Positions 1 through 64,000 of a DNA stretch of 64,000 nt are shown one piece after another. The position numbers and the translations under genes are program-made. The notes below the pieces were generated by a model that saw nothing but the letters and a program-made list of their open reading frames with translations, was not told where the DNA came from and searched no databases. Numbering within the stretch: position 1 is the first letter of the stretch; each line of letters opens with the position of its first letter. Source of the DNA: Hemerocallis citrina (Eukaryota > Streptophyta > Magnoliopsida > Asparagales > Asphodelaceae); contig CM030368.1 of the NCBI GenBank assembly GCA_017893485.1, positions 110,553,549 through 110,617,548 of the forward strand, given 5' to 3'.

Positions 1-1253
1 TCTAAGTCAGTAGGAAACTGCATTTTTGTACTGATTGCACTTGTTGTCCAGAATTTTAGATTCCTCTTTTTAATGAATTAATAATTCCTATGTTGTACTA
101 TTACATGAATTAATGAATGTATGTTGCATTGCATGTTCCCAATGAGTTATTATCACAACTCTAACCGTCCTATCCATGTTATCCACCTATTGTTTCCATA
201 TTAATGCTATCGTTCACCGAATTGTCCATTAATTTCATATTGTGTTGTTGCATTGATAAATAATTAATAAGCCGGGGTTTAAAGGGTAATTTAAGTAGAG
301 AACAAAGCAGTGACTGTACCTGGAGGAGGGGCCCGTGTTTTCCTAACTACCGTTCCGGCTACCATTTTATTGTGTGATTGTGGTTATGGCAGTAACCCAA
401 TCTATCGTGTACCGTATCATTGCCGATGACCGTATCATACACAAAAAGGTGAATAGTGTTTTCCGTTACCATTGCTAAGTACATGATCTACCGAGTGCAC
501 CACTTGAGTCTAAAACGAAATTAATTGTATGCATCAAACCTGTAGTATGGGATGCAGTAGTACATGCATTAGTTAGGATAAAAATAAATAATAGACATAA
601 GAATTGACACATCACCGACATTGCATATTGTTCATCATTGTTCCTATTTGTATCCAATATTGTCTAAGTGATTAACTGTTGATTACCGTTACCAAATATT
701 GAAGCATTGTTACACGGTTGCATTGATTACCAAGTTATTGATTATTATCATCGTGCTATGTTATTGATTCCTACTTATCCATTGATTCATTGTTATACCG
801 TTATTCCATTGTTCCCTACTTTCTCTATTTGTTGTCCATGACTTGCTCTAAGGACAATTTTTCTCATCTTTTTAGATGAAGTGTATACAGGTAATGAAGG
901 AGAAGTGTCTACTGGAATTGCAGAACAGACATTCTGAAGATTACTGCTTTTAAATTGCTTATTGCTTTAATAAACTTAATGTATTAAGACTTGTTATTAT
1001 TTTGGATTGGATTATTATTGTTTTGGGCTTATGTCCCAAATTTTATTATTATTTCCCGACGTTGGATTATTATTATTGTATTTGGATATTTTTATTGCTT
1101 AATTCCAAGTATTATTATTATTACCTGCGTATTTGTTCTGTATTGATTATATTGTTGAGTTGATCGATTAAACAGCTTATGGGTGACGTTAGTCATTTGC
1201 TGGGCCAATGTCATGAGCTCGTATTCTGTATTTTTGGGAAGCTTGGCGTGATA
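1..1253 (+). mobile_element. RT1 5' LTR, 3' part (starts outside window)
   Basis: This stretch matches 4,070-5,330 nearly base for base apart from scattered substitutions and small indels, and a tRNA-Met primer site follows it. It is therefore the last third of the upstream LTR of a plus-oriented LTR element. The first roughly 2.1 kb of the LTR lie left of the window. No genes are seen in it. The inferred LTR end is at ...GCGTGATA, by comparison with ...GCGGGACA in the partner LTR. Confidence 0.8.
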
Positions 1254-1263
1254 AGATTTTTAG

Positions 1264-1275
1264 TGGTATCAGAGC
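1264..1275 (+). other. RT1 primer binding site (tRNA-iMet type)
   Basis: TGGTATCAGAGC is the standard plant retrotransposon primer site complementary to the 3' end of initiator tRNA-Met. It lies about 10 bases after the LTR end and fixes the element as plus-strand oriented. Confidence 0.85.
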
Positions 1276-1939
1276 CCGGGTTCGGATAATATATTAGTCA
1301 AACGCGACTAACGAAAGGAAGTTTAGCTTTGATTGATATATTAATCAGATTTCTGATCATATCAGTTTAACTCAACAGTATGAGTAATACAGTGATCGCA
1401 AGAACAATTGATATCCAACATGATCTGGAAACTAGTCTTATTTGATTCCTCTTTGATCCCTTCCATTCATTGACTCCTTATTGGGTATGATTTCATTTTT
1501 CTCATACCCAAATTCTTTTGATTCTGGTGTCATCCGTTCTTCTTCATCCTGCTAGGTCCTTCAATCGGCAATGCTTGATCGACAACGACATGTCTACAGC
1601 TTGGAGTTTCGCCATCAGAGTAGCGCAGCAGAAGTGTGGGGGGCCCGTAACCCACAGGATTCTCTTGTTGCATCTCATTCTTTGCATTGCTTACTCCCTT
1701 ATTCATTCATTGCCTTTGTCATCTTTCATTGAATCTTTATTCAACATCATTATTGGTCACACCCTTCATATCCATGTTCTTTCTTATTCTGGTGCTTCCA
1801 CCATTTTGTCTTTTGCATTGAATCCAATGTTTTGATACCCACAATTTTGCCTCTTTTCCCTTTATTCCCAATTTTGTTTGTCCTATGTACCGCCTAAGCA
1901 AATTTCGAGGATAAAATTTTGTTGTAAGGTGGGTAGGAT
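1276..1939 (+). mobile_element. RT1 internal region, no intact gag or pol
   Basis: Only about 0.66 kb separates the primer site from the second LTR. The first 100 bases match the internal start of RT2 (rc of 11,560-11,660). I recognise no gag, protease, reverse transcriptase or integrase motif. The last bases (1,927-1,939, AAGGTGGGTAGGA) are a purine-rich tract of the kind that primes plus-strand synthesis. The text just before it resembles the usual end of Ty3/gypsy interiors. The element could only have moved with proteins supplied in trans. Confidence 0.65.
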
Positions 1940-4900
1940 TGCAACCCCCATTCCCAATTATTAGTATTTTCTATGTATTTTCTACAATTTGATTTTTATA
2001 AATCATTTTGTGCTAAATTCGTTTCAGATTTGTATTAAAGTGTTTTCTAATCGAAAATTTTATTTATTTCGAATAATTGTATATTTCAATCTTACTTTGT
2101 ATTTCTTATTAATCGGATATTTATCTTTGAGTCCAAAATCAAATATATTATTATTATTAAATTATTTTAATAAATTGTTAAACCGAACACTAATTTGTTA
2201 TATAATTCTATTTTTATTGTTAATAGATATTTCTTGGTTATTCAATTAAAGTTCATTTATCAAATTATTTTATTTTCGTACTTGATCTAATTTTCGTGGA
2301 GAATTCCAATTTATTTTATTTCATTGTATTATTTAATTATTTATTTGGATTTAAATTTTGTTCATGAAAAATCTCCGTTCATTTTGATTGAACCATTCTT
2401 GTTGATCCTATTGTTCTCTTGTTTATTGTGGGTATTTTTATTTGTACCCTATTGATTTTGATCTATCTTTTATTGAACCCTAAACCACTAACCCAATATC
2501 CTAATTATACCCTATAAATATAATCCTAATGCAAATCCTAATTTTTTTGCACACAAATCGAAACTCTAGCCGTCTAATCTCTCTCCTAGTTTCTCTGTCC
2601 TCTCTCCTCCCTGTTCTCTCTCCTAGACCACAGACTTTCCCACCCAATCACTGTAGACCCCTTCCGACCGTCTTCCCCGGCCACCCTCGGCATCGCCCTC
2701 CCGTCGCCACCTCCCCTCCGGTCGACGCCGCCTCTCCGCGCCACCAAGCAACCCCCCGATCTCCCCCCTGACTCCCTTCCTGTTCCCGAACGCCAGAACC
2801 CAAACCCATACCCCAAGCTTTCTTTCTTTGTTCAATCTCCGACCAGCGACGCCACTAGCGCCACCCTCTGTTCTGCTCGACGCCATCCGCCGCATCGCGC
2901 TGCCACCTGGTCGTCACTGCCGCTGGCCTTGGCCATTGTGGTTGCTGCAGTCTCTGTGTTTTCTGTTGTAGCCTTGTCCATTTGTGTGTTGTGTTGGTTT
3001 GGATCATTATTGCACATATATTGCACGTATTATTGGTGGGTTGAACTAGTTCGTGAGTTTGTTGCTTCGGGATTCTTATCCCGTTATTCTTGATATTCGT
3101 TTTTACCGTCTAACAGGCAAGTCACCGTCCTCTTGAATTGTTAATTGTATCAAATTAAAGTTTTGTTGAAATTCTTCCAAGTAGATCTCGTTGTTATCGT
3201 ATTATCCTTTGTTCATCTCTTCGTTGGGTCTATTGAGGGTTTACACGAGCTAACCCTAATATTCTTGACATCGGTCCACTTTTGACTCTAAAGTTTGGAT
3301 CTTTCATGAGTGCATATAGAATTGATACTAGGGTTGTTCATATAATTGACACACATTAATTATTATAGAGACAATTGTTAGGTTGTATTTTTTTTTATCG
3401 ATTGATGATTGATTGATGATAGACTTGTATATGTATGTGTTCTAATTTTTGTATATCATGTTTTGGCTCCCATCATGCTGATTATATAATTTATTGACTA
3501 AAGAATCGATACCTATTATGTTTAATTAATTTATTTTCAAGAAAAATATCCTAAAAACTATATATGCTTGCTGACCTGAATATTGACCGCTATTTTCGAA
3601 CTAGTAAACAACTTTAAAATAAAATGCTTTCTGAATATAAATAGTAGCCTTATCTTTCTAGTTTCTAGATCATCTTGAATTTTTGAATTCCAAGTTTTGT
3701 AGCAAAAGTTATGCCCGTTTTACTACAGCTTTGTTTTTACTTTCAGATTTTCAGATTCTCGTACCCTTCAAATTCAAACACTGAAAATGTTGATCAAATG
3801 ATAAAATTTTAATCTGAAAATTATCAGACTGTTGCTTAACATGTTTAGGAGTCCAAAAAGTTTTTTTAATGAATTTAATAATGAGATTTTGCGGATTCTA
3901 AAATTAAATTAACAAGATGTCGAATTTCTGCCTGAACATAAAATCTGTAAAGAACCATGTGTTTGACCTAGCTACTGTTGTTGGAATTTGATCTTTAAAT
4001 ATGCGTTGGAACCGTATGGAAGTCTAGTTTCCAGATTTTTGGACGGATTCAACTTTCGATTTCTGAGTCAGCGGGAAACTATATTTTTGTACAAATTGCG
4101 CTTGCTGTCCAGAATTTTAGATTCCTCTTTTTAATTAATTAATAATTCCTTTGTTGTACTATTGCATGAATTAATGAATATATATTGCATTGCATGTTCC
4201 TAATGAGTTATTGTCACTATTCCAACCTTCCTATCCATGTTATCAACCTATTGTTTCCCTACTGATACTATCGTTCACCGAATTGTCCATTAATTGCATA
4301 TTGTATTGTTGCATTAATAAATAATTAATAAGCCGGGGTTTAAAGGTTTATTTAATTAGTGAACAAAGTAGTGATTGTACTTGGAGGAGGGGCCTGTGTT
4401 TTTCTATCCACCATTCCGGCTACCGTTTTATCGTGTGATTGTGGTTATGGCAGTAACCCAATATATCGTGTACCGTATCGTTGCCGATGACCGTATCATA
4501 CACCAAATGGTGAATAGTATTTACGGTTACCGTTGCCAAGTACATGATCTACCGAGTGCATCACTTGCGTCTAAAACGAAATTGATTGTATGCATCTAAC
4601 CTGTAGTATGGGATGCAGTAGTACATGCATTAGTTAAGATTAAAATGAATAATAAATATGAGGATTGACACATCACCGATATTGCGTATTGTTCATCATT
4701 GTTCCTATTTGTATCCAATATTGTCTAAGTGATATTGATATTAACCATTGATTACAGTTACCGAATATTGAACCATTGTTACACCATTGCATTGATTACC
4801 ATGTTATTAATTATTATCATCGTGCTATGTTATTGATTCCAACTGATCCATTGATTCATTGTTATACCGTTATTCTATTGTTCCCTGCTTTCTCTACTTG

Positions 4901-5330
4901 TTGTCCCTAACTTGCTCTAAGGACAACTTTTCTCATTTTTTTAGATGAAGTGTATACAGGTAATGAAGGAGAAGTGTCTATTGGAATTGCAGAACAGACA
5001 TTCTGAAGACTACTGCTTTTAAATTGCTTTAATAAACTTAATGTATTGAGACTTGTTATTATTTTGGATTGGATTATTATTGTTTTGGGCTTATGTCCCT
5101 AATTTTATTATTGTTTCCCGATGTTGGATTATTATTATTGTATTTGGATATTTTTATTGCTTAATTCCAAGTATTATTGTTTATGAGATTATTATTATTG
5201 CCTACTCATTTGTTCTGTATTGATTATATTGTTGAGTTGATCGATTAAACAGCTTATGGGTGACGTTAGTCATTTGCTGGGCCAATGGCATGTGCTCGTA
5301 TTCCGTATTTTTGGTAAGTGGGGCGGGACA
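1940..5330 (+). mobile_element. RT1 3' LTR, 3.39 kb
   Basis: This is the complete downstream LTR. It begins TGCAACCCCC after the polypurine tract and ends GGGCGGGACA. Its layout recurs in the other copies of this family: an AT-rich U3 half, a TATA box at 2,513, a CT-rich and GC-rich leader (about 2,550-2,950), then an AT-rich tail. The small open frames in the leader are on both strands, proline/arginine-rich and not conserved in frame between copies. They are not genes. Confidence 0.8.
2513..2520 (+). promoter_or_regulatory. TATA box of RT1 LTR
   Basis: TATAAATA lies just upstream of the CT-rich leader of the LTR. An equivalent TATA occurs in the same position in the other family members (minus strand at 9,893 and 14,494; plus strand at 49,197). 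This supports it as the element promoter. Confidence 0.5.
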
Positions 5331-5740
5331 AGAGCTGCAGGTGACAGAATGCAGAGGTGAGTGGCGTGCTCTGTTTCGGGAAGGAAATAGAGGAAGGGGG
5401 CGGCCTCGATGGCGGTGATGCAGGTGGTTTTGGATGGCGAGGAGAATGGGGCGGACGGCGGTGGGGGTTGTATAGGATGAGGAAGGCGACGGGAGGAGTT
5501 TGGGGTCTGGTGTGCTCTACTTTAGGTTGGTAGTCGTGCGGGAGGATGAAGATGACAACTGACGAGGGCCATGAGGTAGTCATGGGTTCAGTCGATGAGG
5601 AGCGGGGAAGAGGATGAGCTGCAATGGTGGATGGCATTGGAGGTTGAGGTCGAGTATGGCTCGATGCAGGCGAAAGTGGTCGATGGGTACGGAGGAAATC
5701 AGAGGAGCTCAGAGTTTGATGATGGGAAGGTGATAGGGAC
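5331..5740. other. GC-rich spacer between two inverted LTRs
   Basis: I do not recognise this stretch. It is GC-rich with an open frame on the minus strand that is proline/serine-rich and continues into the RT1 LTR, so it is unlikely to be a gene. It may be a diverged piece of an LTR leader. A 17-base unit (CTGTCTGTTATTTAGCA-like) occurs at about 5,742 and again at about 5,780, at the junction with RT2. Confidence 0.35.
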
Positions 5741-6218
5741 CTGTCTGTTATTTAGCAAACAACTAGTTCTAGAAGAGACTTGTCTGTTATTTAGCAGATT
5801 CGAATATATAGAATAACGGGATGAGAATCCCGGGTGACAAACCACGATCACACGTGTGAGCCATGTGCAAAACAGAAACAACAAAACAGCAACTCAGAGC
5901 ACACAAATAGCGAGCACAGAGCAGAACTCAAAACAAAACAGCAGACGGTGAGTACGGGATCCCACCTCACACAACAACAAACACCAAGAGAACTACTGCT
6001 TCTTCCTCACTTCGATGGAGAGGGAGAGAGCGGGAGAGGGGCCGACAACCACGACGGTTGGGGGCGACGGCAGCGGCAACCACGGCAAAGGCGGCGACGA
6101 CGGCGCTGGTGGTCGGGAAGCGACGCAGCGACGATGGAAACGGCGGCTCGGTGGTTGCTCTGTTCCTCGACGAAACAGAGGTACGGGAAAGGCGAGGCGC
6201 TCGGGCTTGGACGTCGAC
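5741..6218 (-). mobile_element. RT2 3' LTR, outer segment (truncated)
   Basis: From about 5,752 this matches 13,670-14,130 of the RT2 right LTR in the same orientation. It is the distal part of the left LTR and has lost about 2 kb of its 3' end. It is cut by the solo LTR RT3 at 6,219 and resumes at 9,535. Confidence 0.7.
6214..6218. repeat. Target site duplication of RT3 (left)
   Basis: TCGAC here equals TCGAC at 9,530-9,534, directly outside the TG...CA ends. Confidence 0.85.
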
Positions 6219-9200
6219 TGTAACATCCTAATTTTTCAACTATAATTAAATGAGAATTGTTTGATTTCACATGTTGTGCATGTGCAAATTTATTGTACAT
6301 TTTTTCCTAAAAAAATATTCTTCATGAACAAGTGTTTTAATTATTCTCCTTCTTATTTAGAAAGCCTATTTAAACTCTAAGCCTATTTGTCTCATTCAAA
6401 CCCACCCTAATTAATTAATAAATTTCATTTAGAAACCCATGGACTTTTAGCCCATTAGTGTGAGCCCATTAATTAAATCCTTTTTAATTAACATGACTTG
6501 TAATGTAGACTAGTTTTGTAGCAAATTAAATTAATTAATCTTGTACAAACTAGTAACTAGGGGGGTATTTTGATAACACGTGCATTGCACTAGCACGTGT
6601 TAGAGCCCATAAGGGGGTGGCCGGATGGTGGACAAAGAGAGGGAGAGATGGAGGTAGTGGAGAGGTAGCTTTTCAATCATGGGTAGTTGCTACAACTCCC
6701 TAACTCATCCTAGCCTTTGATCCCTAACTGTTTGATTAAATCCTAGCCATCTATTCTCACTCAAAAAAATGTATAAACACCCCCTAGCTCTTCTCATTTA
6801 GTACACTAGAAAAATTGATTAAGAGAGAAAAGATTAAGAGTGTTTTGTGAGATTAAAAGATTGAGAGTTTTGGTAAGTAAAAGATTGAGGGATTTATTTG
6901 CATGTGTGTTCCTTCAAGAAGTGGCCGGTCTACATCCAAAGGAGAGAGGGCTCGGGTTTGGCTAGTACAAGGAGGAGGAGGCACATTGGTGGCACAAGCT
7001 AGGAGGAGAAGGAGCCAATCATTCATTCTAGGAGATTTTAGGAGTTCTTAGTTGTTTCTCTCCATAAAGGTGGGTGATTTTCTCGAACTTCTAACTAGAT
7101 ATCATGCTAGGGTTGGTATTGATAAAATTGATAACAAAAACCCAATTAGGTTAGCCATGTGATTAAAAGGAGACAAATTGTAAATAATGTGAATGCTTAT
7201 TAAATTGAATGTTAGTTGATGCAAATTGTGATTTTACCATGCTACCATGAATTATGTGATTTGTGATGTATTAGATTAAGAAAAATTGTGTTGGAATGGC
7301 TAGTAAATTGATTTAGCATCATTGAAGTATGAATTGCCTAAATTGACTTGATGATAGTATGAAAAAGAACAAATTTTGTAGTGGAAATGCCTGTATAATC
7401 ACAAAAGAGTAAGAAAAGAGAGTTATGGAAAATTGTACTGCTAAGGCATGAAGAAATTATAATTGCCTCCTCATTTTCGAAATTGTAGATTAAAAATACA
7501 AAGTAGAGAGTAAAATTTGTGTTTTTGTGTCAAATTTAATATTTTATCTCACTGATATACTGTAAATTTATAGAGATTACATTCTGGAAATTTAGAATAC
7601 AAGTAGAGAAGGAATTGAAACACTTGATTTATTATGAAAATTCGTTTTGAACAGAGAGTAAAACCATAAACCATTTAGCTAAAACTCATATCGAGTTAGT
7701 CACTTGGACTTTCTAGTCCTTGGGTGCGCCACAGTGTGGTCACTGTAGCCCGGGTCTGATCTTGGTTGTGGGTTCGAAACTGGGCAGTGCCCATTTAATT
7801 CCAAAATTCTTTTAAAAAAACCGAAAGACACAAAACTGACCTAAGTGGACTTAAGTCCATTTCATATCGCCTAGCCGCTTTGGGTTTTCTGGTCTTCGGT
7901 GGCGCCACAGGGCTGTTACTGTAGCGTGGGTTTGCTTTGGGTCTCGGGTTCGAAACCTGGCTCTGGCTTCTTAAAACATTTTTTGATTTCTGTTATTCTT
8001 TGAGTTTTATGAACTTTAAAAATTCAAAAAAAAAATACTATAATTGTTATAAAAATATCTAGACTTCATGAAAAATATTTCTACATTAATTGGACTAATA
8101 AAATGAGATTTAGAGGCCAAAATTGAGTAAAAACAATTGAAAGAACTCCATAGAGTTGATGTTTGGGAAATAAAAATGTGATTAAGTCTAGAGAAAATCC
8201 TATGTAGTTTATAAAAAGGAATTTTGTATGAAAAATTGAAGTGTGGCTTATTATGGGTCTTTATTCATGAAATTGTAAAACTTTATTGCATGGGAAGTTT
8301 ACCTAAGATATAAATGTGATTTTGAACCAAGAAAATGGAAGAAATGATAATGTGAGGAATAAAGGAATTATATGAAATTCAATTATGAATGCGAAAGGAA
8401 TAATTTAAATTGTCACTTTATGAATGAATTTGATGCACAAGAATGAAATAGAAATCATGTTGATTTATGAGAAAGATTTTATGAATATGAATACTCAAAT
8501 ATGTGAACATGAAGTGAGATTAAAGGACTAGAGTGTAGCTAAGCCTCATACCGGCGTTGAATGAATTCTTTGAGATAAGATTTAAAATGAAAAGACAAAG
8601 TTTGGGTCATGTTGTTGAATTAATGGTTAAGGCCGGTATAGGGGAAGTTCTAACTCTAGGGGATTGATTTTATTCATGATTCCAGTAATTAAGGATTAGA
8701 TACATAGTGAAAATGTGACGAAAGTAAGAGAAAAATACGAGTATGAGGGCCATCGGATTGGCATTGTGAGAGTGATTCATAGGTTGCCTGCTTGATGCGT
8801 CATGTCATGGCGTGAACACTACTCCGGAATTATCGTCCCGGTGGCGATGCTTGTGGGGTGTTTGGTGACTACGAGTGGTGTCATCGTTCCATGACGGAGG
8901 CTGAATTGTCCATAGGCTCTGCATGATGCGTCATGTCACGACGTGGGATTCTCCTCCAGGTTGTCTGGACATGGGTTTGTAACTCATAGAACATCTAGGA
9001 TACTTACCGTAGTTACCGTAGTAGTTTAAGCATGGCGAGGGATTGAACCCTACAAGATGAAGAATGATTAAGGGCTTGCCCTTGGACCTATGTAGTATGG
9101 GATGCATAGAATCCGAACAAGTGCGCATTACTGTCATGTAACATAAATAATTGCATTAAGGATTAAGTGCACATTCACACACGACATCATCAGGATAGTC

Positions 9201-9529
9201 TCCGTAGCTTTGTTTTGTGACAAGTGTGTGCTTTCTAAGTAAGAGAAAATTAATGTATTATACCCTTGCGTCAGTTGAATGAACTGACATGCCCACAGTT
9301 TCTATACAGGATAAAGAGCATGAAAAAGACTAAGGAGGAATTGATGCTTAAAGAATTATTCAAGTGTTGTTTTATTTCATTCATGTAATTGTTGTAACTT
9401 TGCTTCCGCTGTTTAAATGTAATTCTGATGTAATAAAAAAATTTATTTCCTTATAAAATTGTACGAAGAGAAGTGTAAAGATCCTGTGGAACTTCGAATT
9501 CGGTCTTATTTGAAATTCGGGGTGTTACA
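6219..9529 (+). mobile_element. RT3 solo LTR, 3.3 kb, target duplication TCGAC
   Basis: The segment begins TGTAACATCC and ends GGGGTGTTACA, and is flanked by identical TCGAC at 6,214-6,218 and 9,530-9,534. It interrupts the RT2 left LTR, whose halves are continuous in the right LTR. It has no coding potential, primer site or second LTR, so it is a solo LTR formed by LTR-LTR recombination. A TATA box (6,772) and short transcript-like leader lie in its first fifth. A diverged copy of the same family occupies 53,779-55,364 and 62,398 onward on the other strand. Confidence 0.85.
6772..6779 (+). promoter_or_regulatory. TATA box of RT3 LTR
   Basis: TATAAACA is followed by a short stretch (CACCCCCTAGCTC...) like the start of an LTR transcript. 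The related copy on the right has CCTATAAATA at the equivalent place on the minus strand (63,321-63,328). Confidence 0.45.
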
Positions 9530-9534
9530 TCGAC
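9530..9534. repeat. Target site duplication of RT3 (right)
   Basis: TCGAC, the partner of 6,214-6,218. The host sequence around it reads continuously in the RT2 right LTR near 14,126. Confidence 0.85.
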
Positions 9535-10437
9535 GACGACGAGGGCCTAGGGACCTTCGGTGGTTGGTGGGGGGGATGGGATAGCGGAGAGGCGAAGACG
9601 GCGGCAAAGAGGCGGGACAGCGATGATGGAGGTCGCCGAGGAGATGGGGGCGAGCTCTGGCAATGGCGATGGGCGAGCATAGGAAGAATGGGAAGGCAGT
9701 GGGGATGGTGGCGATGACGGGGATGACAAGGAGAGAGCAAGGGGTCGATGGTGGGTGGACGGAGAGCGGAAGGAGCGACGGGCGGCCGGTTGGGTTCGGT
9801 GGAAAAACAGAGAAGGAGAGAGGGTCGAGGTAGGGGAGAGAGAAAATGGCAGAGAGAGAGAGGAATAATAATAAATTAGGGTTATAAATGGGTATTTATA
9901 GGGGATTAAGAAATTGGGGTTTTGGGTTGCAGGTTTGTGGGTTTAAGGTACAGATTTAGGCTCCAAAAAGAGATGAATAAGCATAAAACAATGAGATGAA
10001 CATATAGCGGAACAACTCAAACTCAAATTACGAATAACAAAATTTGCAATGAACCAAAAATAGAAGAAAAGAGAACGGAATGATCAAAAGACAATAAACA
10101 GACCCAAGAAAAGAAAAATTATATAATAGAAAAAATCCATACACAATAAATGAAAATACAATAGAAATCCAAAAATAGTAAAATAGGGGGGAAATAATTA
10201 GTATCATGTGGTTTATAAAATAAAATAATCATAATTATAATAGTAACAACAACAGTAATAATAATAGCAATAGAAATAATAATAATAGTAATACTAATTA
10301 ATCACAATAACAATAAAAATAATAATAATAACCATGACAATAAAAATAATAATAATACTAATAGCAATTAATAATAATCATAACAATAAGAATAAAACTA
10401 CTATCAATAATAATAGTAGTGACAATAATAATAATAA

Positions 10438-10475
<38 letters not shown>

Positions 10476-10737
10476 TAAATAATACTAACAACAACAATAG
10501 CCATCATCAGAGCAATATTATTATGTAAAAATAGGAATTTGTGGAAATAGTCCAAACAGTAATAATATTATTGATCAAGTAGAAATGGAAACAAAGTTTA
10601 TTCAAAATAATTAAAACTATTGTTTAGAAAAATGCTTTAACATAAAATTCAAAATGAATTTAACAAATAACGAATTTATAAATATCGAGATACAGAAAAT
10701 ACTCATAAAATACGTATTTGCGAAAATGGGGATTACA
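9535..10737 (-). mobile_element. RT2 3' LTR, inner segment with ATT microsatellite
   Basis: Matches 14,130-15,389. It starts (read on the minus strand) TGTAATCCCC at 10,737. It contains a long A/T trinucleotide tract (about 10,240-10,500), the TATA box TATAAATA at 9,900-9,893 and the GC-rich leader. Open frames here on both strands are leader sequence or microsatellite (runs of Ile/Asn or Tyr), not genes. Confidence 0.8.
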
Positions 10738-11021
10738 ATCTTACTCATAAAAATTATCAAGGGAATATAGATAGGAGAGGAATGAATTTATACCCAATAA
10801 AGAGTCAAAGAAGAGGAGGACTACAAGGGACGGAAGGAAACAATGAATGAAAGGATTGAATATGAAGGAAGAGGAACGAGGGGGCATAACCGGAATTGAA
10901 GAGAATATGGCATGGAAGAAATAACTAGTATGATACTCAATATTGAATTGACAAAATATGATGGATGCAAGTACAGAAGAATAAATGACGCAAGAACTGG
11001 AATGCGACAAAATAGAAAAAT

Positions 11022-11492
11022 ACCTGTAATCGCACCTTCGGCAGTCTCTGCTTCCTCTGCAATCTGGATATGAGCCTGACCACATTCTCCAACATGTCCT
11101 CCACTGGGAGCTGATCCTCCAGTTGGTGCACTTCTCCTTTTCTTTGTGCAGTCCCGAACCTTTTGATCACTTGCTCTGCATTCAAAACATAGGCAGTTGG
11201 CTTTCCGATAATCCTTGCATATGTGACCAATCCTGCAACAATAGCTACATGTCGAGCCCTTCCTTCTATGGGTCGACCTCATGATAGCGAAGGCATGATG
11301 CTGGTGCGCAAATATACTCAGTCGAGTAAGCTGTGCGTTCTCCTGGGCTATTTCCAGACTAGCTCTCATCAGCTCATTGTGTTCCCGCTGTAGCTCCATC
11401 ATTAGTTGCATCGCCTGGAGAATGGTGACATTCTCTGATGTTTCAGCCCTGGGCGGAGGAGTCGAAGAATCTTCACGAGCCATAGTCTGCAA
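11022..11492 (-). pseudogene. RT2 gag-like fragment with broken zinc knuckles
   Basis: About 157 codons are open from the ATG at 11,492. The product has a Gln/Glu-rich helical stretch (residues 25-60), then two CCHC-like zinc knuckles around residues 82-115, as in plant Ty3/gypsy gag nucleocapsid domains. Both knuckles are damaged. The first reads CSYCCRIGHICKDY, with Tyr in place of the last Cys. The second reads CFECRASDQKVRDC, with Gln in place of His. The homologous stretch ends at a GT donor-like site and what follows is not gag. It is probably unable to package RNA. The family assignment is firm from the knuckle pattern; no clade is claimed. Confidence 0.6.
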
Positions 11493-11667
11493 AACCGTCC
11501 AGTTGGTGAATACCCAGACATATGTTAGTTATTACGTGTTTATGTGATCGACATGGTGCGCATATTATTGAGTTAACCTGTCTAGAGCCAAACTTGACTA
11601 ATATATCAATCAAAGCCAAACCTCCATAAAGTTAGTCATGTTTGACTAATATATTATCCAACCCTGG

Positions 11668-11679
11668 GCTCTGATACCA
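11668..11679 (-). other. RT2 primer binding site
   Basis: Read on the minus strand this is TGGTATCAGAGC, the initiator tRNA-Met site, nine bases inside the 5' LTR. It sets the minus orientation of RT2. Confidence 0.85.
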
Positions 11680-14493
11680 CTAAAAACCTGTCACACCCCG
11701 CTTTCCAAAATACGGGAATACGAGCACGTAACGAAGGCCCAGCGAATGATAATACATCATCCATAAGCTGCAACAGATTAACTCAACAATATACAATAGA
11801 ATACAACCACGCAGAAGAGAATAACCACATAAATAATGAATAAACTCCAAAATAATCATGAAATAAATTCACCAAATAATAATCCAACATCTAGGCTAAA
11901 ACAAACTTCGGGTCATAAAATCTTGGAATACAAAGTATGATAAAAGCAATACAATAAGCAAATAACAAAAGATAGCTATAGCAGTCTAATGGTCCAGCTC
12001 CGATCTTCAGAGAGTTTGCTCACCAATTTCTTCTGGTATTGCTCATTTGGTACCTGTAAACTCTTGATCTAAAAAGAGAGAAAATAGTATCCTTAGAGCA
12101 AGTCGTAGACAGCAAGTTGAGAAAAATAGAGGATGAACATGAATGTCAAAGAAAAGGGACAGGATCAAAGTCAAAGAACAAAGCAAAGGCAGGCAATAAA
12201 ATCAATAGTCTACAATTAATCACACATGTAATGAGTGATGTCAAGTCAAGTTCAATACAGGATCAAGCATGAGATGATGAATGCAGGTTATTAATCATTT
12301 TATTAATCTATCTGGTGCACGTACTACTACATCCCATTACACAGATTCGGCGCAAGCACATAGTGCACGTTTTAGACTGATGGTGAATTCACGGATCGTG
12401 TACTCGGTATCGAGATGAAAATAATTTACAATCAAGAATTAACAATCAATAATTTGCAATCAATACTTCTCCTTCCAATCCATATTTCTCCTCCTTCCAT
12501 GTCGAGTGTTCGTGCGAGCAAGAAGGCCTTTACCGAGTACATTTTCCGATCGTTTACTACCAAGTCTACCCATAATATCCCGGCTTGTTATTAGTTTATT
12601 TTCATCCAATGTGAGCATGCAAAAAGATTTCAATGTTGAATGATACTAAGTGTGACTAATCCTACTCGTTACAGACAAATCATGAAGCAAACACATTAAA
12701 TTAGCATAATTACATAATTAGGACAGCATGACCTTGCTGTACAAAAACATGGATTACTGATACTACAGAAAAGCAAATCTGGATCCATCAGAAATTCTAT
12801 AAAGTAGACTCTCTTTCGGTTCCAGCGAATATATACACGACATATGAAAGCTACAGGAACTAGGGATGAAAATCCTATTCTTTTCAGATTTTATGTTGAT
12901 GCAGCATGTTGTAAATTGTGTTCACCTATTTGTCTCAGGTCAGAAAACTCATCAAATAAATCTATAAAAATTCAGGGCAGTTCCTACACATGTCTAGTCT
13001 CAGTTAGATTTATTTCAGATTTTTATTTTTCTGTTAGCATGGTCAAATAAATTATTAAACAGTAAGGTACGCAAGCATTTGTGAATCTGAAAATTCTGAC
13101 ACAGCTGTACTAAAATGATGATATCTAACAGATTACACATTGGAATTCAAATTCGCAAAAAGGATAGTAAACTAGACATCTGAGGCTAAATTTCAGGTTC
13201 AGAAAGTTATTTCAAAATATGACAGCAACATGGTCGAAAATCTGATTCTAAAAAAACAAACGGCAGTCCAAATTTTATTTTGACATGGATAGGCAATAAA
13301 TAAATCATACAACCATATATTTCATGCAGATTAATAATCGAAGTGTTCTTAGGTGTTTAACATGCATAATTTTAGTTCTAAGATGTAATTTCACAGGCAT
13401 GGTAATCAATCCTCAAATCAAATTCAATCTGACATGTCCAACACATCAAACAAGTCTACAATATGGATCTAGTTATTTTTCATGTAAATGTGCATATGCA
13501 AGAAATAATAAGGACTAGGTTTTGATCAAAGATAGCGGCACGATGTTAAGAGTATATCGGGTTAGCTCGTGTAAACCATCAATAAACTTAACGAAATTCA
13601 AATAACAGTACGATAAGAAAAAGGATTGGATCTACTTGCAGAGATCAAAGAAATTTTGAACAAAACAAACAACTAGTTCAAAAAGAAACTTACCTGTTAT
13701 TTAGCAGATTCGAATATATAGAATAACGGGATGAGAATCCCAAGCGACGAACCACGATCACACGTGCAAGCCACATGCAAAACAAAAACAGCAAAACAAC
13801 AACTCAGAGCACACAAATAGCGAGCACAGACCAGATCTCAAAGCAAAATAGCAAATGGCGAGTACGGGATCCCACCTCACACAACAGCAAACACCAAGAG
13901 CACTACTGCTTCTTCCTCACTTCGATAGAGAGGGATAGAGCAGGAAAGGGGACGGCGACACGGTGGTCGAGGGCGACGACAGCAGCGTCCACGGCAAAGG
14001 CGGTGACGACGGCACTGGCGATCGGGAAGCGACGCAGAGAAGATGAAAACAAAAACGGCAGCTCGGCGGTTGCTATGTTCCTCGACGAAACAGAGGAACG
14101 GGAACGGCGAGGCACTCGGGCTTTGACGTCAACGACGACGAGGGGCTAAGGATCTCCGGTGGTTGCCGGGGGGGATAGCAGAGAGGCGAAGACGGCAGCA
14201 AAGAGGCGGGACAGCGACGATGGAGGTCACCGAGGAGATGGCGGCGAGCTCTGGCAATGGCGAAGGGCGAGCACGGGAAGAACGGGAAGGCGACATGGAT
14301 GGTGGCAATGACGGAGATGACGAGGAGAGAGCGAGAGATCGATGGTGGGTGGACGGAGAGCGGAAGGAGCGAAAGGCAGGCGGTTGGGTTCGGTGGAAAA
14401 ACAGAGAATGAGAGAAAGAGTCGGGGTAGGGAGAGAGAAAACGGAGGAGCGAGAGAAAGAGAGGAATAATAATAAATTAGGGTTATAAATGGG

Positions 14494-14501
14494 TATTTAT
14501 A
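14494..14501 (-). promoter_or_regulatory. TATA box of RT2 5' LTR
   Basis: TATAAATA on the minus strand within CCTATAAATACCC. It is followed downstream by a CT-rich leader that reads away from it toward the primer site. The same box is at 9,900-9,893 in the other LTR. Confidence 0.5.
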
Positions 14502-15029
14502 GGGGATTAAGAAATTGAAATTTTGGCTTGCGGGTTTGTAGGTTTAGGCTACAGATTTAGGCTCCAAAAAGAGATGAACAAGCATAAAACAATGAGATGA
14601 ACATATATAGCGGAACGACTCAAACTCAAATCATGAAGAGCAAAATTTACAATGTGCCAAAAATAGAAGAAAATAGAACGGAATGATCAAAAGAGAATAA
14701 ACGGACCCGAGAAAAGCAAAATTATATAATAGAAAGAATCTAGATACAATAAATGAAAATACAATAGAAATTCAAAATAGTAAAATATGGGGGAAATAAT
14801 TAGTATCATATGGTTTACAAAATAAAATAATCATAATTATAATAGTAACAACAACAATAATAATAATAGCAATAGAAATAATAATAATAGTAATACTAAT
14901 TAATCACAATAACAATAAAAATAATAATAATAATAAACATGACAATAAACATAATAATACTACTAATAACAATTAATAATAATCATAACAATAAGAATAA
15001 AAATACTATCAATGATAATAGTAGTGATA

Positions 15030-15042
15030 ATAATAATAATAA

Positions 15043-15097
<55 letters not shown>

Positions 15098-15110
15098 GTA
15101 ATAACAATAA
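15030..15110. repeat. (ATA)n microsatellite
   Basis: Over 20 nearly perfect AAT/ATA triplets in the U3 part of the RT2 LTR. The homologous tract at about 10,425-10,480 is shorter. It yields spurious poly-Ile and poly-Tyr frames. Confidence 0.9.
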
Positions 15111-15389
15111 ATAATACTAACAACAACAATAGCAATCATCAGAGCAATATCATTATGTAAAAATAGGAATTTATTGAAATAGTCCAAACAGTAATAATAT
15201 TATTGAGGGTTAAAATGTGAATAAGTGATCAAGTAGAAATGAAAACAAAGTTTATTCAAAATAATTATAACTATTGTTTAGAAAAATGTTTTAACATAAA
15301 ATTCAAAACGAATTTAACAATAACGAATTTATAAATATCGAGATACAGAAAATACTCATAAATACGTATTTGCGGAAATGGAGGTTACA

Positions 15390-16090
15390 AAATATGAGTT
15401 GGTTTCTGATATGGCTAAAAATGGGGTTAAATTGGGATCGTCCAAATCAAGCACGGATCTCAAAGCCTAGGGGTAAAATGGTAATTTCACCTACAAATGG
15501 GTCTGAAAGGGGAACTGGGTCTTTATTCAAAGCCCAATAACCCATAAAACGGATCTGTCTCAACTGGGTGCGGGTTTCAACCCGCAGCGAACCCAGTCCA
15601 GCAGGGTAGAATTAGGGTTCCTGATTAATACTGATCAACGGCCCTTATTTATATCTATCCTTTCACTGGGAATTAGGGATTACATTCCTAATCTGATCAC
15701 AGGGATTACATTCCTTATCTGATCACAGGGATTACATTCCTAATCTGATCCCTAAGGCGACTATAAATACCCCCATCCACCACCATTAAGAGGTAATCAA
15801 TCTTTTGCCAACTTACGCTCTTTCATAATCATTACTAATTACTGACTTGAGCGTCGGAGGGTGCGTCGCCGGGATCAACCCCGGTGTCTCTCACTTTTTG
15901 CAGGTGAGCGGCGGGAGTCAGCGGTCAAACTCCGGCGGGACAGGTTTCAGGTTTGCTATTCAAGTTTTCCAAGAATCCACAAATACTGTCTGTTTACCCC
16001 CACACCAAATTTAGCGGTAACAGTTTCAATGGCAAACATCAATAAAAGTTGTTCCTTTATGCCATTATCAGTGTGCTTATAGAGAAAATG
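15390..16090 (+). mobile_element. LTR-like fragment with TATA and leader
   Basis: This contains a promoter-like region (TATAAATA at 15,762-15,769). The text after it has the look of common eudicot LTR leaders (CTTGAGCGTCGGAGG, then CCCCGGTGTCTCTC and TTTTTGCAGGTGAGC). Before the TATA, a 26-bp unit (GGGATTACATTCCTAATCTG and six more bases) repeats three times at about 15,673-15,750. No second LTR or coding region is visible. The ends are not defined. Confidence 0.45.
15673..15750. repeat. 26-bp tandem repeat, three units
   Basis: Three consecutive copies of a unit starting GGGATTACATTCC and ending in CTGATCACA or CTGATCCC. They lie directly upstream of the TATA box of an LTR-like promoter, so they could be U3 enhancer repeats. 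Confidence 0.75.
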
Positions 16091-16428
16091 AAGTCAGAAC
16101 ATGGCCATGAGTATATGAGATCTAATTTCGAATGATAAAAATCATGCCTTTTTATGGCGATCTCAAAACTGAACCCTACAATTTGAGGGACAAAAATCTA
16201 AATGATAGGGCTGGGTTTTTGTGAGAAGGCAGCAGCAGGGGATGGTGAAGGGTGACTAATGATAGAGTGGAGGTTGTTGGTGAAGTGGAGGTTGGTGATG
16301 GGTTTCGGTGCAGTGAAAGGGGTAGAGAAAATTAAGAAAGGGAATTTTGGTCTGTATATAATTATTGAAGGAGTTTGACCAAGTTAACTAACGGAATCTA
16401 ATGGCAAGATCCCATTTAGATAGTTCGG

Positions 16429-16429
<1 letters not shown>

Positions 16430-16459
<30 letters not shown>
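16430..16459. repeat. Run of 30 G
   Basis: An uninterrupted G homopolymer. Its exact length in the genome is doubtful because such runs are read poorly. Confidence 0.9.
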
Positions 16460-16859
16460 CGGGGTTGGCATTGTTCCGAAGGTTTATTGCATTGAACAAT
16501 AGATTATGTGGTTAACTGCTTTTACCACATAGTTCATGGATGTTTTTCGTAATTTACCTAAAATTATATGCTTGGATGTTATTTTTTAGTGAGTGTATGT
16601 ACTAATGTGTTGTTAAAAAAAATTATTCAACTTGATCGATGAAAGTTATTAATATTTGAATATTAATTTTATTGGAGTTGTTTGTTAATTGATAATTTTT
16701 TAACTTAGTGGTTTTGTTAAGATTGTACTTTGAATATTTGAAGAAGACCAAGTTACATAAAAATATGATATATACAATTCTGATTTATAGTTCGCAGATT
16801 TGGTCATTAATCATGGAAATTTGGGATATTATTCTTTTGATTATTAGGAGAAAAATCCC

Positions 16860-17116
16860 CACGGCGGTAAATACGTTTCCATCATGAAAGTGTGTGGAAA
16901 GTCATCCATAGGAAACTACTTATTAAGGGATTCTACCGTAGGGAGAAGTTTGTGGGTACAAATAAATGCCCACGAAAAGGTACTCCCATGGGACCATCCG
17001 TTGGCAAAGGGTATTAGCGCCACTAGTGCCCACGGAATTTTCCCCACAAGCAAACTGTGGGTAACAGATTTTGCCCACAAAGCTAATTTTGCCCATCAGG
17101 AAACTGTAGTGTTTGG
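16860..17116 (-). mobile_element. Possible CACTA-type element end
   Basis: Read on the minus strand the segment begins CACTACAGTTTCC and contains several short subterminal repeats of the form TTTGCCCACA / GTGGGCA. That layout is typical of En/Spm (CACTA) termini. The matching opposite end and a 3-bp duplication were not found, so it may be a solo or truncated end. The open frame across it on the plus strand is not a known protein. Confidence 0.35.
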
Positions 17117-17234
17117 ATAGATAATAGACGGGACCAGGTCAAACTAAAGATTCAAAACAAATATATTCAAAGGACTTTCAATATAATCAAAACAAATCCA
17201 TCTAATGAGACTAATTCTGCATACATTATTATTT

Positions 17235-17614
17235 TTAAATATATTTTTGCACCAAAGATGACTTCGAAGGAAACAAGTGACTGAAAAATTGCAAAATATT
17301 CATTCTGGAAACTCCGAAAAAGTAGAAATTGCAACAAACGTCAGAAACAATAGCTTTCCTGCCATCAGAATCACAAATAATAAAGCAACCATAAGAAGTT
17401 AGGGACACCAGAATAAAACTCAATGATAACCAATGCAACAATTTTGGTTTACTGAGTTGCAGCTGAAGGAGCAAGTCCAGATAACATTAATGTTCATCTT
17501 ACAGCGGTAGCTCACAACAGATACAGGGATTTTAATCATGGCAATATCCGCATGCATTAGAACACTTCCAATATCCACACGAACTGGTCCATCTTAGTTA
17601 TATCAGACCACAAT
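17235..17614 (-). other. Probable 3' UTR of the GGP-like gene
   Basis: AT-rich sequence directly after the stop codon, without transposon features. A/T-rich polyadenylation-like sequence (AATAAT and runs of A on the minus strand) lies near 17,225-17,240. The poly(A) site cannot be fixed from sequence. Confidence 0.35.
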
Positions 17615-17791
17615 TTATGCAGCAACAATATTAAAGCAAAGCTGCTTCAGGGCTTCAAAGCTTATGTCATCCAGAGATGCCGAAGCCAACCGCTCAGAAA
17701 ATTCAGTCTCAGAGGCTCTCTCAAATTCAGATTTTGTGTTGTAGCCGAAATAGCCCCCACACTCCCAAGTTGAAAGGTGGCTCCCAGTTGC
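17615..17791 (-). CDS. GGP: GGP-like exon 7 (stop codon)
   Basis: Acceptor TTTGCTGCAG, then 58 codons and TAA. Contains TWECGGYF and SLDDISFEALKQLC, the C-terminal block of GGP proteins (WE...GH/GYF, then the AEVSLSEERF-like helix). It is separated from exon 6 by 9.1 kb of inserted retrotransposons. Confidence 0.85.
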   Translation of the reverse strand, partial: ATGSHLSTWECGGYFGYNTKSEFERASETEFSERLASASLDDISFEALKQLCFNIVAA

Positions 17792-20700
17792 CTGCAGCAA
17801 AGAACTAATTCAAATTAAAATACCTAGATATTACCATTCCAGACAAATGATTGTCTCAACATGAGGCTAGGTATGGTATTAGCTTGGTGGACAAAGTGTG
17901 TGTTTAGTGAAATAAACTTGAAGTCTGTTCTGACCCAAACCTAAATAAAAAAATTGGAGTCCATCGACTCCATCCCTCCAAAAAAGTTTCAAGTTAAATT
18001 GCCTTTTCTTATCCACAATTTATAGTCAAAGCACTTTGCTGACAAAATAACCAACGATCGCCTAAGTTAAAAGTTCATATAATTGAATGATTAATGAGAG
18101 AACCATAGAACAACCGTGAATTGACTTTTGTTTTACAGTGGTTTCCTAAATCTTGGACAAACTGTTAAAATGACCACTAGCTAGCCAAACAACTTGAAAT
18201 TAACAGGAGCAACGCTGTAGCTATAAAACTGAATCTTTTTCCAGCTCAAGTTCAAGCAGTTTGTTAGTACTAACACCTTGTTCATATCTGCTTGCTGATG
18301 CCAAATAATAAAAAAAGAACTAATGTCAACTTAACCCCAAATAGAGAATTTCTAAGAATTTTAAAGGATTAATTTTACCAACATGTAATGCAGATCAAGT
18401 TAGAAATTAAAAACAGTTAATCGGTTCGATGAATTTTCAAGAATTGAATTAAGTTTAACAGGCCCAATTAACGATTCAGTTCTAACAATCAATAATTATA
18501 TCTCTAAGCATCCTTAGCAAGTAAAAGATGCAATATTGATTTGTACTCTAATTAGAAAGTAGAAACGCTCACTCTCAATATTTGTAGACAACAGGTAAAT
18601 CAAATAATATTATAGAAACGAAAAAACAGTAACACAAATATTTGAGAAGTTGAAAGAAATTACCGAGCTCGAAGAAATTGGAGTTAGTGCTCCGAAGTGG
18701 CTGCAATGGTGAGGCTGCGAAGGGAAAAGGAGAAGCATTGTGGGGGCAGGAGGCGGCGGCGTATGCGGCGGACAATGGCAAGGGCAGGCAACGAGTGGGG
18801 GGCTGCAGGTGGAGGCGCTAATGTCCGAGCGATGGGCAGTCGGGTGTGTTGCGATGTGAGGCGGCAACACAGGGAGAGGGTCAGTAAGGAGGAAGGTCGG
18901 GGGTTGCAGTGTTGTGAGGCGAAGGGATGGCGACGTCGGCAAGAGGGAGGCGTCGAAGTGGTATGGGGTGTCAACGGCAGCTGGAGGTGAGGAGGGGATG
19001 GGTTTGGCATCGCGGGCGAGGGAGAATGAGGAGAGAGAGAGAGAGAGGGTGTTATGCAATTTGGGGATTAGGGTTTGGAATTTTAACTTGGGGATTTGAG
19101 GGTAGTTTTAGAGTTTATCGCACTCTAAAATTTTATTAGGACTTCTCACAAACCCTAATAATTCTCTTCATTGTCTCACACAAAAAAAAGGATGAAGAAC
19201 AATAACTCAACACAATAATTTTTTTAATCAAGAATAGTATATTTTCTTATTATTATCAAGGTCTATATATAGGCTCAAAATAAATCTATATCATAAAATA
19301 CAAAGAAAGCTATCAAGTGGCTCTCCTTCAATTCCCAAAAAATCAAAGGCCCGGATCTAACCTCACAAAATATATTTTCCCTCCCAGAAGTTTCCCCCCA
19401 AAACTCAAATTCAAATCCCCCACCCAAAACAACTCCTATATTTATTTAATTATTTTCTCTCTCTCTCCCTCCCTCTTCTATTCAAAAAATTAAGAACATA
19501 AAAATTTTAAAAAATTTTTAAAATAAAAAACTAAAAAACTAAAAAATTAAAAAAATTTAAAACTTTAACAATAATTCAAAAAAATCATATACTATATTTT
19601 TTGCTGGACCCCCAAAAGTTTTTCATATAATATGTTTGCTACTTCAATTAATTTGCTGGACCTCCAAAACTATTTTATATGATCAAACAAAGTGCACCAT
19701 TCCGAAGACGTGCCGTAGGCACGTATCAACGGGCAAACCTAGTTCAAAACAAATCTCAAACAAATCTAAAACAAATCTCTCAAATTAACTACATATTGCT
19801 AAATCTCAAAATAAAATAAAACAAATTTGATGTCCTCATCATTCTCTCAGATGACTCGACCCAGTTGAGTCAAAACCAGTAATTCTGTCATGGTACTCCA
19901 AAAGATCTGGATCCAAGCACATGGGCTCCTCACGATCACTCCAAGTGTCATTCGACTTCGGCTTGTTCTTCCACCTCACCAAATACCTATGAATACCATT
20001 ATCTCTAGTAGAGATTATCTGATCATCTACAATATTATTTAATTCTTCTATCGGTGGGTAAACAGTAACAGGTAGAGGGGTAAATATGGAAATCTCACCA
20101 TTAGGCTGCAGGGTAGGCTCATCTATAAAAGAATTTCTAAGGTTAAATTTTGGGCCTTCATACAGTAACAGATCCTAAATATTGAAAGTTTTACTTATGC
20201 CGAAATATTCGGGAAGGTCAACGACATAGGCATTATCATTTGATTTTATGCATAATTTTAAACAGGCCTGCAGCACGTATGTTCAAGTTCTTAACGGATC
20301 CAGCTGGAAACCGTTCCGGACGAATCCGAACCATCACTTTGTCACCAACATCAAGAGTTTTAAATTTTCTTCTAGTATCTGCTATTAACTTGTAGTTAAA
20401 ATTATTCTCATTAATGTTCTTGAAAATTTCTCTATGCAAGTCATAAATGCGATATGCAAATGTGGATGTAGACTCTGTGACTCTAGGATGTTCTAACACA
20501 TGGATAAAATCTTAGGCTGCCAAGTGACTTGGAAAAGAATGGATGACTCAGTTACATTCAATTGAGGTGATTGGATCAACCGAATAAAGTGGATAGGCTG
20601 GTCATCCTCTCCTTCATCAAAGTCATCACTTACATGAGGTTCACTATTCTAAAAATCGGTCTAGGCGGCGCCTAGGCGCTAGGCGGTCCCCAGGCGACTC

Positions 20701-23700
20701 GCCTAGGCCCTAGGCATCTGAAAAAATCGGTTTGGCCTATTGGGCAGGTCCAGGCGGGTCTGGGGGGCCTAGGCAGACTCGGATCATAAAATAGAGCTTA
20801 ACTCGATCTCACCCAATCCGGACCCATTTAAAAATAATTTTCAGATCTAGAAGGAGTTAGATACTTGGTTCATATTAGTAGTAGTAGTAATAGTTCTTAG
20901 ATGGTGTCTTTTGCTTGTAGTGATAGGTGTGGTCTGGTTGTTTGTTTTCATCTCGAGGATTTAGCATTATTGTTCTGATATCAACTTATCAATGAAACGG
21001 GAGAACAACAATCTTCCTATATTCAAAAATATATATACTTATATAAATACTACATAGTTAGACACCGGATTAGATTCCCAAAATTGTTTTCATAGAAGAA
21101 CACAAAACCCAATATTACAAATTGTAAGTTGAGTTCACTGAAAACCACTAGTACAACATGTTTGCCTCCAAGATATCAAATCTAGTAATGTTTTTTATTA
21201 TGAAAAGATAAGTCAATCCATATTTCAAACGAGACAGACCAGAACTAGTATAATAGTTTATTTTCTTGATATATCTAATTAAGACATTAAAAATTCTGAT
21301 GGGGAGCAATATTTAATCCTGACAAATCATTGCTCTACCCAAATTTGTTACCAAAACCAACACCTTGATACAATTGTCTTTTAGATTATCTAAAGTTCAT
21401 CTTCCAGTAGCAAGGAGAAAAATCAAGAGTAAGATTAAGGAGCAATAAAGAGCATGATAATGCATGATGGAACAAAACAAAACCAAAATATAAATTAGGG
21501 CAAAAATAAACTAAAATAAAATAAATAAATAAAAAATGCCTGGCGCCTAACCGCCTAGGTCCCGCATACAAGGTCTAGGCGCTAGGCCCCCATCGACCGC
21601 CCGACTACCGCCTAACGACTTTTAGAACAATGGTAATTTGGGGATTAGAGTTTGGGATTTTAACTTGGGAATTTGGGGGTAGTTTTAGAGTATCACACCC
21701 TAAAATTTTATTAGGACTTCTCACAAACCCTAATAATTCTCTCCATTGTCTCACACAAAAAGAGTGATGAAGAGCAATAACTCAACACAATATTTTTTTA
21801 AATCAAGAATAGCATATTTTCTTATTATTCTCAAGGCCTATATATAAGCTCAAAATAAGTCCAAAACAAATCTCAAACAAATCTAAAACAAATCTCTCAA
21901 ATAAACTACATATTGCTAAATCTCAAAATAAAATAAAACAGATTTGGTGTCCTCGTCATTCTCTCAGATGACTCGACCCAGTCGAGTCAAAACCAGTGAT
22001 CCTGCCATGGTGCTCCAAAAGATCTGGATCCAAGCGAGGGAGCTCCTCACGATCACTCCAAGTGTCATCCGACTTCGGCTTGTTCTTCCACCTCACCAAA
22101 TACCTATGAATACCAAGGTTTTAAATATCGAATTTCGGACTCATCTCGGCAAAAGGTGTTTCGTCTCGGATCGGAGATATCAAAGGAGATCTCAGGAAAA
22201 TGCAGTGTTCTAAAAGTCGCTAGGCGGTAGTCGGGCGGCCGATAGAGGCCTAGCACCTAGACCTTGTAAGCAGGACCTAGACGGCTAGACGATAGGCATT
22301 TTTTATTTATTTATTTATTTATTTTAGTTTAGTTTATTTTTGCCCCAATTTATCTGTTGGTTTTGTTTTGTTGTTCCATCATGCATTATCATACTCTTTA
22401 TTGCTCTTCATTCTTACTCTTGGTTTTTCTCCTTGCTATTGAAAGATGAGCTTTAGATAGTCTAAAAGACAATTGCATCAAGGTGTTGGTTTTGGTAACA
22501 GATTTGGGTAGAGCAATGATTTGTCAGGATAAGGTATTGCTTCCCATCAAAATTTTTAATGTCTTAATTTGATGTATCGAGAAAATAAACAATTATACTA
22601 ATTCTAGTCTCTCTCTTTTGAAATATGAATTGACTTATCTTTTCATAATCAAAAGCATCGGTATATTTGATATCTTGGAAGTAAACAGTGTTGTACTAGT
22701 AGTTTTCAGTGAACTCCAACTTACAATTTGTAAAGTTAGGTTGTGTGTTCTATGAAAACAATTTTGGGGAAAAATTAAAAAAGTATATATGTAAATATGT
22801 AGTAGCTAAACAATTTTGTCTCTTCCTAATCTGATGATTATCTAAATATGTAGTAGCTATATAAGTATATATATTTTTGAATATAGGAAGATTGTTGTCA
22901 TCCTGTTTCAATGATAAGTTGACATCGGAACAATAACGCTAAATCCTCAAGATGAAAACAACCAGACCACACCTACTACTACAAGTAAAAGACATCACCT
23001 AAGAACTATTACTACTACTACTACTACTACTACTAATATGAACCAAGTCTCTAACTCCTTAAACAGGCCCGGATTGGGTCAGATCGGGTTCACCTCTATT
23101 TTATGATCCGAGTTCGCCTAGGCCGCCCAGACCCACCCAAACCCGCCTGGACCCGCCTGGATCCGTCCGGACCCGCCCAATAAGCCAAACCGATATTTTC
23201 AAATGCCTAGGGCTTAGGCAAGTCGCCTGGGGACCGCCTAGCGCCTATGCGCCGCCTAGGCGGCCCGCCTAGACCGATTTTTAGAACAGTGAGAAAATGT
23301 GATCTCGGGTTTTCATTTAGAACACCTCAGTAAACATAATTTTTTATCCTAAACAAGATATCATCTTTTCTACATGTCAATTTTCATTTAAAATATTATA
23401 TAATGTAACTAATGACATGAATTAATCACGGTAAATATTTGCAGAATTTAACAGTAATATAAAAGAGAATGTAATATAAATATATAACTAAATTGAATTT
23501 GCATTGATTAGAAATAATTAATTAGTCAATATAGACTTACTTAATTTTACATATACACAAACAATAGAGAGACAAAATATTCACATTATCTTAGCTTAAG
23601 ATCCTATATTGAAAGACTTCTATGCAAAAAGTTTAACAAAAAAAGTAATATATTCATAATAATATTAGATCTATTTCGGCCAATATTTCGGGAATTTTGA

Positions 23701-26700
23701 CAATATTTCGACCGATATTTAGGCAATTTCGGCCGATATCTACACATATCGGACCAAAACAATATGGAGTATAAATCTGTGATTTTGTATCGGTAAGCTA
23801 GCCGAAATAAAATTTCGGACGAAATTTTGGCCGTATCGGCTGAAATTTAAAACAGTGATGAATACCACCATCTCTAGTAGAGATTATCTGATCATCTACA
23901 ATATTATTTAATTCTTCTGTCGGTGGGTAAACAATATCAAGTAGAGGGGTAAATGTGGGAATCTCACCATTAGGCTGCAGGGTAGGCTCATCTATAAGAG
24001 AATTTTTAGGGTTAAATTTTGAACCTTCATAAAGTACCAGATCCTAAATATTGAAAGTTTTACTTATGCCGAAACCTTCGGGAAGGTCAACGACATAGGC
24101 ATTATCATTGATTTTATGCATAATTTTAAATGGGCTTGCAGCACGTATATTCAATTTCTTAACGGATCCAACTAGAAACCATTCCGGACGAATCCGAACC
24201 ATCACTTCGTCACCAACATCAAGAGTTTTAAATTTCCTTCTAGCATCGGCTATTAACTTGTAGTTAAAATTATTCTCATTAATGTTCTTGAAAATTTCTC
24301 TATGCAAGCCATAAATGCGATATGCAAATGTGGATGCAGACTCTGTGACTTTAGAATGTTCTAACACATGGATAAAATCTTAGGCTGCCAAGTGACTTGG
24401 AAAGGAATAGGTGACTCAGGTACATTCAATGGAGGTGATTGAATCGACCGAATACAGTGGAGAGACTAGTCATCCTCTCCTTCATCAAAGTCATCACTTA
24501 TGGAGGTTCATAGGTGAACTCATTGTCGGGCTCATCAGCGATGACAGCGGTACACTCTACTATATTGATCCTACTTGGGCTGGGACAGTTGCCAGCAACA
24601 TGGCCGTATCCCTTGCATTTATAGCACTTAGTGAGAGAATCGATCTTAGAATAATCTCTTTCAGTGTTCTTATCCGTGTTGTCATTTCTAAGTGAATAGG
24701 GATTTGAAGTAGGCTTGCTTGGGTAAGGTTTGTTGGGGTGCTGAAAAGAGAGGGGATCAGGTCTATTCTAGAGGAATGATCTCTCGAATCGCTGGACTTG
24801 TAGGGAGAACTTGCTGTAAGGAAATTCATATCGAGGACAAGAGCATAAGCTGCTACCAATGAATCCACGTTTATATGAATTAGGTCATTCCTAAGATCGG
24901 CTCGTAATCCAGTTCTGAACCTAGAGAGAGTTTGTTCTTCGCTCTCTTTACCTAAAGCATTGTACCGAATGAGGAAGTCATCGAACTTATCCACATACTC
25001 ATGGGTGATTTGCTTCCCTGATAGAGTTGATTCCACGAATCAAGCATTCGGGTGTGAAAATATAGGGGCACATCTCTCAGTGAGCTTCTCTTTCATGGCT
25101 TTCCAAGTAGCTATGGGTACCAGGCCTCGGCCTCTGCGGGTGTGTTCAAGATTGGTCAATGTTGTTGAGCTTTCCAAGTCAATTTCATCGTGGCAAACTT
25201 GACTTTTAGGGCTTCGCTCATGTCAAACCACACGAAGTAATGGTCCATGGCACGGATTCAATCGAGATAAGCTTGGAGTTCCATACGGCCTTCAAAGTGG
25301 AAAACATCAGCCTTGACGTTCTTCTTGTATTGTTCGTCAGGGTCACGTTCTTGACGTCGATCGTCACGAACATTCCCTTTGGGGATCTGACAATGAAGCT
25401 CAGGGGCAACATTTTAATTCAATTTGACTTTTTCAAGCCTCTTATTGATATTGGCAAGAATTGCTTGAATGGCAGCTTAAGGTAGCAGAAAATCAAAGTT
25501 GTCCATCTCAGTTCGGGGAGGAGCTCGCGAAAGTCTAGGGTTCCTAATTGGGTGGTTTGGGAGGGACAAGAAAGGCTCTTCAGGATCTGTGATGGTGCTG
25601 CAAAGACACATTTACCAACGGTAGAAAACTAGAAGTCGTGTGTTTAGTGAAATTTGGGAAGACGAATGCACTTAAGTTTTTTTAATTTTATAATCTGAAG
25701 TGATCTAAAAGAACAAAGAAAATAAAATAAAGACTAAACGATCCTAAATAAATGCAAAAATTATGACTAAATGATGCAAAAACTAGGATTTTAAGAACCT
25801 TTGCTCTGATACCAAAATGATATAAACATAATCCTAAATAGAGAATTTCCAAGAATTTTAAAGAATTACTTTTACCAACATGTAATGCGGAACAAGTTAG
25901 AAATTAAAAACAGTTAAATCGGTTCGATGAATTTTCAAGAATGGAATTAAGTTTAACATGCTCAATTAACGATTCAGTTCTAGCAATCAATAATTATATC
26001 TCTAAGCGTTCTTAGCAAGTAAAAGATGCAATATCGATTTTTACTCTAATTAGTAAGTAGAAACGCTCACTCTCAATATTTATAGACGACAAATAAATCA
26101 AATAATATTATAGAAACGATAAAGCAGTAACACAAATATTTAAGAAGTTGAAAGAAATTACCGGGCTCGAAGAAATTGGAGTTAGTGCTCCGAGGTGGCT
26201 GTGTGGTGAGGCAACGAGGGGAAAAAGGGGAAGCGCTGTGGGGGCATGAGGCGACAGCATCTACGGCGGACAGTGGCAAGAGCGACGACGGGTGGGGGGC
26301 TGCAGGTGGAGGCGCTGGTGTCCGAGCGATGGGCGATCGGGTGTGCTGCGACGTGAGGCGGCAACACAGGGAGAGGGTCGGTGACTTACAGCAAGGAGGA
26401 AGGTCGGGGGTTGCGGTGTTGTGAGGCGAGCGGATGGCGACGTCGACAGGAGGGAGGCATCGAGGAGGTATGGGGCGTCGACAGTGGCTAGAGGTGAAGA
26501 AGGGATGGGTTCGGGATCGCAGGCGAGGGAGAAGGAGAGAGGGAGTTAGGTTGTTAAGTAATTTGGGGATTAGGGTTTCGGATTTTAACTTGGGGATTTG
26601 GGGGTAGTTTTAGAGTTTATCACAAACCCTAAAATTTTATTAGGACTTCTCACAAGCTCTAATAATTCTCACAATTGTCTCACACAAAAAAAAGGATGAT

Positions 26701-29700
26701 GAGCAATAATTCAACACAATAATTTTTTTAATCAAAAAATAACATATTTTCTCATTATTCTCAAGACCTATATATAGGCTCAAAAAAAATCAAAAACAAA
26801 TCTAAAATAAATCTCTCAAATAAACTACATATTGCTAAATCTCAAAATACAACAAAACAGATTTGATGTCCTCATCAAGAACATTCATCAAACAATTGAT
26901 AAATAATAAAAAATGTAAGCCCATTACTTGCACAGTTTACCTGAGGAAACAGGTACATCTTCGTTGCACTATTAGTGACCAACAGATTGAACACAGTATT
27001 GTGTTCGTGCTGTAAACAGGAGCAAATTTCTGCTACAACTCCAACCAGCAATTCCAAGTTGAAGCTTGTGAACAGTAATGCTTTCAGAGGATAATCTACA
27101 AACTCAGATATGTTTACCCCAACATCATCCAGGGAGCCATGTATAGAGACAGTTGGAAGAAGTTCAACAGGTAACGGGTTTGCAAAGTAAGCAGCCTGTA
27201 CGAGAAAAAAACTATCTATTATAAACATTGTTGCAAACTTTTTTAGCTCAAACTGAAGGCAATTCCTAGAATAAAGTTCAGTGCAAAAATATCACACTTT
27301 TACATCATTTTTAAACTAAAGATCCATAAGAAGAAATACAAAAGAAACAAGACATTACACAAGAAACACAATAACTCCAGCCGCATCAAAAAACTGAAAG
27401 ATACATATATCAGTTAGAAGAACCTTCAAAAGTAACCTTACATAAAATCTAGCATTATAATTTTCATTATTATAATATTCAAGTAAGATACTTTTCATCA
27501 GCAGGACAACACATAATCAAGTGCTACATTTAGCATTGTGTGACATCGGAGCCATTTGTGATTGTCATACTTATGCCCATGAGGATTAGATGTCACAGAG
27601 GAGAGTGTAACTCACTAATAAGCAAAAGAAACAAAAGTAATCATAATAATGATTGAAAAACAACAGCAATGGAGAACAATCATGCTATGCCAATGCTGCA
27701 AAGCAATTTACTTTCAATCATGGTTAGATGATGAGGATACATATCTATACATAATAAACTTGTGTATGCACGATAAATCACATGGAGTGATCTATTAAGG
27801 GGTGGTTTGGTTCGCAGTAAATGAGCTGCAAGAAATCAAATCATAGGGGCAGCAGTGTTTTGGTTGGATTTTTGTTGTATTACTGTAGCTACACTAATGC
27901 ACAATTGTGTATTTTTTGCCCGTTTTCATTTTTGAATTTTTGGCTCGGAAAACACTCGCGCAACACTGTTCATGCATATTTAATTCATTTATTTCTCTCA
28001 CTCCCTCTCTCTCCACTTCTCAACTTTCTTTTGTCTTCCTTTTCATTTACAAAACCATATTTAAACTATTAACCCCTCCTGGCCAATGTGAGACTAAAGT
28101 CCCCACATGAAACTGCCGACACCCAGGCAGTGATTTGATTTCTTTAATTACAAATTAGCCCCTAATTAATTTGCATAATTAAGATTAAGCTCTATTTAAT
28201 TGAGATTAAGCCCAAATTAAGATCAAGTCTTAATTAAGATTAAGCTATAATTAGTTTAAGAATAAGACCTAATTAATTTCGGATTAAGGCCTAATTGTTA
28301 ATTTCGTTTGTTTTTGTTTCGGTTTTTTTTTTTTGTTTAATTTGATTAAGATCAATTTAGTTAATTCAAATCAATTTAATTAAGATTAAGCGGCTGTTAA
28401 TTGGGTTTCGGTTTTTTTTGTTTAATTTAATTAAGATAAATTTAGTTTAATTAGTTTAAACCCTATTTAGTTGAGATTAATTTCAAATAAACAAAAAGTT
28501 TAAAAGTATTTTAAATTACTTTCGCTACAGTGTTCTTACAATTCAAACAAAGCTAATCTTTCATGTAAAACTATTTCTGCTACAGTACATCTTACATCCA
28601 ACCAAAGTTATTTCAAGAAATCAAATCCAAAGATTTACTTTCACTACAGTGTTTCTCCATCTCTTGATTTCTTTTACAACCAACCAAACCACCCCTAAAT
28701 GTACTAACTACTAGAGCCAGCTGAATTGATGTGACCAGTGTTCTAAAAATCAGCCTAGGCGGCACCTAGGCTCTAGGCACCCTTCCAACGACACGCATAG
28801 GGCCTAGGCATTTTAGAAAATCGGGTTATGGGTCTAGGCAGGGTTTAAGCGGGTCTAGGCTGATCTAAATCGGGTCTAGGCAGGTCTAGGCGGTCTAGAT
28901 CGCTTAGAACCCAAACCACTTTTTTAACTTATTGTTTTTTGAGTTTTCTCTTACTGTATATCCATGATATGCTAAGCAGAGTAGCAGGCTATCCATTGGA
29001 TTTTAAAGTGATTATGTTTAATTTACAAATGATAATCACCTTTTTTATGTGTTTTTCTCTTATTGTATATATCGGATTTTTTAAGTAAAGTATCACACTA
29101 TCCATTAAGGATAAAAAGTGATTATATTTAAATTACAAATGATAATTACCTTTTTGCGTGTATGTTTTCTCTTATTGTAGATACCGGATTTGTTAAGCAG
29201 AGTAACACACTATCCATTATTCTGAGGATTTTAATGAATAAATTAGCAGTACCTTCCACCATAAGTGCACATCTTTATTAATTTTCTTTAAATTAATATA
29301 TTTTCCAAGTGACAAAGAATGCTCGTAAACAGTGCATTTTTTTCAATTCAGACAGACAAACTCAATTGTACATTTATACTTATATTATATGCCATCTTTA
29401 TAAATTTTGGTCATCAAACATTCAAACTATAATTTGCTGAAGCTGACAGAGACTAATATTCTTATATTCATATTCCCAAGCAGGCAATGTTAATGCATTA
29501 GCAATCCTTAAAAGGAGTTGTTATTTTGGAAGGATATTCTTTATGTTCACCGATACAATAATACACTGATTCGACTTTGTAAAGCTCTCTTGCAATTATA
29601 AGAAGAAAATTCAAGGGTATGAACGGATAGCAATAAAGTGTAAGAATGGGCAACAACGAAACAAAACCAAAAGATCGATAAATTAATAAATAATCAAATA

Positions 29701-32700
29701 AATAAATAAAACCGCCTAACGCCTAGCCGCTTAAGCCCTGATTACAAGGTCTAGGCGCTAGGCCCCCATCGGCCGCCCGACTACCGCCTAACGACTTTTA
29801 GAACATTGAATGTGACCTTGCTTAAAACTACTCATTCCCTTCATGCAATCACTATCAACTCTACTAATTCAGATATAAGAAACTCAGAATTACTGAATAC
29901 ATATTCCTCAACAGAGAACATGGTGTTAGCTTATTATAAATACTGTCAATTGTTAAAGAGACCTTATAAATATTGTTTAATTTATGTAAAAGAGAACAAA
30001 ATTGAAAACTTAATTCCGTTTTCCATACAGATAATCAGTATTTTTCAACCATTTCTGACTAATGTCCATATCTGATTCGAATTAGAATATATTTTCAGCA
30101 AATTTGGTAATATATTCAGATATACACACGAAGAAAGAACATTAGAATATGCTAACACCCATAATCGCTCCTACTGCACCCAAACTGATAGCATAATTAA
30201 ATTTGTAGTAGAAGTCATTTGTTATTGCAAAATGATGGATGTGACTGCCATAACTAAAGTAACATACTCAGAATTAAGTTTTACCTGGAAATAAACATTA
30301 TCTGAATGTACAGTAGAACCATGATGGTCAAAGAAGAGGCGGAAGGAGCAACTATTAATTTCAGTTGCCAACAGTGCAGCCAAATTTAGCATTTTCCTGT
30401 CCATCAACTGTGACCTCTCACTGACATCATACGGAACCAAAAAGATGTGACCATACTCGACAGGATTCACCTTAAATCACGAGTAAAATAGATCAGAGTA
30501 AATCATAGTTTGAATGTTTACAAGTGAAAGAAATATTTAGCATGTTACTTACATTAACCATTACCAGCATGCCGTCTTTAGGAAGAGTAGTTGAAGGAAT
30601 AAACTGAGAACATTCATTTTCTCCATTTGTAACACAAAAGAAAAGATTTTCTCTGAGTGTTTTCATGTAACTTGGTTTAAAAGGCCCTGATGGCTGGACA
30701 GCGCCCTTTTCAGATTCTTTAAGGACGTTTGCATTCCATTTCTCATTCAACTGAGCAATAAACTTCTTTTTACCTCTAATGATCTGCACATACATCAAAT
30801 ATTTGAGGGTAAATAATGACTACAGTAGAAACACAATATTTCTCGAATGAAGACACCATTAAATATGGAGCAAAAAGAACCTGAATTTCACACGTTGTGA
30901 CATCATAGTTGAGCTGACCCCTCCAGGAACAATCTTCCCACTGCAAAATGGCAACAATAGACTACAAATATAATCCAAAACAAAAGTGCAACAAAAGAGT
31001 ATGTGATTTACATACTTGAGAAAGGAGGAGAGCGTCCAGTAAGCTTTGCTCCTCAATAGTGGCATTATTGCCCTTGAACGTACTACCAAACTGGTAAAGA
31101 GGTGTCTTAATACCTGCAAAATACACGGTATATATTGCAATGAATACTTAAGAGAAACTGTTTTCATAATAAATCGTGATCAACAGATGAGTATTGGATC
31201 AAGATCAAAGGCAAAATTATACTGGAAATTGAACATATTATTCAGTAGTAAAACTTTGCCTAGAGGCTTATCATGAGATGTTAAGACAGTCGACCAAAAG
31301 AATAATTTAATTTTAATCAATGAGCCGGTTGTACTAGAAAAGAATAAGCAATGTATCGACGTAAAAATACCTCAGAAACTGAGGCATTAGGCATGCAGAA
31401 AATATAGGGTTGGCAACCAGGTCGAGTCAACCCGTGACCCGCCGGGGCCGGCTCGCATTTGACCCGAACCATTTGACCCGGTCCGGGTTCGGGTCAAACC
31501 CTCATACCTAAACGGATGGGACCGGGTCGAGAAAATAGCGAAAAAAACCTGCTCAAGGAAAATCCGAGCATAGAACATAAAGTTTGTAAAACATGTAGTA
31601 GAAGTTACAAATGGAAGAAGGATGAGTGGACGGGTACAATTAGTCGCCACATTACAAATGTACACCCCGAACTAGTACAAGACAAATAAACTCAACAAAA
31701 AATCAGCCCTAGGACCGGGGAAGTAGATAATCATAGCTATGATCCCGAAATTGTTCGTCGGGAAATAGCTAAATTAGTTATAATTTATTAAGAAAAAAAT
31801 TACCATTTTTCTATTCCGATAGTAGGAACCTAGAGACCTTTAACCAAAATGCATTAAATCTACATTTCAATAGAATTTCTAGAAACACACTCAAGGCCGA
31901 TTGTTTTAAACTTTATTCCGAAATGAGACACTTTAATTGCACTTCTGCATTCTTTAACTTGTAGAATATCATTAACGGCCAACTGTTGAACAGGTTGTAA
32001 AGATATTCCGATGATGGGTACAACTTGTCATTGGATCAATAGTGATTGACTCATTCTAAAGAGAATCATATTACATGCCGCTTTGCCGTACCTCCATAGT
32101 GGTATGGTTAGCACAAAACATATTTTAGAAGTTTGTGATTTATTTCATAGTCGCTAAAAAAAATCGATTAGTTTTGATAATGCCTCCAACAACACTAATT
32201 CGATTAATACATTACAACAACAGTTCCTCCATATCTTAAAATTTTTCATGTTAGATGTGTACATATTTTAAATTTCTGTATATAAGATGCATTAAAAGTA
32301 GTTGATCCATTTGTAAATGCAATTAAAATTTGTGTATATTTCATTGCTTTGAGCAGTACTATACTGCAACAAATTAAAGAATGGTGTAATCTGAAGAGAC
32401 TACATTTTTAAAAAAATTCTAGAGATGTTAAACACCGATGAAATTCTACTTTCGACTTACTAAATGTTGTTACTCAACAAAAAACAGTTATAAATAACTT
32501 TTGTATTGCAAAAAACATGAAAAATTTTCAAATGACTCCCGAACATGATATTTTTTGAAAGTTTGTTAAAAATTTTAGAACCTTTTAAAACTGCAACTCT
32601 GAAATTTTTCAAATTTTATGATTCCACTTCTAGTAGTATTTTTATTTCAATAATTACTATGATGTAATTTTTTTGAGAAATGCTTTCGGACTCTCACATT

Positions 32701-34444
32701 AGCCATATTTCCCGCTTATGATAAATTTTTGAAATATTTTAATCATCCTCCTATATTGTATTATATTGCTACTGTAATGGATCTCGTGTCAAATTAGGAG
32801 GTCCAAAGAATTTGATTGAAATATTTTTTACTTTACTTGAAGTAGACTCTCAATATAAATGTAATGATTATTTAGAACAATTTGAGTTGATATTGAATAA
32901 CTTGTATGATTTTTATGATGGAACTTATGCATCTAATGGTACATCACGCCAAACTAGTATATCAACTTCTTCTTCTTCTAGAGGTAAGGGTAAGATTACA
33001 TTAGAAGATGTCAGACTTGCTCGTATTCAATCTAAAAAACCTAGAACTAATGCACATAATGAATTAAACTGGTATAATTCACAAAGAAGTGAGAGTTCTA
33101 GTTCTAAGATTGAAGTGTTACAATGGTGGAAAGAACATTAAACATTTTTTCCAATTCTTTCACATATGGCTAGAGATCTACTAACCTCTCATGTGCCTAC
33201 AGTTGCATCAGAAAGTATTTTTTTTCAAGCAGCAAAATTTTAACAAATTATAGAAATTGCTTGAAGCCTGATTCATTGGAGATACTTGTGTGCACCAAAG
33301 ATTGGATGAAAGCTGAAAACAGGACTTGAAAGAAAAGCAGTAAACACCTCAACAAATGGAAGCAACTGAATTGACGATCAACAAGCTGAGTATGAAATTT
33401 AGGACAATGAGATCCTAGGTTTAGGTTAAGTAGAGGTGCAAGACAATAGTCCAATGCCCTCTCTTCAATCTAACTCTAAGCTATCTCCAACTCTAAATTA
33501 TCTCCTTAAACATGTAATTCAATAAATTTGTATAATTTTTTAGTTTTTATTACATGTATTTGTATGTAATTTGATTGTTGTAAAAACTTATTCCAAGTTG
33601 AAATGAATAATATCTACAATTTTGTTTCATTCTTAAACATGTTCTACATTTATCAAATTTTTTTGGAGTTAAAGTGTTAAACAAAAAAAAAAAATTTAAA
33701 ATACCGGGCCAACCCGGACCAGCCCGGGTCGGGTTAGAATCGTAAGGGTTCGCGGATCGGTTTGGGTCGAGGTATTATGTAGGGTGATAACACAATGTGT
33801 TCTAAATTTATATATTATGTTATCACCCTACATAATTCTGTAGGGTGATAACACAATATATAAATTTATGGTGTCTGCTGGAAAAAATCGAATAATAGAG
33901 AAAAATAGCCAACTTGTACTATGCCAATGTGAACGAAACCATGTTCTTGCTACTGAAACTTTACAGATATACATGTTATGATGGGTCTGTACGATGATTT
34001 TACAATACCGGTGTGTGAATCTATTTTTAAAACATATATAGATTATTCTTAGGATGATTTTTTAAAAAGGTACAAGTCAAATACACATATATTGGGAAGC
34101 AAGCAGCCTAACATAAATTTAGCAAAATGTCAGTTATACATTACGGTCTGTATATAAGAGGACCAAGATAATTGAAGTGAAAAAACACTAGTAAACAGTA
34201 ATTAACTCTTCATCCTTCAGAAGTTAGTAATACTTTGCCACTAAAATAAATATAACAAGAACGTACTAACATCCTGTAAAATAGTGTAGCTTGAAATAAA
34301 TGTCTTCAAAAGAACTGAACACAAATAACTAAGAAAGCAGAACAAACCTCTGGGAGGCATCTGATGACACTTGGTCTGCTCCGAACTAGCATTTGTCTTC
34401 ACAAAACAATACTCACCACCTTCAAGCTGCTTGACGGACACCAT
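17615..34444 (-). CDS. GGP: GDP-L-galactose phosphorylase-like protein (VTC2 family), HIT motif degenerate
   Basis: Seven exons (34444-34348, 31113-31016, 30940-30881, 30783-30553, 30470-30285, 27195-26941, 17791-17615) join in frame through GT-AG introns to 367 codons. Known members catalyse the first committed step of plant ascorbate synthesis, turning GDP-L-galactose and phosphate into L-galactose 1-phosphate and GDP. Family landmarks are seen in order: PLYQFG (about residue 37), WEDCSWRGQLNYDVTTCE (about 66), KKFIAQLNEKWN (about 90), NPVEYGHIFLVP (about 164), FRLFFD (about 205), YFQAAYFANPLPVELLP (about 222), YLFPQ (309) and TWECGGYF (about 317). The HxHxQ nucleotidyl-transfer motif, HLHFQ in Arabidopsis VTC2 as I recall it, reads NVYFQ, so both histidines are gone. 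VTC2 is about 440 residues; this copy is shorter at both ends and before TWECGG. It has no frameshift or stop. It is probably expressed, but its activity is doubtful. A small exon hidden in the 9.1-kb intron 6 is possible. Confidence 0.85.
18321..19841 (-). mobile_element. RT4 LTR A, carrying a Helitron
   Basis: 1,521 bp, of which 458 bp are Helitron H3; without it 1,063 bp, against 1,060 for LTR B. Forward ends are TAATGTCAAC and GTCCTCATCA. The GC-rich part (18,690-19,060) matches 26,180-26,550 and gives non-conserved open frames on both strands. Confidence 0.85.
19285..19742 (+). mobile_element. Helitron H3 (458 bp, non-autonomous)
   Basis: Begins TCTATATCATAAAAT and ends CAACGGGCAAACCTAG, inserted between A and T as Helitrons do. 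A perfect 7-bp hairpin (ACGTGCC-GTA-GGCACGT, 19,708-19,724) sits 18 bases from the CTAG end. The empty site is seen twice, in LTR B and in LTR C, which settles both ends. It has no coding capacity. Related to H4 at 45,058-45,649. Confidence 0.9.
19842..20641 (-). mobile_element. RT4 internal copy A (integrase tail only)
   Basis: Matches 21,959-22,113 plus 23,866-24,505 of the other internal copy. It holds the integrase C-terminal coding remnant (20,499-20,236) and a tail with a GTCGAGTCATCTGAGAGAA purine-rich tract next to LTR A. It is cut at 20,641 by hAT-1. Confidence 0.75.
20236..20499 (-). pseudogene. Integrase C-terminal fragment, RT4 copy A
   Basis: About 87 residues with FNYKLIADTRRKFKTLDVGD and then VMVRIRPERFPAGS, the classic Ty3/gypsy integrase C-terminal (GPY/F-like) block. 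The catalytic core is absent. The frame decays after KIMHKIK through a small indel relative to copy B. Confidence 0.75.
20642..21632. mobile_element. hAT-1, non-autonomous (991 bp), no target duplication
   Basis: Ends CACTATTCTAAAAATCGG and CGACTTTTAGAACAATG, with GC-rich subterminal repeats of the GCGCCTAGGCGCTAGGC type at both ends. Same family as 22,203-23,291 (inverted) and 28,736-29,808. Its left flank is RT4 internal sequence and its right flank is the middle of an LTR, so about 1.2 kb of interior and 0.7 kb of LTR are missing here. Confidence 0.75.
21633..21958 (-). mobile_element. RT4 LTR C fragment (middle LTR)
   Basis: The last 326 bases (forward) of the RT4 LTR, from GTAATTTGGGGATTAG to CCTCGTCA, followed by the same tract as LTR A. 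It preserves the empty site of Helitron H3 (CAAAATAAGTCCAAAAC). Confidence 0.8.
22114..23857. mobile_element. hAT-4, non-autonomous, 8-bp duplication ATGAATAC
   Basis: Ends CAAGGTTTTAAAT and ATTTAAAACAGTG, flanked by ATGAATAC at 22,106-22,113 and 23,858-23,865. The uninterrupted target is seen at about 19,990 in RT4 copy A. It is 1,744 bp including the inserted hAT-2, about 650 bp without it. Subterminal TTTCGG/CCGATA motifs repeat. No transposase. Confidence 0.88.
22203..23291. mobile_element. hAT-2, non-autonomous (1,089 bp), nested in hAT-4
   Basis: Ends CAGTGTTCTAAAAGTCG and ATTTTTAGAACAGTG, with flanks GGAAAATG (22,195-22,202) and AGAAAATG (23,292-23,299), an 8-bp duplication with one mismatch. 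It is the inverted counterpart of hAT-1. It contains a short (ACT)n run near 23,010. Confidence 0.85.
24044..24367 (-). pseudogene. Integrase C-terminal fragment, RT4 copy B
   Basis: 107 residues: FNYKLIADARRKFKTLDVGD, then VMVRIRPEW, KKLNIRAASPFKIMHKIN and NAYVVDLPEGFGISKTFNI. These are the tail of Ty3/gypsy integrase that follows the catalytic core. Nothing upstream in the element encodes RT, RNase H or the integrase core. Confidence 0.8.
24560..25490 (-). pseudogene. Ty3/gypsy gag remnant, RT4 copy B
   Basis: Read on the minus strand, pieces of gag appear in order: a region with FHFEGRMELQAYLDWI (about 25,305), then YVDKFDDFLIRYNALGK (about 24,990) and GLRADLRNDL. Last comes an intact CCHC zinc knuckle CYKCKGYGHVAGNC at 24,626-24,585. 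The knuckle is in a different frame from the preceding block, and stops separate the first pieces, so the gene is dead. The order and motifs are those of a plant gypsy capsid-nucleocapsid. Confidence 0.75.
25803..25814 (-). other. RT4 primer binding site
   Basis: TGGTATCAGAGC on the minus strand, three bases inside LTR B. It shows that LTR B is the 5' LTR. Confidence 0.88.
25818..26877 (-). mobile_element. RT4 LTR B (5' LTR), 1,060 bp
   Basis: Forward ends TGATATAAAC and GTCCTCATCA. The duplication AGAAC follows at 26,878-26,882. It retains the empty H3 site. Its GC-rich part (26,180-26,550) is a leader region, not a gene. Confidence 0.88.
26941..27195 (-). CDS. GGP: GGP-like exon 6
   Basis: Acceptor CGTACAG, donor GTAAAC, 85 codons. 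Starts AAYFANPLPVELLP and ends KMYLFPQ, matching the post-HIT domain (YPLKALLF, FNLLVTNS) of the family. Confidence 0.88.
27799..28695. mobile_element. Tourist/Harbinger-like element in intron 5 (897 bp)
   Basis: Inverted ends GGGGTGGTTTGGTT and AACCAAACCACCCC with TAA on both sides (27,796-27,798 and 28,696-28,698), the PIF/Harbinger pattern. The inside is AT-rich with repeated TTAATTAAGATTAAG motifs and no transposase, so it is non-autonomous. Confidence 0.85.
28736..29808. mobile_element. hAT-3, non-autonomous, intron 5 (1,073 bp)
   Basis: Ends CAGTGTTCTAAAAATC and GACTTTTAGAACATTG, with flanks GATGTGAC (28,728-28,735) and AATGTGAC (29,809-29,816), 7 of 8 identical. Same subterminal CTAGGCGG repeats as hAT-1 and hAT-2. 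No coding sequence. Confidence 0.85.
30285..30470 (-). CDS. GGP: GGP-like exon 5 (site of the HIT motif)
   Basis: Sixty-two codons from VNPVEYGHIFLVP to DNVYFQ. The NPVEYGH block and the FRL...FQ spacing align without gaps to VTC2, so the loss of both motif histidines (N and Y instead) is a real substitution and not a misread exon edge. Confidence 0.9.
30553..30783 (-). CDS. GGP: GGP-like exon 4
   Basis: Acceptor TGTGCAG, donor GTAAGT, 77 codons. Contains KKFIAQLNEKWN and the QPSGPFKPSYM block corresponding to the QPFDGNKFNFTK region of the family. Confidence 0.88.
30881..30940 (-). CDS. GGP: GGP-like exon 3
   Basis: Sixty bases between TTTTGCAG and GTTCTT encode WEDCSWRGQLNYDVTTCEIQ. This aligns with the WEDRFQRGLFRYDVTACE-type block of VTC2. 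Confidence 0.88.
31016..31113 (-). CDS. GGP: GGP-like exon 2
   Basis: Acceptor TTTTGCAG, donor GTATGT. The 98 bases plus the phase-1 base give 33 codons with GIKTPLYQFG at the start and LLDALLLSQ at the end. The PLY motif matches the family N-terminal region. Confidence 0.85.
31404..33773 (+). mobile_element. Decayed Ac-like hAT element in intron 1
   Basis: The left edge carries TAGGGTTGGCAACC and GGTCGAGTCAACCCG-type subterminal sequence, and the right edge has GGGCCAACCCGGACC...GGGTCGGGTT, as in many hAT families. Transposase remnants read on the plus strand between them. The right terminus is blurred by a palindrome, and no clear 8-bp duplication was found, so the borders are approximate. 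Confidence 0.55.
32812..33243 (+). pseudogene. hAT transposase C-terminal fragment
   Basis: About 143 codons with one internal TAA (33,139-33,141). The motifs EVLQWWKEH, then FFPILSHMARDLLTSHVPTV and ASES are the hAT dimerisation (hATC) domain signature, preceded by the weakly conserved NNLYDFY region. The N-terminal zinc finger and catalytic RNase-H-like core are not recognisable upstream. It lies sense on the plus strand, opposite to the host gene, inside its intron 1. Confidence 0.8.
33774..33836. repeat. Palindrome with 19-bp perfect arms
   Basis: ATTATGTAGGGTGATAACA (33,774-33,792) is the exact inverse of 33,818-33,836, around a 25-base loop. Half of the unit is repeated again directly after it (33,841 onward). 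It could form a hairpin in the intron-1 region. It may be a tiny foldback element or the remnant of an hAT end. Confidence 0.85.
34348..34444 (-). CDS. GGP: GGP-like exon 1 (start codon)
   Basis: Opens ATGGTGTCCGTCAAGCAG, encodes MVSVKQLEGG... and ends CCCAGAG at a GTTTGT donor, leaving phase 1. The ATG is the first in this frame after the leader uORF stop, 67 bases upstream. Confidence 0.8.
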
Positions 34445-34511
34445 ATTCTTTAAACTTGCTAACGTGACAGTTACTAATAAACAAAACTTAACCTAAATAA
34501 TATAGCTGCAA

Positions 34512-34688
34512 TCAAACTTCAACACCACCACCAGCAAGGTATGTGAGATCCGAAGGATGCCCACCAGCCGAAGGTAGGGCACCCCGACCACCGTGGAAAG
34601 AAGGAGACGATAGCAGAAACTTAGGAAAACCCTGCAAACATTCTCTTCCCCTTCTAATTATAGTACGGGTTTCTTTCCTTAAAGCCGT
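34512..34688 (-). CDS. Non-AUG upstream ORF in the GGP-like leader (58 codons)
   Basis: On the minus strand a frame opens at ACG (34,688-34,686, context TTCAACCACGGCT), runs 58 codons without any ATG and stops at TGA (34,514-34,512), 67 bases before the main ATG. An in-frame TAG lies eight codons before the ACG. The peptide ends in a Gly-rich block with SFHGGRGALPSAGGHPSDL and then TYLAGGGVEV. From established knowledge, GGP/VTC2 genes carry a conserved uORF of about 60-65 residues that starts on ACG and represses translation when ascorbate is high. Position, length, start codon and lack of ATG all fit. That the peptide itself is the conserved one is inference. Confidence 0.65.
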   Translation of the reverse strand, partial: TALRKETRTIIRRGRECLQGFPKFLLSSPSFHGGRGALPSAGGHPSDLTYLAGGGVEV

Positions 34689-35174
34689 GGTTGAATTATG
34701 AAGCCAGCCCTAACTGGACCAGCAATTTCTAAACAGTATCCACAAATCCTTAAAAGATTTTATATACTAAACCAACAACTCCTGGATCACCAAGATTGAG
34801 TATTGATATCTACACAAGTAATCAAACTATCATCAACAATTGCTTTCGAATATAAACAATTATACAATTTTCTCTCTTTTACTAAAAGGTAATATAACCC
34901 TAGTTTTTCCAGAAAATTAAAATCAGGGTTTTAAAGAATCAAACTTTTCTGTGATGATTAAGATATAATTCCTCATAATCAGATCTTTTCTAAACAAAGA
35001 TGAAATGAATAATCCCCAATTTAACCAAAATTACATGCCATAATCCAAATCCCAAAACCTAATCACCAGAAGAAGGGGGAAAAAGGTAGATTCAGGAACA
35101 AAAAAACCAGCGATCTAACTATGGAGACTTAATCAATTGACTGAGAAACCCTACCCTAATTTGATAGCGATTAC

Positions 35175-35262
35175 CTGAATTCTTGGAAGAAAAGCCAAAG
35201 CAGATTTTTCTTCAGATAAAAGATGGTAAACTTTATTTATTTATTTTTTTAATCCCGTGGTA
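35175..35262 (-). other. 5' UTR exon 1 of the GGP-like gene
   Basis: From about 30 bases below the TATA box to a donor CAG|GTAATC at 35,175. The leader intron (about 34,730-35,174) ends at one of two nearby acceptors (ACTGTTTAG or GGTCCAG, about 34,715-34,730), which keeps the whole uORF in exon 2. A third AG at 34,632 would remove the uORF start, but its upstream context is purine-rich and looks weak. Confidence 0.5.
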
Positions 35263-35289
35263 GATGATGAGCGATGGATGGCTGGTGGG

Positions 35290-35297
35290 TATTTATA
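35290..35297 (-). promoter_or_regulatory. TATA box of the GGP-like gene
   Basis: TATAAATA on the minus strand in CTCTATAAATACCCACC, about 28 bases before the inferred transcript start and 115 bases before the leader donor. Confidence 0.65.
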
Positions 35298-36164
35298 GAG
35301 AGGAGTCGATGATGCGATAAGCTCACATGTTTCTTTCTTTGCTCAACCCAAGATTTTTGAATTTTTTCCCCAATATATGTCAAAAATTTTAAATAAATCC
35401 TGCTCTAAGTTTCACATGAAATTAATTCCCAATCTATGTTAAATTTGACTAGGTCAACCATTCTCATTAAAAGAAAGAATTATATGCATCATGGCTCATG
35501 GTAAATCAGTTGTTTCAGCCATTGGATCGTCTCATAAACAATCCAATGGCTTTAAACACTTGAGCATAGATTCATTCTATTATCCTTTTCAGTATTCCTT
35601 CCTCTTTTATGGTTTCACCTGTGGCCTCCAATCTCCACAGCTTCTGTCAGCCCTAACATTGTTGAATTGGACCTTGAATCAACTACCCATCTCATTTAAT
35701 ATCTCCCAGCTTATCATCTGTCCTCTCCCCCGCCCATCATCGATCCCCTTACTCCGCCTCCACGAATCGCAGCTTTAAGTACATTCCAGTTGAGATTTTA
35801 ATGCACTGCTCAGTGGTTTGAGGACGAGAAAGGGAGGAGAAGAAGACCATGGTCTCGTTCAATTGAACTCCTAATCATAAGTTTTCGCTTTCATAAATAC
35901 TAACTACAAGGGCCATGGTCTTCCCGAATCAATTGTAAGATCATTAAGAGCATCCACTATCTGATGAGCATTCACAATGGTGTTTCTCATATTTATTTGA
36001 GAAAATGGCAAAATAGTATATAGCAAAAATTGCAATTTGCTGCAGTTGTCATTTGCTAAAATTTAAGAAAGGCGGAACATCTTGTTTCGTCCGATTTTTA
36101 ATTTTTTTTACAGTTAATTAAGTAATGATTAGATATAAAATAGGTTAATTAAAAAAATTAAATA
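35298..36164. other. Promoter-side intergenic region of the GGP-like gene
   Basis: About 0.87 kb between the TATA box and the Helitron complex. No gene or transposon end is recognised. The open frame at 35,491-35,778 on the plus strand has no recognisable motif. The region probably holds the native promoter of the GGP-like gene. Confidence 0.4.
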
Positions 36165-36168
36165 TCTA
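36165..36168 (+). mobile_element. Detached first four bases of a Helitron 5' end
   Basis: TCTA here plus TACTATTATTAAGC from 38,097 rebuilds the TCTATACTATTATTAAGC terminus seen intact at 36,169 and 38,280. Helitron H1 sits exactly between. Confidence 0.7.
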
Positions 36169-38096
36169 TCTATACTATTATTAAGCAAAGCCCTATTTTG
36201 GCGGCTTTTTACTATCATGTCCTCATAAACATAAAAAGCTAAAAAAAATGCAGGGTTTATTCTGTCACATTTTACCCCTGGTTCCTACACAATCAAAGGG
36301 CACAAGCGTAATTTTCACTTTACATTAACTTCAATCTCTCCATAAAATTCTAGTCCCTAAAAAATCAAAACCGTCTCTTCCTCTCCCTCCATCGAATCTG
36401 CACTTCTCAAAAATCGACATCAAACAGCAACAGAGACCCAATCCTTCTCTTCTCTGTTCTTCTTCCCAAACGCGAGTACGCGACACAGAGAAAGAGAGAG
36501 ATGGCGGGAGTGGGCGGCGACTGCGGCGAGGCGAGGGTGGTCGACGAGCGACGGGGTGCAGTCAGTGCTAGTTGAGGCGACGGAGTGCAGTCGGTGCTGG
36601 TTGAGGCGACGGAGTTCCAGAAACAGAGGTGGGAAGGGAAGTTTGAGAAATCACTTCCATCAATGGCGGGAAGGGAAGTTCGAGAAATCACTTCCATCAA
36701 TGGCGGGAAGGGAAGTTCGAAAGTACACCAATCTCAGCAACCCCAAAGGTACTGAAATTGAACTTCTCAGTCAATTTCACATCTAGGGTTTAATTTGTTT
36801 TCCCCTAAAAAGTTGCGATCTTTTTTGGGTCAATTTGGTCCAGATAAGAAGTTGGGGAAAGGGAAGGACAAGATCAATGACGAAGACATCACTTTCCAAC
36901 GAATGGTTGCAAAGGTTAGCTGATCCTGCACTTCTTCTTTTTTCTTTTTTTTCTTTCTCGAATTTAATTTGTTGTTTGGAACTTGAGGTAAAAGGAAAGT
37001 GAGATGTTGTTGGTTAGAAGTTCGAAGTGTTTTTTGGTTCGTTGGCTGTTGACTCATATATTGGGTATGTGGAGATTCGTGGGATTATTGATTTGTTGAT
37101 AGGGTTTGTAATTTGCTGAAATGGGTTTTTGGAGTTGTAGGCAAATATTGAGTATTGGAAGTTTTTTTAGATTACTTTGTTCTATTGAGTAATGAGGTTA
37201 TGTTGTTGGATCTAAAATGTTTTGAGTAGATCGATCTAATAACTGATGATGACTTGAAATTTTAATTGGTCCTTAAAAGTTTTCAATGCATATGTTGTCT
37301 AAATTATGAACTTAGAGTTGTTGAAAGATGAGCTAAGATTGTAATTCTTTTTGTATTTAGTTCTTAGATTTATTTTTGTTATAAATTGCAATTCCTATCG
37401 CAACTCTACGATCTTTCACCTTCTTTTGATTTGAGCTTGACCGTGCAAGAAAGAAACATAAATTGACGTTCTTTCTTTTGGTCACCTTCTTTTGCAAATG
37501 AACATAGAAGTACAAAGAGGTAGTTCTTTCTTTCTCTCTTATTTTATTTCTCTGTGGTGCAGATTAGCTTTTCCAATATGAGATTATGTTGTGGATTTGC
37601 ACTTTGGATAGATTGGGTGTTGGATGAAAGAGAATCCATTGTTTTGTCAACTTGCCCAGGTTAGGAAGATTGTATTTACAGATAGCCGATACTGGAAGCA
37701 AGGTGTGAAGCTTTTAAGTAAGCCGGTGGGGTGGCAGTCAATAGTAGTGAAAGTCCAGGTGAAGTTGAGGCATACTTTGATCCATGCACTCACTCATGCA
37801 GTTGTATATATTTCATGTTCATGGGAAATTCATGGGTTTTTTTATATGGAAAATTATTGGGTTTTGTTTCTAATTGGGTTAATTTATTCATTTGTAGCAA
37901 GAACACAGGCTTGATGGATGGTGAAGTACATCTGTGAGTCGTTTGAGTCTAAACAAGATGCCCAGTAAGTGTTTGATTTTTTTGTTTTTGTAGAATTTTT
38001 TAAAAAATTAATGCTGTGTTGTTTTGTAATTTCTGGTGTTTGATTTGAAAAAGAAAAAAATATTAGGGCGTGCATCGCATGCGTGCAAATAGCTAG
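36169..38096 (+). mobile_element. Helitron H1 (1.93 kb, non-autonomous)
   Basis: Starts TCTATACTATTATTAAGC and ends GCGTGCATCGCATGCGTGC, AAATAG, CTAG, with an imperfect hairpin shortly before the end, between host A (36,168) and T (38,097). The interior has a GC-rich part, a tandem of a 36-base unit (GGCGGGAAGGGAAGTTCGAG..., about 36,630-36,720) and a splice-flanked exon-like segment at 36,843-36,914. No Rep or helicase. Confidence 0.88.
36843..36914 (+). pseudogene. Possible captured exon in Helitron H1
   Basis: A 24-codon open block lies between TTTGGTCCAG and a GTTAGC donor. It begins GATAAGAAG (DKKLGKGKDKIN) and ends DEDITFQRMVAK. The lysine-rich then conserved-looking text and the splice context suggest a host exon carried by the Helitron. 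I do not identify the source gene with confidence. Confidence 0.4.
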
Positions 38097-38279
38097 TACT
38101 ATTATTAAGCAAAGCCCCATTTTGGCGGCTTTTTACTATTATGCCCCCATCAACATAAAAGGCTAAAAAAATATCTAGGGTTAAAAAATGTAATTTGCAT
38201 GACTAATAAATTAAATTGTGCATGCACAATTTATTGTTCAATTTTTCTAATGCCCTCATACAGTGTGAAGGCTCAAACA
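38097..38279 (+). mobile_element. Extra Helitron 5'-end segment (183 bp)
   Basis: Nearly identical to 38,284-38,466, the first part of Helitron H2. It is either a tandem duplication of the H2 5' end or the left part of an older Helitron into which H2 inserted after CAAACA. A second Helitron-like 3' end at 46,847 would be its other half. Confidence 0.75.
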
Positions 38280-38618
38280 TCTATACTATTATTAAGCAAA
38301 GCCCCATTTTGGCGGCATTTTACTATTATACCCTCATCAACATAAAAGGCTAAAAAAATATCTAGGGTTAAAAAATGTAATTTGCATGACTAATAAATTA
38401 AATTGTGCATGCACAATTTATTGTTCAATTTTTCTAATGCCCTCATACAGTGTGAAGGCTCAAACATTTAAGTCATGCAAATTGCATTTGCATGACTAAT
38501 AAATTAAATTGTGCATGCACAATTTATTGTTAAATTTTTCTAATGCCCTCTAACCTTAATCACCCCTCCAGATTTGGGACTCATACAGTGTGAAGGCTCA
38601 AACATTTAAGTCATGCAA

Positions 38619-38708
38619 ATTGAAGCTGCTTGCATGCTGTTGAGAATTGATGACATTGTGAGTGGCATTAAGAAGAAGCAGGCTCCTGGTTCTGGGCCCA
38701 CTCCATCA
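38619..38708 (+). pseudogene. Captured 3' exon of CCT gamma chaperonin (CCT3)
   Basis: Thirty codons read IEAACMLLRIDDIVSGIKKK and then QAPGSGPTPS. The MLLRIDDIVSGIKKKQ block is the conserved C-terminal segment of the gamma subunit of the cytosolic chaperonin TRiC/CCT, which folds actin and tubulin. Helitron sequence abuts it on the left, and the frame ends at TAA (38,718-38,720) after unrelated codons. It is a fragment without function as a chaperonin. Confidence 0.8.
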
Positions 38709-39000
38709 TGCACGTTTTAATTAAATTGTGCATGAATGAATGGTTGCATGACTTTAATTAGTAATGGGTGATTACTAGAAGGTGCTTAAAATTCATTCAT
38801 ACCCATTCATACCCATTCAAACCCTTTATTAACATAAGGTTTTTTCATCCACTGACTGTAGCAACAAAGAAACTGAATACATGTGAGTGATGTCAAATAT
38901 GCTGGGCGAATTTAAATTAATTTGAACTGATTTGATCTAATTGATTTATTCTAATTCAGTTTCTGTATGCGCAAAGAGTCAGACCCATCTAGAGTTTTGC

Positions 39001-39627
39001 GACTTCAGTTTCGTCCGTATTAAACCAAAATGTGTACGATATATATCTAGAGTTGCTACAGCTCTATTAGGATCAGGAGGTATGTAGCTTATTTTCTACA
39101 GTTTTTTGCACTTCAAACTATATATATCTTACTATTTTAGCTCAATGATGTTTATGAGTTTTCATAAAATACTTCATTCTTTATTTGTGTCTGATGTGCA
39201 CACTTTTCATGTAGCGTGGCTTTTGATTGTACAGACAATTCTTTATACTTCTGTTGTATAAGTTCAGCTACTGACATGTGGATCTTCTTTATCATACCTT
39301 GGGTTATATATGTTTGTTGATTGTATTGTTTTTTTTTTTGGGTAGTGTTTGAGGCTGAAGAGTACAAGGCCGCAAAAGTTGATCCGATTTCTCAGTTTTC
39401 AGTTCCAATTGCAGTATGATCATGATCTATTATACCTTATGTTTCTCTTATTATACATGCATGTTTCTAATTTTGATAAATTTTACAGTCCCACATGAAC
39501 AAGGATCATGGGGAAGAAACAAAAGCAATAGTACAGCACTCTAATTTAGTTTCTGATTTACGGGAAATGTTTCCAGGTAGACTATGCTCTTATGCTGGAC
39601 ATGGATAGCCTTGGTTTCAATGTTAAG
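39001..39627 (+). pseudogene. Captured exons of an FMN-binding/DUF2470 (PNPOx-like) protein
   Basis: Four exon-like blocks in order, with splice sites: 39,001-39,079 (DFSFVRIKPKCVRYISRVAT, then ALLGSG, donor GTATGT); 39,346-39,413 (FEAEEYKAAKVDPISQFSVP); about 39,489-39,545 (SHMNKDHGEETKAIVQHS); and 39,577-39,627 (VDYALMLDMDSLGFNVK). The HMNxDH block is the DUF2470 signature. The whole resembles the C-terminal half of plant pyridoxamine-phosphate-oxidase-like split-barrel proteins (glutamyl-tRNA reductase-binding protein type, plastidial). The exon-intron layout shows it was captured as genomic DNA. The protein is from memory, so the exact source gene is uncertain. Confidence 0.7.
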
Positions 39628-40374
39628 GTGTGATTATTTTTGGATATTATTTTTTTTTTTTATTTCCAGCTACTGGTACATCATGAGTACACCTGGCTGC
39701 TTACTTATTTGCTATCATTCATTTACATATAACTTGTGCTTTCAACTGCTTGACAATCAACTGAAAAAAAGTGATGTGTATATTTATATGTACAAAATAA
39801 AATGTAAATCTGTTGCTTACATGCGTTTGTGGGGATTTCATCTGCAGATAACCATGTCAGCAGTTAGAGAATGGGCTGCATCTCATAATAGTAAAGTTCT
39901 TTAGGTACTTTTATATATATTTCTTTGACTCATCTATTCATCCACTTATTATTACTGTCATCATCCGAGATCATAATTTTGTGAAAGCCCCGGTAATTAC
40001 CTGGTCTTTATGTTTCAGGGATAAAGTTAAAACCTGCTTTTAGTTCCTTCCATTACAAAATACATTAAAGTGTCCACTTATATTAATTTCTATTAATATA
40101 GATTAGATCCATTTTTTCTAAGCAAAAATAATTCTTGAACAGTCATGCACGTAACTAAGTTATGTGATTTCTGTGCTAAGGCCAGTGTGAATTTATGGGA
40201 TGGAAAACCTCAAAATTTTCTACAAAATTAATGATATGTTATTTCGTAAAAATCTGGTTCTTACTTTGAAATAATCAGCTCACACCATTTGTTTCTTATA
40301 CATAGGCTTCTGCTCAGGGGTTTTAATAATCAGCTCACACTGTTTGTTTCTCATACAAAATCCCCACTGAGAAG

Positions 40375-43300
40375 ATGTTAAGAAATACCCGTTTGAGTGA
40401 TATTAAGAAACAAGCAAGATCTGCATCCCCATATCATGTAGTATCTAATAATCAAGAAGGTATCCTCCCAAAACTATTTTATAAATTAAAATCATTGTCA
40501 ATGATGTTCTAATTAATATGCACCTTTCAACAGTTCATCATGGTAGACATAATTCGACGACAGTTCATCCGGCAAGGAGACGCCATAACTGTGCTAGAAA
40601 TTATGTTGACATAAACATGATGCCAGTACACATGTTACCAGAACCCAAATTCTGCGAAAAATGTGGTGCTAAGTTGTTTTCATCTGAAACAAAAGAGATA
40701 TGTTGTAGGAATGGAAAAATCTCACTGCCGCAACTTACAATAATGCCTATCGAATTGAAGATGTTATATACTAATCAGAGTGAGGAGGGGAAGCATTTCA
40801 GACATAACATTCGGACATACAATCATATGTTTGCCTTCACTTCGATGGTAGTTCATTACGATGCAAGTCTCGCCAATGGCTGTGACGGAATCTATACTTT
40901 TAGAGCCCAAGGGGCGATATACCATAGGATAGGAAGTCTACTACCTATTCAACGCCCTAATTGGATAGGTAGTCTAAAACCTGCTGGACCCCCTAGGCCA
41001 AGATATCTACAATTGTACATATATGATACTGAGCACGAAATTGAAAATAGAATGAGGGAAAATACTGGGATGCGGACACACATAGTTGAAAAACTGAAGA
41101 CGATCTTAAATCACCATTTCGTGCATCAATTTAGGCGAATGGCTGTGAGAGAGGACTTACCAAATTGTAGATTGTTGCTTAAAGACCAATCCTTGGGAGG
41201 TCACCAGTACAATCTTCCTACAGCATCTCAGGTTGCAGCAATTATAGTCGGAGGTGAAGATCTAACAAATGTTGGACCCCGGGAGACTATTGTGGAAACA
41301 ATGGAAGGCAACTTACAGCTAATTCCAGACACGGTCGGTTATTATGATCCTCTCTAGTACCCACTTTTACTTCCTTATGGGAACTATGGATGGGATGTCA
41401 ACACCCATTGTTTAAATGGACATCAAGTTACCTACCGGGAATTTTATTCGTATATGCTTCAGGTAGTGTGCTAATATGAACTATATATATTTCTCTTTCA
41501 TACTATACTGATAAATAATGTTTTTGTTACAATTACATATTAGAGCAAATGATACATCAATACTACTTCGTGCCGGCAGATTACTACAACAATTTATTGT
41601 TGACACTTAAGTGAAAATTGAGATGCAAAGGTTACGATTTTTGCGGGCCAATCAAAAAACTATTAGAGCGGAGTTGTACCAAGGGTTACAAGATTTATTC
41701 AATGCGGGAGTACGAAATGGAAGTATGTAATTAGTAGATTGAAAAACCTTATTATTTTTTCCTTTTCCGCCTGTATTTTACAGTGAATGGGAAGCTAATA
41801 GAAAAATACTTTTTCACTGTATTTATAGGTACAGCCGGAAGAAAAATTATACTTCCCTCTTCGTATGTTGGTAGCCCGAGAGACATGTATAATCGGTATC
41901 AAGATGCCATGGCTTTAGTTCAGAGGTATGGAAAACCAGATCTATTTATTACAATGACATGTAATCCATCATGGGATGAAATAACAAATGAATTGTTCTT
42001 GGGACAAAACCCTCAAGATAGGCCTGACTTGACAGCAAGGGTTTTCAAAGCGAAGCTAGAAGAACTAAAAAAAGATATCTATACCAGCAAAGTTTTAGGT
42101 TATGTTGCAGCTCATGTCCATGTAGTCGAGTTCCAAAAACGTGGATTGCCCCATGTTCATATGTTGGTCATTCTGAACGTACAAGACAAGCTGAATAATC
42201 CTGACGAGTACGACCACATTGTACGGGCAGAGATTCCAGACCCAAATGTTGAACCTGAACTATATGAGATAGTTAAAAAGCATATGCTACATGGACCATG
42301 TGGTATAGTGAAACCAAATTCTCCTTGCATGAGGGAAAACAAGTGCAAAAAGGGATATCCGCTCCAATTTGTGGAGCACACAGTACAAGGAGATGATTTG
42401 TATCCATTATATAGAAGATGTGATAATGGGATTAGTATAGAGAAACACGGCATCTCCTTGGATAATCGATGGGTGGTTCCATATAATCCTTGGCTTTTGA
42501 AAAAATATAATTGTCATATCAATGTTGAAATATGCTCTAGTATCACGGCCGTGAAGTATTTATACAAGTACGTATACAAGGGACCAGACCGAATCTCTTT
42601 TCAGATACGTAGATAAACCGATCAAAATGATGAGATCTCACAGTTTCTAGATGCCATTAAGTTTCCAGTGCACAAAATATATCCAAGTGTGATAGCTCTT
42701 CATATACATCTTCCAAATATGCAGTAATTGACATATAATGCCGATCAACTGCTCGATGATGTTCTCAATGATGTGCAAACTTCAAAGACAATGTTGACTG
42801 AGTTTTTTCAAAAGAATTCAGAAGATTCTAAAGCAAGAAATTTATTATATCGAGAATTTCCAGAAAAATATTGGTGGGTATCTGGAGATAAAAAATGGCA
42901 AAAGAGAGCAACTACACAACGAGCTATCGGTAGACTTTACACGGTTCCGCCAAATGAAGGAGACCGATATTATTTGCGCATCCTACTGAATCATGTTAGG
43001 GGACCAGTCTCATTTGATGATCTTCTTACAGTAGATGGGGTTCCCTGCTCCACTTTTAAGGAATCAGCTGAAAAGATGGGGTTCTTAGAAAATGACAACA
43101 GCGTACGAGAATGTTTAATAGAAGCAGCAAGTACACATATGCCATCAGCGCTCCAGAGATTGTTTGCTACAGTTTTGTTGTATTGTCAACTTACTGGTGT
43201 GCTGTAGTTGTGGACTGAGTTCCACCCATATATGATGGAAGATTACTCTTCAACATGTACCGTGAATGTGAATTCAAGCATGAATCGTCTATTACGTGAT

Positions 43301-44966
43301 CTGAACAGCATACTTCAACAGTATGATAAATGTAATGCAGATTATGGTCTCCCTGTATCCACATTTGATGATTTTACAAGTGGATCTACACGAAAAATGA
43401 TTGAAGATGAGAGATCCATTATTGTTACGGATGATGATTTAAGTTGTATAAATTTGTTGAATTCGGGCCAGAAGCATGCTTTTGATGTGATCATCGAAGC
43501 TGTTAATTTGAAAAAAGAGATGGTATTCTTCATTGACGGTCCAGGTGGTACTGGAAGCCTTTTTTGTATAGAGCGGTGTTGTCATACCTTAGAAAAGAAG
43601 GACATATTGTATTAGCAACAGCATCATCCGGAATCGCAGCCACGATATTACCAGGGGGAAAAACTGCTCACTCTAGGTTCAAAATTCCTATTAAAATTGG
43701 GCCTAAATCAACTTGCTATATTAGTAAACAGGACGACACGGCCGATCTCTTACGAAGTAGTAGTGTTATACTTTGGGACGAGGCAACAATGGTACATCGG
43801 TATGCTTTTGAAGCATTTGACATAACCTTAAGAGATTTGACAGAAAAGGACATCCCTTTTGGAGGTAAAATTGTTATACTTGGAGGTGATTTTAGACAAG
43901 TGCTACCAGTAGTACAGAATGGTACAAAATCGCAAACTGTAGATGCATGTATTGTCAAGTCTGTAATTTGGGAAAGTGTAAATGTTATCCATCTTATAGA
44001 AAATATGCGATCAAGAACTGATCCTAACTTCATAAGCATTTTGAAAGATATCGGAGACGGGGCAGCGACTACATATGAAAATGAAATGGTAAGAATTCCG
44101 GATGAAATGGTTATACCATGGACAGGTGACGATACCATAACTCATTTAGTCAACACTATTTATCCAAATCTTTGTGTGAATGTGAATGACAAAAGCTACA
44201 TGGTGGAAAGAGCTATAATGGCACCAACTAATGAGTCCGTGGATAGTATAAACAACACTACCGTCAATACTTTTCCAGGTGATTGAAAATCTAAATTAGT
44301 TTTAATCTCTTCTATGTAAAGGCTTTGACTATTTATAAAAATAAATAAAGATTTTCCTATGTATCCATCTCTACTAACATAAATTTAAACTATACCATTG
44401 TCAGGTGATGAGAAAGTATATTATTCTTTCGACAGCGTAGAGGATGATGAGAGGAATCTATACCAACAAGAATTTTTGAATGAGATTTCTCCAGGAGGAT
44501 TGCCACCACATAAGCTAATTTTGAAATACGGGGCACCAGACTTCTACGAAATATTGACCCAAAAGCAGGTCTTTGCAACGGGACAAGATTATTGTGTCGA
44601 GGTTTTTATCAGTACTTGATCGATGCAGAAATTGTTACTGGAATTTCAGCAGGAACACGAGTTTTCCTTCCTAGAATACCACTAAAACCTTCAGAAAGCA
44701 TAAGCTTGCCGTTCAAACTAATTAGAAAACAATTTCCTGTGCGTCTGTGTTTCGCTATGACCATAAATAAAGCACAGGGACAAACTATACCGTTCGAGGG
44801 AATTTATTTAAAAGATCATATTTTCAGTCATGGGCAACTTTACGTGGCTTTGTCAAGAGGAGTTTCAATGAACTCCACCAAGATAGCTATTCGTGAAGGA
44901 AAATTGTCCAGACAAGATGGAACATACACAAGAAATGTTGTCTACAAAGAAGTGTTATTCAATTAG
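40375..44966 (+). pseudogene. Helitron RepHel (Rep endonuclease-helicase), inactivated
   Basis: Starts at ATG 40,375 (MLRNTRLSDIKKQARS), with an intron 40,460-40,533. Domains in order: Helitron-like N-terminus with FCEKCGAKLF (40,660); Rep with FITMTCNPSWDE (41,945), the HUH motif GLPHVHMLV (42,143-42,169) and the two-tyrosine motif VKYLYKYVYKG (42,551-42,583); Pif1-like SF1B helicase with Walker A (43,538), SSVILWDEATM (about 43,760), LGGDFRQVLPV (about 43,880), INKAQGQTI (44,764) and LYVALSRG (44,838). Breaks: stops at 41,355, 41,608, 42,614, 42,725 and 43,205; a one-base loss in Walker A (about 43,556) that replaces GK by GS and shifts frame; another frameshift near 44,535. A second intron lies at about 44,279-44,404 (TTTCCAG|GTGATT...CAG). 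No functional protein is expected. Confidence 0.88.
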
Positions 44967-45057
44967 AAAGCTCAGTTGTAGTTTTGTTATGGTTGGTACT
45001 ACATACTCTTCTATGCACTTTTCAGTGCATTTTGAATTTTGTATATCGTATAATGTA

Positions 45058-45449
45058 CTAGATTTGCCCGTGAACACGTGCCTACGACACGTCTTCTGAA
45101 CGATACAGCATATGAAAAACCTTGTAAACAGTAAATCAACAATTATGTAGCTCAAGTTTGAATAGTATCTCCACCTTTTCTTCAAAAGAAAAGTTCGAAT
45201 AGTATGACAATAATTAGTTATAAATAAAAGTCAATGTTTCTAATAGTATATGTTTGTTGAAAAATAATTATAAATTGGGGGTATAAATATATATAAGAGA
45301 GAAATAAATATTTAAAATTTCAAATTTTTTTATTATTAATTATTAATTTTTTTTTCTAAAATTTTATTAAATTTTATAAGTTTTTGAATTATTTTTAAAT
45401 TTTTAACTTTTTTAATTTTTTTAATTTTTTAATTTTCTTAATTTTTTGA

Positions 45450-45484
<35 letters not shown>

Positions 45485-45649
45485 AAATAAATGAAAGAGT
45501 TGTTTTGGGTGGGGGAGATTTGAATTTGAGTTTTGGAGGGAAACTTTTGGGAGGAAAATGTGTTTTGTGAGGTTAGATCTAAGCCTTTGATTTTGGGGGA
45601 AATTAAATGTGAGCCACTTGATAGCTTTCTTTGTGTTTTATTATATAGA
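45058..45649 (-). mobile_element. Helitron H4 (592 bp, non-autonomous), nested in H2
   Basis: On the minus strand it runs from TCTATATAATAAAACAC (45,649) to ACGGGCAAATCTAG (45,058), between A and T. A hairpin (76-92 of the 45,0xx block) precedes the end. It shares both ends and interior blocks with H3 (GCCACTTGATAGCTTTCTTT; a GA-repeat). The (GA)n run at about 45,455-45,480 lies in it. Confidence 0.82.
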
Positions 45650-45815
45650 TTATTGAAGTTTCATTATATAATCGTTCACACTTATATTCTATAATTGAAG
45701 CCTGCTATTTTCCAAGTTAAATATTTTACTATTTCTTTTCTTATACGATATACAAATTCATTTAATTTAATGACTAAATTTTTTATAGACGTGCATCGCA
45801 CGTGCGTTATACTAG

Positions 45816-46847
45816 TAAATGAGAATAAAAAGCTGAATCAAACAGAAAATGAATCACAAGAGAGAGAAGAACAACACACCACACAAAAGAAGAGAAATTA
45901 AATACAACCAGAAATAAAAATAAATAATCAAGAATTTTTATTAATATAATTAAAAATACAAATATGAGCAATAGAGGTTACAACGAATAAGACAGAAGAA
46001 AGTTTTGAAGTGGAGAGAGAGTGTGTGGCAGAAATAAATGATTTAATTATTGTGAACAGTGGAATAAAATTATAAGGAAAGTGGAAAATAGAGTTATGGT
46101 GCAAAATATTCCCAGCAGTCTTCAAATCATCCGAATATAAATAAGGCATAGATGTGGTTGTGGCAGAGGAGGAGGCCCGAAGGAATTCAGCAGGCTGAGG
46201 TCGGGGTCGGGGTCAGCGCCGGCAGGGAGGAGGAGGGAGGCAGAGGATGAGGGAGGTGAAGGAGCAGCTGACAACCCACTCCTGCCTCAATCTGTGTAAT
46301 GCCGCCCAGCCCGACGCTGCCCAGTCCAACACCAACCCAAGTCGAACCTAACATCCCCTTCATCCTTCAGTTCTTCTTCTTCATTCATTTTTTAAAATAT
46401 TTACTTACTGATGATTGATGGATGATAAATATATAATTGGATTTGAATAATTAGATTGATGGTGATGTTTTGCAAGAAAAATTTTGACTATCTATGCATT
46501 GATTGAGTAAAAGTTAATTTTTTATAGTTGAAAGATCGATTTTTTGTGGATAAAGTTGAATACTTTGATGCTTGGATGATGATTATGTTTTGAAATAGTG
46601 AGTAAAGTATGAATTTTTATGAGTTTATAACCATGATTATTTTGATTCTTTTGTGCATGTTTAGGGAGAAGTGCAGGGCAGCATCGGAGATATTGTGGTT
46701 TTTTTTTTTTTTTTTTTTTTTTTTTTGGGGGGGGGGGGGGATCGAGATGAGATGGACCAAAACCTAAGTGTTGTTGGTTACGATGTACACAAATGTCGAA
46801 TTGTGCGCATATTTTTAGACTGTGCAATTTGCATAGGGTTATACTAG
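45816..46847 (+). other. Possible remainder of an outer Helitron
   Basis: The stretch has no recognisable gene. It ends GACTGTGCAATTTGCATAGG, GTTATACTAG and T, which aligns with the H2 terminus over the last 30 bases. With 36,165-36,168 and 38,097-38,279 it could form one older Helitron of about 1.2 kb interrupted by H1 and H2. It includes a GC-rich patch (46,150-46,340) and a run of 28 T then 14 G (46,699-46,740). Confidence 0.4.
46699..46740. repeat. T28-G14 homopolymer pair
   Basis: Adjacent uninterrupted T and G tracts. Lengths are uncertain for technical reasons. Confidence 0.85.
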
Positions 46848-48595
46848 TTTAAACTAAATAAATGATAATAATAAAGTTAAAATTAGGCTATGAGCAACAA
46901 CAACATATGTATAAAACACACGTCATCTAACTTCACACAAGTTATTGAACCATGTGTAATGGGTGTGTACAATGACTGAGAATTTTAACTAATGATTGTG
47001 CAGATACGATGACATGTATGTGAATGAAAGACGATATCTACTATACTTAGGGAGTAATGTATCAGTTGCAATATTGAATGTTGCTATGCAGGATTGGGAG
47101 GGTCATGAGATGAGATTGTAATGTTGGGAAGACTTGGTTAGGAAAAAAATAACTATTTGATAATGTTAGGCATGATTGTTTGTTTGAAAAAATAATTTTC
47201 AAAGAAACTTTTGAAGAAGAAGAAAAAGAAGAAGAATTATTGATAAGTATATAAAATAAGTAAATTTTGAATCGATATATATAAACTATGAGATAATTAT
47301 AATAACTATATATTAAGCTAATGGTTATACCCCTTTCCCCTACCTGTATTTTGAAATAGTGAAAGAAGAGTAAAGTAAGAATTTTATTTAAATTAACACG
47401 GGTGCTCCACACATTTTCATAAAATAAAGAAATAAAAATTAAAAAAAACCCTCCTCAACCACGATTTCATCCACGATTTCATCCACTATCACTTTCAAAA
47501 TCATCTCCAGCCCTCACCTCCCAGGCTGCCTATAACACTGTTATATTTTATAATTGCAAAATAATCGTTTATATTTCTTTTATTGTGAAGTAGATATTAT
47601 TGTTATTGTTATTATAATGCATAAATATGCAATTTTATTTTATATATATTCTTTAATTAATTTATTTATTTTCTAGAGGGTTTTTTTAAAAATTTATTAT
47701 GAAAAAGAGAACTTGAAGGACTTAATAAAAATCTTTAATCAAACATGGGGTTTATAATAAATTTTCCCATAAATATCTACAAAACTACCATTTCCTTCTT
47801 CTTCTTCTCCTTTCATTTCGTTCTGACCTAAATCCAACCCGACGCCCTTTCCTATTTTCTTCATTTTTTAGATTTTAATCCCACAAATTCCTAGCCAATT
47901 TACAAAAATTTTTGGGGATTCTTACTAATTGGAGGGTGCTCTTCAACGCTGCTGGTGCTGGTTTTTGAAATTATCAATTGTAAGGTGAGTTGGATTTTAT
48001 TTAAATTTATGTGTTTGTATGACTTACGAATTTTTGGCTGTGAAATGGTGTAGCAAGGAGAATAGGCAATTCTTTTATAGTAGAGTGACAGATTTTTGCA
48101 TTTAGAGATATAAATTAAATTAGAAAATAAATAGGGTGTTGGCTTAGTAACTAAAAGATAATAGGAATGGTAAATGATGCAAATTGATAATAGAAATCCC
48201 TATGAGTTATGAGAAATAATTTAGAATAAATTTTGGAAGATTTTATGGGCATAAAACCCAATTAGGAACAATCGGAATGCGTACATGTATCATGTGCATG
48301 CCGGACGTTCGATGAAATGTCTGTGAAGGATTAGAATGAGTTTAATTGTTATTTGTGAGTGATTTGAATATCTTAAGCCCTAATTAGAGTTAAAACATGG
48401 TAATAGGACGCAGAGGTGAGTTCGGGGGAAATAGCGAAGAGCTTATACCATCGGTCTTTGCATTTCCTCAGGTGAGTATGATTTCTGTAATTGTATATCC
48501 ATGATGTGCTACAAAAATTTTTAAATTATGGTTTGCCGTGTGTGATGCGTAAAGTGTATTGAGTATAGAAATTCATAAGCATGATGCTAAATTAT
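46848..48595. other. Unassigned AT-rich region
   Basis: No gene recognised. Features: a 12-base repeat (CCACGATTTCAT, twice, about 47,459), (TTC)n around 47,800, and text at 47,940-48,480 that resembles the leader and tail of LTR families. Short open frames have no domain signatures. Confidence 0.4.
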
Positions 48596-50120
48596 GGTAT
48601 AACTCCTATTTTCGCAAATACGTATTTTCATGAGTAATTTTCTGTATCTCGATATTTATAAATTGTTATTGTTAAATTCGTTTTGAGTTTCTTTGTTAAA
48701 GCATTTTTCTAAACAATAATTATAATTATTTTGAATAAACTTTGTTTCCATTTCTACTTGATCAACTATTTACATTTTAACCCTCAAAGATATTGTTACT
48801 GTTTCGACTATTTCAACAGAATTCCTATTTTTATATATTGATAATATCCTGAGGATTGCTATTATTATTATTAGTATTTTTATTGTCATTATTATTATTA
48901 TTAATGTTATTATCAGTATTATTATTTTTATTGTCATAGTTATTATTTCTATTTCTTATTGTTAATATGATTATCTATTATTATTATTATTGGTTATTAA
49001 AACAATCCCTTCTTATTTAATATTTGTGTTTTAATTTGTTTCAAATAATTTACGTAATACAAATTAAAATATATTAGATATCTTATTTCTTGTATTCGGA
49101 TTTGTATTGATCAATTATATTCATGTATAATGAATTTATTTCATTTTATTGGATCTATACCCAAATACCCAATAACCCAATATCTCTCTTTTCTCCTATA
49201 TATACTCTAATCTCTTATTCCATAACCCTAATCCTATTATTGAACCCCCCTCAGCCATCATTAGCATCCCCTAATCCATTTTTCCCCCATTACTGTTCAT
49301 CCCTCTCCATCTCTCCCGCTCTCTTTCCCTATTTCGCCTTCACCCAACCACAGCACTCCCGATCGCCACCTTCCACCACCTCCATTGTCGTCGTCACTGT
49401 CCCCTCGTCGACCTCTCCTCCGACCACCATCCTCGTCTCCATCTTCCTCGTCCTCATCGCCTTCAACCTCCCCCATTTTGCCGCAGAACCCAAACTCAAC
49501 CGAACCCATTGCTCCATTGCCGAACCCCCGTCCTCGCCTTGCCACCGTGGTTCCCTCACCGTGCACTCCCCCTTCACCCACCGGAGTCCCCTCCTAGCAT
49601 CGCAGTCGTCGTCCAAGCCGTTCATCCCGTCATCGTCGTCCCCTGTTTTTTAGCGGAAAATAGAGTTCGCGCTCTCTTCGTCGGAGTTCGCCTTGCCATC
49701 GCTCTCTCCGTTGCTGTCGCTTCCCAACCACAACGCATTATCTTCGTCGTCTTCTCTCTCTTTCCCTCTCTCTCTGTCGAAGGTTGAAGAAGGAGAGTAA
49801 TTGGTCGATCCCGGTGTTTGCTGTTTTGTCTCGGCGGATCCGTGATCGCTATGTGCTATTTTGCCCCCGATTCATTGCGTATGTTGAGTTGCTCTTGCTG
49901 TTTGTGTGCTGCTTTGGTTTCTTCGCACGTGTCTCGCTCGTGATCTTGTGGATTGTCGCCTGGGATTCCAATCCCGTTATTCTATATTATTTGAATCTGC
50001 AATCTAACAGACAAGTCACTCCTTGAACTAATATTTTGTTTTGTTCAAGTTTATTTGATCTCTGCAAGTAGATCCAGTCCCTTTCGTTATCATACTGCTT
50101 TTGACAATTCCGTTAAGTGT
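48596..50120 (+). mobile_element. RT5: plus-oriented LTR fragment of the RT1/RT2 family
   Basis: Starts TATAACTCCTATTTTCGCAAATACG, matching the RT2 LTR start (TGTAACCTCCATTTCCGC). It has the ATT-rich tract (48,860-49,000), a TATA box (49,197-49,204) and the GC-rich leader (49,240-49,780). It stops at CGTTAAG (50,117), about 2 kb short of a full LTR, where the inverted RT6 begins. Proline/serine-rich open frames at 49,123-49,790 are leader sequence. Confidence 0.75.
49197..49204 (+). promoter_or_regulatory. TATA box of RT5 LTR
   Basis: TATATATA in CTCCTATATATACTC, in the same position relative to the GC-rich leader as in RT1 and RT2. Confidence 0.45.
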
Positions 50121-53100
50121 TGTTATGCCTCGCTTCCCAAAAGAGAATAAGGAATATGGATATGTGACAAAAGCCCATCGAATGATTTTCATCATCCATA
50201 AGCTGTTCAGAATCTTTACAACATTTCACAAGAATAATTAGAGTCGGAAGCAAAAGAATCAACCAAGTATGCACATATGAACCAAAATACCAACAAGAAT
50301 ACTTGAAACCAAAATATTATAATCTCAAATAATCCAATCTGAATAAGTCAACATCCTGGATCACATTGCCTAAATACAAAATAAATCCAAGTACAAGATA
50401 CAATTGTTCAAGATAAGCAATAAGAAATAATAATAATAGCAGGAATATCATGATAGCAAAACTCCAGTAACTAGTATCTCATCTCGCCTATTCCACCTGG
50501 CAGCTGATCTCCAAAATCTGCAATTTAATAAACTGCAGGAAGAGGAAAAAGAAAACAAACTCCCGTCAATGCAAGTTACGGGCCGCTTGTAATGCAGGAT
50601 ACAAGTACATGGGAAAACTAAAAAAATAGCATGGAATATCAAGTATAAGTAGCATGTATCAAGTGTCGAGTGAACAAGTATCATGTAACCAAGCAACAAA
50701 TATCAAGTGTCAAGTGTCAAGTATCAAGTACAAGTAGCAAGTATGAAGTATCCAGTATCATGTACACGTAGCAAGTGTCATGTATCATGTAATCAAGTAT
50801 CATGTAGTCAAGTTCAAGTATCATGTTCACGTGTCATGTATCAAGTCTTGTTGTTATTACTATCTAGGTAGCACTTCATGCAGCCCGCACTCAATGGTTG
50901 CTATAACAAACAGTTTCGCTTTAAATTTCATAGTGGACCATGGAGGGCAGTATACTCAGGAACAAATATCAAGTAATCGAGCTCCAAGCTCCAAGTATCA
51001 TGTATCATGTATCATGTATCACCTGTCAAATTGTGCAAGTGGCAAGTAATCACGTGTCTTGCATGCAAGTGTGAAGTAATCACGTGTCAAGTATCATGTA
51101 TCAAGTAATCACGTAGGATCAGTGGACCCCCTTCCGAGTACACGTTTCTGAATTATCTACTATTAGATCTTTCCCTTAAACCCCGACTTGATTATTTATT
51201 ATAAATGTCAAAAAAGCATGTAGGTGTACAAATTATAGCAAGAATAACATGACATAATCATGTAACAAGTTCAAGTTGCAAGATAAACATGTATGGGTGC
51301 AAGATCACACATAAAAGGATGAAATAACCAAATTTCTAGTTCAGGACAGCAAGACCATACTGCAGTAAAATTGAGATTCCCGTTGTTACAAACATGCAAA
51401 CCTGAATCCGTCAAAAGTTCTAGAAAATAAACTCCCGGCCGAATCCAGAAAATATATATAGGTCATATAGTATTTCACAAAAATAAGTCTCAAAACAGGT
51501 TTGAATTCAGAAAATATGTTCAGCCAGAAATCAGAAGATTGTATTCAAGAACAGGAAAACAGCATGAAAACTCAATAAATAAATCCACGAAAAATCTGGG
51601 GTACTCCCCTATATGTTTAGTATCAGAAAATAAAGTTTCATAATTTTCCAACAAAAATAGAGTAGTCAAGTAAAATCAGAAACAAAAAGACACAACGGTT
51701 TTGTAAATCTGAAATCACAAACATTGCAGTACGAAAATAGCAATATCTCACAAACCATAAATCTAAATCCAAATCCGCCAAAAGGGTAATAAAATAGATG
51801 CAGTAAGATAACTTTCATATTCAGAAATATTTTAGAAACAGCAAGTAGAAATAGGTCGAAAATCAAGTTCTCTACTGAACAATAATAAAATTCTGCATGT
51901 AAAATCTTTATTTGCAAGCATGAAAAGGTCTGTGAAACTTCTCGAATAAATCCACCAAAATTCTGGATAAACTCAATCAAGTCTAGAAATACTGAGCAAA
52001 ATTTCAAATCAAAATAATAATTTAAACATCACAATAAAAATATATTACTCTTCAAAATTCATAGAAAACAAAATCTGAAAATCTTTCAACACTACTGTAG
52101 TAAAATAGACATAACTCACAAACCATAAATCGAAACTAAGATCCGTCAAAAGGGTTGGAAAATAGACAGAATTCTCTACAAATCATATTCACAAAATATT
52201 CTCAAATACTAACCTTAATAGGGTATAAAATACTGATCAAAACAGAAAAGTCAGCAAAACTGAAAATATCACATATGCACAAAATCCACTAGTTCACATA
52301 GATTTCATCCAAAACACATCCAAACTTGATATAGAGTATACTAGATGTCCAAGCAACATGATATAGGGTATTTCACAAGTCCACAACAAGTTTATCACGA
52401 AGAACACGAATGAGCACAAGATATCATATGAATAACACGCATATATGCAACAAGATATGGTCAATCCTAGGTTATATCATGTCATGTGTGTCGTGAGGCA
52501 ACTATGGTCAAGTCATCACTATAGTGACAATATCAACAAGGGGATTCACACACAAATTGCCTCTAGAACCCAACTACACTACAGACGGTATTTAGTACTT
52601 CTATTTGCAAAGAAATTTAATATAAGTTACTTGCCTGAAAGACGACGAAAACGACACCACGCAAGAATAACGGGAATGGATTCTCGGGCAACGAACGCAA
52701 TGAACGGATCACGAACACAAACCAACGAACGGATCACGATGACAATCAAGATCAAGATGATCAAACAACGATCGGGCGGATCGGTACGGATGAGATCAAG
52801 ATCAAGATCAAGATCAACAAGATCGGACGGTCCAGATCAAGGTGATGATGAAGTTGATGATGAAGTTGATGATGATCTCGATCGAACGACCAAGATCAAA
52901 TCAAACGGATGGCCCACAATCGAAGTTGATCAAAACTCAATCAACAACACACCCACGGGCATGGTGGCAGACGGCCGGTGGTGGGACGGCAGGGAGCGCC
53001 GAAGAAGTGGGTCGGCGCCTGCTGTTCCTGGCGTGGTGTCGAGGCAGGAAGTCGTCTGCAGTGGCTGATGCCGCAGGAAGGTGAGCACAGGGAGTGCGCT

Positions 53101-53317
53101 GCTGCTGTTGCCGGGGTGGTAGGGCACAAGGAGCGCAACGGGGTGTTGCACGGGGCTGCCGACTGCTGTTGGGAGGTGCCGCAGTTGCTGCTGACTACGG
53201 AGGGAAGCCGGGGAGTGGTGTGGTGGTCGTCTGAAGCTGGCACTGTGACTAGAAGGCGAAGGTGATCGGGAGTAGGCTTGCAGTCACGACACCGAGACAA
53301 GGGGGAGAGAGAGGTGT
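50121..53317 (-). mobile_element. RT6: minus-oriented LTR fragment of the RT1/RT2 family
   Basis: Forward start TGTTATGCCTCGCTTCCC corresponds to an LTR 3' end read backwards. It then follows RT2 LTR layout to the GC-rich leader (52,640-53,310) and is cut there by the next element. It contains an unusual degenerate repeat of TATCAAGT/TATCATGT (50,640-51,120) and GATCAA/GATGATGAAGTT repeats (52,740-52,870). Open frames in the leader are not conserved genes. Confidence 0.7.
50640..51120. repeat. Degenerate short repeat TATCAAGT / TATCATGT
   Basis: About 50 imperfect copies of an 8-10 base word (GTATCAAG, GTATCATG, CAAGTGTC) in about 480 bases. It is not present at this density in the other family members in the window, so it expanded in this copy or subfamily. 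Confidence 0.75.
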
Positions 53318-53778
53318 TGTAACACCCCGTAATTTTCAAAGTATAATGGTATATATAGTATATATATATATGATGGCATATTGGTAAATACATTGAAAAA
53401 AAATGAATCATGGGGGGGCCCACGATCTGTGACAACAGCAAAGTTGTATGTGCTGTTTGGAAATAGCCACTGCTGATGTGGAGGCTTGAAGTGGGGCTCA
53501 CCTGCAGAAAAAATTGACGAGCCATTGTCTCCTGTGAGTGACGTGGGCGTTGAGGCTCACGTGAGAAGGAGAGAACAAGAGAAAAGGTAAGTGATTTGTC
53601 TCATATCGGGAAGTGAATATAAATAAATAATATATAAATATAATTGCCTACGATCAAGAGTCACCAATTCGGTTAACCACCTTTTGAGAGGCAGCCTGTG
53701 GTGGGCAGTTGTATTACATAGTATCTAATTTGTCTTCTAAATTGTATAAATTGTCTAAGCTAGGGGTAAGGGTGTTAC
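53318..53778 (+). mobile_element. Small solo LTR or TRIM-like element (461 bp)
   Basis: Begins TGTAACACCCCGTAATTTTC and ends GGTAAGGGTGTTAC, so its ends are inverted as in LTRs. Inside are GTCTCATATCGGGAAG and TATAAATAAATA, common in plant LTR promoters. No clean 5-bp duplication was seen, because it abuts other LTR ends at both sides. Confidence 0.5.
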
Positions 53779-55364
53779 TATAACACCCAGAATTCCAAAT
53801 AAGAATGAATTCGAGATTCCACAGAATCTTTACTTCACTTCGTACAATTTTACAAGGTATTTAAAACTTTTTCAATAGTACATCAGAGTTCATTTACACT
53901 TGGTTTTTACACAGCGGAAGAAATAATGATTACAACATTTGAAAACAAAATGTAACTTGTACAACTTCATGAATTGAGTCATCAATTGCATCATATACTC
54001 CTTCAAAAATAGTCCATTACCTGCATGTCAATCTGTGGGCACGTCAGTTACTTACAACTGACGAAATGTTATACTCGGCTATCATCTCTACGCCGTACAT
54101 ATAACTATCTCATTACTTTAATAAAAACACAACAGTTGAATGAATAAATAAGTGTTAACTGTGTCTACGCTAAACTTGTAAGTGTATGTTATGCCTTAAT
54201 GCCTAATGCACACCATTTATACTAGGATGACACTAATGCACACTTGTTCAGATTCTATGCATCCCATACTACATAGGTACGAGGGCAAGCGCCTACGTAC
54301 TCCACAATAAAGGGTTCGATCCCTCGCCATGAAAACTATCCAGTAAAAAGACAAAGTTCAGACGTTCCACGAGTACGGATCCCAGTCCCGGGGAACCGCT
54401 GTAACAAATCCTCCGCCCGATTGTTATACAGACTCCTCGTCGTGCGAACCTCCCACAAGTGCCCCTTTAGCCCCGGTATACGCATATACATGGAGTACGA
54501 CAAACTATTCTCCCGACTACGCATAGTCCCGGATTTAAAATAAAATCTCGTTTCCCACGAGGCAACCACAATCCACCAACTGGGTCTATAGCCCCGGTGA
54601 ACCGCCGCAACAAGCCGACCACTTGACTATATAGAGTGTCCCACTTACGTTTACCTAGATCTTACTACATCTTCACTTATGTGCCTAACTCATATGTTCA
54701 AGACATGAATAATCTTTCAAGCCTAGAATTAGTATTACCTACTACCGGACTTAATCAACATCCAACGAGATAGCTCCATGGCAAATCTCAAAATATAATA
54801 ATCATTTCATTTAAAATTGCCGGTACACGAGGTCTTACTAACTCTAAATTCAAATTTCTCATGTACAAGAATCATGGGTATTCACACCCTTTAATAAACA
54901 ATGCTTAAACTTTGATGCATTCATATCTTTAATTTATCCATGATTTGATCAGTATCTCAATTAGTACTATTCATGATTCGTTTACTCATTCATAATTCAA
55001 AATGGAAACAATAATTCTCTTCATGAACAAAGATTCATCCTCTAAGTCTCATTAGCAATTTAAGCTCATATAGCAAATTTCCTATCTCAACACCAAAAGA
55101 AGTATAAAATTTTCTTCAAGAGAAACATCCATTTACACAACCATATTTTACTCTTTTTAAAAGAAATAAATGTCACACTCTTTAGGGAATGATTATGTAA
55201 TTATCAATTCATTTTCTATCTCAAATTTCTCAATTATACATGAAAATTATGAAACTAACTTTAATAAATTCCTCATCATTTTAATATATATTTTCCCCAA
55301 ATTTTATTTGCATTAAACTCAATTAAATCCAATGAGACTTTATATAGGTTTTATTCACTAAAAC
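53779..55364 (-). mobile_element. RT7: diverged RT3-family LTR, left part
   Basis: Read on the minus strand this follows RT3 from its 3' end (53,779, TATAACACCCAGAATTCC read backwards) inward. For example, the segment with GATTCTATGCATCCCATACTAC (54,250) matches RT3 near 9,090-9,120. It is split at 55,364 by RT8 and continues at 62,398. Confidence 0.75.
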
Positions 55365-56066
55365 TGTAGCGCCCCGAATTTCTAAATACGAAACTTTAGA
55401 AAATACGTGGCACTCTCCCAGCGATCCACTTCAATGTAACAATATACATAGACCAAAAACTCAAGTCATTTTATTCCAAATCTTTATTACAATAATCTTT
55501 TACAATGCAGCGGAAATACAAAACACCTTAAAATACATTTAACTGTTACAACCCTTTTTCTTTACAAATTTACCCAAGGCTCTATTATATCACTCTCTAA
55601 AATCCAAAGCTAATCCAAGCTTCCAACTCTAAGCAGCTACCTGTGACACATGAGGCTAGAGTTGAACCCTAACCCCCAAACTAAAGGGGTCAGCCATAAA
55701 TGGTGTGAGTGATATAAACAACGAACATAAACAAACAAATAATCATAAGCAACATGTACTGAACAAAAATACATAAACTGAACATGTAATCTGAAACAAG
55801 AACGATAGGCCAGTACATGAGTGAAGCCGAGTCAAGAAACAATACCAACGATCAAGTATCAATCAATCAATCTCTCTCAAAATATGTACAGTTCAACTGT
55901 ACGGTACAGTCGACTGTCTTAGGAACCAGTCGGCTGTTCTGAACAAACAATAATCCTCACATTTCTGAACATGCCCAACTATCAATAAATCTCAATACCA
56001 CGATGTATGTCCAACAATCAATCACCAACAATGCCATAGATCGGATACCCATATATCCATCTACAA

Positions 56067-56684
56067 AACTAAAGATGGTATAGATCAAATACATACCCGG
56101 CATGCAATCACCCATAGTGACTCTTACACCGACGAACATATTCATCTACAAACAAACTAAAGATGGTATAGTTAGAATACATACCCGGCATGCAATCACC
56201 CATAGTGACTCTTACACCGACGAACATATTCATCTACAAACAAACTAAAGATGGTATAGATAGAATACATACCCGGCATGCAATCACCCATAGTGACTCT
56301 TACACCGACGAACATATTCATCTACAAACAAACTAAAGATGGTATAGATAGAATACATACCCGGCATGCAATCACCCATAGTGACTCTTACACCGACGAA
56401 CATATTCATCTACAAACACACTAAAGATGGTATAGATAGAATACATACCCGGCATGCAATCACCCATAGTGACTCTTACACCGACGAACATATTCATCTA
56501 CAAACAAACTAAAGATGGTATAGATAGAATACATACCCGGCATGCAATCACCCACAGTGACTCTTACACCGATGAACATATTCATCTACAAACAAACTAA
56601 AGATGGTATAGATAGAATACATACCCGGCATGCAATCACCCATAGTGACTCTTACACCGACGAACATATTCATCTACAAACAAA
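56067..56684. repeat. 88-bp tandem array, 7 units (3' LTR)
   Basis: Unit starts ACTAAAGATGGTATAGATAG and ends ATTCATCTACAAACAA. Units differ by single bases (first unit GATCAAATAC, one with CACACT, one with CACCCACAG). The matching array in the other LTR has 8 units. Confidence 0.9.
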
Positions 56685-56877
56685 CTAAAGACTGAAGGAA
56701 CACTCAAGATTATGAAAACTCATCAGAACCAGTCGACTTATGCGATAGTAAGTCGACTGCCCCGAGAACCAATATCCAAGATTATAACAAGTGCAGTAAG
56801 TCGACTCAAGAAAACCATCAGTCGACTTACCCAAGACAATTATCAACAATTCTCAAGAAACGTTCCAAGTGCTAACA

Positions 56878-57296
56878 GTATAAGATGACTTATAAAAATC
56901 ATAAGTAGACTTATCAAAAGTATAAGATGACTTATAAAGATCATAAGTAGACTTATCAAAAGTATAAGATGACTTATAAAGATCATAAGTAGACTTATCA
57001 AAAGTATAAGATGACTTATAAAGATCATAAGTAGACTTATCAAAAGTATAAGATGACTTATAAAGATCATAAGTAGACTTATCAAAAGTATAAGATGACT
57101 TATAAAGATCATAAGTAGACTTATCAAAGTATAAGATGACTTATAAAGATCATAAGTAGACTTATCAAAGTATAAGATGACTTATAAAGATCATAAGTAG
57201 ACTTATCAAAAGTATAAGATGACTTATAAAGATCATAAGTAGACTTATCAAAAGTATAAGATGACTTATAAAGATCATAAGTAGACTTATCAAAAC
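56878..57296. repeat. 42-bp tandem array, 10 units (3' LTR)
   Basis: Each 42-base unit is two 21-base halves, AGTATAAGATGACTTATAAA and a second half with CATAAGTAGACTTATC. Both derive from ATAAGTCGACTTAT, which persists intact in the following 57,297-57,370 segment. Two units are one base shorter. Confidence 0.9.
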
Positions 57297-58104
57297 ATAA
57301 GTCGACTTAAAAGGGGACATAAGTCGACTTATAAGAACATAAGTCGACTTATAAAAACATAAGTCGACTTACCCGAGAGAAATTCTACGATAACTTTGAA
57401 AAATAAATTCTAAGTGTACCAGTCGACTGAGAAGGGTCTAAGTCGACTGTCCAGAACGAATTTTCGAGAAAAACTAAAGATACAGCAGCTGGGTCGTACC
57501 AGTCGACTGAATAGTAGACCAGTCGACTGTCGGCCTACAGTTTTCATAAATTAGGTCTGTATGCGAAAACAAGTCTGATGTTCTTCTAAAGATTCATTGC
57601 TTTGGAAATTAACTTATATTTAGTTAAAAGTGACAATCTCAAGATGATCTGCATCATAGTTACAATACTAAATTCTCATGTTCTCAATTCTTGAATCTCC
57701 CAATAAGGTTTCTCAATACTCGATTCTTTCACCATCAATAACCAAGATCTGTTTATAAACCCCAGATCCAGATGTGCATACATCCGATCAAAACCATACT
57801 TAAATCTTAACACGTTTCAAGCAATCAATAGTTGTCAATCGAGATCTACTAATCTTTCATGGATTTCACATGCATATTTCGAATAACTACCATGGCATCG
57901 ATTTCATACAGGATACGAAAACATCAAACAAAACAGCATGCAATCATACACATAAACAAAATAAGTCCATATCACTCACCTTTAGAAGCAAGAAGATCCA
58001 CAAAAGCCTTCCTTTGCTAGACCCAAAAGCTTCTTCCTCAATCACCAAAAGAATGAGAAAATAATAAGATCTGAGTTGTGCAGCGAATGACGGCTGCAAA
58101 CTCT

Positions 58105-58114
58105 CTTATATAGG
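58105..58114 (-). promoter_or_regulatory. TATA box of RT8 3' LTR
   Basis: CCTATATAAG on the minus strand. The equivalent in the 5' LTR is at 61,916-61,907. Confidence 0.55.
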
Positions 58115-58590
58115 CCGGGATCAAGTATTAGGGTTTCCAAATACATTTGCAAAACAATCCCTTCAAAATACAATTTTATATATATCTATCTACTCTTGGA
58201 AACTCATCCAAAATTCATTAAAATTAGGATTTAATAGAAAATATACATCTAAATCTGAACCAATACTGTTTAAAACGTCCAGAATGCCAATTTTGTATTT
58301 TAGCTCTTAAGAATGTCAATTTTGCAAAAAGGTCCTTCTTTTATCAAAAATTGCAAATAGATCAAATTAATTTCAGAAAAATCTGGAAAAATACTAAATA
58401 ATTCCCAAATAATAAATAATGATTTTTCATAGAGAAAACTTAATTTTTCAAACATCTCAAAAGTCATTTGCACGTGTTTTGCACGTGTACAAAAGATAAA
58501 TCTTTTAGAAAATATCAATTAAATCCTCAAAATTCATTTAAATTCATTTTCAAATAATAAAAATAATATTTGAAAATACGGGGTTCTACA

Positions 58591-59121
58591 TCACTCCCTC
58601 CTTAGAAGAATTCTGTCCTCAGAACTACGGCTAATGAGGTCCGAACAAACCCACTAGTAAAGGTTGAAAACTCAAGAATAGAAACACCATTTTGGAAATA
58701 CAGTCACACCAAAGAATGCATTCTAACAAAACAAATTCATCACACAAAATAAGCACAATCATGCAAGGAATTCAGAAAAGACAATCTTCCGCTGCGCGAC
58801 TCTGATAACGCCACGCTGCAACAACCTCTGAACTTCTGCATCCAACTCTGACCTTCTGCTTCGACCTTCCAAGAATCAGTGGCCACTCCCTCCTTAGAAA
58901 GGACATGACTAAGGATAGCCACCACAAACACATTTCTCATTCACATCCATACCCTATGGCAAAACCATAACCATACCCCAAACCAAACATCATGTTTTAA
59001 CTCTATGTGATACTCACACTCTAATGTCCACACCTAGGTACTCACTCTCTAGTGTCCACACCTAGGTTGGTTTTCATACTATGTCTATTATTATCATTGA
59101 AGCATGCTCTGATACCAATCT
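58591..59121 (-). mobile_element. RT8 internal region (531 bp, noncoding)
   Basis: Read on the minus strand it starts with the primer site and ends with the polypurine tract AAGGAGGGAGTGA directly before the 3' LTR. The longest frame (66 codons, 58,940-58,740) has no recognisable motif. Confidence 0.85.
59107..59118 (-). other. RT8 primer binding site
   Basis: TGGTATCAGAGC on the minus strand, three bases inside the 5' LTR. Confidence 0.9.
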
Positions 59122-59823
59122 GTAGCGCCCCGAATTTCTAAATACGAAACTTTAGAAAATACGTGGCACTCTCCCAGCGATCCACTTCAATGTAACAATA
59201 TACATAGACCAAAAACTCAAGTCATTTTATTCCAAATCTTTATTACAATAATCTTTTACAATGCAGCGGAAATACAAAACACCTTAAAATACATTTAACT
59301 GTTACAACCCTTTTTCTTTACAAATTTACCCAAGGCTCTATTATATCACTCTCTAAAATCCAAAGCTAATCCAAGCTTCCAACTCTAAGCAGCTACCTGT
59401 GACACATGAGGCTAGAGTTGAACCCTAACCCCCAAACTAAAGGGGTCAGCCATAAATGGTGTGAGTGATATAAACAACGAACATAAACAAACAAATAATC
59501 ATAAGCAACATGTACTGAACAAAAATACATAAACTGAACATGTAATCTGAAACAAGAACGATAGGCCAGTACATGAGTGAAGCCGAGTCAAGAAACAATA
59601 CCAACGATCAAGTATCAATCAATCAATCTCTCTCAAAATATGTACAGTTCAACTGTACGGTACAGTCGACTGTCTTAGGAACCAGTCGGCTGTTCTGAAC
59701 AAACAATAATCCTCACATTTCTGAACATGCCCAACTATCAATAAATCTCAATACCACGATGTATGTCCAACAATCAATCACCAACAATGCCATAGATCGG
59801 ATACCCATATATCCATCTACAAA

Positions 59824-60528
59824 ACTAAAGATGGTATAGATCAAATACATACCCGGCATGCAATCACCCATAGTGACTCTTACACCGACGAACATATTCA
59901 TCTACAAACAAACTAAAGATGGTATAGTTAGAATACATACCCGGCATGCAATCACCCATAGTGACTCTTACACCGACGAACATATTCATCTACAAACAAA
60001 CTAAAGATGGTATAGATAGAATACATACCCGGCATGCAATCACCCATAGTGACTCTTACACCGACGAACATATTCATCTACAAACAAACTAAAGATGGTA
60101 TAGATAGAATACATACCCGGCATGCAATCACCCATAGTGACTCTTACACCGACGAACATATTCATCTACAAACAAACTAAAGATGGTATAGATAGAATAC
60201 ATACCCGGCATGCAATCACCCATAGTGACTCTTACACCGATGAACATATTCATCTACAAACACACTAAAGATGGTATAGATAGAATACATACCCGGCATG
60301 CAATCACCCACAGTGACTCTTACACCGACGAACATATTCATCTACAAACAAACTAAAGATGGTATAGATAGAATACATACCCGGCATGCAATCACCCACA
60401 GTGACTCTTACACCGACGAACATATTCATCTACAAACAAACTAAAGATGGTATAGATAGAATACATACCCGGCATGCAATCACCCATAGTGACTCTTACA
60501 CCGACGAACATATTCATCTACAAACAAA
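59824..60528. repeat. 88-bp tandem array, 8 units (5' LTR)
   Basis: Same unit as at 56,067. The variant units (GATGAACATA, CACACT, CACCCACAG) lie at different positions from those in the 3' LTR. Confidence 0.9.
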
Positions 60529-60719
60529 CTAAAGACTGAAGGAACACTCAAGATTATGAAAACTCATCAGAACCAGTCGACTTATGCGATAGTAAGTCGA
60601 CTGCCCCGAGAACCAATATCCAAGATTATAACAAGTGCAGTAAGTCGACTCAAGAAAACCATCAGTCGACTTACCCGAGACAATTATCAACAATTCTCAA
60701 GAAACGTTCCAAGTGCTAA

Positions 60720-61096
60720 CAGTATAAGATGACTTATAAAAATCATAAGTAGACTTATCAAAAGTATAAGATGACTTATAAAGATCATAAGTAGACTTAT
60801 CAAAAGTATAAGATGACTTATAAAGATCATAAGTAGACTTATCAAAAGTATAAGATGACTTATAAAGATCATAAGTAGACTTATCAAAAGTATAAGATGA
60901 CTTATAAAGATCATAAGTAGACTTATCAAAGTATAAGATGACTTATAAAGATCATAAGTAGACTTATCAAAGTATAAGATGACTTATAAAGATCATAAGT
61001 AGACTTATCAAAAGTATAAGATGACTTATAAAGATCATAAGTAGACTTATCAAAAGTATAAGATGACTTATAAAGATCATAAGTAGACTTATCAAA
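60720..61096. repeat. 42-bp tandem array, 9 units (5' LTR)
   Basis: Same unit as at 56,878, one copy fewer; the two 41-base variants are retained. Confidence 0.9.
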
Positions 61097-62397
61097 ACAT
61101 AAGTCGACTTAAAAGGGGACATAAGTCGACTTATAAGAACATAAGTCGACTTATAAAAACATAAGTCGACTTACCCGAGAGAAATTCTACGATAACTTTG
61201 AAAAATAAATTCTAAGTGTACCAGTCGACTGAGAAGGGTCTAAGTCGACTGTCCAGAACGAATTTTCGAGAAAAACTAAAGATACAGCAGCTGGGTCGTA
61301 CCAGTCGACTGAATAGTAGACCAGTCGACTGTCGGCCTACAGTTTTCATAAATTAGGTCTGTATGCGAAAACAAGTCTGATGTTCTTCTAAAGATTCATT
61401 GCTTTGGAAATTAACTTATATTTAGTTAAAAGTGACAATCTCAAGATGATCTGCATCATAGTTACAATACTAAATTCTCATGTTCTCAATTCTTGAATCT
61501 CCCAATAAGGTTTCTCAATACTCGATTCTTTCACCATCAATAACCAAGATCTGTTTATAAACCCCAGATCCAGATGTGCATACATCCGATCAAAACCATA
61601 CTTAAATCTTAACACGTTTCAAGCAATCAATAGTTGTCAATCGAGATCTACTAATCTTTCATGGATTTCACATGCATATTTCGAATAACTACCATGGCAT
61701 CGATTTCATACAGGATACGAAAACATCAAACAAAACAGCATGCAATCATACACATAAACAAAACAAGTCCATATCACTCACCTTTAGAAGCAAGAAGATC
61801 CACAAAAGCCTTCCTTTGCTAGACCCAAAAGCTTCTTCCTCAATCACCAAAAGAATGAGAAAATAATAAGATCTGAGTTGTGCAGCGAATGACGGCTGCA
61901 AACTCTCTTATATAGGCCGGGATCAAGTATTAGGGTTTCCAAATACATTTGCAAAACAATCCCTTCAAAATACAATTTTATATATATCTATCTACTCTTG
62001 GAAACTCATCCAAAATTCATTAAAATTAGGATTTAATAGAAAATATACATCTAAATCTTAACCAATACTGTTTAAAACGTCCAGAATGCCAATTTTGTAT
62101 TTTAGCCCTTAAGAATGTCAATTTTGCAAAAAGGTCCTTCTTTTATCAAAAATTGCAAATAGATCAAATTAATTTCAGAAAAATCTGGAAAAATACTAAA
62201 TAATTCCCAAATAATAAATAATGATTTTTCATAGAGAAAACTTAATTTTTCAAACATCTCAAAAGTCATTTGCACGTGTTTTGCACGTGTACAAAAGATA
62301 AATCTTTTAGAAAATATCAATTAAATCCTCAAAATTCATTTAAATTCATTTTCAAATAATAAAAATAATATTTGAAAATACGGGGTTCTACAAAAAC

Positions 62398-63660
62398 AGT
62401 CATTAACATCTTGTAAAACTTTACTCATCTTCAATAAATGACATATGCAATAGGAAGAATAACCATTATTCGTAATAGTAAAATTGATTTATTACCATTC
62501 AGACACCATCTAATAACAAAAGAAATGAAAAAGACCCCTTCATGGTATAAAAATGTAGTGAATTAATAATTGAATAATACAAAACAAATGGTAGTACATA
62601 CCGGTAGAATGATTTAGACATATGGTTCTTAACACAGAACATATTTATAATAATTTGAATCCGAAAATATTATCTATGAATGTTACAATCTGACCCGAAC
62701 TCCAAATATAATTCGGATATCTATTATAATCTATAATGAATGTAATTCGGATATTTATTCAATTTGGACTAATGATACATAGTGATACAGCATTTTGGGT
62801 TTGCTTCAATTGATATACGTAACCGGATTTGGAATTGTATGACTGATGAATGCATTAAATACCGTATACCTTAACAATTGTATAAAAAGGTTTGTTAAAT
62901 CAATAATATATAGCAATTATATTAACATTTAACTTCAAATAAAAAGGTTGTATATCATCCCTAGTATGATTAATACATTTAACCATACTAAGCACTCTTA
63001 TTTGGCGCAGCATTACAAGTATGGATTTATTCATCACGTCAATTAAGTATTATTAGTATGCATTGTTCTATAATTAGAAAGCATGAGAACACCCACCTTA
63101 ATTTGGAGATTGAAAAACTACAAGAAAAGGGTTCCTTCTTGCTCCTAGCTTCACAAGCCCTTCTAGCTCCTAGCAACCTTCCTCTCCTAGCAACCTTCCT
63201 CTCCTAGCAAAACTCCAAGCAAGAGAAAATTCACTCTCCTACTTTCTTTTCTTTCTCTTTTCTTTTCTTACTCTTGTTTTTGTTTTCTTTTGGTGTGAGA
63301 AATGAGAAGAAATAGGGTGTTATTTATAGGACTAGGCTAGAGTTCAATTTGCAAAATTTCACAACCTAATAAATTATTCAATTTAATTTCTAACCCTTCA
63401 TATTTCATAACTTCCCAAACTCCCACCTTTTCATTTGTCCACCTCTTCACATTCTAAACTCCCAACTCTTCACTACTATAACCTTTAATTCTTCATCTCC
63501 CCTACAAAATCCGGTCAATTTCCTTAGTGTCTATGTCAAAGCAACAGCAAGCTTTGCTGTTTGCTTCCTTCATGAGTAGGCCCCCACCAACACAATTTTA
63601 TACTTTCAAGCCTATATAACAGCCCCCTACACAAATTACCATTCAATTACCAACTAATAT
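62398..63660 (-). mobile_element. RT7: diverged RT3-family LTR, right part
   Basis: Continues RT7 after RT8. On the minus strand it has the leader with repeated CTAGGAGAGGAAGGTTG units, then AAGGTGGGTG, as RT3 has near 7,000-7,075. A TATA box CCTATAAATA (63,330-63,321) precedes it. The 5' terminus is not clear and is placed approximately. Confidence 0.6.
63321..63328 (-). promoter_or_regulatory. TATA box of RT7 LTR
   Basis: TATAAATA on the minus strand, in the same place relative to the leader as TATAAACA of RT3 at 6,772. Confidence 0.45.
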
Positions 63661-63710
63661 GTTCCTCAGCCACTTTCTTTTGTCAAATCAACCAAACCAG
63701 TCATCCTTTA

Positions 63711-63910
63711 TATCATATATATATATATATAGAGAGAGAGAGACTTCATTGAATGGTGTCCTTCCTGAGTGTCTTGTATAGAGAGAGAGAGCGAGACTTC
63801 ATTTGACAAAATGTGTGTTGTAAAAACATTGACACTCAAGACTTCATTTGACTTCATAATGGGTATAGAGAGAGAGAGAGACTTCATTTGACTATATATA
63901 GAGAGAGAGA
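63711..63910. repeat. Degenerate GA-repeat with GACTTCATTTGAC units
   Basis: (TA)n then four blocks of GAGAGAGAGA followed by GACTTCATT(TGAC). Short noncoding repeat region at the window edge. Confidence 0.8.
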
Positions 63911-64000
63911 CACTCAGACTTCATTGACACTCAAGACTCAAGACCATTAGCTCAATTGTTCATAGTCTGATTCTTTTGATCATCATTCCATTGTGCATAT

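Follow-up and report, generated by a model that had tools for sequence, protein, structure and literature searches.

The window, a 64,000-nucleotide stretch of Hemerocallis citrina DNA, carries a GGP-like gene on its minus strand, whose seven intact exons with GT-AG introns extend from 34444 to 17615 and encode 367 residues without internal stops. The leader of this gene contains an upstream open reading frame (uORF), for which the first-pass annotation had given no strand and which is also located on the minus strand. Direct reading of the sequence bore out the frame described in that annotation: it starts with ACG, comprises 58 codons, has no in-frame ATG and ends 67 nt before the main ATG at 34444. 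The features of the locus are as follows:

35281..35287 (-): TATA-like box TATAAAT, common to both paralogues (by eye; alignment)
34730..35174 (-): possible leader intron with a GT at 35174, acceptor uncertain (by eye; donor conserved in alignment)
34700..34723 (-): AGPVRAGF block, read in a different frame from that of the uORF; many relatives of the window's class have it in frame (alignments)
34512..34688 (-): uORF, ACG to TGA, 58 codons (frame reading; 26, then 77 homologous peptides)
34686..34688 (-): ACG start codon, flanked by A at -3 and G at +4 (of the 66 peptides reaching the position, 64 have T and 2 have M)
34524..34595 (-): conserved peptide end HGGRGALPSAGGHPSDLTYLAGGG (alignment of 27 peptides)
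34348..34444 (-): GGP-like coding exon 1, ATG at 34444
31016..31113 (-): GGP-like coding exon 2
30881..30940 (-): GGP-like coding exon 3
30553..30783 (-): GGP-like coding exon 4
30285..30470 (-): GGP-like coding exon 5, whose 3' end is the degenerate HIT motif DNVYFQ (30285-30302)
26941..27195 (-): GGP-like coding exon 6
17615..17791 (-): GGP-like coding exon 7 with the stop, preceded by a 9.1-kb intron

The upstream frame and its surroundings

The stop codon TGA of the uORF occupies positions 34514-34512, and the nearest upstream in-frame stop is a TAG at 34712. The ACG lies in TCAACCACGG, which, to judge from its letters, would be a good context for a non-AUG start, and the encoded peptide, TALRKETRTIIRRGRECLQGFPKFLLSSPSFHGGRGALPSAGGHPSDLTYLAGGGVEV, has a Gly-rich C-terminus, HGGRGALPSAGGHPSDLTYLAGGGVEV. 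With 58 residues, it fits the conserved-peptide uORFs of GGP genes, for which excerpts of three papers give lengths of about 60-65 residues, and 47-60 in cereals (PMC10069634, PMC6878703, PMC12559526). Length was nevertheless rejected as evidence for a uORF: when the bases of the 826-nt leader were shuffled 2000 times, 141 of the shuffles produced an ACG frame no shorter than the observed one. Since chance frames of such length are not rare, the case rests on the peptide. Transcripts that splice past the frame by using the AG at 34632 had been raised as an objection; this AG exists (TTTGCAG), but there is no sign of such splicing at the peptide level, where homologous peptides continue straight across that point.

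An AUG in another frame is located inside the uORF (34639-34641, minus strand), where it encodes MFAGFS followed by a stop, and is common to the three paralogues. A ribosome bypassing the ACG would reach the AUG at 34641 ahead of the main ATG, and this internal AUG could also affect scanning. Just upstream of the ACG, the AGPVRAGF block is conserved, but neither the window nor its two paralogues nor the captured leader copies described below have it in the frame of the uORF. A sequencing error was rejected as the source of the frame change, because it is common to both paralogues and three captured copies; judged from peptide P0086, at the peptide level only, the change may go back to the loss of one base. 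On the plus strand of the window, a probable Helitron at 41738-44283 combines a Helitron-like N domain (41738-42613) with a PIF1 helicase (43537-44283).

Homologous peptides and their two classes

It had been proposed that the peptide is that of GGP uORFs, to be checked against GGP uORF peptides from other plants. Protein searches returned 26 homologous short peptides with the single peptide as query (26 candidates, E up to 1) and 77 with a nine-row alignment (among 782 candidates), which excludes non-conservation and, together with the peptide tree, supports the proposed identity. The best database matches are 90-91% identical at E values of 3e-27 and 8e-27; the peptide is therefore not due to chance. 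In all of the 66 peptides that reach the ACG position, it is occupied by Thr (64) or Met (2) followed by Ala, the remaining 11 of the 77 beginning too far downstream to display it. The pattern that defined the 66 peptides itself required this Ala, which is also invariant in the 27-row alignment.

Among the window and the 77 peptides, 38 read PSEGGSPSDLLFLAGGG and represent the canonical GGP class, 23, including the window, read PSAGGHP[SA]DLT[FY]LAGGG, and the remaining ones are variants. A peptide tree of 67 rows, built without the 11 of the 77 peptides that begin downstream of the start position, separates the two classes with a support of 100/97. Gossypium stocksii has one peptide of each class (P0091 and P0146). 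A third peptide type with PSEGGHPSDLTYLAGGG and a longer tail is found in P0107, P0108, P0109, P0113 and P0114; these five Glu-type peptides form a branch of their own on the side of the peptide tree that holds the window and are possibly an older form of the window's class.

A conserved ACG-started uORF of GGP (VTC2/VTC5) was reportedly described by Laing et al. in 2015. The window shares with the VTC2/VTC5 uORF the good-context ACG, the position in the leader of a GGP-family gene, the size of about 60 codons and the motif HGGRGALPS.GG.P.DL..LAGGG, whose core, HGGRGA and LAGGG, is retained in both classes. It differs by an Ala where the non-grass canonical class has Glu, by HP.DLT.L instead of SPSDLL.L (the H/S and DLT/DLL positions), in the N-terminal half of the peptide and by a main ORF without the nucleophile His. 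The grass GGP uORFs, as far as excerpts on wheat (PMC6878703) and rice (PMC12559526) describe them, likewise have an ACG start and Ala at the diagnostic position; in contrast to the window, they precede GGP genes with a described HIT motif (wheat, PMC6878703), which have been studied as enzymes. The probable grass canonical peptide P0145 reads PSAGGSPSDLLFL. The frame in the window, 67 nt before the ATG of the GGP-like gene, is thus a genuine GGP-family uORF with a conserved peptide, and it has been retained by a likely pseudoenzyme.

The GGP-like protein, its paralogues and sequence constraint

The nucleophile of GGP is the second His of the HxHxQ motif, H238 in Arabidopsis according to an excerpt of PMC10069634. 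In the window protein, this residue is replaced by Tyr (NVYFQ), which confirms the degenerate active site claimed for the paralogue and sets the protein apart from catalytic GGPs. A protein search with the GGP-like product yielded 84 matches at E values up to 0.001, the five best of which share 60-68% identity with it; among the plants named, Asparagus, Iris and Phoenix come closest. In the 85 rows formed by the window and these matches, the nucleophile column contains Y (49), F (12), C (5), G (5), I (4), H (3), P (1), L (1), D (1) and gaps (4), and the first His of the motif is retained in 44 rows. A nucleophile His is found in three rows, namely P0014 (pineapple), P0075 and P0078 (Taxus), the last of which is a canonical outgroup and falls among the canonical genes in the protein tree. 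Since His is found in only three of 85 rows, one of them canonical, the loss is widespread, with two exceptions within the clade. As far as the sequence tells, the GGP-like protein is likely a pseudoenzyme rather than a phosphorylase.

A tree of 32 proteins was built from 25 of the 84 database proteins and seven genomic loci, of which two were filled to only 30%. A branch with 100/100 support sets 27 GGP-like rows apart from the others. The 27 rows include magnoliid, eudicot and monocot ones, and the window adjoins its two paralogues. For the GalT/Apa-branch fold of catalytic GGP, a predicted structure of the relative P0001, rather than of the window protein, was compared with the PDB (mean pLDDT 78.7). 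It gave six matches at E values up to 0.001, all of which are the yeast Ap4A phosphorylase Apa2, at modest query TM scores of 0.46-0.52. A PDB sequence search with P0078 gave no match. The Pfam scan found no family for the six-exon window protein; it is uninformative, since it was also blank for P0001 and the canonical-type Taxus protein P0078, both of which are assigned to PF26216/PF26217 in the homologue list.

A search of the 3.78-Gb assembly with the uORF peptide gave ten matches, six of the window class and four canonical ones. Among the best candidates scored, full seven-exon GGP-like sets are present three times, once in the window and twice on C6 at loci 250 kb apart, and lone last-exon pieces twice, on C660 and C10. 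All three full genes found have Tyr at the nucleophile position and a uORF of 58 codons at 67 nt from the ATG, with an ACG flanked by A at -3 and G at +4. The other three window-class copies are leader fragments without a main ORF within a repeat. The flank of these copies has matches of 93-100% at the 40 places scored out of 1455 candidate ones; a transposon-like repeat thus seems to have taken up the leader. In each of the three (L004:1501-1665, L005:1501-1665 and L006:1501-1665), the uORF and part of the leader are embedded in a repeat that is bounded by long terminal inverted repeats, and in L005 the last 44 bp of the captured copy occur in both repeat arms.

The four canonical loci (C6:176.6M, C11:40.4M, C11:215.1M and C591) combine canonical-type uORFs with HLHFQ. 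In two canonical genes, the ACG lies in GTAATCACGG and precedes the stop by 75 and 74 codons. In C11:215.1M and C591, which are alike and may be haplotypes, the only in-frame ACG is just 30 codons from the stop; C591 additionally has an in-frame ATG 78 codons from the stop. A further GGP locus with an intact HLHFQ is found at C1:40.84M (L017, G000:C1:40836000-40845900), where no uORF motif is present in the sequence covered, up to 4.4 kb past the first matched exon. This locus and the two with an ACG only 30 codons out indicate that the uORF is not fixed in the GGP family. Further partial GGP matches are present on C1, C8 and C6.

Between the window and each C6 paralogue, the uORF has accumulated one nonsynonymous and three synonymous changes, a dN/dS of 0.12 based on only four changes; for the main ORF, the nonsynonymous/synonymous counts are 45.5/30.5 and 47.5/26.5, corresponding to dN/dS values of 0.39 and 0.47. 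Compared with C6b, the window differs at 5/177 sites of the uORF, 2/35 of the upstream AGP block, 8/67 of the spacer between the ORFs, 49/429 of the presumed leader intron and 30/151 of the promoter and presumed first leader exon. Across plants, identity amounts to 45/58 for the uORF versus 192/360 for the main protein (P0088, P0024) and to 42/56 versus 169/360 in Coptis; the uORF is thus more strongly conserved than the main protein encoded behind it. Both pairings are indirect: the P0088 peptide is assigned to the GGP-like protein P0024 outside the Hemerocallis genome, and the locus tags IFM89_017618 and IFM89_017612 of the Coptis peptide and protein tie a window-class uORF to a GGP-like main ORF. 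The values for P0107 and P0056 (35/56 and 162/355) were not used as a link between a uORF and a main ORF.

Proposed control of the GGP-like gene

Canonical GGP uORFs start with ACG and, according to excerpts of PMC11066809, PMC11066804 and PMC12559526, repress translation at high ascorbate. Given the homology of the peptide to these uORFs, the same brake should act on the GGP-like gene. We propose, with a probability of about 0.7, that the ACG-started conserved-peptide uORF represses the nucleophile-less paralogue, and more so at high ascorbate. Ribosomes initiating at the ACG would produce the 58-residue peptide, whose conserved end HGGRGALPSAGGHPSDLTYLAGGG would stall the ribosome near the uORF stop codon, and stalling would lower translation of the GGP-like protein, more strongly at high ascorbate. 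Translation of the uORF and stalling in the GGP-like leader are expected from the conserved peptide, and the ascorbate dependence is presumed by analogy with published work on canonical GGP, the window's peptide being a distinct subclass.

It is also conceivable, though unlikely, that the translated peptide represses the GGP-like ORF constitutively or in response to another signal, and that ascorbate sensing was lost or changed when the two classes diverged. The window class is indeed a distinct one, with several fixed motif positions, and it is not obvious why a protein that lacks the nucleophile should need product feedback; however, the core motif has been kept by both classes. The lost nucleophile and the captured leader copies, which sit in repeats without a main ORF, could likewise suggest that the uORF is a relic of duplication without present function. 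This is very improbable, since the peptide is more conserved than the main protein across plants and the uORF changes more slowly among the paralogues. Conservation at the peptide level would suit a trans-acting peptide as well as a cis brake, but wherever the context is known, repeat-captured copies apart, the uORF is located in a GGP-family leader, and its canonical relatives act in cis; there is hardly any probability left for a role in trans. One could speculate further, with a good deal of doubt, that ascorbate sets the amount of an old flowering-plant GGP pseudoenzyme via the retained uORF and that this protein is a regulator in a second, non-enzymatic feedback arm. Being non-catalytic, the protein might, for instance, serve GGP itself or the PAS/LOV inhibitor of GGP as a partner or decoy.

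GGP homologues of rice, Amborella and Physcomitrium that lack the HIT domain have been described (PMC12537018, in excerpt) and are likened to the window protein by description only; a term search of the main text of that paper gave no uORF. An early duplication of GGP in angiosperms (PMC7640755, in excerpt) is likened to the window's clade by description only as well, and genes named GGP-LIKE are mentioned for tomato and grape in an excerpt of PMC11066804. The literal peptide motif had no match in the paper search, and the open-licence papers searched yielded no description of a uORF for the HIT-less clade, most subscription papers lying outside the search. HIT-less GGP homologues and the canonical ACG uORF are thus already known, and the uORF on the HIT-less clade may, within the scope of that search, be new.

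Vitamin C in plants is controlled mainly at GGP, the uORF of which is already being targeted to raise the vitamin C content of crops. Should a clade of pseudoenzymes indeed constrain this uORF more tightly than the protein itself, control by the uORF has outlived catalysis. Sensing by the uORF would then be separable from the product of the enzyme, and the locus would point to an overlooked regulator whose leader is open to standard reporters.
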